A DNA stretch of 64,000 nt, taken from assembly GCA_921293015.1 (NCBI GenBank), contig OV121089.1:44649220-44713219 (forward strand), in the 5' to 3' direction. Below are positions 1 to 64,000 of the stretch, one piece after another (positions within the stretch are counted from its first letter, which is position 1; each line of letters starts with the position of its first letter). Under the pieces are notes generated by a model. The model was given only the letters and a program-made list of their open reading frames with translations, was not told the DNA's origin and ran no database searches. The stretch comes from Phorcus lineatus. Taxonomy: Eukaryota; Mollusca; Gastropoda; Trochida; Trochidae. The position numbers were made by a program, and so were the translations under genes.

Positions 1-1
1 T

Positions 2-246
2 GCTTCCAAATCTAAATCAGGTTCGAACGTAAGCTTGAACAAGGACTCACCCACTGGCAGTCTCCACAGAGGAGGACTTGCAATGACAAAACATGGGGTG
101 AAGATTGGTGACCGTGTGATCGTCAGTGGAACCAAGTCTGGCGTGCTGAGATATGTTGGCCAGACAGACTTTGCTAAGGGGGAATGGGCCGGAGTGGAAC
201 TAGATGATCCTCAAGGGAAGAACGATGGGGCTGTGGCAGGCAAGAG
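2..246 (+). CDS. CLIP1: CLIP1 exon A: start of second CAP-Gly domain
   Basis: The open frame enters from the left edge with a Ser/Lys-rich linker (SKSKSGSN), then [20 protein letters not shown] and [25 protein letters not shown] is the tubulin/EEY-F-binding signature of CAP-Gly domains, and [16 protein letters not shown] is the form found in the second CLIP-170 CAP-Gly. Donor AG|GTGAGG at 246/247, phase 2. Confidence 0.95.
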
Positions 247-3200
247 GTGAGGTAGATTCAAATAAAGATCTTGATTAATGAACAACCTATGTTCCAATAT
301 AGAAACAAAATTTATTTATTTTATTCTTGTCTTGCGTTGGTTTGTCACCAATAATATGACAATCTTTACCTTGGAAATTCGTTACAGTATAAAACAGGGT
401 TTGGTTCAGCATCATCAGATTTTTGCACAAGACATTGCCATTTTTCACAAAATTCAGATCATAACAATTATTTATCACAATCTGTTGAATATTGTATATT
501 TACAGGACAAGACGTTTTATATTTCGAAACATTTTGTAATGTAAATGATCAAAAATACCAATCAATGTCATCTATGATCTGTTTGTAGATACTTTGACTG
601 TCGCCCCAACTTTGGTCTATTTGCACCAATCCACAAGGTGTCACGCTATGCTGGGGGGGCAACCCCAAGCCCACAGTCCCGTAGCCTGGCCAACACGAGT
701 CTGCGAAGTGCCCGGGAACGTTCTGGCAGTCAGGAATCTATAAGTTCCGTGAGCTCGACAGCGTCGAGTGTGTCGCGTAGCCGGGTAAGGTTGGGCGTCA
801 CCTCCCTGGCCAATCAGGTACATGCACACTTACTGATGCTGCTTCTATTTGTCACGCTTAACTGGTTCATTCGCGTTACTTCCAACCAAGTGTGGACAAT
901 ATTGCCGTGAAATTCCTCTCTTCGATATTGTTTCCCTTTCTTCACAAACTTCAAGTCCAGTTTTGACCATTGCTTATCAAAAGACCATGCTTAGATGTTT
1001 CATGCAGTTTATACAATATATATCCAAGTGTTTATGTTAATTTTGCAACCTTGGTTTATATTGGGCTATGTGTTTGTGGTTATGCATGTCTCCAATCATT
1101 TTTCAGTTCATTTAGACATTATTGTTCAAATTCTAATTCCTCGCCTTTCATTTAATTTCAACTATACTGGTTTGAATCATTCATTTTCATTATTTCATTT
1201 TTGTGTTGACATCATTTGATTATTCAACATGATTAATGATCCATTTATTTGCATTTTTGTGTTCTTTCCTTATATTTCCCAAAACCCATTCGCCGTTTGG
1301 TGTTGGAGTTCTCTCCCTGGCTTCTAGATAGTTCTCTGTTGAAAATGTCACTCATAGTTTCAGTAACTGTCTTCATATGGTCTTTTGATAAGTCTTTGGC
1401 TAAAGCTGGCCTTAGAAATCTTGTTTTAATTTTTGTGAAAATTACATGTGGTATAGAATAATAACTAGAAATGTTTTTTTTTACACTACAATTCACCCTT
1501 CGAATCGTACTTGAGCGTTGTGAGACCAACTGCATTAGTAAGATGCATGCATGTACATTTGTGTTGTGCATTCAGGGTCCTGTATTTATTCACACCTACT
1601 TCAGTTATCCCCCTTAGTTGTGTACCCGTAGAGAATTATGTTTCTTCAGTTCAACATTTCTTTGTGATGGAATCCGTTACGATGTCCAAGCATCCAAGTA
1701 ATGTTTTTTAAAGTTTTATGAATATTCCCATACAAAGATGGCAAGTATATCAGGGATTGGGAAAGACACCTTTGACAGGGGGCCAATTTTAGGTGAATGG
1801 TAAAATTTCTAATTTTAATGGGCCATTTTTTCATCCATTGTGCAAAATGACGCACAGCTCCTACCTTTCCCAATCCCTGGTACATTATTAGGGTTCTAAG
1901 GTTTCCCCTCTAGAAATGACATGTTTTTGGTCCTAGTTGATCATCTAAATGATACAAATGTGAAAATAGATATCAATGCTTATTAAAAGATCCCATCACA
2001 AAGTTTCTCTTTCATGTTATGGTATCTAATTAGGGTAGTCTGTGCTATGTTAAATATCCATCTAAACATTCTCTTTCTTCTTAACCTGTATGTACATATT
2101 CCTTAACAGTAGATGTTATGTAACAGAATTAATGTATATTTTGCGTGAAAACTTACAAATAATAACAGTGTAATCAATTATACATATATTCTAATTTTTA
2201 CTGTAAAAGAGAGAGAGATAATGGTTTTATTTATAGGAAGAATTTAAGTGTATTTTCCGTTGTCAAACCTTAAGAAATGACATGTTGGTGTTTATTTTTA
2301 TTTTAGTTAATAGATTAACGTTTAAATTTTGGTATAAAATTTCTTTGGTTTATTTGATTTTACAAGGTGCAAGTTTTTCCCTCTGTTTCTACCTGTGGGT
2401 TGACATTCAAGTGTGAATGGTTTTTCAGTTTCTTTGTGCTGTTGTGATTTCTTTAAGATCTTGGTGTTTTTGGATTAATTTTTATATGACAGTTAATATA
2501 CAGGGAAGAAAAAAATTGAAATTTTTGTTCTGTAGTGTTAGTTATGTTAACCAATCTTAATAAAGTTGATTCTATTCATAGAAAACATTATCTGCAGACT
2601 TGCTACTTACTGCTTTAGTATGACATACTCTTAGAAACATATCATGTACTCATGTAGTAATACTGTAACTTACCATTGGCAGAAGCATGAGCATGGAATA
2701 TTTGACCTGATTTGTTGCTTTTCTTTACTTTATTACAATTTCATAATTTGAGAAAGCAAATGAGTTGAAGTCAGCATATAGAATATGGTTTAAAACTTTT
2801 AATATTATTATAATACTTGTAAGTTGATATTCTACTTTAAATGGTCAAATGATTCTCTTAACAGATGAACAAATCAGATTTTGAGGTTTGGGTTTTGTTA
2901 TTTAAATCTTATTATATTTTTATTTATATGTTCATTCATCCCGACTTTAACTGACAAAATGTAATGTGAAACATCTGATAAAGCACAGATTGTATAAGTT
3001 GTACCTTTTACATGTACAGGGGTAAAAGATGATCATTTATTGCACAGGTTTGATTTCATTTTCCTTTGGCAATCAGCCATTGATGCAAATATTTGTTTCA
3101 ATACTATGATATCAAATGAATATTGAACATTTATTTAAGTTAATTGGTGACAAGTGTACTAAGAAGGGGCAACTGAATTAACTGTTGACCATGTTTTCAT

Positions 3201-6200
3201 TTGCCTTGTTCCAAGAAAACTAGTAACAACATTTCAAACCTGTGTTAGCAAGTTTCAAACTTATCCTGTGCTTATTTGGAAATTGTTTTTCTCCTTTTCC
3301 TTGATTTTCATTTACATTTTGTCAGTTGACCTGTGTTTTGCTGAAATTGGACTCAATTGTCTTATTATTTGATTGTTATGAAGCTTTGAAAATAAGTAAA
3401 CTGACCAAGTATAAATCATGAGATGTTTTTCAAACAAGAGCTTTAAACAAAGGTATTGTTTGACCCAACTAGTCTAAATCTTCTTTTGAAGAGTTCTTTT
3501 CTTGGTACAATTTTATAAAGAAGTTTTAAAAATAACTTTATGATTTTGAAATTTTGTTACTAAATTGTTCACATTATATGTGAAACGTTTGACAGTCGTG
3601 AAAGCTTACTTCAGCAAAACACAACATATTTATATATATGTATGTTTATACATCTATATATCATATTCATGCCTATATACTCTAACTACTAGCTGATCAG
3701 CTAAAGCAATCATTTACTCTTAACTAACACACAGGCTTCCAAAACTGGCCAAAGACCGAGCACACTTAACTTGTCTGCTACCACATCCGCCCTACAGGTG
3801 AGTGGGTCAGTCTAATACCTCTATACTGACATGTGTAAGCAGACTAGTCCATTCCACAATATAGGGTGGAACCAGTGAGTAGATTGGATACCTTTCTATC
3901 TTGAGGAAAACTGTTTTAGATAGCTGTTTTTAATGGTTATGGATTTGGTCTTTAGTGCAGTTTCAATTTTTAAAATTTAACAGATAGATGGCTTTATTAA
4001 CCTGTCCTAGTTGCTACTCTAATATTCACTGGTCAATTTATCATTAGTTTGATGATAAATAGTACAAAATGATTCTTGGTCTTCATTAAAATATTCTCAC
4101 AGAGAACCCTTCAACATTTTTTGTGGATAAACTGAGATTTTATAAGTGTTTCTGTACCAGTAGAGGTATTTGAAGGCAGAATATTCAGAGAGCATTTCTT
4201 GGATTATGAAATAGTCGTCTCCTAGAATTGAGATTCTGAGAGTAAAAAAGTACTATTCTCTTCGAGCAAATATTCTGAAATATCTTTTATTGGATGCCAA
4301 TGTAGCAGAATATCAAAGTGCCTGAGAGTAAATCCTAAGTCCGTTGGTAATCTCCATGGTCTACTAGTATTGTTGAATCTGGTTAAAGCTCTTACTTTAC
4401 ATAGACCAATGATCTCTTAGTAGCACAATCTGGGATACAGTCTCATAATGAACTGAATTCAGTGGTTATTATCCAAGAAGTCAAGATTAAACGTCTTAGT
4501 ACATTCATGTTCTCTGGTCTTTTATTGTCCGAGTCTGACGCTGAATTGTATATCTCAGTGCTCTTTAGTCTCTTTGTATGAAAGAATCTGAGGTTATGTC
4601 TCAGAGCACATCTGGACTGGTACATATGGTTCAATTTTAATCAACTGTCTGGTTAAGATTCTCTCTTTTATATGTCCTGTGGTGTGCATGTGTTGTGGTG
4701 GTGAAGGGATATGCTGTTCTTTCTGCTCTTTCCTCAGTATTCCTCTCTAGCTTGACAATATGGCACAAATCAATACCTAAATACAGTTGAATTTACGTAA
4801 ATATATGTTTTTGTTGAGCAGATATGGTAACAAATTACATCTTGATAAACGAGTAAACTCCAGACTGCTGTGCATAGCTATTTTGAAAACTCTGTAATAA
4901 TGCAAATGATATGAAGAGTGGAAGAAGAAGAGTGAGGATCTGGGAAATGAGAAAATTTTTCCCATCTTAAACGGCCAGTTCGACCGGGTATTTTCTGTTC
5001 CACAAATATTCGGGAGGGAATTCCCTTTTGCACGCGACACGTAACTTTTTTATATATTCGATTTGTTTTCTATTTTCTGTGTTTACAACTTTTTCATGTT
5101 TGGTAATTAGTTGTAATCCGTCCTTCAAACTGAAAAAAATAGCGAAAACAATCGAAGCCACTGACCAGCACTACCAAGGGGCTTAACTCTATTGCGATCA
5201 TGGCGGCCATTAGATTGTTGTCCGCTGCATGATTGATCTGCGTTGTAGTAACCTTGTAGTTACTTGGATGTTTTGATTGTTGGGGATTAATAATGTAAAT
5301 AATGTTTGCATAACTAATTATGACATCTCAAATGGCTAAGCTCAATCAATATGACACTGAGGAGAAAAGTGGCTTCGCTCCGGCTTCCCAATATAAACAA
5401 AGATTCGTCCAGACTATCGCACTCCAAATTACTCACAGTGCTGCAGTTTTCCGTACATTAAAAACTTTATGTGAAGTAACTTAGATATCTTTCTTAAAAA
5501 AGAAGAGTTTTACTATGAGTGAAGTTGTGCGAAGTCGAGGGCGACCGCGAAAGTACGATGGAAATTCGCCTGCGAGACGACAACAAGAGAGAAATGCCAA
5601 GCGGATTTATTTGGGAGACCTTGCTCAAAAATGGAAAGACCTGAAATCGGCACTGAAATTTACGGACTTTGAACTGGCAAAGCATTTGCTTGACAACCAT
5701 GAGTTGACATGTGACTGCAAGTAAGTACAACTGTTTTTACTGTTGTTCACATGATAGGCTAATATAAACATGGTTATTTCTCTGGATGAAATTGCTTTTA
5801 TCAACATGTCAATTCCATGATTTCATAAAGGAGTGACTGTTTTTGAAAAAAATGAAGGGAACTGTACTGTACAGTAGTTGTCAAAATTTGATGGGCATTG
5901 AAAAGATAGGTTCAACCAAAATTATTACTGCATAGTAAGGAAATACACATTTGAAGTTCATATATATCATAATTTTATTTCAGCCATAAGTAATACTAAT
6001 TGAAACGAATAAATAAATATAATTCAAGTATTATTGTAAGAATTCAATTTTAATGCTGGCATATATTGTTTAGCATTTTAGAGCTTATCATCTCCAACTT
6101 TGATAATATTGATGAAACTGAATGTCTTTCATGTCCTTTTCCTTATAGTCCATATATGTATACTAACTGATTCAATTATTGTTGTAATTTGCAGTTCCAA

Positions 6201-9200
6201 AACAGACCTGCCAGCACCTGAGATGCTGGGGGATCCGTGGGACAGAACCCCCCAACAAGAATGTCTCAAGCTCCCAACAGTGAGCACACCTCAGAAAAAC
6301 CGAGATTTGGATATCATATCAAATGTTGCTGGTGGGTATTGACATTTTCAAAGGTATAAAATACAATATAGATGCTAGAGAGGTCTTTCCTGATATCAAG
6401 CATATATCAATAACATTAATTTTAAACAGTTATGAATATCTGAGATTTGCTGAGGATATATTTCACTCCCATCAATTATGTCATATAAGCATTGTTTGAT
6501 GATGTCAGGGCCTTCGGCCTTGTTCACAACACCAGAGTTTTGTTTAGATGTCAGAGCGTTCATTGATACTATCAGAGCTTTGTTGCTTTTGTTCAGTTTA
6601 TTATTTTCAACAGATCTCAGTAATTACCTCTGAATTACCTCCCAATTTATGATTTAGTTTATGGTCCTTACAGAAAGTATGAACATGGAGATGTTTATTA
6701 CAGAAATTCTGTTTCTATGCCCTTGACAGAAATTAATTTTTTATGAATCTATATATGGCCATACATGATTATATTACCTAATGATCACCTAATGATTTCT
6801 AATTTTCAGATCTGTCATTGATATCTATGCCGAGTTCTCCTACCAGTGACATGCTGTGATATTATAAAATTGTGCTTCCATAACATAACCTGTTCAATGC
6901 TGAGCTCACCTGAGAATGAATATACATGGTCTGGGTTTAATTACATATTAAATATGAATAAGCTTGTGTATGTACATGTGCTGTTGTATTACATAGACTG
7001 AACATGATGAAATCTACCTTTGTCTTACTTTTTATACACAACAATCTGTCCCAGACAAAATCCATGACATAATATGATCATGTTTTATGTGCACATTTAG
7101 CGATCATTTATGATAAAGTTGTTTTATAAATAGACCTGTAAATCTAGCTCAGGACAGTGTATGCTAGCTTTATTTATTGATATATTTAGATGTTGTGGTT
7201 TTATTACACATAGGAGATGTGAATAAATATATATACGTACACAGAAAAAATCATTAACTTTGTAAGAATATGCAAGTCCTTTGAATAATCTATTCTTATA
7301 TACATATGAAGATTAATACATATATACAAATGAAGATTCTATTCTTATATACATACGAATAAATAAAAAAGTTGACACTCCATAAAATGTCTTGTCTTCA
7401 CTGTACTACCAACTTCTAGAATACCATTTTATCACATTTGTTGTGCATGATAAAATATCCATGTACTGGATTCAATTATATTTGATGGATCACATCTATT
7501 TTTGGCTACTCTTTGTTTGAACATAACAAATTAAATAAGAGGCGCTGAACGAAAGCCTGTGTATTGTCCATCTGTAGAGGGGTAACGTTGTCTGATTGCT
7601 AAAACCACGCATGAAGGGACAACTTTCCTTTGTCCAGCACGCAAAACACCGTATGTCATCAGGATGAATTGTCTGTATGCTGTGTGTCGAAACATACGAT
7701 TATTTCTCACATGGTCGTAGGCATATAAATCGTTCCTGTAGGCTCCGGCTGCGTCGAGAACATCTTCATCCATAACAACACGATTGAACTTTTCTTTAGT
7801 TGTAACACACTGTCCTCCCCTCTTTACACAACACCTGTTCTCGGCTTCTGTGGGCATTGGCTTGCAATTCCCACAATGACACCACCTAACTGGAGCTTGG
7901 TCTGCAGGGGGCTGGGGATCCGGATCATCAAAGGCTGATACTGCTGTCTGAAGTGCTGTGTCATCCCGCAAGATCATCTTAGTCAGTAGCTCCCTTTTCG
8001 CTACCTCGTCCAAACCGTCAATGTACTTCTGCAATTGTAATATCAAAATAAATACAAAAAATTCAAGAATCAGATGTTGGTAATGGTAATGTACTGACCA
8101 AGGTTTGCATTAATCAATTCGATGTCACAATTGATTATGAGCTGGGATAATTGATTTGACACTCGTCTTTGTTGAGAAATATCATATACAATAACATGTG
8201 TACATGATAATTAATTCCTAAAACTTACACATATAACAATTGAAAGCAACTTACTACTCACAGATGTGAGAAATTAAAACTGATAATAGGTTACCTGGAC
8301 TTTCAACAAGCTTTCAGGTGTTAGTTCCGAGGTGGTAGATGTAGGCTTGGCAGATGTCTTGGCCGATGCAGGCTTGGAAGATGTCTTGGCCGATTTCTTG
8401 GCTGATGCAGATGCAGACTTGACTTTAGATCTTGCAGGTGCAGGTAGTTTTGAAGACGCTGGCTTGATTTTGGAGGCGGTAGAAGGAATTGGTATTTTCG
8501 ATTGTTTGCGGACTTTGGTGGGAATCTCTGGTACATCCAGCGGTAGAAACCTCTGCAAACAGGATCATAATTTTAGATATAGTCACTATTAACGAAAACA
8601 TATATCTTAACTTCATTTAGGTTAATTCTGTTGAAGATGCTTTTTAAATATGCCAATATGCTATATGTTATTGTCCAAATCAAATATATAGGGCAATATA
8701 TAAGATATAACATTACATTAATATAACCATGTATCATGAAAAAACAAACCTTTCTCTGCCTATAGTTTCCTTCTTGGTTCCTCACAAACTAAAATGAAAA
8801 AAAAATAATAATAAAAAAGTTTATGTCAAACGGAATACCAGAGCAAAGCAAGAAGTGAATATTTATAATAAAAATAACTATTTACGAATATGAAATATTT
8901 TGATATTCTACATTATGTGATAGTAATGTTTCGTATACAAAGTCATAATAATTGGAATGAACTAATACATTTTTCAAATGTATGCCTATAATTTATGAAT
9001 CAGCACATATATGACTTGTTGCACTGACAGCTCGCCATGATCGAAATTGAGGAAAAAACGCATGGTCATCTGTATTTATATGTTCATTTTGATTGATTCG
9101 TGGACATGTCACAATGTCCCTTCTCTTTTGACACTGGCACATGACCAAGTACCCCGCATCACCCCTCAGACCCATTCGACACGCTGACACAAACGTGATT

Positions 9201-12200
9201 GTCGCCATGTTGTGAAAACATGCAGCGTTGCATTATGGGAAGGGACTTTTCTCATTCTATTTATAGATCTACTTAACTGCTGACGCACTGTATCTAAAAA
9301 TAGCTTCGTTAGCAGCATAAGCTTATCGCTGAAAACGTAATCGAACTGGCCGTTTAAATTACAAGACCTATACTAAACTACAAGTGTAAATGTATCAAAA
9401 TATTACACTTATTACATTGTAAATGAGATTTCATCTTTCATAGGATATTGTTGCAAACACTCGTAATTCTAAGGCCTCAATAATAGATTTTATCCAGTTA
9501 GTTTGGGTTTCATGTGACTGAATATTTAGAAATTTGATTTCAAACTGAGAAAAGAGAACTTTTAACGCAAGTTATTTAATCAGCCAATATATAGATTAAA
9601 AGGAGGAAGTCAAAACAGGTTAATACAAGTGACTTGAAAGTTGTGGCTGTGAGTCACAATGAAATGCCTGCCATGTTGCAGAAAGCGCTGAAGGAAAAGG
9701 AAGAGCACATAGAACAGCTGCTGAGGGAGAGAGATCTCGAGAGAGCGGAGGTGGCTCGAGCAGCAGCCAAAGTTGATGAGGTAAGGGACTTAACTCTTGT
9801 TATCTAACTTTTGTTTTCTCTTCCCCAAATTGAGGAATTGTTTGAAAGTACACTTGTTCACAAGAAAATAGCTTGTGAAAAAGATGCTGGGCTAATAAAA
9901 ATGTAAATATCACCAGTCAAATGGATAGCTGAGTTTCAGAAACAAATCAATGATATTGATATACTACTTCCCCGGCAAGGCATAACCTGACCAAGTAACA
10001 CTGACTAGCTCATTTAAGTCCTGTAGCATTCTGTAACTTTTGCTGTCAACTCTATAGGCTATTATTGTGCACAGCAACAAGACTTGAAATAGCTAGTGAA
10101 TGGTACTTGCAACTTTCAAGGGAAATTTGTTGATAAATTAGCAACCTCAAAACTTGATTTGTTCCACTTTTGTCTGCAGAACTTTTCTCCTAGCAATACA
10201 AATCCTAATTTTTTCTCTAGGCTTTCTCTGCTAGCCTGCTAACCTTATATCACTAAGGTAGCCTTAGTGCAGTGTTAAAGAATGGCACTAAGGCTAACCT
10301 TAGTGTTAAGTTGCTTTGTGCAACAACCCCATGGTCTCAGTGATTTTTGTCTCCCGCAGCAATGCGGAATGGGGGACTATGAATTCAGCGGCGTATGTCC
10401 GTACGTACGTCCGGATTTTTGTTAACACAATAACTCATGAAGCTTAGCACCTAGAGTTCATATTTTGTGACAGCCTTCAACGGAGGAAGACTCAGAGGCA
10501 AGTCGACATTGGTGACCTTGACCTCATTTTCAAGGTCACCACAACACTTTAACCACTGTGTAATACATTGATAAAGCAATATCTCGGAAAGCTTAGCACC
10601 TAGAGTGTTCATTTTTAGTGACAGCTTTCAATGGAGGAAGACCTAGAAGCCAGTTGATTTTGGTGACCATGACCCCTTTTTCGAGGGCACCACAACACTT
10701 TGACCACTTTGTAATACATTGTTAACGCAATATCTCGTAAAGCTTAGCACCTAGAGTGTTCATATTTGGTGACAGCCTTCAACGGAGAAAGACTCAGAGG
10801 CAAGTCGACATTGGTGACCTTGACCTCATTTTCAAGGTCACCACGACACTTTGACCACTGTGTAATACATTGTAAAAGCAATATCTCGGAAAGCTTAGCA
10901 CCTAGAGTTTTCATATTTGACGACAGCTACGGCGGATGACTCAGAGACATTGAAAATAAGGTCAAGGTCACCATGACACTTTGACAATTTGTAATATATT
11001 ATAAACGCAATATCTAATAAAGCTTAGCATCTAGAATCATAATTTTTCTCGAAATACATCATAATCAAGAGAAGATTCTCAATTGATCATGACAAGACGC
11101 ATCAACTTACAGGCAACATTCATTGTAGCAAAAGATCAATAATATTGATTATGCCAAATATCTCATAACGGCTTGTTACATTGCCATGTTGGTGGCAAAC
11201 ACGTGTTGACTTTGTGTTAATCATCTTACCTATGAAATACAAGGAATTATTCAGATTTTAAAAAGTATTTATTCACCTTGCAGGCACGACACAGAGGACC
11301 AGATCCGACAGTTGAGAGTTATATCCCTCTTATATTTTTTTCTTACTTCAGGCGGAGGGGGCGCTGGTGAGTGAGAGGCATGACAAGGACATGATTATGG
11401 CCGATACAGAGGACCAGATCCGACAGTTGAGGGAACTCGTCCTTGAGTTGGAAAAGGACAAGAAGTCACTTGCTGTCAAACTGGAGGAAGAGAAGAGGTG
11501 GGTGGCAGTGTTCAAATTTTCCTCTTCAGTGAGACTAGTGCGTGTTATAATTTAAAATTCATTACAAGACTATGTTAATGTCTGTAGAACTAAATAGGGA
11601 ATTAAAGTTACATTCATCAGGTGTTTCATTGTCATGGGTAAAAAAGTACTGAGGTTACATTACATGGGGAGGGGGGAGAAAGGGTTGTGCCCTTTTTGTT
11701 ATATGCAACTTATTTCATGCTGATCTCGTAACTATCTTGATCTTGAAATAAGAAAACCATTATTGTATGGTGGCATTTCTTCAACATAACATTTTTATTT
11801 ATCTGCATTATTCTGCTTTAAAAGTCTTTGTCCACCTATAAAAATCCTGTAATAACTGCTCTTTTATCTTGAGTAACAATTTAAGTTATCTGTGATTTAG
11901 AAATAGTCTTGCAGCAGTTGATCCTACAAGCCTTCCGTATCTAAAATATTTGAATATATTATGTTATATATTTGAATATATTCTTTTTTCAGAAAAGTTG
12001 AAGATTTGCAGTTCCAGATAGAAGAGGAGGTGATAAGCAAAGATGACCTAGAGGTAAATTAAGTGGCTTCCTGCACACAATTATTTGAAGGAATAACATT
12101 GACTGGAATAGAGAACAAGTTCTATGGATTTACAACTTCTTCATCAGGATTGCAAGGTTTCGGTGTAGATACTAAGGGCTATTGGACATGATTTTGAAGT

Positions 12201-15200
12201 TGTAAATCCATAGAACTTGTTCTCTATTCATCTTACCAACTTCTAAATGTCTTTCAAAGAAGTCATTATTTCACTAATTTTTTCTTTTGTTTAATAAATC
12301 TAACTGTATTTCCATGCTGAACTGAATGAAACCGTTCGTTGCTATTCCATCAAGCTAAAAGAGAGCTACAAGGTTTATCTGGACTCCCTACCTGTCCACA
12401 GCCATTACTGCACATATTTGCCTTTATGGCCAATCAACAGACTCTTATAAATTCTTTCAAAATGACAAAAAAACATTTCTAATGGAACTCTATTTATGTT
12501 TGTTTTATTCAGTACAATTTTAAGTCTCTCTGTTCTCTTTCATTAAGGTCCTCAAGGGAAAAAAGGTGACTTCTTCTATTCAAAAACTTTGGTGTAGAGG
12601 GAATTACTATCAAAATATCTAGCTTTGTACACATATAGTTACTTATCTAATAATTCATCTGCTTATACATGTAATTATGTAGTTATTTCTGTCCAAGCAT
12701 GCATTCATTCCCTTATCCTTGCATTCTCATTCTAGATCATGCATTCATTTAATCCTACACTCATTTAATTTATATCTATTTTCCTTCAATCCATTCATCT
12801 ACCACTCCTCTCATTCATTAATCTGGTCTTTCAATCAATTCTTTTTAACAAAGACTTTCTTTTACTCTAATCTATCCATTCTCATTTCCTTGTTCCTTTC
12901 CTGTTTTTTGCAACCATCCATCTTTTGCCTTCTAAAATTCCTTACTTGATCTTTCCATATTTGACTCAGTTCATTAATTCCTTCCTTTATCCACTCTTCT
13001 CGCCTAACATTCATTGATCGATTCAATTCATTCATCTTTATCCTTTGAATATTCATTAGTCCTTTCCCTTTCTCCTTTCATTCCGTCTTTCAAATTCATG
13101 TCCACAAATATGCATTACTCCTTTTCATCCTTCTTTTGTTCATCTTTTATTCTTTTCTCTTCACAATCATTCCTTCCTTCACCCATTCATTCCTTCCTTC
13201 ACCCATTCATTCCTTCCTTCACCCATTCATTCTTTCCTTCACCCATTCAATTCTTCCTTCACCCATTCATTCATTCATCCCCATTCCTTGCCTCGTCAGT
13301 GTCGGACGGAGGAGGACGAGGAGAAGATGAGGAGCCTGGAGAGGAACCACAAGAAGGAGAAGGAGCGAGCAGACAAACTGGAGCAGGAGCTGCAGGCTCT
13401 CAAGGTGAGTCAGTTAGCTCGTGACTGTATTAGTTATAAGTTGGAGCCCTCATAGGGTTTCTCCAAGGTAGGTCCAAGTAGGATGCGATTCTCTTACTTG
13501 TAGACTGATTGACTTTGAATAACTTTTAAAACGATGGTTATGATTCAAGATATTATGGAACATTTGATACTATTATAGGGAATTGTTACTGAGTTATAGG
13601 GCTGTCTTACATTTGTAAATAAATTTTTGGTTACGTCCAAGCTTGTGAAAACAATGCTATGTCAAATGGTCATTTGAACTGCCCAAGGAAATTGAATCAA
13701 AGTAAATGACTTGTGTATAAAAATTATGATACAACTTACTGTTGACGTGAGGAGAAAATCATGTCAAATAAAAAATCTTTTAATCAGTCTTAAATTGAGT
13801 CAATGAATTTGATGTTGTGGACATATTTGGACACCAGCCGAGATTCTTAAACCTCTGAAAGCATGAAACCCATCTGGGCATTAGTATTTTAGAGTTAAGT
13901 TTTCATTTTCGCTTTCTTAATAACAGGATGATGTTATGTTTAGGACATGGTGAGTCAACAGCAGAAGAAACTGAAGGAGTCTGATGACACCCAGACAACA
14001 TACCTGGACCAGATGGAGGAGTTGACGTACAAACTCAACCAGGCCGAGAACAAGATCAAAACATTCGAGTCCAACAGACTCGAGGAGGGCGCAAAGGTAG
14101 GTTCATGATTCTTAATTCAATTGAAGTTTAGGGAAAACAAGATTAAAACATTTGAGTCCAACAAACTTGAGGAGGGCGCAAAGGTAGGTTGATCACTTGA
14201 GGTTTTGGCAAAACAAGATCGAAACATTGAGTCCAACAGACTTGAGGAAAGGTTAAAGGCAGGTTACTGATTTTAGCCGACTTGAGGAGGGTGCAAAATT
14301 AGGTTTATGATTCCTAAATCAGTTGAAGTTTCAGGATAACAAGATCAGAACATTCGAGTGGAACAGATTTGGGATGAGTGCAAAGGTATTTTGTCAAGAG
14401 GGTGCTCCTGAAAATATGTCACTGCTTCAATATTGCCAGAAATTATTGGCAGTGGTGGAGATGAGGGGTAGGGGAATTAGATATTATAAGATATTATATG
14501 AATTTGAGAAGAAGTTGTTAACTTCAAAGCTAACTTCTATTTACACTCCTAAATACCTGTACTACAGGTAGAACCAGTACAGGGTCAAAATCATTTTAAA
14601 AGATTACTTGATAGCCTTGAAGCTGAATTCCTGTGTGACCATAGTTAAGCTTAGCTAAAGACATTAATAAGAGCCCATGATTCCTTCTTTACTTGCTTAG
14701 TCTGCCATACCTTTATTAATCTTACTATCTTTATCATGTCCCTGTGTAACCATGGTTACAGACGAGCCAGGTGAGCATGGAACTTGAGGAGAAGACAAAT
14801 CGGGTGGCTGAGTTGGAGGAGAGTCTGTCAGCACAGAAGAAGGAGATCAAAATCCTTGAGGACAAGCTCGTGGAAGTGGTACGTAGTCGCCGGTAGATTC
14901 CTAGATAGAGGAGAGGTGTGTGACTCTTCATCAGGTGTGATATACAGTACTGAATTCTTGGTGGATAAAGGGTAACAATTGTCATAAGTCAACTTCAAGC
15001 TAGGAGGTAAACTGAAGAAGCCTTGTAAACTGCGGTTGAAAAGTGATTAAGATAGAAATGATGTGGAGCTCTCATTGGTGAAAGAGATAGTGAATAAGTA
15101 TTTTGGACCGATCCTGAAATTTTAAGTTGAAATCCATAGTTTAAAAACAAAGCTTGAAACTTAGTCATTTAAAGCCATTTCATAGCTCGTACAAAATTTT

Positions 15201-18200
15201 TAAAAAAATAAGTTCATCCACATCAGTATTGTCAGATAAATGATGGCAAAATTTCTTTTATTTGAATACATTAAAAACTATTTCGTGCATGTCCTTAGAT
15301 GATTTCTTTAGTAATGTGTGACATACAAGCTCTTGCATTTCTGTTTTTTGAATCGTTTATTTAGCTTCATATATATCAAATTAGAAGCTCCATGATACTG
15401 TATAAGAGAAGTGATGACTGGAGTGGCATGGCAAGTGACTAGAGATCTTCAAGAGTTATTCCCCTTGGTTCAAGTTCATGGCAGAAAGAAAGGCATCCAT
15501 TGGAGATTGTTTATTTTTGTGCATAGAATATAATTCCAGCTTTCTCTATGTTGTTTTCAGTTTAGTTTGTTTTAGTTGCCTGCAGCCTCTATTTAGCTTT
15601 CACAAACTTTTTAGTGAACATTTGTGGTGGGGTATATAGTTTATTACCAATAAGCTTTGTTATTGAAGCAATTGAATTCAATCAAATTGTTATAAGAGCA
15701 CTTTCTAATTTGATTTTAACATGTACAAAACAAAATCCTGATAACTTAAGGTTTACATGGCAAGGTATTTCCACTGTGAAATAAAAAAACCCATACAAAA
15801 TAAAAGAAAATGATAGCTAGGTTGTGACATACTACACATTGCAGTGTCAGCAAAATCATTGTAAATGGTTAGATATTTTTTGAGGCACAGGTTATATGTC
15901 AAGTCATTCCTTCCTTTTCTCCATCAAATCATGTTGTAGCCAAGTGGTTCAACTTTAACTTAAATGGTTCATATCAGATTCCTTCTTGTGAAACTTAATG
16001 GTTACTAAAAAGAAATTGTGAAAGTTTATTTTTCATTGCCTTTATTAGTGACAGTTTTTCCTTGAATAATACTGGTGGCATCTCCACAAAACATTCTCAG
16101 AAATTGTAATAATCAGGGGATCTTTGAGTATCATGGCTTGTGTTTTCAAATATAATCGACGGATAACTATTTGGAAAAAAAAAATGGTTGCCCTAGAACT
16201 TGCAAGAGGAAATTCTGTCACTAAGTTTGTGGAACCTAGTGGTTTGTATAGAAGTGACTGATTGCCTGCTCTGTGTTGACGATCTAGCTTGGCGGCCTGC
16301 GAGACTTGATGACGCTGTTTGAGGACGAGAGAAGCTACTGCTACCACCACCACTAACATTAGCCTTACTAACCACCCTCCCATCTGTATATACACATAGG
16401 TAAGGGACAGGCCACACAACTCAACCAGTCTCCAATCTCATATACATAGGCGTTTCATTTCCTGTATTGTTTCTCTGTGTCTTGCAGTTATCGTATTATG
16501 GCATAGTCCAGTACTCTAGAAAGCTGTTTTCAAGTGTTTGTCGCAGTGCAATGTCAGTTTGATGAAGTTTAATTTAATTTGTTTAATTGATGGAGATTTC
16601 TCCTTTATGGCCGAGATGGTGTAATGCCAGTTTGACTGGGCTCAAATCATTTTGAATAATTGAAGAAGATAAAATGCCTATTTGACACTAATTTGTGTAC
16701 ATGATTACCTTATTCATAATTATGCCAGTGTCCTCACTATCTATTTAATCCTTAAGTGTCTTAAATAATGTAAAAAGGATACAATAAGTAATGTGCAGAT
16801 GATAAAGGGATAATGGTGACTAATATAGACTTACTAATGTGAAGTCTACACTGGAGGTTTGGATTCTTAAGCTCACAAATTAAAATCTTCTAGCCAAGAC
16901 GTAGACGGGGTTAGTTAAATCTTAACAAGTCTAAGGTGTTTGGGTATTAAATTTCTTGGAACAGTTACTAATGGTACCTGAAATGCCTGCTTCTAGTACA
17001 TTAGCACACTTCATTCATGCACAGTTTATAAACTTTACCTTCCCTTGTTACTGATCACAGTTTCAAAGTGTTCTGTTAACTGATAAAATCGTATTTCAGA
17101 CAAGTAACAGAATTTTCATTGTCACAAATAAAATTTGAAGGGTTTTCTATTGCAATCATGATTAACATTGTAAAATCATGACACATTCAGCAAAAATGTT
17201 GCATGAAATGAGTGGAAATTTAAATATCTAAAGAGTTTATTGTGTATTCATGTTGAAAATAAAGATAAAACTTCATGTTAATTTCTCTGCTTTAAAAAAA
17301 GAAATTTATTGATAACTATTTCCTTTATCAACCATGAGTCATAAAACTGCATGCTAAAATTTTTTTGCCTCAACCTTAGCTTCTGATTATGATACAGACC
17401 ACCAAAAACTGTGTATTCCATATCTGACAAAGTTGCCCTTTATGCAACAATGTCAATTTGACTACCACGCCATGTCCATAAACCCTTATGCATCTTATAT
17501 TACATACATGAAGTAAATGCAGTCAAGTCAAGTTCAGTACTTCCCCTTGTTGTTAGTGAGGTTGTGTGAATATAACTAATGATTTTTATATATTTGTTAG
17601 TATGAAGGGATATTTTGTTATCTAATTATATTAGCTGTTTGGTTATATTATATTAGGTGTTCTGAAAATTGTGTGTACAAAATATGTTCTGTGCTCATGG
17701 GTGTTCTTAAATTTGTAAGTACAGTATCAGTTTTATACTCATAGCTATTCTAAAATTTGTGTGTACAACATCGGATTTATACTCTTGGGTATTCTAAAAT
17801 TTGTGTGTACAAGATCAGTTATATACTCAAAAGTCAAAAAACTATTGAAAAAAATCATCAAATTAACAGTCCATGACAGTCTGATGAAGGAGTCAACGGA
17901 CTCCGAAACTTTCTCATCAAATTAACAGAATTAGATTTCTGCTGTGAATGTATCTTTGTTGGCTGTGAAATGAAAACACCTTTTAATACAACATAGATAA
18001 TAAAATCTTAATGTGTATGAATGACCAAATATGATGTACACTGAAAAGCAGCAAAGCCGTCTTTATACTCATCCAAACGACTATAGGTTACACATCAGAA
18101 TGTATCATGCAAAGTTTCCAAAGAATCTCCCCCATTCAAGATAAAGAGATGAATGAAGGTGCTACATCCAAACTACAGCAAACCAATCACATTAATCATA

Positions 18201-21200
18201 AAAAATATGACAGAAATAGTTTACAGTAGTAGAAACTGGCCAGACTTGAATGCACATGTCATATCTGGTGTACACAGTTACGGTATGTCTGTATTTTCAT
18301 CAGATAGTGACCAAAGCTACAGCCTGGCAAAGCTTGACAATATATCCGACCGGAATCCGTTTGCTTGTGTGTGGTCTCTCCCTCTATGCGTTTTTAAAAC
18401 CGTTTTCCTGCAACTAATTGTTTTCAGGTCCTGTTCCATGCATGGCCGTTTGAATTTGAGAGTTTTTTTACAAAGTCATATTTTTTTATTATTTGAATGA
18501 ACTGATTTGTTGCTTTAAAATCTTGATTTCATGTAGTATTTTTTATAGAATTTTTATACAACCTTGTTTTGTTTTTAGTAGGACCGGGGTAGTAATATTT
18601 TAAAGATAAATTGTTTGGATAGCATATTCCTTAAAAACGATGACTTTGTAATAAAACACTCAAATGAACATTTTTGAAGTTTTATTAATCTACTTTTTCT
18701 GATTTAGTAATGATAAACTGAGATTATAATTTTTTTTATTTAAAAAGAATATTTTTAAAATCCTGAACATCAACTCTATCTTTGATTTTGTAACTTTTTG
18801 ATTGTGCATGTTAAAAAACTATTTACATTATAAGTTTCTCAATTTATGAAAAAGATAATTAAGTTTTTTGAACTTTGTTTTTTAATTGATTTTTTTTGTA
18901 GATAATACAATTCAGTGTGAGTGGCATTTAACACTTGCAGTGTGAAACTAAGAAGAGCAGATTGTGTCTCAACGTTAGTTAAACCTGATATTATAATCGA
19001 TCTTTATATTTCTAGTATTCTGGCTATTCTGGCTTTGAGAGTAAATCATGCTCTAGTCTGTCTTGTTTTTAGTAATAACTTTATGTTCTAATTTACATTA
19101 ATGACCTTTTTAGCACAGAAGGCTAAGAAAATTTAGAAATTATTTTTTTTGATATTCTATTGTTTTTATGAAGGAAAGTAAATTACAAAATCGAATGTCT
19201 GAGACACTTTGTGTTGCTGTTCACATGAGTCTGTTGTATTGCTGGGGAAAACTATTATGATTACACAAATATATTATATGAAAACTGTTTTGATTATTAG
19301 CAACTCAGTGTGTTTGAAAACTAGCGTCATGTTAGAATTTGTAAATATGTGGAACCGATTCTGTGTATTAAAACTTTTTTTACAAGTGTCCAGTCTAAAA
19401 CTGTTAATCAAGGGACATTGTGTCTCCATCATGTAGAACAGAGGAGGAATTATTTTTAAAAATCAAATGAGCGGAATAGTATTATAGATGGAGATAGAAT
19501 TATTAAGGACCAGTATTACAATGATTTATAATGGTTGACAGTGATTTTAATTTTGAATCGTGAGTTCACATGAACATGACACTGCACACTAATAGTTTTC
19601 CCCAGAGTTTTATTCACATATGGTGACAGTGTTGTTCCTGTAAGGTGTTCAGGGGATATTTGAGAAATTGAGAAAGGTACCTGTACCAACGTTCCCATCT
19701 CTTCAGAATTGGCCAAAATGACCCCAAATCTGATCACCTTGGAATAACACTGGTTGTTGTTTTGACATGTCGAACCACTAATGTTGTGATTTGTTTCAAG
19801 CGTGCAGCTTTTCTCTTTAAGACTAGTCACTGAGCCATGCCTCTTCACCACTCATCATCGTCTCCTAGCTACCGTCATACAGTATCATTCTCTTACAGAT
19901 AGTCGCAGGCTGTACACAGGTACTTGGTATAGTCCGCATGTGCCAGTAATACTGGGATAAATCAGACAAATTACAGACATAATTATAGTGTTGGGTGTAC
20001 TTCTTCAAGGGTATCTATGGAAGTTTTTAGCAATACATTGTTTTATGAATCCATATTGATACTACAGATAGTCAGGTAGACATGTACTTCATATGGTCAG
20101 CATGTGCCACAAATACTGGGATAAATCGGACAAGATATAATACAAACATAATCATAGTGTTGGGTATGCCTTTACTTCAAGGGTGTCCATGGAGGTTTTT
20201 AGTAATATAGTGTTTTATGAACCCATCTCGAGACTACAGATAGTCAGGTTTACATGTAATTCATACGGTCAGTTTGGGATAAATCGGACAAAATAAAGAC
20301 ATAATTGTAGTGTTGGGTATACCTTTATTTCAAGGATATCTTTGGAAATATTTTACCAGTACATTGTTGTGTGAACCGATCTCGATACTGGAAAGAGGTA
20401 CAGACATAATTGTAGTATTGAGTGTAACACTATATTAGGTTCATCTCAGAAAAATTAGTAGCAGAATTTTATTCTTTAAATATTGATGTAAGTTAGACAA
20501 GATTCGAATATGATTGTAGTGTTGGAAGTGTTGTTTTCACATGATCATCTAAGAAAATCAAATAGCAATACATTGGGTGTTTACCTATGTTGCTATTATG
20601 CCAAATATAATTTGAAGATGTGACGATGGTGGCTATAAGAATATGAACACACATTTTACAGCAGTTGTAAACTCGTAAGTGGCAGTAAATCAACAAACGT
20701 ATATGAATTTAAATGGATTTCTCTTTTGAGAAGATTGTGGTATATATCGTAAAACCTAAAAATTAAAGTGTATTATATTTATTAGTCCATTAGAAACATG
20801 GAAAACTGCCTATCTGTTAGTGATTAATTAAAGACTACTTGTATTTATAATTGTGTTGATTAATTTGAAATCCTATGTTATTTCTGTTCAAGTGCCCAAA
20901 TGTATTAACTGTAAACTGACATTTACATGAATCTTCAAAATTAGTTTGAACTTTTATACAAGCAGCACAAACTTCAACAGAAGAAAATATACTAACATGC
21001 TTTTTGCCCTAGAAAACAATACATTGAATGATATGAGTGCAAATGAATGTAGACGAGAGATGTTGTATTACAGAAAGATGAACTAACAGATACAAACAAC
21101 AAGAAACAGAAGATGCAGGACAACATTACAGGTAGGTGCTGGAGTTGCTGTGTCACACTGTGCTAGCATGTGAGAACTTCATTTCAGTCCCCTCATGCAT

Positions 21201-24200
21201 TCAACTATACCCCACAATCGTAAAATCTGACCAATGCTCCTGACATTTTCTGTGAGGTTCACAATCCATGTATTCAACCAGTGATATAGATATGCAACTA
21301 TGTTTACTTTCATTAGCAGAAGTTACACAATTAACATCATTTTCTTTCCATAATCTTATAAACTGTTAATTTCTTAGAATGTTAGGCATCTTTTTGAAAG
21401 CTTGTAGAATTTAGAATTCCCTGGTGTTTTAGTAAATGAAAAGAGCTGAAAATAATAAGTTTTGATTGCTTTTCTTTTCAAGTCATGCAGTCTATTTTGA
21501 AGTTTTCTTCAAAATAGTTTAGAGTTTGAATTTACATGCCAAATGTTTTGACTTCCAAGCTACAAATGATTAGTTGCATTATTAGGTTAAAAAGTTTGTG
21601 TGAGATTGCATCTTACCTCTTGCGAATGTATTTACTTTGCTTCGTTGTCATGGAAATCAATGTTTTGTAAAAGGAAGATTCATATTCGAATTCATACATG
21701 AATGCTTATCATTTTGGAAAATTTTAACATCTTCTTAAGTGATAGTTATTCTATCATCTTTTTCATTTGATATAGTGTCAGGTTATTTTGATAAATTTGG
21801 CTGAGGTCTTATACTATAGAAATCAGACATTGGAGTCCATGACATTTATCCGCCATTGACTAAGAAGTGTTTTGTGTGCGCCCTTTCAGAAATGACTAAC
21901 AAACTAGAAGCGAGTGAGAAAGCCCAGACCAAGTTGTCTGAGGAGGTTCGATCTATGAAATCCAAAGGATCAGGTGGGTGATTCGTCGCATATGTGGATA
22001 AGAGATTTTGATTGCTCCATATTACTTTTAAAAAGTAATCTAGCTTTTTCTATACAAAGCCAAAATGTTCATGCTGTTATTTGGTCCAGTTCTTAGTTTA
22101 AATTGAATCTTTTCATAACCCCTTTCAATGTCTCTGTCTTTGCTTCTATCTCAAACATATGAAGATAGAACTTTAGGTCGGTAGGTAGGTAGGTGGAAGG
22201 TATTAGAAGATGTAACTTTAAGAAGATTTGGAATAGACAAACCTAGCTTTAGCTCTGCTACTTGATCGGTAGATGATAGACTGCCTTCTTGAATTAACTT
22301 CTTTTGGCCAAACATTGGTAGCCAGTTTAAAGACTGCTCACAATATTTCTGAAGGTATGAAAAGACGAACTACAATCAATGTTGTCAGAGAAAAAATCAT
22401 TTATTCCTGATGTCCTTCAGAAATGCAATTGGTTTAAGGTAGAAGTCTCCAATTCTCAAACCTATTCCATTAACCCCTCACTGCATGAACCATCCCTTGC
22501 AGTGGAGATGCTAGTATGCTTTGGCAGTTTTCCCTGATGTTATTTAAACCCAGATTACAAAGAGCAGAATTCACCCTTCCTTAGGCTACAATAGACATGA
22601 AAAGCTGGTATGAAACCAAATGAAGTACATAATATTTTTTCTTTCAGGAACTAAAAACTTTGCATTTTGCATACTGAATCCATATAGCATGCTACAGCAT
22701 GCATATAATCTTTCAAGGAACACATTCAGACCCATTTCCTATTTCTGATGAAACTAACAAGTAAGTTTGTAGTAACTCTTCAGGGAAAGACACTGTTTCT
22801 TGTCCTCAGATCTCCAACGACAACTTGCCACAAGCAAAGAGAAAGTTGAGGAGCTTACAGACGACCGCAACAAACTTGTACGTAGAAGTCTGCTGTTCCA
22901 TATGTGTGTATCGTGTGTGTGAGCGTGTCTGTAGGTGTGTCAGTGTAAGCCGCTTATAGTCGCTGACTAAAACATTCACATCCATAGAAGTTACCTCTGG
23001 TCATTGCAAAATCTTTGAGAAAAGTTGTCAAACAAAATGGTTATCAGACAGTTTAGAAGAGTATGAAATGGCTTCACAAATTCCCCATAAAAACAAATTT
23101 GATATAAAAAAAGTTGCTGATAACAGTTAAATGAAGCATTTTAATGAATTTTTAAAATGGTGAAATTATAGACGTATACATACTGATATGACATTTGAAA
23201 TGTAGTATAGGTTCATACACATTTTCAATCTTCTTTATTTGGGTGATTCATCTGTTTGAAAATAATCAAAGATTTTGTCATGCCAGTTGTATTTTAAAAT
23301 AGATTTTATGAAATATGATATTTAAGGAAGAATCTCATTATGTTAATGGACGTTAGGAGTAAACTGCTACAGAGAAATAGAAATGATTTTTTCAAGTTCT
23401 GTTTTCTATCAAAAATTTATTTACTGTTGAAATAATGAAACATTAGGTTCTTTTATTATGACTTTATTATTATTTTGTCTTATGTTAAAAGATGAAACAA
23501 ATTCAATCCTTCATTTAAAGGTCAATTTTGTTTTCTTTCATTTCCTATAATGGATTTATCCCTCTTATGACAAGTAAAAAAAATCATATAACACAAAGAG
23601 TAAAGAGCCTGCATAAACGTAGATCTACATAAGTAGATACATAGATAGAATCATATTCATTCTGATATACTCGAACCACCGCACCCTTTCCTCCTGAGTG
23701 TCTGGATGTATCATAAAGACATTGTTTATGGTACCTGCATCTACCAAAGAGGACAGAGCAAGAAGAAATTGCAGAAAATTGTTTCATGAGATTTATCTAA
23801 TTTGGAACAAATACCATAAAGAACTTCTTTCGAAACAAACCAATTACACTGCTTAGATTTTATGTATTAATGATGACATTTATTCCGGACTACGAACAAA
23901 TTTTGACCATAAATGTATTTAGTACATTGTTTTGAATGAATATTGACAAAAACATTTATTTACATTCAGTAAAAAATATTTGTGTTAAGTTAAAAAAAAT
24001 ATGGTTTCCGTCAAACTTAGATATTTCAAAAGATAGGTATTAGTCAAACGTATGATATCCTTCTGAGCGTCATCCATCAAATCATCCAGATGCCCTTACT
24101 ACTTGTTGTGTATGACATCAATATGTACTGTACTGAAAGTAGCACTCAGTGCTGTATACATTATACCTGCTGTGGCTTGCTAGTTGCTATTTTTACTCTT

Positions 24201-27200
24201 CTTCTTTTCAGTGTTGGCTGATCTCTACTTGTTGTTTTTACATGTTTCAGATTGGTTTTTAACTACTTGATTTTTCTTACGAGCTTTAAATGTGTTGTTT
24301 GTTGTTTTTTTTGGTATTGTCATTAATATTGTGAGACCCTTGTGCCCAACATCATTTATCGTCATTGAAATTGACCATTGAACAAAATTGTATGTCAGCT
24401 GTTTCTAAAACACATAATGTGAGAATAAATTTTACTAGAGATGTAAAAAACATTATTAACAAAAGTACTTAGTACTCTTAAAGGACCTTCATTCATTGAT
24501 ACAAATTCGTTGGGAATATTCAGATTCAAAATCTTTTTTTTTAAAAAATAGAATATCACTCATGAAATCACCTCTCATTCACCAGTCCCTAACAGTCTGT
24601 GTATTCTGTATTGTATCGTTGATTGATTTACTTCACTCAGTGTTGGCACAAAGGCTCTTCAGTGTGTCCTTATTTTCATTTCCTTTTCCACCCCAAAGGA
24701 AGCGCAGTTATCGGATCTGATGAAAAACTCGGGCGATAGCTCTAAACAGCTCTCCCTGATGAATGATCAAGTAGCCGAGAAGACTAGGTTAGTTGTCGAA
24801 GCTCGGTCACTGCCGCCGCGGCTTGGTATCACTGCTGTTGCACCCTCTCATGCTTTCTGCTTGTCTCATTCTGCATGCATGCCTCACTCTGTTATACAGC
24901 ATGGCCACCAGTTACACTATGTTACACTTTGTTGAGTTCTACTCGACTCACTGATGCATGTTATCATGACTTGTCTCTCTCTGTGTACTGATGAATTCAT
25001 CTTGAAATAGAACATCATTTTCAGAAAAAGCTTAATTTGAGAGTTTGCTATAGTCCCTTATATAAGTAAAGTGTTAAAGTTTTCTCAATGGTCATACCAA
25101 AGTGAGCATTTTTGTTTTTAGAGTGAAAAACATACAGGAGTTATATCCCTCACATAACATCAATGGATATAAGATTTGTATGTTTATCAAAAGAAGTATT
25201 TAGATGAGAGAATTGGATCCATGAAAGTTGTAATTGGTATGGTCCTTGTAAAATTACATGATGATACACATTTCATCATATACACAGGACACATTTGAAG
25301 CATGCAATTGGGATAGGCTTTTGCTTGGAAAATTTTCTACTTTTTAATGGTGTGATGTTTCATTTGCAATTATTGTCATTTTGTGACTTGCATTTTGACT
25401 TTTTATAAATAATTCATAATTAATGGGTTTGCTTTTTGTTATGTGTGCTTTCTTATTCTTGCTTTTGTCAATGTTCATGACAAGTTCACTTTTCAGAAAC
25501 AGTTCATGAGTTGCTGAAGCCATGAATATCATCCAAACCATCCAAGAATTAGAAAAAAAACAATTAAAACAAGTTCTTATCTCACGACTTGCCTTGTTCT
25601 TCTGATTTGAGAAATATACATGGTTATTGTAACCTTGAATACAATGTTGAAAAAGGTTCTTCATTGAAACGAAAAAGTCCCCAGTTTTTCCAAATCACTA
25701 TTTGCATGAACTAATTTCATCTATCTGACTGAACATCTGTTGGTAGCGGGTATTGAAAATATAACCTTTCATTTCACAAAATATTTTAACCTTAAATCTA
25801 AGAATATCAAATCTTGAATTTTCAGGCAAAGTCAAAAGGTTATACTCATAGTGTGTGTCATTTACATGGCGTGTCTAGAGGAAAATTTGTAGAGAAAAAA
25901 AGCTCTTTAGTATTCTCATACTTCCAGTAGTGACGTGTGCAACAGTATTATATATGTATAGTAATGTGCTTCTAGCTAAATGTTCATGTTGTATGCAGAG
26001 GATCATATCTCTCTTGTAGCCACCTCTCTTTACCATATTGGAACATCTATGAATGTCATATGTAATATATGTTTGTAATAGGTAGAAGTAGCTTTGTTTG
26101 ATGCTTAATCTACTAGATTATCTATGCTCATTGGTATATACTGTGTTTTCTCAGAAACGTTTAAATCCCTTGATGACCTAGTACCACCGTTTACAAATTA
26201 ACCTCTCTTGGACTCTCTGCTAGGCATCTTTACTGATTGTGTTTGGAATTGATAGTTCTGTAGCTAGTGAAAAAAGAATTTTGTAGCTCCAAATTGCTCA
26301 AAGATTGGTCTACTTATCTTGTTCCTTAGACTTCGACTTCCGAATACTAGTTACAGAGTGAATAAGTATAAGTTGTATTTTCTCAACGCAAGTCACTACA
26401 AGTTGTTACAGTACTTTCTTGATGAAGACAGGCCTAGTACTAGGAGCTGAGCTGCTCACTTTCTTCACAGCATCACTGTGTGACAAATCTGTTTCTGACT
26501 TACCTGAATTCAGGTGTACAATCATACATTGCATTGAGTTATATTATCTACATATCATATTCATTCTAATACCATTGCCTTGCTGTTGGCATGAGTTATA
26601 AACTCTTCACTACCAAGTTAATACTAATGATATCACAGTATTCTGATTATAAATATTTGATTTTAATATTTACATAACATTTAATAAAAGGATAAAACAC
26701 TTATGAAAAAATAATTTTCTCATTCGACTCAAAGAGATAGAAATGATATTTGGCCAAACCAATAGTCTGTATTTGATGAAAAAATTGTTAATTTGAATAG
26801 CGTAGCAAAATTGATATATTAAGAAAAAAAAGTTTTATTGTAACATTGAATGTCTGATAGTACTGGCAGTTTAGTCTTTAGGTGTTAGAAATGTAATAAA
26901 TTATATATCAATGGACCATTGACTGGAAGAAATTTTGGGATTTTTTGTTATTTAACTCCTACATTATACCTATTGAAATTTTCGTTTTAAAAAATATGCC
27001 ATTATATGATCAACTATTGCCATTGATGTCGTCAATTAAGAAGATTAAAGATAAATCGCCACCTTCCAAGGGAATTAGGTCATTGAGTACAGAATATTCA
27101 AGTATGTATTAAGAAGAATGTACAAAAGTAACGATAGATAATGCTTATTTTAGCCATTGGATGTTACACAAAGATAAGCTGCATTCAAGCTTCTTTCACT

Positions 27201-30200
27201 GTCAGAAAGGATGTCTTAAAGTGCAGTTCCAAGCAAGAACTCTAGAACTTTCAACGCACAATGTCCTGCTCATGAAGGGACTTTTACCGTCAGTATATCA
27301 GACTTGCCAGTACTTAATTAATTTAGTGACAAGAAAACAACAAATGGCATGTATTTTGGCTTTCATGATTGAGTGACCTGCTCAGCTGGAACAGTCCCTT
27401 GAACATCTTCATTCAACATGCAGCTCTTCTTGGAAATGATAATTGGTTTTGAAAAATGCAAAAGCTGTATTTTTATGGCATGTTGCTGGAACAAGCCACT
27501 TCACTGACCTGATTCCCTTTATTGATTATCCAAATAAAGTTAGACTTTATCAGAAATTCCATTTACATGCCAATTACCTCTGTAAAGTTGAGAACAAGTG
27601 AAATCCATATTGTTCTGAGAAGAGGTCAATAAGTGGCTCCCTAGTGTACAGACTGGATTACCGCCATATTATTTGGATATCTTGTCAGAAGATTGTAGGA
27701 AGATGTAAAATACAGGCACCTAAACCCCAACATAGCTCACTATTCATAATTATGAGAAAGAAAACAGAGATTTAGCATAGAAGATCCTCAACATCGTTGT
27801 TCTTTGGATATCTAAAAGAACTCAATGCAAAATAATCCAGGATTTTTCTTTAATCACAAATAACATCTGTATCAGAAATGCAAAAACAGCCTTCAGCAGA
27901 TGATCATGCAGTACTGATTTGTGGATGTCAAGCAATTGAACATGTCCTTAATCAAAACTTTTATTAAAACATCAAGCCAATCTTCCTGTCACACAGAACA
28001 AATGATGTCAAAATTAACCAAATGTGAGGAGGTAAATAAGAGACTTCAAAGCTACTGGGCATGGTTCATATTATTGATTATTGGTGGATCATTCCAACAT
28101 TCACATTACATTCACTGCCTAGGCTGTTACAAGTGACCATTAGAGAGTCAAGCCATGGGAACAAACACTGAAGAATGATACTCCCAATATGAAGGGGAAT
28201 GTTTTCTGAATTCATATCGGCTCTGAACTACCTAACTTAAGCATGGTTCTCTTGTTTTGAAAAAGAAATGTCCTTGATATAGTTAAGAGTGTTTTAACAA
28301 TCAAGGACAAGGGAACCCTACTATCCTTCTTTATTCAAAGAGGTTTTGAAGCTTTTGCTGTGCTAAAATCGACAGTTGGAAATGCCCATTCGACCATGTC
28401 AGTCATTTTGGTCTATGGATCCTATTCACTTGTAGTCTGATGAATCCAGGTCTGTTATTCAGGATTCCTAAAAGGCAACGGTTATGATTCCTTCTTTTCA
28501 CGAAGAAGCCAAGAATCAGTTCTTGAATGGACATGGAACGGAAAAATCCTTATTAGATTGCTTCCATCATATACTAGTAGTTCTGTGTAGCCTTCAACCT
28601 ATTTGATTGGTCAACAGGGTAAAAGGAAGATACTTTTCTGCAAGTCATTGTAAACATAGTTTTATAGATGTATAGCTTTTAATGAAATTTTGTCATTTTT
28701 TTTTTTATTAAATGTTACACCTATTTCAGTGAAATAAAATTATCGTGGTGATATGAGTATACATTATTATGATACATTTTCAATTTAGTAGTACATTTTT
28801 AAACAAATATATTTTATTAATTAAACATTAGTTTATGGCAAAAGTATTATCTTCAGAGGGTCAGTTACTCAACTAGATCATCTGTAGTCGCAGTGAATTT
28901 AATTAAGCATTAAGCAAAAAGAGCTGTCAGCCATTTTTGTGAGAACACATTTTAATCATTCAAGGTAGGAAAATAGATATGCATAGCTAAATAATCATCT
29001 TATTTATGTTTTAAAACTGCTTCTTTTGATTGATGAACATTTTCTTGCATTGAAACATTTATTTTCATTTTGGTTAGATCACATGTTTATCTAAAATCAT
29101 GTGCTTCTGCACCTTTAAGATTAATCTTTGCAAATGAAAGTCAACAAGTCAAACAATACCAACGCCGCTAATGGCTGAAATATTGCCCAAGCGGCGTTAA
29201 ACAATACCTCTAATGAAATAAATACAGTACCATTTTCATTCTTTAAAAAAAGAAAAATTCTGATAATTGAAAATCTGATTTCATTAGACAAAGAAATAGC
29301 TAAAAACTCTATTGATTTAATAAGAGAGTGCCAGAAACCAATAGGCAATGTACTTGCTGTTATCCCCAAGAGTTCATGAACCTATGTCTCGATGTTTGTC
29401 TCTTGAGAAGATTTTCAGCAGCATCTCTCATTATGGAAATCAATATCTTGTATCGTCCAAAGGCCTTACGTAACAGAAATCTAAATAGTTCACATTATTA
29501 GACACGTTTCCATTTTCAACTTCAGGATTAATTCTAACTTTTATTATGTTGTGTTAATATGTATCACATTACATTGAAATTGATAATTTATTACAATTTC
29601 TTAAACAGATATCAATGATGTAATCATCCTTATAGAAAAGGTAATTGCTTATACCGGAATCAATTTAGGAGAAAATAGGATATTTAGGGAATGAGGTCAG
29701 AATGGAGGATTCTGCCTCAGAAGGGTCAGAAATATTGATTTTGTTGCACATAGCTAGGAAGGGGGAGAGCTTGTTGACGACACACATCTACTTATGACGA
29801 CTATGAGCTAACGTGAACGACATCTCGGCGTCACTGCGTAGTTGGCAGTCATACAGTAATCACTCTCTGGACTCTCACTATAATTCTGTAAGTCTGGATC
29901 ATGTTTTACAGTTGTGTACACAGCATAGTTCTCAGCTCAGGTTCCCATATGGTTTAGTGTTCTAACGCAGAATGGTTCTCTTTTCATGAAATGACTTACT
30001 TGATTATCATATGAAAATGAAAGGATGATTTTATTTTTTGTCACTAGCTTAGAATTTGTTTTATTTGTGGATTATTGATTGATTAGTTAAAAAATGAGAT
30101 GAGATTATGACCATCTAGGAAATGTATTGTAGGATTTGTTTTTTAAATTGATTTTGCTTGACACCTATCCTGTGCATTTTAAGTTTTACTCTCTTAGATC

Positions 30201-33200
30201 TAGAAATATTTTCTTACTTTTATCTTGGGATGGTCAACCTCAATACATTTGATCCCCTGTGCATTTTGTTCAGTTTTGAGCACATTATTTTCCCTTTCAA
30301 AAAGGAACCTGTTTATTTAAAAATATAACAATTTGAATTTACTATGAATATTCAGATCCTTGAAATATTTAAATATCTACATATTTGATATTTATTTCTA
30401 TATATTTATGTTATCTCTTATGAATATCCTTTTCTTAAAGTGTTTCTTTGTAATATATTTTCCTGGTTTTATTTAATTATTAATTCTGTAATATGTTTCA
30501 TGAAATTGTTTCGTATATATATTACTGCATATTTATATGTATTAATTTCAGTTATTTTTTCAGGGAAATTGATTCAGGTTCAGATTTTATACATTAATCA
30601 TTCAATGATCTTCAACGTAATTTCATCCAATAATGCACCAAGACAATGCAATGACCATTCCAAACATTTCCCTTTTCAGAAAAATCGAGGAACTACAAAA
30701 CGACTTGTCCAGTTCTACTCAAAAAGTTGCAATCCTTAACGAATCTATAGAACAATTAAAGGCGGAGGGGGAAAAGGAGAAGGAGGAGATTGTAAATAGA
30801 GGTAGAGAGGAGCTGAAAGCAGCCGAAGCTAGGATAGAGGATGTGGTGAGTCTCACACACCTGCTCCTGCAGATGGGCAAGGTGTACCGATTTCTTATAT
30901 TCATTATAAGAATGTGTTGGTTATAGTTAAGAAAAATAACCAATATCCTTGATATGGAGGTCTGGTGGTGGAGTGGAAAAGCTGTTAATTTAGCAAGGTG
31001 GCAAATTTTTGCCAGACTCAATGTCAGTTGTGCATTGTAATTACACATAGCAGATCCAAAAAAGAATGATATTGAAAATAATGTCAGTGAGAAGCAGCCG
31101 AATTATTAAGACAGTGATGCTCAAACGATGTGAAGCAACAGGTTACAAAATTATTTTTACAAACATTTTTGACTGTTTTTGTCCTTTTTGAGAGCTTAGA
31201 TTTTTTTTAAAGAGTGAGTACATATGGTAGTGCATATTTAGGCCACTTTTTTTAGTGTCTGTTAAATTGTTTATTTCAAACTTTGAGCTGATCAGAAGTC
31301 AAACACTTGTCGTAGGCCAGATCTTTTTGGAAACCCTATTCTTGTTGAAGGCCCTCCTTCATTTGAGATTAATAAGATGATGCTTATTGAACACCTGTTT
31401 TATATTATACGAGATCAGTCTAAGTTGTAAGCTTGTTGCTGTTAGAAAGCCAAGGAACACTTTGAGAATAGTGTTCATCAAAGTTGTCAGATTTTGGAGA
31501 CCAAGAGCCCTTGCTTATCTAACACGTTGTCAGTAACATTGCTTCCAAATGATAGGTTGGTTTACTTTTAAAAAAAAGTTGCAGATTAAGGAATTAAAGG
31601 TAAATACCCATATATGAATTGTTTGTATTCATCTACCACTTAACTGCAAAAAAAGAAAGCACAGACAAGACAATTGTTGTTGCAGCAAACTGAACTAAGT
31701 CGAACTAAGAGTAAGTTAGAGAAGCTAGTTGAAGCCAGCACCCAGGAGAAGCAGGAGCTAGAGGGTAAGAAGGAGGGGGAGGTGGCAGAGCTGAAGAAAC
31801 AACTGGCAGCCAGTGCAGAGGAACTGGAGAAGGAGCGGCTACAGACACAGGCACACAAGCAGGTGCTTGACCAGATCACCCTAGAGCGGGAGACCATGAA
31901 GGTGTGTATCTCATCACCTATATAACTTTCAACAATGTGATAAGGGACTTAAATATTCATTTGCAAAGGATGTGGGATTGGGTTATTAGATTGTATTTAT
32001 AGAATCCTATATCTTTAAACTGTCTTTTTTTTAAAATAAACCTTTTTCCAGATGGAGAAAATAGAAAATGGGAAATTTCAAATACAAAAACTGTTAAACC
32101 ATGTACAGTGTTGCATCAAGATTCAAGATTGTTTCAAAATTCTTGTAGTATTTTCTGGTACTGTTATGTAGTGGGAAAATGATGTTTGGACCACTTATCA
32201 TACATATGACAAAATTTATGATGATACTGATGATAATGCTCGATGTTTCCAGTTTGAGAAGGAGAAGGCTGAGAAGAGTTTAAAGCGTGTAGAGAGTGAG
32301 AAGGATGCGGTGAACTCCGAGCTTGTCCAGACTCGGGTGGAGCTGTCCAAACTGCAGACCGAGAGTCAACAGAGCTCATCACTCAAACACAGCATGGAGG
32401 AGCAGATACAGATAGCACAGGAGGACAAGGAGCGCGCCCTACAGGCAAAGAAGGAGGTCAGTAATAGATATATAAAGTTAATGCTCCCATCTTTTTCATA
32501 ATGAGATTGTATTAAGCCTTGACATTGCTAAGAGAAATCATGTGTAACAAAAATATAGAAGAATGTTGATCCTCAAATTGTGATCTTTAAACGAAGATGT
32601 TATGCAGAAACTAACAATGAGAAATAGCTTATTGGTTATCTGGGCCTTCCTCCTTTCATAAAGCGACCTAAACTTTACTAAGGGTAACCTCAATTCCTGT
32701 TCTTTATCTTTACACTAAGGTTACCTTAAGGACTAATGATCACCTTAAGGGTCTGTGAAAGGAGGCCCTGATATTTAATTTCAACTCCATGTTTCTTCTA
32801 GCTTCAGAAGCAGTATGAGGATTCACAGAGTGAAAAGGAGAAGATTGTCTCTGAGAAGAACCAGCTTCAACAAGACGCCATGGCAACCAAAGCAAACATC
32901 CAGAAGAAGGATATACAGATTGAGGAACTCCAGAAAGAGGTAGGACACCACCTGGTTTGATAAATCTTGTTGCTTTAAGCTTCCACTTTCATCATCGACA
33001 ACATGATGATTATGTTTGTTAATGCAAGTTAGTTCCAGCCTTAACAATATTAGTTGGTTGCAGTTTTTCACTATATTAGAAAATATGCTAACAACCTATC
33101 TCTAATAGTAAAATTTTAACAATGCATATATTTTGATGAAAGTTTAAGTTATGATGTTAGTTTGTTGGTCTTTCAATTGAAATTGTTATTGTAATATCTC

Positions 33201-36200
33201 ATAATGAGCCATCCATTTAGAAAAATGGATCTCTCTGAGAAGATTGATACATTTATGTGGTGAAAGAAGATGCAAATGCAAGTAACCACTAGTTCAACTT
33301 CACTGAGTTGGTGAAAAAAGTCACATTGTAACTGTCATGAACCACAGGTTGAGAAGTTAAAGGGAGAGACGAACGTTATCCAGAAGGAGTTGATGGAGAA
33401 GTCTCAGAGCGAGTCGGACAACAGCGCTCTCAACAAGAACCTGTGAGTAACAGCAAATTGTTTGTTCTGTTTTTGGAGTGTTCCCCTACTTCCCCAGTAT
33501 TGTATGACATACAGAATTTATGTACTGCGTTTTGTATCACATTATGTGGTTTATGAGTTAGGAAAAATCAAAAGCAGAGCTAGTAGCAGGAGAATGTGGA
33601 TAGTGAATGCAAGTGGTCCATATACCGTCAATATTCTAATTAACCTGAGGCTAAACAATGATGTGAATGCAGAAACACCACTCCTAGTGAAGGTTGACTG
33701 ACAAGGGCAGTGGTGTGCTCACTTTACATGCTTCAATTTACGTTTTAAACAAAATATGAATAAGAGACGAGAATTACAAGTTTGGCCAATGGCTATAAAG
33801 TCCATCCAATGGTTAAGGGGAAAACCCTTTCCGTTTGAAAATAAGAACTACATATCAATGTTCTCCTTTAAGCCATACACAGAAGAGGTCTTGAGTTATC
33901 TCAATAACATGACATATTTAGTGAGATATGACTTACGGATATTGAACAAGTTGTCACAAATGCCTACTCAGGGAGGAGACCCAGAGACAGATGGCCAGTG
34001 TCCAGACAAGTCTGAAGGCGGTTGAGGCTGAGAAGTTGAAGCTGGTGGCGGAAGTTGAACAGCTGCAGCTGGTGCAGGAGGAAAGGAAAAAGGTAAGGAA
34101 ACAGCTGCCTTAGGTTAAGAAGTAGACTTGCCTTGACCATTATATGTTGTGCAGTTGCTCACTTATGACTCTAAATATTATTTTGAATTTCTTTTATCTT
34201 GGCCAAAAAACATTATAAAAGTTTTGATGGTGATATATACTTGGCCTTGATACTTGTTGCTGCTTTAAGATAAAACATAATCATATAATTTCATCAAAAG
34301 GAGAGGCTGGATGATTCATTGGTGAATGTTTTTTCAAATGAAAACCCTTTTACTTCTCTAAAAACAGAACATACACCTTAGTTACCAAGTAATGATTATA
34401 TGATTTGTAGCATAACATAAAATACTTTGAATGAGAAAGTTGATTAGACATAAGTATGCAGGTATTGGGAATGAAGCCTGGGTAATGGCCTATTTTTAGA
34501 GCATTCCGTCATTTTCGGAATTTTGAATCGGCTTTTCGCGTTTAGAGCAATTTATCATATCAATGGGCAATGTTTTCAATGATTTTTCACATTCTCTTCC
34601 AGCTTGAGGAACAAAACAAGGCTCTTCAGTCAGAAATGCAAGAGGCCAGCAAACGGTATGTATTTGAAAATATTTTTCTAAAAAGTAGATTTATAACATT
34701 TGTCAACCTCAGCTATCACAATAAAAAATATACTGTGTCTGTTGTATCTAGTGTCATAACAGTGTCTGTATAACATGACCTTTAACTGGACACTAATTAA
34801 CTTTGTTAATCTAATATGTGTGATATATATATATGGTATTTTTGTATAAATTTTTCGTTCCCAATTATGACTGCCTAATTTTTCATTAGCACCTTAATGA
34901 CAAAAATGTTATAGTCAGAATTAATTCCAAGCAAAAAAAGAAGTCTCTAAAGAGATCTACTGCTACAGTTTTGTAGTAAGATGATTATTGTTCTGATAAT
35001 ATGATAAATTCTTGGGAAACACTTGATCAGAACTTTATTTTCAATCATTATCAATCTAATCAAAGAAGTACATTACTATTGCATTTTCCAAATAAAAGGT
35101 GAAATTAACTGGTCAAAGGGATGCTGAAAGTGGGGAATGTTTAAATGGAGAGAATATTCTATGATATCTCCCATGTGCATTTATGCTATTGATACATGAT
35201 TTAAACAATCCAATTGAAACATATCACTTTTGGTGTTATATGATGATCATCAAAGTATATTTGCAAAAACTGGAATATCATCTTGAATTTTCTCTCCACA
35301 AGAAATATCCAGGTCATGCAATCTCTTCTGGAAATGTGACTATTGATTTTTTAAAAAAACAAACTTGTCTAATGCTGTGTATTTCGTCTGCGGTGTGCCT
35401 TGTGTGGATTTGTCTGTTGATGGTAAGATGACTATCAAGATCCCGATTGCATGGTCTCTGACACGTCGAGTACATTTAGCTGGCTTATATATATATTCTT
35501 CATTGCTCATTCACGTTGTGGTGTTAGTTTAACAAAATAATGAACCAGTCTTATGGTGGAACTGTTGTATCTGTTGACATAATTTAAATATTTTAGCGTG
35601 TGAATAAATTAACGTCAAAGTTAATTAGGTTTGCTTTGTATTGGCTTTCAAGTGTACGAGTCTTGTTGAGTGTTGTGTTCTTCTTTTGTTTTCCTGATTT
35701 GAAAAATCAAAGATCTGCTGGGGTACGAAATAATGGGATTGATAGCATTGACAGGTTTACTGTTTAAAAAAAATTAAGGTCCATCATAGTCTGTAATTAT
35801 TAGGTAATACACTGTAAAATGCCTTGTAATGATCTGTTTGGGGGTTATATCAATTCTCATTCCCTACATGACATGCACAAAGATTTTGGATATGAAGTAG
35901 ATTTAAATTTGTTGCATGTTTTTTGAACATAGTTGGTGAAAAATATGTTTGTGTGATGTGCAGTACAGAAAGTATGTATTGCAATTTTTGTTATGCAGGA
36001 TGGCGATGTCTAACTTTTATTTAATGGTTCTTTTGTTAACTGTCTTTGATAAAAGTTTTTGAAGACTCGACAGAATATTTCAAGTATTCACCCTGCTTTT
36101 ATTCACTAACACAACATCATATAATCAACATGACATAACCGGAGGACAGGTGGGGTTACATCGATAATCAAGTAGTTTCTATAATCATTAGCACACATCA

Positions 36201-39200
36201 CTTCATTAATATCAGGTGAGTGGTAATTAATGTAATCAATTAAGGATGGGTACTCTTAACAGATGACTTAGATTGCTTATGAATATAAGTAGATTAACTT
36301 TCTCTGTCACTCTCGTGTTTAAAACATTCTTATCAGCATGCTAAAATACACTGCATTGAGGTTTGTTTATGGTTAAATATCGTGAGTGGGAATTATCAAT
36401 ACTTCCTGATCTTTAAAAACTGTCATTGGTATTTATTAAACTGTTTTTCTACGCAATAATTGTTAAGAATTGCAATGATGCGATGAAGAAAGGATGTTAA
36501 GTAGCCATAGCTTTTGAAAATGAATAAGATGAACCATGGGGAAACATTCTTTGATCTTTATGCACTATCCACTTATGTGGGGTATTTTTCAATTACCTAC
36601 TTTAAATGTTTGTCAATTGTTTTGAAGAAATTGTGCTTATTCAGACTGGAATTACTGTATTAAATCAGCTAAAATGAAATATTTTCTCTATTTAGAAATA
36701 GGAGATAAAGTCATGGAGTCAGATCAGCACTCATATGCCCTTTTACTTTGTCAACCAACTTCTGTGTGACATAAATAAATCATAATCTTAAAGAAATTTT
36801 GGGCAGTTTGTTGGATCATTGAATTGAAAGATATTTAAGATGGCCAATCTTTGTGGAAGCATTAACTTTATGAACGCTTCTTTGGACCTGTATTGGCATG
36901 CATATCTGTAACAGCAGCTGAGCTGCTATTGTAGTGATTCTGTCCTACATGTCCTATGCATGCATTCTGTCGAAATGTGAAAAGAGAAATCTCTCTCTTC
37001 AAATATCAATTCTTCCAAAAGCAAAGTAAAAAATAAAACCAGAATCATCACCGTAAGATTTCCAAAGTACAAATAACTCCTGAACTAAGATTTTCCATTT
37101 CTTGATTAAAATGTGAATTTTTAGAGACTAGACCTGACATTCAATTTGTATGTGAGTTTCAATCTTTTTAAGCTGTAAACACCTTCACATTATGCATGAT
37201 TTCAAAGTAAGATAAAAATCCAGAATTCTTGCCATTTCCATGTAAAATAGTTAAAACCACCTTCCTAATTACTGTGTATAAACTTGTGATAAACTACTTG
37301 TAGATTCAGTGAAGAAAAGTCCTCGCTTGAAGCCTCCAAAGCAGCTCTACAATCCAAGGTAGACAACTCTTCCAAGGAGCTCAGTCAAAAACAGAAAAAT
37401 CTTGAGGAGTATATCAAAAAGGTGAGATAACTTGAACAATGTTTAGGTATTTTATGTTTACAGAAACTGCTCAAATTCTCAAGTTCTCAGAGTCAAGTTA
37501 AAAAAGTAATTTGTGAACCAAGAAGAATATATCCTGACGTTTTTCTTCAATAATTAATTAACCCAATGGATAATTGTTAGGACACACATTCTGAAAAAGA
37601 TGCGGACTCTTGACGATGAACAGTGGATTACAATGGTGACTTCTCACTTTAAAATATGCATTCTGGTGTTTTTGGTCAATAACTAATTTGCCCAAATATC
37701 AGTTTGTGACGCAGGGGGATGATTGATTTGCCTGATGATCAGTCATTTATTTGGACAGACGATATGATGATGGACTGACAGTTAATCTGAAATAATCTTA
37801 TGACCTCTGATTACTCTTGGTTGGGCCATTTTGGCCAATAAACACCTTTTCTAATTGCTGGTTTGTGGGGGTAGATATACTTAATAACGATGCAAGCTTT
37901 GCTGACAATGTAAGTAGAGTAACTGATGAGTTCATCTCTCTGTATACAGGTGGGAGACCTGGAGAGTGAGAACCTGAGCCTGTCCAGCTTCAAGTCGAGT
38001 GCATCTAAGAAGGAGAAGGAGCACATGGAGGAGCGGAACCAACTCATGGACAAGGTGCACTCCCTGGAGGCACTTGTCAAGGAGAGTCAGAACAACGCCA
38101 ACAACATTGCTCCTCCTTCAGGTCGGTGACTCCGCCATAGCTGTGGTGGAAATCCTTCATGCAGGCCTGATTAACGCATCTTTGTTAGACTGGGTGGCAA
38201 TACCTGTTTTAAAACTTCCCTTGAAGATCAGATGAAGACATCTTTGGAATAACTGGCAATACCTTTGTTAGAATGTTCTTCTTGATCCTTTTCGTTGAAT
38301 GGAGACCATCTTTATAGATATACAGCTTCAGTAGGCTTGGTAGCCATACTGAAGGAAGAAGTTGTATACCCATGAAAATAGTCCTCATTCTACAACACTC
38401 AAATTTATTAAAAGCAAATCAAAGATGCTGTCTTCGTTTAACTGACCTTGGATACTAATGTTTAAGTCTTTGTGAGGATCTATTGAGTCCATCTTGAACT
38501 TACTCTTTTAAGGGTCTGTTGAACCCATCTTTGTTGTACTGACTTACTGACAATAAGTTAAGATCTTCTCACGAAGGTACCATACGAACCAGGATTATCT
38601 TTGCCAGTTGGAGAAAGGGAATTGATTGTAAGGGAGGAAACATGGGAATGCTGGACTTCAGCAACTACTGTTGAGAGAGATTGCAGCTTGGCTGGTCTAT
38701 AGATGTGAACCATATCATTAATGTGTGGTTGTTCTGTTCTAGGTGATCCTGAAGCAGTTAGACTGAAAGCTGACAAGGATGCTTCTGAAAAACAGGTTGG
38801 ATATTTGTACTGCTGTAACAAAGAAAAAGGAGATCATAACAAACTCTTTGGTGCCTTTTTTGTCATGTACACTTGAGAATTTGAATAAAGCAAAATTATG
38901 CAACATTGTATGCCCCATACTGGGCCACACTAGTTATATGGGTTTCTTTACAGGTTGAGTTCCTGAACTCTGTGATTGTTGAGCTGCAAAGGAAGAATGA
39001 GGAGCTGCAGGTCCGTCTCAAGGCTATGGAGTCTGGTGTCTATGACAATGGGGATTCTGTCGAAGGCATGGACATTTCGTAAGTTTTCATAATATCAAGC
39101 ACATTTGTGATGACTTTCAGATAATAGTAATAAAAATAACTCTTTATTGTCCTGGTTACATTGTATATTGTAAATTTGATTTGTGCTCTCAGCATCCGGC

Positions 39201-41165
39201 AGCCAGTGTGCAGTACTGCTCAAGTGATGTTCTTTCCTCTATCCTTGCATGAAGCAAGAAAACAGCATCTCTTTCTTTACATAATTTGGTATAAAGCCAC
39301 TGGTACTTGAAGCCCGGCCTTCCGGGGTACAAGCAGGCATTCCACCAATTGAGCTACATCCCACTCTTTTGGTTTTGATCCTTGTAAAGGGCTCATGAAG
39401 TCTTCTCACCTTGACACCTGGTTACCATATTTACATACATTTCTTTGACACATGTTGAATTCATGTAATAGCTGACAAAGGTAGTCTTAATGATAAGGGA
39501 TGGTACTCCAATGACCTTTGTCTTAGGATGATTTGTGCTACAGGCCCTATATTAACAGATCCATAGTGTGTATGGGAGTATGGATCAGGTGCATCTTACC
39601 CAAGAAGGGTCAAAATAATGTATATTCACTCCTTGAAAAGGTTTGTTGGTGATCACAGTAGCATCTTATTGAGTGCATCCCCCTCAAACAAAAATCTGAT
39701 ATTCAGCATGAATATGAGTATAACGTGAGTGAATTAATTTCATTTGGTTAACTAAACGGTGACATTTAAAGTGGATAAGAACCCAGCATTCAAATTGAAT
39801 TAATAAAATCATTAAATTAATATCACTTTAATTCAAAAAAGGACTGAGAGACCAGTTCCACGATTCGAAGGTCAATTTACGGAATATATCTGTATCCTTT
39901 TCCAGTCCATCAAGATCTCGCACTGCTCCGCGCCTGTTCTGTGATATCTGTGAAGTGTTTGACCAGCACGATACTGATGACTGCCCGAAACAAGCCATGT
40001 CTGAGAGTCCACCCGCTACTCATTACCATGGCGACAGGAAGTCCACTCGCCCATACTGTGATATCTGCGAAGGTAAGAGGCATTGTTTTCTATTTTGTCA
40101 GCAAGTATATTTACTAAGGTTAAGTAATATTTTGTCATGATGGTGTCAGATATGTTCATAGATATGTAGATATAAAATTAAAAAATCAAGATGTGAATTA
40201 AAACTAAAATAATATCAACTTCTTCCTTACTTAGGTGTAATATCAATTATGAGGTTATCCAGACAGTATGACTAGTGTGTTCAAAGAAATATACTATCAC
40301 ATCAGAAAACTCAGAAAAATCATAACAAATCATATCCATCAACCTTTCCTGCATGTATCATGTGAATGGAGTAAAGATAATATGTGACATTATCACATTA
40401 ACCAACATAATCTCCATCTTCACTAATGTGCAACTTTCATTTGACTCTTTTTGGTTGCTGTTTGCCAATGTGCATAGTGCATTTCTGACACACCCTGTGT
40501 ACTGCCGTCAATCACAGCTATCTAGAACTGTAATCTTCAACGGTGATTAACTACGTCATGCACAGTTAGTTTTTTTCCTTCATTCTTCTGCTGCTTCAGA
40601 TAAGCTAATTTTGATTATATACAAGAAGGTTTGGATAAGTTAACTAAATTTTATTTTGAAGGCAAATTGATTTGAAACTTTCTGTCATCTCATTATAAGC
40701 CTTGTGCTATGATGTCTGATAAATAGGTATTTCATATCATTTACATTCTTAACATTTATTCTATCTATAATTTGATAGTCAGATTAAATATCTGTTGAGT
40801 TTATCTGAGGCAGCAAAGTGAAGTAGGGAAATGAGGATATTCCAATACTAGCAATACAAATGATAATGTATCTGTAATGAATGCAAACATATGTACCTGA
40901 AATGTGCTCATCTTATTTTTGATGAAGACTTTTTCATAAATTTTGATCTTTCTTTAAGAATATACACATTCTAACAAATGATCAAATTGCCATAATATCA
41001 AATAAAAAGGTATATCCTCAAATCTCCACACAATTCACCATGTTGTTGAGTGTGCAATGCTCTCATGCAGCCTGTGATGTCAGCCACCCTTGCAGCATTG
41101 TTGCTCTTTGCATTGCAGTGTTCGGTCATTCTACAGAGAGCTGTGACGATGAAGTAACCTTCTGA
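2..41165 (+). CDS. CLIP1: CLIP1/CLIP-170 orthologue, 3' part (26 coding exons, 5' end outside window)
   Basis: Microtubule plus-end tracking protein that binds tubulin and EB tails (C-terminal EEY/F) through CAP-Gly domains and recruits dynein/dynactin partners through its zinc knuckles. Exons: 2-246, 589-817, 3735-3797, 9682-9780, 11352-11497, 11993-12053, 13300-13404, 13944-14096, 14762-14878, 21074-21131, 21890-21973, 22810-22877, 24699-24787, 30680-30845, 31686-31901, 32253-32456, 32802-32939, 33348-33442, 33972-34092, 34603-34655, 37304-37421, 37950-38121, 38743-38795, 38954-39078, 39906-40072, 41119-41165. All join in phase with GT-AG ends and give about 1063 residues: CAP-Gly 2, Ser-rich linker, long heptad coiled coil, two CCHC knuckles, stop. 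Identity rests on stretches close to vertebrate CLIP-170, such as [33 protein letters not shown] and [18 protein letters not shown]. The first CAP-Gly domain lies to the left. Alternative exons in the large introns could be missed. Confidence 0.95.
589..817 (+). CDS. CLIP1: CLIP1 exon B: end of CAP-Gly 2 and Ser-rich linker
   Basis: The acceptor TTTGTAG completes the split Arg and reads [17 protein letters not shown], which closes the CAP-Gly fold. A Ser/Arg-rich linker follows ([20 protein letters not shown]), matching the basic Ser-rich region that strengthens microtubule binding in CLIP-170. The main donor is CAG|GTACAT at 817/818. A second good donor, CGG|GTAAGG at 784/785, lies in the same phase and would drop 11 residues ([11 protein letters not shown]), so alternative splicing is possible. 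Confidence 0.93.
818..3734 (+). other. CLIP1 intron B-C (2.9 kb)
   Basis: AT-rich intron. Apart from the MITE at 1750-1880 I see no coding or structured element. Confidence 0.8.
1750..1880. mobile_element. Short TIR element (MITE), about 130 bp
   Basis: A perfect 15-bp inverted repeat, CAGGGATTGGGAAAG at 1751-1765 and its reverse complement at 1865-1879, bounds a 99-bp non-coding interior. One base further out the ends read TAT/TAC, so a TA target duplication (1748-1749 and 1881-1882) is possible. The small size, perfect ends and lack of an ORF fit a non-autonomous DNA transposon. The superfamily is not assignable: CAGGG ends occur in hAT-like elements, but no 8-bp duplication is visible. 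Confidence 0.65.
3735..3797 (+). CDS. CLIP1: CLIP1 exon C (63 bp, 21 codons)
   Basis: Reads [20 protein letters not shown] plus Q in frame between CACACAG and CAG|GTGAGT. It aligns with the short linker before the ALQEALKEK start of the CLIP-170 coiled coil. Phase 0 at both ends, so it could be skipped without a frameshift. Confidence 0.85.
3798..4966 (+). other. CLIP1 intron C-D, left flank of the mobile unit
   Basis: AT-rich, no recognisable feature. The short ORFs here lack coding character. Confidence 0.6.
4967..4983 (+). repeat. Left terminal inverted repeat with TTAA
   Basis: TTAAACGGCCAGTTCGA, a perfect inverse match to 9341-9357. No extended similarity between the subterminal regions is visible. 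Confidence 0.65.
5515..6859 (+). CDS. Small AT-hook protein, three exons, inside the mobile unit
   Basis: Exons 5515-5722, 6195-6330 and 6811-6859, joined at AA|GTAAGT, TTTGCAG, G|GTGGGT and TTTTCAG, give 130 residues with a stop at 6857-6859. The start [16 protein letters not shown] contains an AT-hook core (RGRPRK, residues 8-13), which binds the minor groove of AT-rich DNA. A basic stretch ([12 protein letters not shown]) and a predicted helical segment ([20 protein letters not shown], then DNHELTCDC) follow; the tail is Ser/Pro-rich and ends [10 protein letters not shown]. It is convergent with the P2X7-domain gene and both sit inside the same inverted repeats, so I infer a nuclear DNA-binding role for the element. 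I do not recognise a named family. The start is the first ATG of the open exon; an upstream non-coding exon is possible. Confidence 0.7.
6860..7530. other. 3' ends shared by the two convergent element genes
   Basis: AT-rich, non-coding. AATAAA-like signals for the plus gene lie near 7222 and 7358, and TTTATT (AATAAA on the minus strand) near 7170. The two transcripts would overlap antisense here if those signals are used. Confidence 0.5.
7531..9208 (-). CDS. P2X7 cytoplasmic (ballast)-domain protein without a channel, inside the mobile unit
   Basis: Certain minus-strand exons are 8788-8750, 8552-8295 and 8028-7531, all phase 0, giving 264 residues to the stop. Exon 8552-8295 is a low-complexity basic Ser/Ala/Lys/Pro tract. 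The last exon carries the P2X7 C-terminal domain: Cys-rich [19 protein letters not shown], then [31 protein letters not shown] and GQYTGF, matching the human P2X7 WCRCGNC, ACITTSELF, AYR, LPSCCRWRIRKEFP and GQYSGF. In P2X7 this domain binds a dinuclear zinc site and guanine nucleotide; here no P2X ectodomain or membrane helix precedes it. The first exon is unresolved: the 71-codon ORF starting ATG at 9208 is the nearest candidate but has no clean phase-0 donor. Such stand-alone domains are common in invertebrates, and their function is unknown. Confidence 0.8.
9341..9357 (-). repeat. Right terminal inverted repeat with TTAA
   Basis: Exact reverse complement of 4967-4983, followed by ATTACAAG. 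The P2X7-domain gene promoter must lie within the roughly 130 bp between this repeat and 9208 if the first exon is placed correctly. Confidence 0.65.
9682..9780 (+). CDS. CLIP1: CLIP1 exon D: start of coiled coil
   Basis: Reads [20 protein letters not shown] then [13 protein letters not shown], nearly identical to vertebrate CLIP-170 at the coiled-coil start. Acceptor TTGCAG, donor GAG|GTAAGG. An in-frame ATG (MLQ) lies just upstream at 9673, so this exon could also begin a CAP-Gly-less transcript. Confidence 0.96.
10251..10305. repeat. CTAAGG foldback
   Basis: CACTAAGGTAGCCTTAGTG (10251-10269) and CACTAAGGCTAACCTTAGTG (10286-10305) are inverted copies with one extra A, and each arm is also nearly self-palindromic. 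It resembles the core of the element at 32642-32768. Confidence 0.6.
10424..11045. repeat. Satellite-like tandem array, about 151-bp unit, 4 copies
   Basis: The unit runs from AATATCTCGGAAAGCTTAGC through CACCTAGAGTGTTCATA, a GACAGCCTTCAACGGA block and a TTGGTGACCTTGACC block to ACACTTTGACCACTGTGTA. The GGTGACC marker falls at 10511, 10662 and 10813, a spacing of exactly 151; the last copy is shorter (marker end at 10972). Units 1 and 3 keep an inverted pair GGTGACCTTGA / TCAAGGTCACC. The flank at 10330-10424 (GTCTCCCGCAGCAATGCGG and a TCCGTACG run) belongs to the same dispersed repeat and resembles the one near 56560. Confidence 0.85.
11291..11316 (+). repeat. Intronic 26-bp copy of exon E
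   Basis: Identical to 11406-11431 inside exon E, which encodes TEDQIRQL. The identity stretches to 29 bp with one mismatch. It lies 115 bp upstream of the original and has no splice site of its own. Confidence 0.85.
11352..11497 (+). CDS. CLIP1: CLIP1 exon E: coiled coil
   Basis: Acceptor TTACTTCAG; reads [20 protein letters not shown], then [20 protein letters not shown] and ends LEEEKR, donor AG|GTGGGT (phase 2). Matches the [13 protein letters not shown] junction of CLIP-170. Confidence 0.94.
11498..11992 (+). other. CLIP1 intron E-F
   Basis: AT-rich, with nothing recognised. Confidence 0.7.
11993..12053 (+). CDS. CLIP1: CLIP1 exon F (61 bp)
   Basis: [20 protein letters not shown], close to vertebrate [20 protein letters not shown]. 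Acceptor TTTTTTCAG, donor GAG|GTAAAT. Confidence 0.95.
12106..12229. repeat. Perfect 34-bp inverted repeat with 56-bp loop
   Basis: Arms 12106-12139 and 12196-12229 are exact reverse complements (34 of 34 bases); the left arm begins GAATAGAGAACAAGTTCTAT. The loop contains, on the minus strand, CCGAAACC and CCTGATGAAG, which recall hammerhead-ribozyme blocks, but in the wrong order. A transcript would form a very stable hairpin 50 bp after exon F. Confidence 0.9.
12690..13298 (+). repeat. CATTC-rich pyrimidine tract with a 20-bp minisatellite
   Basis: About 600 bp of C/T-rich plus strand with recurrent CATTC. At 13171-13270 it resolves into five units of exactly 20 bp (TCCTTCCTTCACCCATTCAT with a few substitutions) that end 29 bp before the exon G acceptor. 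The 136-codon open frame across it is a low-complexity artefact. Confidence 0.9.
13300..13404 (+). CDS. CLIP1: CLIP1 exon G: coiled coil
   Basis: Acceptor CTCGTCAG; reads [20 protein letters not shown], then [15 protein letters not shown], donor AAG|GTGAGT. Highly charged heptads; ADKLEQELQ parallels the ADKLQRELE of CLIP-170. Confidence 0.93.
13405..13943 (+). other. CLIP1 intron G-H
   Basis: No feature recognised. Confidence 0.7.
13944..14096 (+). CDS. CLIP1: CLIP1 exon H: coiled coil
   Basis: Reads [20 protein letters not shown], then [20 protein letters not shown] and [11 protein letters not shown], donor AAG|GTAGGT, 51 codons. Its 3' end is the source of the decayed tandem copies that follow. 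Confidence 0.92.
14049..14390 (+). repeat. Tandem decayed copies of the 3' end of exon H
   Basis: The segment starting AACAAGATCAAAACATTCGA at 14049 recurs at 14136, 14212 and 14338, with a further partial copy at about 14278. Copy 2 keeps the reading frame ([17 protein letters not shown], one Arg-to-Lys change) and the donor AAG|GTAGGT; copies 3 and 4 have lost frame or donor. Spacing is 87, 76 and 126 bp. The copies sit within the intron, and copy 2 has no usable acceptor in the right phase. Confidence 0.88.
14762..14878 (+). CDS. CLIP1: CLIP1 exon I: coiled coil
   Basis: Acceptor [28 protein letters not shown], then [19 protein letters not shown], donor GTG|GTACGT. 39 codons, phase 0 to 0. 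Confidence 0.92.
16236..16383 (-). other. Possible antisense coding exon, Ser/Gln-rich
   Basis: On the minus strand, GTATATACAG precedes an open stretch reading [20 protein letters not shown], then [20 protein letters not shown], up to AG|GTTCCA. Base composition is richer than the surrounding intron and the codons look protein-like. No partner exon was found, so it could be a relic or chance. Confidence 0.3.
17656..17831 (+). repeat. 44-bp tandem repeat, 4 units
   Basis: GGTGTTCT-like starts at 17656, 17700, 17744 and 17788 (spacing exactly 44); each unit holds TCTAAAATTTGTGTGTACAA or a variant and ends ATACTCAT or similar. Confidence 0.85.
17855..17928 (+). ncRNA. Hammerhead-ribozyme-like core within a 59-bp direct repeat
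   Basis: 17881-17908 reads CTGATGA, A, GGAGTC, AACG, GACTCC, GAAA: the two conserved catalytic blocks around a perfect 6-bp stem II with a four-base loop. There is one extra A between CTGATGA and the stem, and stems I and III are not convincing. TCATCAAATTAACAG flanks it at 17855-17869 and 17914-17928, as expected for a dimer remnant of a 59-bp unit. Hammerheads are known in Penelope-like elements and retrozymes of animals. It may be a decayed, inactive copy. Confidence 0.45.
19895..20550 (+). repeat. About 169-bp tandem repeat, 3 to 4 units
   Basis: ACAGATAGTC starts at 19895, 20064 and 20236. Units share GGGATAAATC, ACATAATTATAGTGTTGGGT, TTCAAGGGTATC and TTTTATGAA blocks; a truncated fourth copy begins near 20395. 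Confidence 0.8.
21074..21131 (+). CDS. CLIP1: CLIP1 exon J (58 bp)
   Basis: [19 protein letters not shown], donor G|GTAGGT (phase 1), acceptor TATTACAG. Confidence 0.85.
21890..21973 (+). CDS. CLIP1: CLIP1 exon K
   Basis: [20 protein letters not shown], then RSMKSKGS; phase 1 at both ends (acceptor CCTTTCAG, donor CAG|GTGGGT), so it can be skipped in frame. Confidence 0.88.
21974..22809 (+). other. CLIP1 intron K-L
   Basis: A short (GGTA)n tract near 22178; otherwise nothing. Confidence 0.7.
22810..22877 (+). CDS. CLIP1: CLIP1 exon L
   Basis: [20 protein letters not shown] then NKL, acceptor TCCTCAG, donor CTT|GTACGT. Coiled-coil heptads. Confidence 0.9.
22878..24698 (+). other. CLIP1 intron L-M
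   Basis: AT-rich; no feature recognised. Confidence 0.7.
24699..24787 (+). CDS. CLIP1: CLIP1 exon M
   Basis: [20 protein letters not shown] then [26 protein letters not shown] parallels MKMSGDNSSQLTKMND of CLIP-170. Donor AG|GTTAGT, phase 2. Confidence 0.95.
24788..30679 (+). other. CLIP1 intron M-N (5.9 kb)
   Basis: AT-rich intron. The only structured element I see is the hairpin at 29151-29208. The phases of exons M and N fit directly, so no exon is required in between. Confidence 0.75.
29151..29208 (+). repeat. 38-bp hairpin between 10-bp direct repeats (SINE-tail relic)
   Basis: AAACAATACC at 29151-29160 and 29199-29208 flanks a 38-bp segment with 8-bp inverted ends (AACGCCGC 29161-29168, GCGGCGTT 29191-29198). 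GCTGAAATATTGCCCAAGCG then GCGTTAAAC resembles the 3' end of a repeat I remember from gastropods (AATATTGCTGAGTGCGGCGT). Confidence 0.55.
30680..30845 (+). CDS. CLIP1: CLIP1 exon N
   Basis: [20 protein letters not shown], then [20 protein letters not shown] and [13 protein letters not shown]. Matches the [24 protein letters not shown] region of CLIP-170. Donor GTG|GTGAGT. Confidence 0.94.
30846..31685 (+). other. CLIP1 intron N-O
   Basis: No feature recognised. Confidence 0.7.
31686..31901 (+). CDS. CLIP1: CLIP1 exon O (72 codons)
   Basis: [20 protein letters not shown], then [20 protein letters not shown] and further heptads to ERETMK. Acceptor GTTGCAG, donor AAG|GTGTGT; phase 0 both ends. 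Confidence 0.93.
31902..32252 (+). other. CLIP1 intron O-P
   Basis: No feature recognised. Confidence 0.7.
32253..32456 (+). CDS. CLIP1: CLIP1 exon P (68 codons)
   Basis: [20 protein letters not shown], then [20 protein letters not shown] to QAKKE, donor GAG|GTCAGT. Coiled coil. Confidence 0.93.
32642..32768. mobile_element. Foldback/MITE-like element, 127 bp
   Basis: Imperfect inverted ends (GGGCCTTCCTCCTTTCATAA against GGGCCTCCTTTCACAGA read from the right) with nested inverted CTAAGGGTAACCT / ACTAAGGTTACCTTA inside. Shares the CTAAGG core with 10251-10305. No clear target duplication. Confidence 0.55.
32802..32939 (+). CDS. CLIP1: CLIP1 exon Q
   Basis: [20 protein letters not shown], then [20 protein letters not shown] and EELQKE; donor GAG|GTAGGA. 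Confidence 0.93.
32940..33347 (+). other. CLIP1 intron Q-R
   Basis: No feature recognised. Confidence 0.7.
33348..33442 (+). CDS. CLIP1: CLIP1 exon R
   Basis: [20 protein letters not shown] then [11 protein letters not shown], donor CT|GTGAGT (phase 2). Confidence 0.92.
33443..33971 (+). other. CLIP1 intron R-S
   Basis: The open frames at 33462-33701 and 33756-34025 are intronic read-through. Confidence 0.7.
33972..34092 (+). CDS. CLIP1: CLIP1 exon S
   Basis: [20 protein letters not shown], then [20 protein letters not shown]; acceptor CTACTCAG, donor AAG|GTAAGG. Confidence 0.93.
34093..34602 (+). other. CLIP1 intron S-T
   Basis: No feature recognised. Confidence 0.7.
34603..34655 (+). 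CDS. CLIP1: CLIP1 exon T (53 bp)
   Basis: [17 protein letters not shown], donor CG|GTATGT (phase 2), acceptor CTCTTCCAG. Confidence 0.9.
34656..37303 (+). other. CLIP1 intron T-U (2.6 kb)
   Basis: AT-rich; nothing recognised. The flanking phases fit directly. Confidence 0.7.
37304..37421 (+). CDS. CLIP1: CLIP1 exon U
   Basis: [20 protein letters not shown], then [20 protein letters not shown]; acceptor ACTTGTAG, donor AAG|GTGAGA. Confidence 0.92.
37422..37949 (+). other. CLIP1 intron U-V
   Basis: No feature recognised. Confidence 0.7.
37950..38121 (+). CDS. CLIP1: CLIP1 exon V
   Basis: [20 protein letters not shown], then [20 protein letters not shown] and [13 protein letters not shown]; phase 1 donor CAG|GTCGGT. 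Corresponds to the end of the CLIP-170 coiled coil before [14 protein letters not shown]. Confidence 0.93.
38122..38742 (+). other. CLIP1 intron V-W
   Basis: Loosely repetitive TGGCAATACCT/ATCTTTG motifs (38190-38540), too degenerate to define a unit. Confidence 0.6.
38743..38795 (+). CDS. CLIP1: CLIP1 exon W (53 bp)
   Basis: [18 protein letters not shown] between TTCTAG and CAG|GTTGGA; it precedes the VEFLNS exon in phase. Confidence 0.88.
38954..39078 (+). CDS. CLIP1: CLIP1 exon X: conserved C-terminal helix
   Basis: [20 protein letters not shown], then [20 protein letters not shown]. Near match to the [20 protein letters not shown] segment of CLIP-170. Donor TC|GTAAGT. Confidence 0.97.
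39079..39905 (+). other. CLIP1 intron X-Y
   Basis: Holds the tRNA-derived SINE (39296-39364); the rest is AT-rich with no other element seen. Confidence 0.7.
39296..39364 (-). mobile_element. tRNA-derived SINE head (minus strand)
   Basis: Minus strand reads GGGATGTAGCTCAATTGGTG, with an A box (TAGCTCAATTGG, 39356-39345) and a B box (GCTTCAAGTACC, 39313-39302) at tRNA spacing. The anticodon stem and acceptor stem do not close, so it is not a working tRNA. Confidence 0.6.
39906..40072 (+). CDS. CLIP1: CLIP1 exon Y: zinc knuckle 1 and half of knuckle 2
   Basis: [20 protein letters not shown] then DCP forms knuckle 1 (C-x2-C-x5-H-x4-C). [17 protein letters not shown] starts knuckle 2, whose His and last Cys lie in the next exon. 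In vertebrates this region binds p150Glued and LIS1 and folds back on the CAP-Gly domains. Donor GAA G|GTAAGA (phase 1). Confidence 0.97.
40073..41118 (+). other. CLIP1 last intron
   Basis: AT-rich, nothing recognised. Confidence 0.7.
41119..41165 (+). CDS. CLIP1: CLIP1 last coding exon: end of zinc knuckle 2 and stop
   Basis: After CATTGCAG, phase 1, the exon reads [15 protein letters not shown] and stop, completing [14 protein letters not shown] (C-x2-C-x4-H-x4-C). Vertebrate CLIP-170 has CEICEMFGHWATNC and ends DDETF, so both the knuckle and the EEY/F-like tail are conserved. This 47-bp exon gives no usable ORF by itself, but the homology is decisive. Confidence 0.95.
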
Positions 41166-44100
41166 AGTGACATCGCCGTCAATGGGATCCTGTTCTGCAT
41201 CTGTGCTCATTCCGCATTTCACTCAGCCTCAGTGTTGGTTGTTAATGAGGCTGATCTCTGTGACAAATTTGCTTGTGGATAGATGACAGTAGGTCTTCTG
41301 TGGGGTGTGATGACATTTTATGTACCGGATCATTGCTATTCGGAAATCTTTAAGTCCTAAAATGAAGTTGACCTGCTACATACCACATTTGATATTTCAG
41401 TTCTTTATCTCCTGTCAGAGGTAACATTTGTTGCAGGAATAACAATCCTGAAATGAAGTCTTCAGAACAAGTTAGCAGTAACACACTGGTCGACAATAAG
41501 GCGCCAATGTCCTATCCTATTTGCTTGTCATAGGGCTATGGCTTAACCCATCAGTGCCCAGGATTATTACTTTAAAATGGATGAGGGATCTTGGTTAGGC
41601 TAGTCTGGTAGAGGACGAGCATTTGTTATCATTATGATGGCAGATGTTCTCTACTCTCTATTAATACTAAAAAAGTACCAATTGCTAACATTGGTCCCTG
41701 GTTATTCAAGTGCTACGTCAGCTTTAAAATTCTTTTCCCTCTGCTTGACTGAACCCTTTTTTTCGAAGGTCCATGGTGAACATGTGTCATTGCATGGACC
41801 TATAATATCCATTCTAAGGGTAAAATAAGGAAGTTACAACTTTCGATAGCTTCCATCAGCTAAAGGGAAAAGCTCTCTTTGCAAACAACAGAAAAAAACT
41901 AATTGTTTTTCTGTTATTTCTGCCTTTGTTATCTTATGAATACTCGATTCTTAATCTGTTTTTATGGTACGAAGCTAAATTACCATTACTAGATTTTAGA
42001 TCCTTCTTTAACAACTATCCAAATTTGACTAGCTATATGCGCTTTGTAACATTGAACTTCTCCAGACCAGTTATGTTTGAGACAAGCTTATTTTGAACAA
42101 GAAGATTTCCTAAATTGCCCTTAGTCTAATGCCCCACAGAGGACTGCCTGTTCATCCAAGACCTGTGGTCTGTACTCAGGAAGAGAAAGTAGCTGGGCTG
42201 TGCTATATGGCCTGGGTCATTAGGCTTAGCTTAACATTTCTTAACACGTCTTCTTGAAAAATAAATCTGTCCATAAAGAATTTATTAAGAATATTTTCAT
42301 ATTAGGATTTGGTGTGATATTTTGTACAAATATATTTACATAAATTGTATGTATGTATATATATATGATTATATAAATGAATATGTATCAATGTCAATGA
42401 TATTCAACGGATGTAGTTCTGATGTAAACCTGACTTAACATTTTTTTATCTTCCAATTATATCCATTGAATTGTAGTTGTACATGATGTTATCAAGTTGT
42501 AATACAAAATGACCCAGGCCATTATCGTTTCATAACAGTAGAAAGCATTTAATAGAACAAATGTTAATCTCAGAGAACTCCCTCTCATGGAATACATACG
42601 AAGTGTGAGTCAGTTGAAGTTCTGCTGATATTATTGTTATTTCAATGACAGAAGTTAATGTTCTATGAAATGTTTTCTGATTATTGACTCAGACATTAGG
42701 AGGGCGATGAATCAAGTTGTTGTTTGTACCTGTTTGCCAATTCTCTCTTCATCATTCCCTTGTATCTTCAAGTCTTTGAAAATAACTCCTCCACATGTCA
42801 CAATTGTAATCAAGGCTGCACATTGTACCTTCCAGAACTTATCAGAGGCTGTTAAATATTGTTCATTTAAAAAATCTGTTTACAGCAGTCTTTTAACACC
42901 CGACATGAATGTCAGAAGAACAAAATTGGTCCAAACAATAGAAATTCTACTAAAATATTTGTTTTCATAGTGCTCTTGTTCAGCACCTCAAAAAGAGTTT
43001 CGCAGAATCAATGTATCAATGTTGTCATGACTTGTGGTTGAACTGATTTTCGAAGGCTTGTGATAGCCTTGTGCTGCTTGAAGTTCATCAGTGCACTGAT
43101 CATCTTGTAATCTTCAGATATATATATCGCGATCAGTTTACAATGAGAGACTTCATTTGTGATAAGCTAAAACATAATTGATGGTTTAACTTCAAGGGGG
43201 AACTATGTGACCGAAAATCATCATTCATTCAGTACTCAATAATAAACTCAATACGTTCTCTAAACACTAATCGCTAATTTCAAGTTGTCAGTTCAGTCAT
43301 AATGTTCTGTCTGTCGAGAGAATGATACTGCTCGATGGATTTTTGAGGGGGAAAAACATTTATTTATTTCTGCTTGTTGAATTATTTGAGGTTATAATTT
43401 GACCATTGTGATTGCTTTCCTCTCAATACCATATGATATTAAGATTGATTTTGTAGATCTTGTTTTAATTTTTACCTATCACATCAATCCCAAATAAGCG
43501 CTGACATCAGAAGCAATGGGACAAAAAACATTCATCAAAACATTGTTCATTATGGGGTTCTAACTATTTGGTAATGTAAATGTGCAATATGTAAAGTTTT
43601 GAAGTTGTGAACATGATATCATTTTAGGCAAGGAAGATTATTTAAATTTAGGAGAGAACCAGGTCGATGCAGAGAATGTTTGCCTTCACTTGTAATGGAA
43701 AGCATTCATTGAAGTTGACTGGATTTTGTTTGATAAGTAAGCTCAAAACAGCCAAAGTAACCATTGCTGATCTCATTGTGAAGGTGCCATTTAGAGAAGA
43801 ATATTTATTTATTATCATCATAATGCTCATATTCATCTATCATGAAAGACTAACTCACTTAAAACATGAATAACCATGAGGTGCTAGTGGACAAATATGA
43901 AAGTCTAATTGTTGGAAGGGTTAAGAATGAATTTCCTCTATTACATCCTTAAGACAATACAATAAGAGCTACGTTCATTAGTGAATGTAGGACGTGGGAA
44001 GGTATCGATTGTTAATGAAAATGATGTGATATGTTGAAGTTGTTCAGTTTGTATATCCTCCAGACACATGCTTGCTTAAGCTTCTCACTCTCCTTCGCTC

Positions 44101-47100
44101 ATGGAATTGGTCTTCTATTTGTCAAATAGGCCATGCATTTGTAGGTGGCGGGCTTTAGTTGAAAATGTAAGCCCGACAACAACATTTTTGGATACTTGTG
44201 ACAAACTTCAGCTTTTGTTTGAATGTCATCCATTAGAAGGCCATTGAGGGTACGATGATAGTGTTAACGTACGGTCATATGGTCTGTTGAGATGATTTAT
44301 CTTTTTAGCAGTAAACTGATTGATGTGTATCAGGAAATAAGAGAAAAAAAATTGTTTTGATCCGCTGAAATTTTTTAAAGTTATTACAATCATCCAGCCA
44401 CTTTCACAATCCATGTCATCAAATAGTTTGACCCAGCAGTAACCAACTGATACATTCTATGAGTGAAAGACAGTGTAGAGAAGAGTCAGAAGCTACTGTG
44501 TTGAAAATAACCGGTCTGTTACTCCTACCTATACATGGATGGTAGCAGCTTGTTTGTATCATAGAGCTAACAATATTTAGTGTGTATCATACTAGACTAA
44601 CATTATCATTTGTACAGTTTCACTTCAGTCCTCTGTGCCATACACTTTCAAAGCTCTCTTTGTAATGAGACTGCTATAAGCCCATGTCAGTTGAAGAGAT
44701 GTGACACTGCCATAGAGCTTTTAGAGTTCTGGTCCTAGCCTAACATACAGACCCCTTAGTCAAAGCTTATCATAAATGGATGTCACACCTTGGCAATGGT
44801 CTTCCTTTGCATTTCAAGGCTCTTTTGAAGCTGAGACTGTTTTGGGGCGCCATCAAGTTTTGGCTTCAACCTTCAGCAAAAAAATGTTGTGAGATGATCT
44901 TAGCTCAACATCTACCCAGCCTGTGACTTAGGCTTGCAGTAAAATTATATCAATAATTTGATGTTGACATGTCACCAGTCAGCAAAGCAATATTTCTGTT
45001 AAGAACCATGGACAGGGTCTTTTGCAAACAAGAGAAAAGGGTTATAACTCCTTGCACTTCCCTCTTTGACCTCTCAATGTGCATAGAATGTACATTGATG
45101 GTGCAGTAAAGCAAGAACGTTACTGAAGATTAAGGATGTTCCAAGGCAAAGGGAGTCTTGTGGAAGTGTTGGCACACAGGATAGGACTCCACACCTCAAC
45201 TCACTTCACCACTCAGGGTAACAGCAAATACTACTCTTGTAATCAAACATTACATCTAACTATCAATATTATGATATTCTATATTTAATTGTTATCCATT
45301 TAGTTAGTGTCAGTTTCAAAATGATGGGATAAAATGAAATGGATGAATTGTTCTGCTTAAAATGAAAAATGGAAAAAATCAATTCGTGCAAAAGCAAAGA
45401 GACTATTTAAAATAAAAAATAAACATACTAAGCATATATTATGGGTAAAGTAAAAATGTAAATACAATCAAACTGATGAAATGAAAAAAAATACCTGTAA
45501 GGTAATTACTTTATGCACTTCATAAGAAAAATAAAACCATTAAAATGTTGTTCAAGACAAAGCAAATGTTAAAAATGTGATTTTGTTAATAAAACTAAAA
45601 AAAATGTCAAATGAGAAACTAAAAGGAAGGAGAGTGGGCTTCCAGAGTGGTGGATATGTTCAAGAGATGTTGGATCAGGGCACTGTTCCACAAAGCAGTT
45701 GTAGCATTACAATGGATGGAACAGAACCAAGAGACTTCTTGTGGAAACAATGACTTAACCCTTGGATTACTCTCAAGGTTTCAGAAGAATGTCAGAAATT
45801 AAAGAGAACTATTGAGGCTCTTCATTATTATTATTGCAATAAGAAGACATTTTTATAGACCACTCCTCTGTTTCCTGATATGAGTAAAAGTAACAAATGA
45901 ATCTTTGAATTTGTTTAGGCTTAAACAAGACATTTACAAGGCCCATGTGAAGAGATGGTATTTTCATATTTCCACAAATAGTCCTCTGTCCAAGAGTCTC
46001 TGTCTTGAGCTTTCATATTGTGTATATAACGTGTACAGAGTGATTTGCCTACCCAATGAGTGCACCCTGTAGGTACTGTGTGTGTACTCTAGTAGGTACC
46101 ACGTGTATGTGTGTGTACTCCTCAAAGGTGTATCCTGCCTTTACAGTTACATCTGCATAAGTTTTTCAAATTCTACATAATGGTGTTAAACGTGCAAAAT
46201 ATGATTGAATTATATGACATTTGATGTATGTAGAGATGAATTAATTAAGATGAAGTTATCAGATTTGATGTAAAAAAGGTCAGAAATATATTGGTCAAAA
46301 GAGGATTTATGAAAGTAGAAATCAATATACATAAATTATTCTGTTATCCATTAAGAATGAAAATATATTGGATAAGATATGACATTGTTTTCCAACACAT
46401 GAAAAATATGAAAATGATATCAAACACATTAAATTTGAAGCATTGTATAATGTTCCCATTGTTGAAGCAAATAGCAAGTTCATGTGTTGTTGTGGGAAAG
46501 GTGGCCTTATAGACCATAGGGAGAGCTTATTGTAGCTTATACTGTGTGACCTGTTGGCTATGCACTTGAAGTCCTTGTCTCTTTAAATAAGCTTTATTCA
46601 ACTTCTGAAAGTGCTTTGATGCAATGTGCCTCATGTCTGTTAAATTGTTTGTCTTCAACTAGACTATCAATTTTCAAGATTTTGTGTAAAAACGTTAAGA
46701 TGAATTTTGTGAAACTATGAATTTACTACTTTGTGATATTGGAGCAATTTCGAAGTGCTTGATTAGAAGTATTTGTTTTTTATTCTTGAGTGCTTTTTCT
46801 TACTTTTGAAAATTGAGGCATGTGAAAAATTCTTTGCATCTTTGATGTTCGCAATTTGAATGTTTAGAATTTGAATGTTCTAAACGAATGCAAATTTTAT
46901 TAATCCTTTGAAGAAAAACTATAAAACAAATAGACTGAAGTAGTATGAAAATGTATTCTATTCCTATCCTATAATGACAGTTTGATAAGTATATGTTAAA
47001 CTTTCTTTCATAGAGTTGTAGAGAAAATTATCCACATTATCATATTTAAATTTGTAGCTGTTTGACCCATATACAGAAATTATCGATTTGTAACGATGTT

Positions 47101-47222
47101 CTGATTATAATGGCTTTGGTCGATTTGCATTCCGTTATGTCTAAACAAAGCTTTTAAATGTGTACATACTAACACTCACTTTGTAAGCATGACTGCCTCC
47201 TCAATAAATATTTTATACCTAC
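41166..47222 (+). other. Probable CLIP1 3'UTR (about 6 kb)
   Basis: No coding signal follows the stop until 49557. The first convincing poly(A) site is AATAAA at 47203 with a GTTTGTTGTTGTTGTTG element from 47224. An earlier AATAAA near 42260 could give a shorter UTR. Scattered short ORFs lack coding character. Confidence 0.5.
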
Positions 47223-47240
47223 ATGTTTGTTGTTGTTGTT
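47203..47240 (+). terminator. Poly(A) signal with GU-rich downstream element
   Basis: AATAAA at 47203-47208, then (GTT)n at 47224-47240, the usual spacing for cleavage near 47220. Confidence 0.6.
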
Positions 47241-47394
47241 GTTAACTCCACACTCCTGAAGAACAGAACCACGCATATTTATTTCATGAAAAATTACATG
47301 AACTGGATTGGCCAAGAAGCTAAACAGAACTTATGTGAAGGCCGCTCCAAAACTCTCTTGCATGGCAAAGAATATTCCTAAAAATCTATTTACA

Positions 47395-47775
47395 TTTTCA
47401 TTGATGAAAAGGGACAGGAAGCTGAATTTTTTTTATATAGACTCCTAACCTCATAAGGATTATACATAGTAGATTTGGTCTCATTAGGGCCACAAGGGCG
47501 ATGCCCTAAAAAACTATCTTGTGAATGAAAAGGGCTAGAAAGCTGAAATATTATGTAGAGGCTCCTCACCTCATAAGAGTTATGTATAAAATGTTAATTT
47601 GGTGACCCCGTGGCTACTAATAATAGCCACGAGGCTCTAAATCTTATTTCATCTTCTTCTCCAGAAAGTTGAAACATTGCGTATAGACTCCTGACATTAC
47701 AAGGATTATTAATGATAGATTTGGTTGTCCTGAGAGCCAAAGAGGCCACCCAATTAAAAGCAACTTTCCTCTTCA
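47395..47775 (+). repeat. Degenerate tandem repeat, about 120-127-bp unit, 3 copies
   Basis: Blocks (C)AGAAAGCTGAA, TAGACTCCT(A/G)ACCTCA, AAGGATTAT and AGATTTGGT recur from 47415, 47535 and 47662. It lies just past the poly(A) site. Confidence 0.7.
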
Positions 47776-49556
47776 CATGAAACAAAAAGAGTAGCTTTTT
47801 ACGGACCAAATGCCGTAAATTAATATGGATGAACGCGTCCTTTCAATTTTTAATATTTAAATTCTAAAAATACACCTGGGAAAAAGTATTGCAACGCCTG
47901 CCTTTTCAATGTCTGACGTGACACAAAATATTAACATTTGATTACAAAGGATCTTTTTAATATTAAAGTTTTGAACAATGTCTGAAGATAAATTAACCAA
48001 CAAATTTTGTATTGATTACCAAAACGATGATTTAAAATAATAGCCCCTTTGTGAAACAGTCAAATATAGTAGTGAAGAGGTTTTTCTGTAATAGCAATAT
48101 TTCATTAAAGATGGATGTCGACATTTATTGACTTTGACTGATTTTTTAAGAAGAATAAGAAAGAAGTGCTACTGAACAAGATTGTGGGCTGCCAAGACGC
48201 GTTGGTTCCATTTCATATTGGTAATGTATTTGCCAGAAGAACTCTGAAGAAAACTGGAAAACCATAACGAGTTTAGGTTGCTTACAGAACAATTGAGGAG
48301 TTAAAGAAAAAGTTGGCGTTACAATACTTTCTTTCAGGCGTATAGTATTGCAATAACACTGAATCAGTCATGTTCCTTATTATAAAACATTGACGTTTTT
48401 CCAAATCAAACGCAAATATTTTCCAAAATAATTCCGAAATTGATAACCATGACACACTATCATGTAATTTCATCCTTCCATACCAAATTTAATTGATTTA
48501 ATTGACCAAATCTCATGATTAGAAGAAATTTGTCGGATAGGACTTGTAAATGTTTTCTAACATTTACGAGACTTGTAAATGTTTTCAAAAATATTCTCAA
48601 AAGGGTTAATCATTACACAATGTCATGTAATTATGTATCTTAAAACCATGTTTGGTAAATATTTTATTCGTAGTTTAGAAGATATAAGCCATACATGACT
48701 TGTTAAAAGTTCTCTTTTGAATTAATCTTTGCTTCGCCCTAAACTCAAAATTATATGAAGTTAATTCAAAATTGTTAATACTGACACATTATTACATATT
48801 TCTGCAATCCTTTAAGACATCATCCTTTCTTTTTTCTCCAAAGGAGGTGCTCTAGTTGTGATTACTCATGTTATCTCTCTTACAAATTGGCCATATTTCT
48901 CGGATCTCGAAAATATCCAAAGTAGTGGGAAATATATTTGTATCAACTCAGTATATGTCCATGTGATCTCTGTTTCAATTGGGCGATATTTCTTGGATTG
49001 CGCAAAATTCCAAAATAGATGAAAAACACTGGTAAAAATAAGTTAGGGATATTGCTAATATTATGATTGATATTTCATCAGGTGATATAAGTAAAGAAAT
49101 GACAATATTAATAATTTGAGAACTTTCATATATCCCCAATTATTTTTGTTCAGTATTAATTTCTATCAACACAGAATTTTGATTTATGTTATACTGACTA
49201 CCATCTTGCATAACATATGTGTTCTTGACGGTGTCGGAAACAGACGAATAACGGACGTAACTGAGTGCTTGGTTTGATTTCAAAAACTCAAAACTGTCTG
49301 TTATTTGTCAAGAAATCCATTTGCTTGTAACAGAGAATACATTCGAAGCAAACAGTCTAGTAGTCTCCTTTTGGAGACAATTCCTTTTGCAGGACTTAAT
49401 GATGTCGAAGTAGTACTCAAACGTCATGTCTCGAGCCTGCATGCCAAATACCATTATTGTGGCAGAAAGAAGTGCGCCTCCTAAAAATCATGTATGCTGA
49501 TTTTGATTGGACTGAAATTGTCTGTTTAACACCTTGTAAATGTGTGTTATCTGCAG
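47776..49556 (+). other. Intergenic or intronic AT-rich stretch
   Basis: A small inverted GTAAATGTT/AACATTTAC pair with a direct GACTTGTAAATGTTTTC repeat at 48541-48590; otherwise nothing. No clear promoter for the downstream gene is visible. Confidence 0.5.
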
Positions 49557-52500
49557 GTGATGTCCGACTGGTTGAAGGGATGTCCAATCCCAATACACCT
49601 GAAAGTTCCTACAGGCCTCCACCTCGGGGTGTAGCTGAAGTTGAAAGCGAATTGAAAGGTTTGTGTCCAATTTTTATTCAATGGTTATCACTTGTTTTAA
49701 GAATAATATTTTTAATGAAAGTGAGTAATAGTGACACTAAAATGGATTTAGTTTCAAAGTGAAAAGTACTTTCTACTAATTTTTTGAATTACAGAAAAAG
49801 GTAGACGTACTAAGCACATGACTGAAACGTTAACCGACATATACAGATCAAAGACATCTAGTGGGAAGGATCTGTCAGCTCGAAAGACAGTTAGGAAAGC
49901 ACCAACTGGTAGACAAAAGCTTAGAAAAGCTGCTGAGGTGACAAGCCCTAGTGATGCTATGTACGTGACTAAGACCCACGCTACAATGAAAACGAGACTA
50001 GCGGACGAGCTTGGGTGCGAAGCAGGTGATATAGGTGATATCAGACCGAGCACCTTGTATAGGCTTCTTTCATCAGAATCTACAGATGAGGATCCACTGC
50101 ACATCCTTCGTCTTCAACAAGCAATTCTAAGAGCTGATAAAGCTCTTCAAGACCAGTCTTGGCTTGCTAGTCCAGTAAGATCAGAAGGAAGACACGGACC
50201 ACTTGTATCTCAAGTCAATGCAAAGGTTGACCATAGTTCAAAAGCAAAAAAATGTCACAAGAAATCTGAGTCTAGATTAGACAACAAGAAAGAAAAGAAG
50301 TATGGTTCCAAATCTACTACGTCCAAATCTAGTAAGAAGGGTGAAACTACAAAGGTTCAAAAGTCTGCCCGTACTCCACGAGGATCAAGGACTGATCTAC
50401 GAGAAGCTTACGATGTGTCTGAAGATGATGATCAGTCAAGCATTACATTACATAGCAGTGCTGGGACACCTAGCGTTGAGACACCAATGGACGACATTGG
50501 AACACCGAGCGTTGGAACACCAAGCGTGTGCAGTGTAACATCAGGTTTAGAGGAGCTTATTGAAGGTCTTCAGGATCTAGATTACCCAGACTGGTACAAT
50601 GAGGAATGTGATGCAGAGGTAAGATAATGATTCGATTTTATTATCATGCATTTATTGTATGTTTGTCCACCCACTTGCACATGCTGTCAGGAAAAAAAAT
50701 CAAAATTCTTTTCCATCTAAAATGACTGTTATTGTATATTCATTTGCCACGAAATTCAAAATCTAGCTATTTAGTTCGTTTTTATTCAATTTTGTAAGGG
50801 CCGCAAACAGAAAAGAAAGAAATGAAAGGATTGGAAGTTGACTAAGAATTTGTTTTAAAATCATGGTTATGACAGAATACTATTTCGATACAATTGTTAT
50901 ATAGGTTGCCAGTCTGGAGCTCGGAAACAGGGGAGATCAGGCGAAATCAGACTCTAATCCAAATGGGGAAGATGAGGAACTCAAACTATTTGAAGAACTA
51001 GAAGCAAAATTAGCCGAGGAGAAAGATGAGGCGGATGTGATGAAGAAAACTACAATTGTAAGCTTAGCTAGCTCCCAGGATACTAAAGACAGAGTCAAGG
51101 CTAGTGTAGACGAAAGAGATCGAGTTGATAAAAACACACCAGAAACCCTCAACCGCTGCCAAGTAACTCTGGAAAAAGACAATAGCGATACAAAGTTAAC
51201 GGACGGATCAGATGCAATGGAGAAAAGCACAAAACAAGCTCTTGCAAGTTCCCAAGACATGGTGGACAAAGTCAAACCAGATGCACTTTTGCAGTATGAA
51301 AGCAGGGGAACTGAAATTGAGAGCGATACCTTATTTGTTGATCCTCTGAGTCCAATATCGGAAGACGTCAATGAAAATGCTGGCAAAACTGAGAAACTCT
51401 CAGACGATGGGACAGAACTTCTTCCGCTCAATGAAACAACAATAAATGTTATCGAAAAGGCAGACTCAGGTCCACATTCAGACACCGAACCTCAACTTGA
51501 TGCTTCATATGAATCAGAACCAGTGCCTTTGATGAATGAGGATGAAGGCATTAATCATAATACCGGAAAGTATTCAGCGAATGTCGTAACATCAAGTGAT
51601 GAGAACAAAGTCGAATTCCTTAATTCGGAATCAGAATGTTCTAATACGAACCAATTCCAACGGCTGGTTTGTGGTAAAGGAGGTGAACACACAACAGCCG
51701 AATCTCACTTGCATGCTGGAAAATCCATTGTTGGAGAAAAAACAGCTGCTGATGTTGTTGAAAGGGTTTCACGAGAAGATGGAGTCAATGCAGGACATAC
51801 TGAAACTGATGAAGTCGTAAACAACCAGAATACTGTAGTTGACAAGCCAAATGACAAGATATATATGGCAGTACCAACACAAGAAACGTCGGATATCGTT
51901 GACTGTGTGGATATTGAACCTGAATACCCACAAACAAGTGAACCGTCATCGATGTATGAGCAATATAATGTCCCATTCGGTGCAACAGCAAAACCTAAAA
52001 CGATGACCCAACTGACTAAGGAACCAGCAATTCAGCTGCAAAACATCTCTCAATCTGATAATTCTTTAGAATGCGAGTATCCAAAGGCAGAGCTCGCTGG
52101 CCATCAGCCATTTGAAAGTAAGTCACTTGAAAATCAGCAAGATGATACCAAGCCCGTTCAGGAGCAATCACGGAGTGTCCCAGAAGCTATGAGTTTTGCT
52201 GAAAGTTGTAACAGGCGTGATACACAGCCAGACAGTTCTGCTGCTGAAAGTATCCGACAAAGTAGAGATGACAGCGACGACGTTCACAGAGTAGCAGATC
52301 AACCGTTGGATGAAAGTGCATCATCAAGTCTAGAGAATCCTGAAAGTGATTCGCCACCACCTAAGTGCGAGTCACACAGTGTCATGTCATTTGAAAGCGA
52401 AACTGTTATTGATACAAGTCAAAATGAAATAGCGTCAATGCATTCTCAGCAAACACAAAGTGACTCTCTTCACAAAACTGCAATAGAACTTCCTTGCAAT

Positions 52501-53022
52501 GAGACGGAAATACAGGACAAAACGTCGACTGAAACTTCAAACTTTGATAGTCCAACCTTTAAGTCGTCAATTGAAGATGACTCATTATCTATCGATAACT
52601 TGGATAGGGCTGTACCTCACGCTACCCTACCTGAAAGCGAATCACTTTGCGCTACCCCACTTGAAAACGAGTCACTTCGCACTACCACACCTGAAAGCGA
52701 GTCACCGTTTGATACGCCACCTTGCGTCACACCTCCCGAAACTGCTTCACCATGCGTCACACCAGCAGAGAGCATATCGCCTTGTGTCACCCCACCTGAA
52801 GGATCGTCTCCCTCTGCAACACCTCCCGTTGACAGGTGCTCGTCATTGGATCTACACGCCCCATCACGCGATCCAGCACCTCTTGATAAGGGGAATGAGC
52901 CTGTAACGAGACGCTCCAAGAAGGGAAGAAGTTCCCCAGCAAAGAGGGCCAGCGCACCTGCACCTGCCGAGACGCAAACTTCTGACGTAAAAAGCAAGAC
53001 TGAATCTTGTGTTGTTTGTTGA
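49557..53022 (+). CDS. Long disordered acidic Ser/Thr/Pro-rich protein ending in a CaaX-like CVVC
   Basis: Three exons: 49557-49658, 49795-50618, 50905-53022, joined at G|GTTTGT, ATTACAG, GAG|GTAAGA and ATATAG. From the ATG at 49580 (MSNPNTPESSYRPPPRG) it is 1006 residues. The first 250 are basic, with Lys/Ser-rich and TxxSS stretches and GTPSVETPMDDIGTPSVGTP repeats, then a short acidic/aromatic motif, DLDYPDWYNEECDAE. Exon 3 starts with a short charged helix (EELKLFEELEAKLAEEKDEA), then about 550 disordered acidic residues, a run of TPPE repeats, a basic segment, and SCVVC at the stop. CVVC fits a prenylation (CaaX) box, suggesting membrane anchoring. I do not recognise the family. The first exon starts in phase 1, the same phase as the CLIP1 exon Y donor, so it may instead be an alternative CLIP1 3' end. 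An upstream 5' exon is expected. Confidence 0.75.
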
Positions 53023-55671
53023 AAATTTACAAGACAATTATACCCATTGGTTAATATTTGACCATCTATTGTAGAAGAGAACTGAATACAGAGTATTGTA
53101 ATTTGCTGAAATTTGAAAACCTGGAAATTTAACATTTTTTTAATACCTTTGATGTGATTCGATGGACGTATTTGTAATGCTGTGAACTCTTTTTATGTTT
53201 TGATGAATTTCAGCACTAATTAACCTTCCCATGTTTATATATTGGCGTTTTTCAAAATCTCAATAATTTTGATCTCAATATTATTTGATCCCTTTGATAC
53301 GAAAGGAAATCAACTAACGAATATTGAATAGTAGATTTGTTCTATTAAGTTTGTCCTCTATACCGATATTTATTCTTTATTGTTATGCTTTCCTTTGCGC
53401 ACATACCAGATTGATGTGATATTCTTGCAATTGTGCCTTAACTGCTGAGTTTATTGGTTGTTTGTTAGTTTTAATGCACAAATAAGTTTGACAAATTTTG
53501 TCTTTGTTTCTTATTGTCCATTATGAAAATGTTCTAGTCAGTTTCATCACCATGTCTCTAGACTTACACTTACAATGCATTCATTCACAGCGATGTGTAT
53601 TGTTGAAAAACAGCTAAAGGTGACGATCAAGCATATTGGACTATTTTTTAAAGATAGTGATATATGTACTCCATCGTCTACTTCAGCCGTTTTTAAGACA
53701 TTGGTTTCGTTAAGACAAGTCCCTGTGCAGTTATAAATGAATCAAGTGCAATATTTTATGTACTCATAGTAAGAATATTGATTTACAGATTGAATATTTC
53801 ATATTTCATGTCCAGATGATCTAGTAACAATTCGTTTCGGTTATTAGGTATTGTCGAACTTTAAATGACATCGCAATATGATTATATGATACGATTTTAA
53901 GACTATTTCTTGTAATTATTTCTTTTCAACATTTAAGGTATCTCGATTCATTTCAATACTTTTTGAGATATTTGATAATTAACACAATATATCCATAATA
54001 TAGAACACTGGCTTTAATTTTTTTAAAGTTTTTATTTCATCTTCGAAGTGTGAAACATGATTTCCGAATATAACAAAATGCGAAGAAAATGGACACTATA
54101 AAATCAAAGTAACCAAATGTTGATTAAAGAAATAGTTTCAATTTGTATTTAACTATTTGATCTTAATGTTGTGATTGTTATACAATTGTTTTGACTCCAT
54201 GCGAATGAGTCATCTTTCCATAAACGTACTGTATTTCTTCTGTGGTTGTGTTATGTTCAAATTGGCGATCAACATTTGTGATAAATTTATTAAGTACTTA
54301 AGGCAACGCATATACAACATTGTTACAACTGTCCCCAAGACCTCCATATTGAATCTGACAATTCACTGTCAGAATTATGAATTGGAAATCAATGTCATAT
54401 ATTTTCTTCAGATATTGTTTTAAGTCCTAATGGAAACCATCCTCCAATATTTGAAAATATTTATATGATTCTTCAGTTTCAAAATCATACATTTAACTAA
54501 AAAGCCAAAGACCTCTTTTCAATTGATGAAAATACTTTTCTGTGCTGCTCGTTTTTCTCTAATAAAGGCTACCTGATGTATATTTGGCCATGAATTCGCA
54601 CGTATGATATATGGCATTTAAGCGAAACCTTGTAAGTAACTATAGTGATTGATTTAATTTTTTTAAAATGTGATGTTAAGTGTTTGACAAATTATCAAAT
54701 GACGCTTTTTGCATCTTTATGTCTATTTAGACATTCATTAAAATGGAAACGTGATTTTCATATGTTGTCGTTTATCGATACAGTAGTGAAGGTAGATCAA
54801 AACATGAAAATTAGCATGGAACAACTTTAAGTATTTATATTCCGTTGTTTGTTTAATTATTGTTGGTAAAAGTTTTGTCGAAGAAACAGTTTATTCCATT
54901 TTACTTTATTTCTGTTTTTTAAGTGAAAAGTTTACATGTATGAAATATTTATGAGGTACAGAACGAAACAGGATACACTCTGATACACTATTTTGACTTA
55001 TTGTGTAGAACTCCAGAATATGTTATAAGAACAAGCCCATATGTCTTTTGAACATATACTTAATCCCAATATCCTTCTGTCTGCTTTGGCTATGTAAACG
55101 CGGCGGTACATTTTCCTGTTTCGATCAACATCGCCACCTTTATTTTGTCACTTTACCAAAACCGATCAACCTTAAAAATGATACTTCTCGATTAAATGAC
55201 ACCATTGATAACATTTGTCGTATGAATTCCAACAACTAAAGGAATGCCCTTTCATAACGAAGTTTTACCGCCGAATAGTGCTATCGTAAAACCCTTAAGG
55301 GTCCGTTTCACAATGTTACATTATGCTTGAATTCACCAAGAACTTGGGCACCTACTGGAAACTCGAATCCTGGTCTTAAAAGTCATACTCCTAATAAAAG
55401 AATTCAGTTACCGGATTTACATAAAGTATTATTTAAAATTAGGAGAGTAACCGAAAAACAATCTAAAGCTGTATTTAGTAAATCCCATGTTAAATTAAAT
55501 TTGGTGTTGGTAATATGACTGGACAAAAATATGGTAAAATGGTTTCTCACATTCATCTGTTCTTATTTCGCTAACAGCCAATGTGTTTTGGTACTTTAAT
55601 ACTTTAGCACGTCTCTGCGGGTCTCACTGGCCTCAAGTATGATTTGCACTTGTTTCTCAGTGAAATTACAA
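53023..55671 (+). other. 3'UTR of the CVVC gene and flanking AT-rich DNA
   Basis: AATAAA at 54561-54566 is the most likely poly(A) signal. An AT-rich open frame at 55327-55518 (ending KLNLVLVI) is of doubtful coding value. Confidence 0.45.
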
Positions 55672-55866
55672 CTCCAGAAAAGGCAACAGAACAATGCTCG
55701 TCTCATACAGTTAAGAGGCTCTCTGTCTGTAGACAACGTGGTCAACAAGATCACCAGACTTATCACCTATAGAACAGTTGAGGGATCATCCAGACAGACA
55801 AATAAGGCGCAGAAATCCACCTCCGTCAAGTCGGCAAACGAAATCAAGGCATCTATGGAAAAATGA
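55672..55866 (+). CDS. Orphan terminal coding exon, basic protein
   Basis: An acceptor TTTCTCAG (phase 1) or ACTCCAG (phase 0, at 55677) opens a frame reading KRQQNNARLIQLRGSLSVDN, then VVNKITRLITYRTVEGSSRQ and ANEIKASMEK, stop at 55866. Codon choice is GC-richer than the surroundings and looks coding. It could be the last exon of a plus-strand gene, or an alternative terminal exon after 49658 (phase 1). The family is not recognised. Confidence 0.4.
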   Translation, partial: LQKRQQNNARLIQLRGSLSVDNVVNKITRLITYRTVEGSSRQTNKAQKSTSVKSANEIKASMEK

Positions 55867-56039
55867 TGTCATCAGGTGCCTTGTGAAATCTAGATCTGTA
55901 CGATGTTCCAATCTAGTTAAAACTAGTTCTGATTATTAGTCATAACATTAGGGAATTACTGATTGAGGTCATGTTAAGCTGACATTTTTACAAAATTTTG
56001 AACCGACCATTAGAATTAAGACAAGGAGTAGTTTTGAAC

Positions 56040-56450
56040 CGTCATCGGGGCGTATAATATAACAGACAAACAGACAGTTCGTTTATTAGGGTCACCAAAT
56101 CACATGATAAAAATATATACATAAAATACACACTCAGATAAACATTTAGTGAGCCACATTGGAGTTACAAGAGACATTAAAAAGAGTAAAAATGTTATAA
56201 ATGTAGGACATAAATTGAAGTAAGGTACAAATGTTATGCACTGATGTAAAAAGTATTACAACCAAAAGATTGGTACAGGTATATACAAAATTAAAAGATT
56301 AAGATATGAGTATATTTTAAAATGATTAAGAATATAATTATTGCACATATAGATAATTACTTCTCGCAAGGAGGTCCTGGCAGATTGATAGCATTAAAGG
56401 GATGTAGACATGTAGAAGAATTAGTACAGCTAGTTTCAACTAGATTGCGA
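56040..56450 (-). mobile_element. Probable 3' tail of a LINE-type element
   Basis: On the minus strand, GTGACCCTAATAAACGAACT followed by CTGT/TTGT repeats (56060-56090) is the usual end of many non-LTR elements: poly(A) signal plus short tandem tail. No coding part is recognisable upstream to 56450. Confidence 0.4.
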
Positions 56451-56559
56451 CGTGTGCGTGCGTGAATTCAGAGCAGATATCATAACATGCTTCATACTGA
56501 CAGGGTTTTTTTAAGTTCCATTTGAAGAATCGATATCTACCCCAAGTTCCCCTTTACTC

Positions 56560-56900
56560 CCAATTCATGGCCTGGTGTCCGGCGTCTGTCGTCCGTTGTC
56601 CGGTTACTTTTCACATTTTCGACTTCTCCAGAACTGCCAAACACCCCCGAAGCTTTGGATTTAACTTACTCTAATTGGGTAATTAGGGGGAACCCTGCAC
56701 GGGATTAGCAATTCTTTGATATTGTGACAGAGGAAGCATGCTGTTTGAGATAAATACCATGATGGTTTCCTATATCTTGTGGCAACAATGTTTATAAGTG
56801 TCATTGAACTTATCATTCATTGGTCAAATGGGTCAAATTTGATCCAATGCAATGAAGCTATCTGAGAGCCTAGAAATGTTTTATATTCGTAGCCAATCGC
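56560..56900 (+). repeat. Dispersed repeat with GTCCG-rich head
   Basis: TGGTGTCCGGCGTCTGTCGT then CCGTTGTCCGGTTACTTTTC leads into an AT-rich body. The GTCCG head recalls the one before the satellite at 10395, so both may belong to one family. Confidence 0.4.
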
Positions 56901-59900
56901 ATTGCGTTGATAAGATAAACTTTTGAGTAACACTCCCTTGTGGATGGCGAAATTTAAAAAAGATAGGTTGTAGTTAACTGGACAAATACATAACTATGTA
57001 AATGTATACACCTTCACCTTTGTTATGCATTAGCATACAGTCTATTTACATCTTACAAAAGCATTTCATATATAAGAAAAGTCACAGTAATAACGGTAAA
57101 TAATAATGAAATAATAAAGTGAAAAACAGTATATTCAACATTATCAAAACAATAATGGCATATTGGAGATTTGTTTATGTCAAAAATATGCTTGTATGCA
57201 TTTTGGCTACTGTTGCCAAGTGTTAGGAATTAAAATGATTTCATCTTTCCGGTCTCTTCTTTAAATCTCGATATGTTTTGCCACTTTAGGATTTTCGTTG
57301 AACACATGTTCGGCAGGAGTGTCACTTCCCCTCTGAATATGTAACAATTGCTACATTGATTTATTTTTGACTGATTAAATATCTGATTAAAATGTACAAG
57401 AGTTCCCAATAGTAACATGTGCTCGTGAAAGTGCAGACTTGATATGATATTTCCTTTCGTTACCAGTGAGATCCACATGAATCGAAACCCAAAATAAATG
57501 TGAAATTTACCATATGAAATGTCATTGTAATTGCCAAGCAATCCTAAGCGAATAGCCTTAACTTGTGTCAAATTACTATGTCATTACTATGGTTTTCTAT
57601 CAAAGGCAATGCTTTAAGAATAGCAGTTTAATTCTGCTGCAAAGATGGATTGTAAAGTTGACGCGCCTCAAATACTTCTCACAATGGAACACAAAATGCC
57701 AACCCAAGACACTCAGAAACTGGATCTGTAGAGGAATCACTTTTACTATTTGTTCTTCAAGAGTATTATGTGTTCGTGAAATCTTCTGCAAATGCTTTGA
57801 CAATGACATGACTCACCCGTTTGTCAACTAATGTGACCGACTCTGAGTTAGTTGGTGGTTGTGTTTTATATCTTGAGTATTGCACTGATGTATTTGTTGT
57901 GGGATTGTTAATACAAAAGTGATTAGCCAATACTTCAATCACACATAAATATTCAATGAAATTATTTAATACGTTTTTTGCAGAAGCGTAGTTAGTCGAA
58001 GATTTTAAGGAAAATGAGAGAGATTTGCTATTCTGAGCCTTCAAGTTGCAAAATAACGATTGGTGTTATTGGGTTAGGTTTAAACCTATGGAACATTTAG
58101 CAGTTAAATTTGAAATGAAAATTAAAGAAAGTTTGTTTGCAATAAATAAGACTCCTACAGACTTTGTACAACTGGTTACCCATTGCCTTCTGTGCCTCTG
58201 TTTGAAGTTGATTGTGTCGATCAGGGCACGATCGCCTTTATCCAGATTCAACTTCTAGCTAAACTCTTTGTTGCTATGTTTTTGTTTTTAAGCAAGCTGC
58301 CATTCGCAATCGAGTTGAAGGGAAGCAAATTTCGCCCCTTTGTAAGATGAGCTCGTCCACTTGTATATACGAAAGCATTTTGAATTATCCATCAGAACAA
58401 TGAAATTTTGTCCGTTTAAAGATCATGGTGTGTTAAAATATTTTGAAACAATTTAAAGGTTTGAGACAAGGCAAAATGACTAAAACGTTAGCAAGCAGTA
58501 CTATAGCGGAATTGTTTTTATCAATTCTTTGTGAAAGTCATTACACATTCATTGGCATATATATATATGTGTGCGCCAGAACCCAACTTAAAGTTTTATG
58601 ACAGTATTGTCAGGCATGTGTCCTCATTATAACTGCAAAATGATTGTGTATGACAAAGAGGTTGTCGTGCTCGTATATTTTAGAATGGTAAATCCGGAAT
58701 AAGGATTAACCACTATATTTAGCTCGCCAATTGCAAGCCTCTTAAAATACAATTCCTAATTCAGGATATTTACCATCCAAAAACACACTCGCACTCGCAT
58801 GATAATCTCTATTGTCTTTAGAATGGTCGTCTTTATTTTGGCATTTATTTATTTAAAAGCTGCTTTTGACTCATATTTTGTAACATGTACGCATATATGT
58901 AGATAGATGTTTGATCTTAGACGTATTTTACAACCCCCTGTGTTACCCACCACAGCCCCTGCGCATCTGTCAAACGCATTCTCTTTAGCACATTGGGCTT
59001 CTTAAACTCACTAGTGCACACCAATATTTCGTAAACACAACAAATGCTCAGATACTGCATATATCTCGATATTATTCACGACCCTCACTCAAGTAATCTA
59101 TCTCGTAAGTTATTTAACAAATATTTACGTATTCAGGCAGTAAAGTTGATTTCTAAAGACCGGAAGTATTTAATGTTACGTTACAATAAATCCGCATGAA
59201 CTACGATATCGGAAATATTAAAATATTGCTTATAAACAGAAAAGCGGAAACGGCAGCCGCTTTGGTCAATCTAATAACAATGCTAATACTGTGTTATTAA
59301 ATCGGTTTATTTACAACATTGCTTTCATAAAACGTATTTCATTCTTTGTTCTCAGTTTAGAGTTTAGGTAAATTCAATAGCTGCACATAATACTAGTTCA
59401 GCCGCGTTCAACTGTCCATAATTTATCCGTTTTGTACACCGCTAAACATAGATTTTTATATGTCCAAGCCGACAGAGGTTGGCTAAACTTTTTCATTGTT
59501 GATTGCAGGTCAACTGTAAAGAATTTTAAGTATTTCTTTGCATCGACAGAAAGCTTAAGTGAATGCATAAGTCCTCTTAAACCTTTAAATAGCCAATTTA
59601 AACCGTAAAAGCGTGCACTAGTGCCTTTAAATATCACCTGTACTTTGAGATCAACGACTTTATATACGTGAAACACTCCCAAAACACATATCTTTACTTA
59701 CATTATCAGTTGAGCGTGCTCTTGGGGTTACCATCTCTCATTCCTGAAAATCGTTAAATCGATGTCCTCGGCTCAACGTTCAAATACCTGTTACCTGAGT
59801 GATTAGGGTCACTTAAGCGCTGCTCTTCTTGACGACTTACGCACGACAAGTTGAAGGTATGTTTAAAGACTTAACGAGACAAAACAAATTAGCAAATATT

Positions 59901-61438
59901 GTTCTGGCAAATAGAAATGATAACTAATGAAATTCAGTATATCACGATGAATGGCATTTGCTTTGGAATTATTTTCTTCTCGAATAATTATATAATGATA
60001 ATCAGTGCCTTACTTTTAGGGTGGGAGTTTGAATACCGCTACGGTCTAGATTAAAAACATAAACTTTTTTTAATACTATGATCGCAAATTTTACAATGTT
60101 AACATAGTGGAAAAAACAATGGTCAATGTACATTTTCGTATGATACACCCAAGTAAAACAAATTGCAATAAAATATTAATTATTTCTAATGAAGCATTTT
60201 TAATATATTTGAGAAACATTGTACCATTCTCTCTCCACAGAAGTAACTTCTTCATTAATTCTAATACAACCTCTGTTTTAATAAGAGTTCTTCTCTAGCT
60301 TCTGGCAGTTTCCCCTAGCAGCACAATATTGCAACTTAAACTACCTGGCAATATTTCAGCCAATGAAAACACTGAAATGAGACGTATCCGATATGTAAAG
60401 GGGGCTCAAAGGGCAAGGGTGCATATTCGAATAAAATTTAGCTTTCCAAAAGCTTAAGGAAGTACATCTAACTTAGGCGATTTGAATGATAAATTTTGAA
60501 ACGACGTCGATGATTTCACATCTAACTTTGAGTGCATCCCAGGTTTTTACATTTCTAGACCAGGAAACATTCGTATTAAGAGAGAGGTTGTATAGAATTT
60601 ATGACGGAGCTACCTCTGTTTGTACAGATAAGGGTCGTACACGCGTAATGTACGCCTATAAAAATACTAAATACGGCCCTAAAATAAATGCCATGCGTAT
60701 CATGTACGCACATACATGCCTGTTTACGCTTGGACATTCATTTCCATGTGTATCGTATTTCTAAATTTATCAAGGATGTTCTGATTCATGAATATAATAA
60801 TTTCATGTTCAGGTTCATTTGACAAACAATTATCAATTGTTGATACCTTGTAAAATGTACTTCTAAAATTATGTACAGCTTCGCTAGTTTCCGTCGGTAA
60901 TACATTGGCGATTTCATTGGTTGATTACAACACTTTACACATTACACTTTACACTTTACACCTTCATAAACAATATACAAACGTGCTCACACTTTGCAAG
61001 TACTAAAGTAGTGAGTACACCCCCAAAAGTTTCAGTACACCTCCACTTTATATTCAAGGTGTATGTACACTCACACCCAATAATTTATCTGTAGCCCTGG
61101 GAAAGAATAACCTTTTACATGATGGTAGTATATTAGTCATGCATTTCGATTTCTCTTTAAAAATTATCTCTTAAGTGAATCTTGTCTTCTTGTTTTCCTC
61201 GGAGTGTACTCATGATTGTTTTATTATTTGAAAGGTTCTCATCCTTAAGGCTTAAGTGTTACTACTTATTTGTAACAAAAGTTTTCATCTGAGATGGAAC
61301 GACAAGAGTGGTCTCTAGGTAGGAGGTAAGATAAGCCGTGTTTTGGTAAATGTAAAATTCAAAAGAACCAACCATGGATGACAGCAGCCTATCCCTCCTT
61401 GGTAGTTTCTGGAAACTCAATTATTATCTCTTTTTCAG
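56901..61438 (+). other. AT-rich intergenic DNA
   Basis: A short (AT)n at about 58557. Open frames at 57230-57571 (minus), 59398-59682 (minus) and 60486-60764 (plus) have no recognised motif or splice context. Confidence 0.5.
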
Positions 61439-61797
61439 AAGATGAATTTCTACATATCCGTCCTGGGATTTCAACTTTGTATAACTTGTCTATACGGTGA
61501 GTGCGATTGAAGCATTGGACGAACATCAATAGTACTGTTAATTTGTTAAGTAATCGAAATGATAATTTTAGTTCTGTCTATCATTATCAATTAAAACTTG
61601 TTATTGGCTTATTTAAATTTAGAATCCTAAGTTCTTATAACTTTAATATATTGTTGTATAAGTTTTTAATAAAAAATTCGTCACTTTGACATTCTTTCCA
61701 TACATCAGTGTCAGTGACATACAGCGAAGATTCAGTACCTTGTTTTACCAAACCGCCATTGGTGGGACAGGATATTACAGATGACAATGTAACATAA
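61439..61797 (+). CDS. Candidate two-exon small secreted peptide gene
   Basis: Exon 61439-61496 has strong signals (CTCTTTTTCAG before, TACG|GTGAGT after) and encodes MNFYISVLGFQLCITCLY, a signal-peptide-like hydrophobic start ending in phase 1, as is typical for signal-peptide exons. Exon 61709-61797 (acceptor ATACATCAG, phase 1) continues VSVTYSEDSVPCFTKPPLVG then QDITDDNVT and stop; AATAAA follows at 61877-61882. The product is 47 residues with three Cys (13, 16, 30). It could also be the 5' end of a longer gene using GT at 61789. Function unknown. Confidence 0.45.
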
Positions 61798-62514
61798 GCG
61801 GGAGAAAATATAGTGATTACAAGGTGACGGTAACAAATATAGTTTTATATTTGTCTATCGTGTTATTGATAATTCTAATAAAACGTGACAAATACTTACA
61901 ACTAAATAACTATTTACGGTAAAACAAAGTTTGAATTTCACATGAGTAGGCCATTTTATATTATAAATCATAATATGGTGTGTTCTTATTTCATCAGACT
62001 ATAGACACTTTAACAGATAGTTCTAATCATAGGCGATCGCAAGTGAGTTACAAAGATTGCAATTCCTATTCAAACTAGGCATATTTTCCAGCGACCGATC
62101 TCATTTTTTCCTCTTTTTTTCCATATTTCATAATACAGGCAAAAAAATGTACTGACAATGACATGGTAATACAGTTACAATATCATACAATGGGCAATGA
62201 CAAAATTGTACTTATGGTAATATACAATAGGCTATCATGTTTTCTTTTCAAGTAACAAATGCAGAGTTGACCAGTATTCAAAAAAACTTTGTTCAGTGCC
62301 CGATAATAGGAACACATAACTTGAGATATCATAATATTGAACAATTTCTTTCTTTGAACTGAAGTTATTTAATGCTCTTTATATAGATATACTTTTTGAC
62401 TAATAAAATGATTGCATTAACAGGAATATTGTTTTCCCCCTTCATTCCCAGAATAATGTTTTTGTTTGTGAATTCTAATTTCAACAGTGATCAGTCTCAC
62501 CTGCTAGACGGTGA

Positions 62515-63150
62515 TTACATGTGCGAATTGATAATGGTAATTGGTCGTGCGCAGCAATCTTGTAAAAGGAGGTTTTTTTCAAAGGATGGCAAATTTTTAA
62601 ATAATCTAAAATAGTATGGTTTCGATGTTTTCTGAGAGCTAGTTAAAAAGTTATCCAGAGCGAGGTTAAATCCTTTAATGCGATGAAAGTTGATTCCAAA
62701 ATAAGTATAATTATCGACAATTTCGATTGTTTTAGAATCAATTTGAACGAATAGTTTTGATTCTTTACTAACACCCTTTCCTACTATAATCAATTTAGTT
62801 TTTGCTATGTTTATATTTACTTAATCATTGAGAATAATTGAGAAAGATTGTCACCGTGTCGAAAACTAGAAAAACTAAAGAAAAGGAATTTGAAATCTGT
62901 TTCCCAAACATTACACAAGATTTAATATCACTATACATATTTTTCATCTGAGTTTTCTCTCTCGTCGTTAATGCAAAAGGTCGTACACTATCGACCGCTT
63001 TTAAAAAATCAACAAAACATAAACAATTTTGGTTTACAGGTTTTACAAAATTGGTTAAGCATATTCAAGACATATATCATCAAGCGATGATATGTTCTCT
63101 CTGTAGCCAGCTTGATATGGGCTGTGGATAAAGTTAAAATCAAGAAAGGT
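62515..63150 (-). pseudogene. Decayed LINE reverse transcriptase (non-LTR retrotransposon)
   Basis: On the minus strand, fragments in different frames follow RT order: PYQAGYRENISSLDDI (about 63124-63077), FVDFLKAVDSVRPF (about 63018-62975), IKSCVMFGKQISNSFS (about 62930-62880), then KTKLIIVGKG and TIEIVDNYTYFGINF with a coding-like stretch to 62515. These match motifs of CR1/jockey-type RTs (QAGF, FVDFxKAFD, VDxFxYLG). The YADD catalytic segment between the third and fourth blocks is missing, so the copy is dead. Confidence 0.7.
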
Positions 63151-64000
63151 ATTCACTCATCAATTTAGAAGGCAAATGAATAACTGTCCTAAACTATGAA
63201 TTGCAAAGAACAACAAGAATTTGGTCCAGGGAGTTACCTTTTTTCTAATATATTGGTTAAATCACTCCCGTCAACCAAAAATCAAGGATTACACCAGATT
63301 ATAAAATGAGATTGAAAAAGGAAGTAGCAAAGTATATCAAATGTGTCAATCAAATAGTCATTTTCGAGTCGAGAGCGTACGCACAGGTTTTGCAGGAGTA
63401 ATTCGTCTTATCTTCGAGAATATAAGACCACACAAACACGTGTTTGAAATCAATATCGACCTTACTGCATAAATATGGTTTATTGATAATTTTTTCAATT
63501 TTACCCTTTCATCATGACAAAACCATTAAGTGTTATTTATGCGTACCATTTTGCGAAAAATCATAAACATGCTGCAGTTGCATCAAACAAAGTTGACTTA
63601 ATAAACTAGTTACTAAATTTCCTGACACTTGCATTGAAATGTAATTTTCTTTGATATTTTCATTTCGAAATTTAGTCTTAAATAGTATATACTTGAAAAC
63701 AGTGTTCAGGTGAATATGATGCTATCACAACCATTATAACATAATTTTCTTAGGACACTATTGCCAAAAAATGGTTGTCAGCCCCTCCAAATAGAGCGAG
63801 GATAGTGGGGAAAAGATCATCAACTGTTACTTGTTACAATTACGAGACCCAATATTTATTTAAAATGTACGCTAATCATAAGGAAGTGTGTTTCAATAAA
63901 TAAGGGTTGTACTTTTCAATTATATAACCAACTGGCTAAAAGTTCCCCTACCCATTAAATGAGCAATTTTACACCTGGATTACCTCAGAAGGAAAATTAC
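63151..64000. other. AT-rich flank of the LINE relic
   Basis: No gene or clear repeat seen; earlier LINE coding sequence may extend here but is too decayed to follow. Confidence 0.4.

Follow-up and report, generated by a model that had tools for sequence, protein, structure and literature searches.

An internally deleted TTAA transposon, very probably of the Kolobok type, carries a P2X7 ballast gene in a CLIP1 intron of Phorcus lineatus

Architecture of the locus

The window is a 64,000-nucleotide stretch of the Phorcus lineatus genome (contig OV121089.1). Within it, a TTAA-flanked unit with perfect 13-bp inverted ends occupies positions 4971-9353 of a CLIP1 intron. The original prediction described a 13-bp perfect inverted repeat that extends to 17 bp when TTAA is counted, and both ends were verified: positions 4967-4983 read TTAAACGGCCAGTTCGA, and positions 9341-9357 are its exact reverse complement. 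The terminal inverted repeat (TIR) proper is 13 bp long, and the bases inward of it diverge (CC versus TT). The left TIR (5'-ACGGCCAGTTCGA, 4971..4983, + strand) is preceded by a TTAA target-site duplication (4967..4970), as indicated by the TTAA beside other copies and by paralogous empty sites at copy L025. The right TIR (9341..9353, - strand) is followed by the second duplication (9354..9357), as indicated by the inverted-end match and again by the TTAA beside other copies. Because the left-end 22-mer has 208 exact copies in the genome and the right-end 22-mer has 207, versus none for the reversed controls, the matching ends are not due to chance. The proposed CLIP1 location is backed by two ORFs: one at 578-907 holds the last part of a CAP-Gly match (E 0.0063, below the cut-off), and one at 39832-40137 carries CLIP1 zinc knuckles (E 3.4e-11).

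The unit had been described as enclosing two convergent spliced genes, a P2X7-ballast gene and an AT-hook gene, neither a recognisable transposase. Two convergent genes are indeed present, but both are incomplete in this copy. The supposed AT-hook gene gives a weak match to this motif and is not a separate gene, as it consists of exons 1-3 of a transposase whose catalytic exons have been deleted; its description as unrecognisable is therefore misleading. Exon 1 (5515..5720, + strand; F545-750 of the full-length copy), a predicted GT-AG exon, includes the start codon and an AT-hook-like RGRPRKY sequence (E 0.02 for the exon; 15.2 bits versus a cut-off of 17.4). It is followed by predicted exon 2 (6195..6331, + strand; F1225-1361) and by exon 3 (6810..6854, + strand; F1840-1884 of 1840-1915), which is truncated by a 5,530-bp internal deletion. 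The junction (6855..6859) carries 5 bp of filler, and exons 4-10 are lost.

The P2X7-ballast gene, here called KolX, is real (Pfam P2RX7_C, E 6.8e-35). Exon 4 (7531..8028, - strand) codes for the ballast domain and the stop codon (E 5e-35 for the exon), whereas the gene model predicts a Lys/Ser/Ala/Pro-rich linker for exon 3 (8295..8552, - strand) and a short exon 2 (8750..8788, - strand). According to the gene model and junction analysis, exon 1 is reduced to its start codon plus 20 nucleotides (9016..9038, - strand). The rest of this cysteine-rich exon was lost to a 1,232-bp deletion with a 3-bp overlap at 9016-9018. With these internal deletions, the window copy is a non-autonomous derivative, and it would be mobile only with proteins from other copies.

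The full-length element and its predicted proteins

A full-length copy located elsewhere spans 11,143 bp and has two convergent genes, whose exons were predicted from DNA alone by using GT-AG introns and open frames. One strand carries the transposase gene (10 predicted exons, a 669-aa predicted DDE protein) and the other carries KolX (4 predicted exons, 320 aa). The predicted transposase matches the Mutator-like Pfam model PF20700 (E 3.9e-12) and includes, in order, GDGR, VTD, DVWH, an H2CH pattern, and TGSLE, with catalytic residues placed by motif reading rather than by structure. The H2CH pattern (H-x4-H...C-x-H) was read in family A and also in families C and D. For the whole protein, the AT-hook match has an E value of 0.27. 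Pfam searches up to E 10 returned Mutator, MULE, and AT_hook models, with no piggyBac model and (HMMER filters on) no THAP match. Among solved structures there was no meaningful relative, the only hits being fluorescent proteins at E 0.37 and above.

The predicted KolX protein comprises a cysteine-rich CXC-like exon, a basic linker, and the P2X7 ballast domain. Full-length KolX matches P2RX7_C (E 2.1e-34), and the spliced protein matches P2X7 chains in PDB (E 1.3e-19). The ballast portion keeps the cysteine clusters WCxCxxC, CCx4GxC, and PSC, along with the Y(S/T)GF end, as do the C-terminal ballast of P2X7 and Nanor in the portions of Rump et al. 2020 (PMC7016195) used for comparison. Unlike P2X7, KolX has no P2X channel part and is a transposon protein.

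The cysteine-rich exon yielded a weak TCR match in Pfam (E 3.1) and no meaningful match in PDB. Of 77 loci carrying a full ballast exon, 71 have an intact example upstream among the matches listed by a genome search for this exon, in which the best 150 of 156 candidates were scored. A motif scan of the stretches read in families B, C, and D found none, but the genome search revealed the exon in all 12 family B loci, where it precedes the ballast exon; at the family B locus that was read, it lies just beyond the stretch covered by the scan.

Loss of the transposase and retention of KolX

Loss of the transposase core is almost universal, whereas the ballast exon survives, and the quantification of this bias is what is new here. 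The first 20 copies read are biased toward those with an intact 2,159-bp block (best 40 of 411 candidates scored), and so the claim is built on end pairing and whole-genome exact counts. Pairing of the first 100 listed of the 207 right and 208 left ends, at distances of less than 20 kb, gave 89 pairs, with 11 ends on each side left unpaired among the ends listed; five of the unpaired left ends sit past the final right end in the list. Copy sizes are bimodal, falling at 0.7-1.1 kb (56 copies) or 4.7-11.1 kb (29 copies), with only four in between; one of the four is a short copy enlarged by an insert of ~2.8 kb.

A 26-mer covering the first catalytic Asp has seven exact matches in the genome, versus at least 79 family loci with the ballast exon, and it is absent from one 11,143-bp pair on C9. 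With distance from the left end, matches number 62 (1.3 kb) and then 7 (3.1 kb); from the right end they number 101 (0.35 kb), at least 79 (~2.8 kb), and 12 (5.5 kb). Among the 31 deleted copies longer than 1.2 kb, 26 have the whole ballast exon, compared with 13.6 expected for uniformly placed deletions under a null model that assumes one deletion per copy and ignores inserts. In this count, L036 (the short copy with an insert) and a copy with a damaged ballast exon were not scored as intact.

The deletion junctions (n = 31) carry overlaps of 0-5 bp in 23 cases, filler of 1-9 bp in 7, and 210 bp in 1; this tally leaves out the second L036 row and two L016 rows, which are distorted by the identity filter, L016 having a further retained block. 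For copy L028, the sequence read stops short of the left end. Given the overlaps and filler, the deletions might arise through failed repair of the gap left after excision. MITE-type and P-element-type derivatives similarly include short copies that keep both ends, with microhomology or filler at their junctions. Unlike these, the present family has an intermediate class that retains one whole accessory gene.

The retention bias could be purely mutational if, after excision, repair synthesis starting at the right end extends over a longer distance than that starting at the left, an explanation to which we give even odds. Counts drop with distance from both ends, and the copies read have distinct breakpoints, mostly with short overlaps. 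However, such a process does not readily account for the two discrete size classes, nor for the excess of whole ballast exons, although polar repair could also yield a departure of the latter kind.

A more tentative proposal, which we regard as rather improbable, is that KolX is kept because its product pays. The family consists largely of transposase-deleted elements in which the KolX gene is intact at both ends. These KolX-only elements might stimulate or dampen the transposase that other copies supply, or they might shield copies from the host. If retention does pay, the transposon would be a steady supplier of ballast proteins for host capture, as has been proposed for P2X7 and Nanor. The short copies were considered as proof that KolX DNA is dispensable in cis, and this argument was rejected because they may have been shortened in place.

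Association of the ballast gene with the transposase

Five ballast-type families were read, and in four of them the same transposase is found in convergent orientation. In families B, C, and D, it lies on the strand opposite the ballast gene, with exons 1 and 2 only in the family B copy read. No clear transposase was found by tblastn in the remaining set (L041, L042). At least 142 ballast loci (PF20478 hits) were recognised when the best 150 of 228 candidates were scored. PF20700 gave 82 matches genome-wide; at a distance of up to 12 kb, the 79 ballast loci of this family had none of them and the remaining 63 had one. Because this model is too distant to detect separate exons, the last transposase exon of family D was used in the association test. 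This exon is located within 10 kb of 70 of the 142 ballast loci, and all 70 pairs are convergent, whereas chance predicts 0.17% per locus; the other 72 loci have no such exon within 10 kb.

The original suggestion that a DNA transposon spreads the ballast domain is borne out, with the refinement that the domain belongs to the transposon's own gene set rather than being chance cargo. This is because two sister families share the cysteine-rich exon plus ballast protein, and because four of five families share the convergent transposase. It is very unlikely that a host cassette of two genes, one a stand-alone P2X7-C gene and the other an AT-hook gene, became the cargo of piggyBac or some other unrelated TTAA element. 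TTAA duplications are a feature shared by piggyBac elements, parts of Kojima and Bao 2022 (PMC9587614) describe a KolX-like protein in a small number of piggyBac families, and the window copy by itself shows no transposase. However, the AT-hook gene corresponds to the first exons of the transposase in the full-length copy, and the uniformly convergent pairing speaks against a captured cassette. Moreover, the same transposase occurs on the opposite strand in three other families, with ballast exons that share only 29-64% identity with that of the window family.

Transposition and classification

Both ends are available for 20 copies, including the window copy; 19 of these are bordered by TTAA left and right, and the flanks beyond it are unrelated. 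The exception, L013, has AGTT in its left flank. Two uninterrupted paralogues of the L025 site carry one TTAA each. The check proposed for the host genome, namely a search for copies with the same ends, TTAA, and empty sites, was thus passed, the empty sites being those of L025 and paralogous rather than orthologous (other members of the repeat hit by that copy). Family copies differ at 17 of 135,481 aligned base pairs (26 sequences, blocks of at least 99% identity only, L011 as reference, L016 dropped). The family is large, very young, and has moved recently. Recent segmental duplication as the source of the matching ends is suggested by local arrays (five 742-bp copies in ~34 kb on C2 and three copies at exact 6,707-bp spacing on C15), but this reading has almost no chance of being correct given that flanks differ among the 20 copies, that the element ends precisely at the TIR and is bordered by TTAA in 19 of the copies, and that the L025 paralogues are empty.

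We conclude, with a probability of roughly 0.95, that the unit derives by internal deletion from a cut-and-paste DNA transposon that is specific for TTAA and belongs to the Kolobok type (Kol0, KolX-bearing). The assignment is based on TTAA, motifs, and KolX, rather than on a tree with a reference Kolobok transposase. As in Kol0 elements, described in parts of PMC9587614, there is a 4-bp TTAA duplication, a DDD/E transposase with a C/DxxH motif (here DVWH) between the second D and E, a putative H2CH zinc finger between DxxH and E, and KolX with the ballast fold. Three features differ. Kolobok termini follow the rule 5'-RR...YY-3', whereas the ends here are 5'-AC...GT-3', the very sequence by which copies were found; family B apparently begins with 5'-AG (one copy, right end not found). 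A THAP domain, usual though not universal in Kolobok transposases according to portions of PMC6004289, gives way here to an AT-hook-like N-terminus. Finally, KolX has a cysteine-rich N-terminal exon, a difference judged from parts of PMC9587614. Although piggyBac elements also generate TTAA duplications, the transposase here matches a Mutator-like model and has a DxxH motif, and the ballast domain keeps its cysteine clusters.

By this assignment, the transposase would bind the element ends and carry out cutting and pasting. KolX might act as a zinc-binding and perhaps DNA-binding partner supplied in trans, its role in transposition being a proposal.

Implications for the P2X7 tail and for annotation

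P2X7 matters in inflammation, and its cytoplasmic tail is unusual and was long of unclear origin. The original prediction had proposed that mobilisation explains the copy number of the ballast domain and offers a source for this tail; the idea is right but not new, as parts of Kojima and Bao 2022 (PMC9587614) already present KolX as a gene of Kol0-type Kolobok transposons from which the P2X7 tail was derived. Our finding in the window fits this published proposal that such transposons gave vertebrates the tail. With a recently mobile family in which both frames are open in at least one copy, KolX can be studied as a transposon protein. Questions thereby opened are whether KolX binds the element ends, whether it affects excision, and why it is kept when the transposase is lost. 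In addition, of the 142 scored ballast loci, 112 either are assigned by score to two transposon families (A and B) or adjoin a transposase exon, which calls for caution in genome annotation. At least two of the loci sorted as 'other' (C13:2927468 and C25:37948178) resemble truncated family A copies.

The window copy and its full-length relative

The inverted repeat and the TTAA that were reported to bound the unit are present: TTAAACGGCCAGTTCGA occupies 4967-4983 of the window, and 9341-9357 carries its exact reverse complement. Between these ends lie an AT-hook-like exon on the plus strand (AT_hook E 0.02, below the cut-off) and a ballast exon on the minus strand (P2RX7_C E 6.8e-35), the latter bearing out the proposed P2X7-ballast gene. 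The predicted location within CLIP1 also holds as judged from sequence matches, because a CAP-Gly tail match (ORF 578-907, E 0.0063, below the cut-off) and the CLIP1 zinc knuckles (ORF 39832-40137, E 3.4e-11) are both found in the window. A 151-bp-unit tandem array (3.4 copies) occupies 10419-10927, about 1 kb beyond the element.

A full-length copy of 11,143 bp (F, from loci L011 and L030) is flanked by TTAA at both ends. Its sequence predicts a pair of spliced genes that converge, each having GT-AG introns and open reading frames. On the plus strand is a gene of 10 predicted exons encoding 669 amino acids, and the protein matches the Pfam Mutator-like transposase profile (E 3.9e-12). Its first exons are the AT-hook gene of the original prediction, and the remainder carries GDGR, VTD, DVWH, H-x4-H...C-x-H and TGSLE in order. 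The prediction of two convergent genes stands, although both are incomplete in the window copy, and the view that neither is a recognizable transposase is misleading. The minus-strand gene, KolX, has four predicted exons (320 amino acids). The first is cysteine-rich and weakly matches TCR/CXC (E 3.1), the second is short, the third encodes a Lys/Ser-rich linker and the fourth encodes the ballast domain, which aligns with P2X7 chains in the PDB (E 1.3e-19), including the cysteine clusters.

Relative to F, the window copy lacks F1885-7414, with 5 bp of filler at the junction, and F9574-10805, with a 3-bp overlap. It retains the first two transposase exons and part of the third, as well as KolX exons 2-4 and 23 nucleotides of KolX exon 1. 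With its catalytic exons gone, this copy could be mobile only via other copies.

Classification and published precedent

The element resembles Kolobok in its TTAA, its DDE with DxxH and its H2CH, and resembles the Kol0 lineage in encoding KolX. However, its terminus is 5'-AC, which departs from the RR criterion for Kolobok, and no THAP match was found in its transposase. On this balance, the family is best described as Kolobok-type (Kol0-like), with a terminus that deviates from the usual pattern.

The proposal that the ballast domain is part of a transposon is supported, yet it is already in print. According to Kojima and Bao (2022, PMC9587614), the KolX protein of the Kol0 lineage of Kolobok adopts the P2X7 cytoplasmic ballast fold, stand-alone ballast proteins had previously gone unrecognized as transposon parts, P2X7 originated when a P2X4-like gene fused with KolX, and Nanor is likely a second domesticated KolX. 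The original prediction thus arrived independently, from sequence alone, at a conclusion already published. Stand-alone ballast domains were described earlier by Rump et al. (2020, PMC7016195), a paper whose main text has no occurrence of 'transpos'.

Copies and target sites

Searching the host genome (958 Mb, 74 contigs) gave at least 52 matches, with 40 of the 411 candidates scored. As anticipated, many copies share the same ends: 22-mers that include the TTAA occur exactly 208 times (left end) and 207 times (right end), and reversed-control 22-mers have no match in this genome. TTAA flanks both sides in 19 of the 20 copies with both ends in hand, the window included; the exception, L013, has AGTT on the left. 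Two copies have inserted into older repeats, other members of which are uninterrupted. The site occupied by L025 aligns straight across a single TTAA to window 59405-59626, an empty site in part of a dispersed repeat, and to L014 251-471. The site of L021 aligns to L009 5-141, where the target is TTTA.

Of the 20 copies L009-L028, 19 each carry a deletion of their own, distinct from the rest, and the other is F. Among 31 junctions from 26 sequences (L016 and one L036 row excluded), 23 have a 0-5 bp overlap, seven have 1-9 bp of filler and one has 210 bp. Because only 17 mismatches occur in 135,481 aligned bases of the 26 sequences, the transposition burst of this family (family A) is judged to be very recent. 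A 9,665-bp copy (L022 with L029) lacks F3257-4732 (1,476 bp), the segment holding the second catalytic Asp.

Pairing of ballast and transposase genes

In the host genome, the ballast profile PF20478 has at least 150 matches from 228 candidates; 14 control genomes gave no match. On the basis of score and position, the listed matches fall at 79 loci of family A, 12 loci of its sister family B and 51 others, with eight rows representing second exons of these loci. At one locus each from families B, C and D, transposase exons like those of A lie on the strand opposite the ballast; the B copy that was read has exons 1 and 2 only.

With family D's final transposase exon as the probe, 81 matches were obtained, and 70 of the 142 listed ballast loci have one within 10 kb (A 42/79, B 7/12, others 21/51), where 0.17% per locus is expected by chance. 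All 70 pairs are convergent. Deletion derivatives, the window copy among them, account for some of the 72 loci lacking a probe match. These arrangements argue that the ballast gene and the transposase belong together. Families A and B also share the cysteine-rich exon, which lies upstream of the ballast exon at all 12 B loci (69-76% identity).

Among the matches listed, the first part of this exon also matches 31 further places (e.g., C9:48922667, C16:24542625 and C17:29986821) with E values from 6e-4 to 0.18 and 40-64% identity. A related exon may therefore exist in another repeated family. A fifth ballast set (L041, C5:46757000-46763000; L042, C1:35821500-35825500) is repeated, encodes no more than the domain's C-terminal portion (profile about 141-192) and has TGA inside at several places. 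No clear transposase was found at these two loci, and the set may be equivalent to the KolX-like protein that piggyBac families have been reported to encode.

Preferential survival of the KolX side

Exact matches along F number 208 at the left end, 62 at about 1.25 kb, 7 at the first catalytic Asp (F3104), 12 at the last catalytic Glu (F5650), 101 at the cysteine-rich exon and 207 at the right end, and the ballast exon survives at no fewer than 79 loci. Among the matches listed, 77 family A loci retain the entire ballast exon, and at 71 of them the cysteine-rich exon is also intact, lying upstream in the same orientation; the window copy belongs to the remaining six.

When the first 100 right ends listed were paired with the first 100 left ends listed, 89 elements resulted, of which 56 are 698-1137 bp (39 distinct sizes), four are 2.3-3.9 kb and 29 are 4.7-11.1 kb. 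A ballast match is present in all 29 long elements (damaged in two) and in none of the four intermediate ones, three of which break inside KolX; the fourth is a short copy lengthened by an insert of about 2.8 kb. With this insert-bearing copy and one full-size pair left out, 26 of 31 elements keep the whole ballast exon versus 13.6 expected under uniform deletions; none of 200,000 simulations reached the observed number. The whole KolX side is untouched in 22 of 31 versus 13.4 expected (P 0.0008).

We found no report of this bias within the open-licence literature searched. It may reflect asymmetric gap repair, or it may reflect selection on the KolX protein. Three short copies that were read are plain deletion derivatives, joining F1 to 548-615 with the last 137-412 bp. 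Such copies may have been shortened in place, and therefore they do not show that the element can move without KolX DNA.

Clustered copies

Some copies recur at fixed spacing, as at C15:39374476, 39381183 and 39387890 (6,707 bp, twice). Other such copies lie at C29:4014425 and 4021573, and for family B at C12:37534689 and 37541116, together suggesting tandem multimers of the element that recall those described for KolobokP. Five short copies of 742 bp each, clustered in an interval of about 34 kb (C2:65768323-65801956), probably arose by local duplication.
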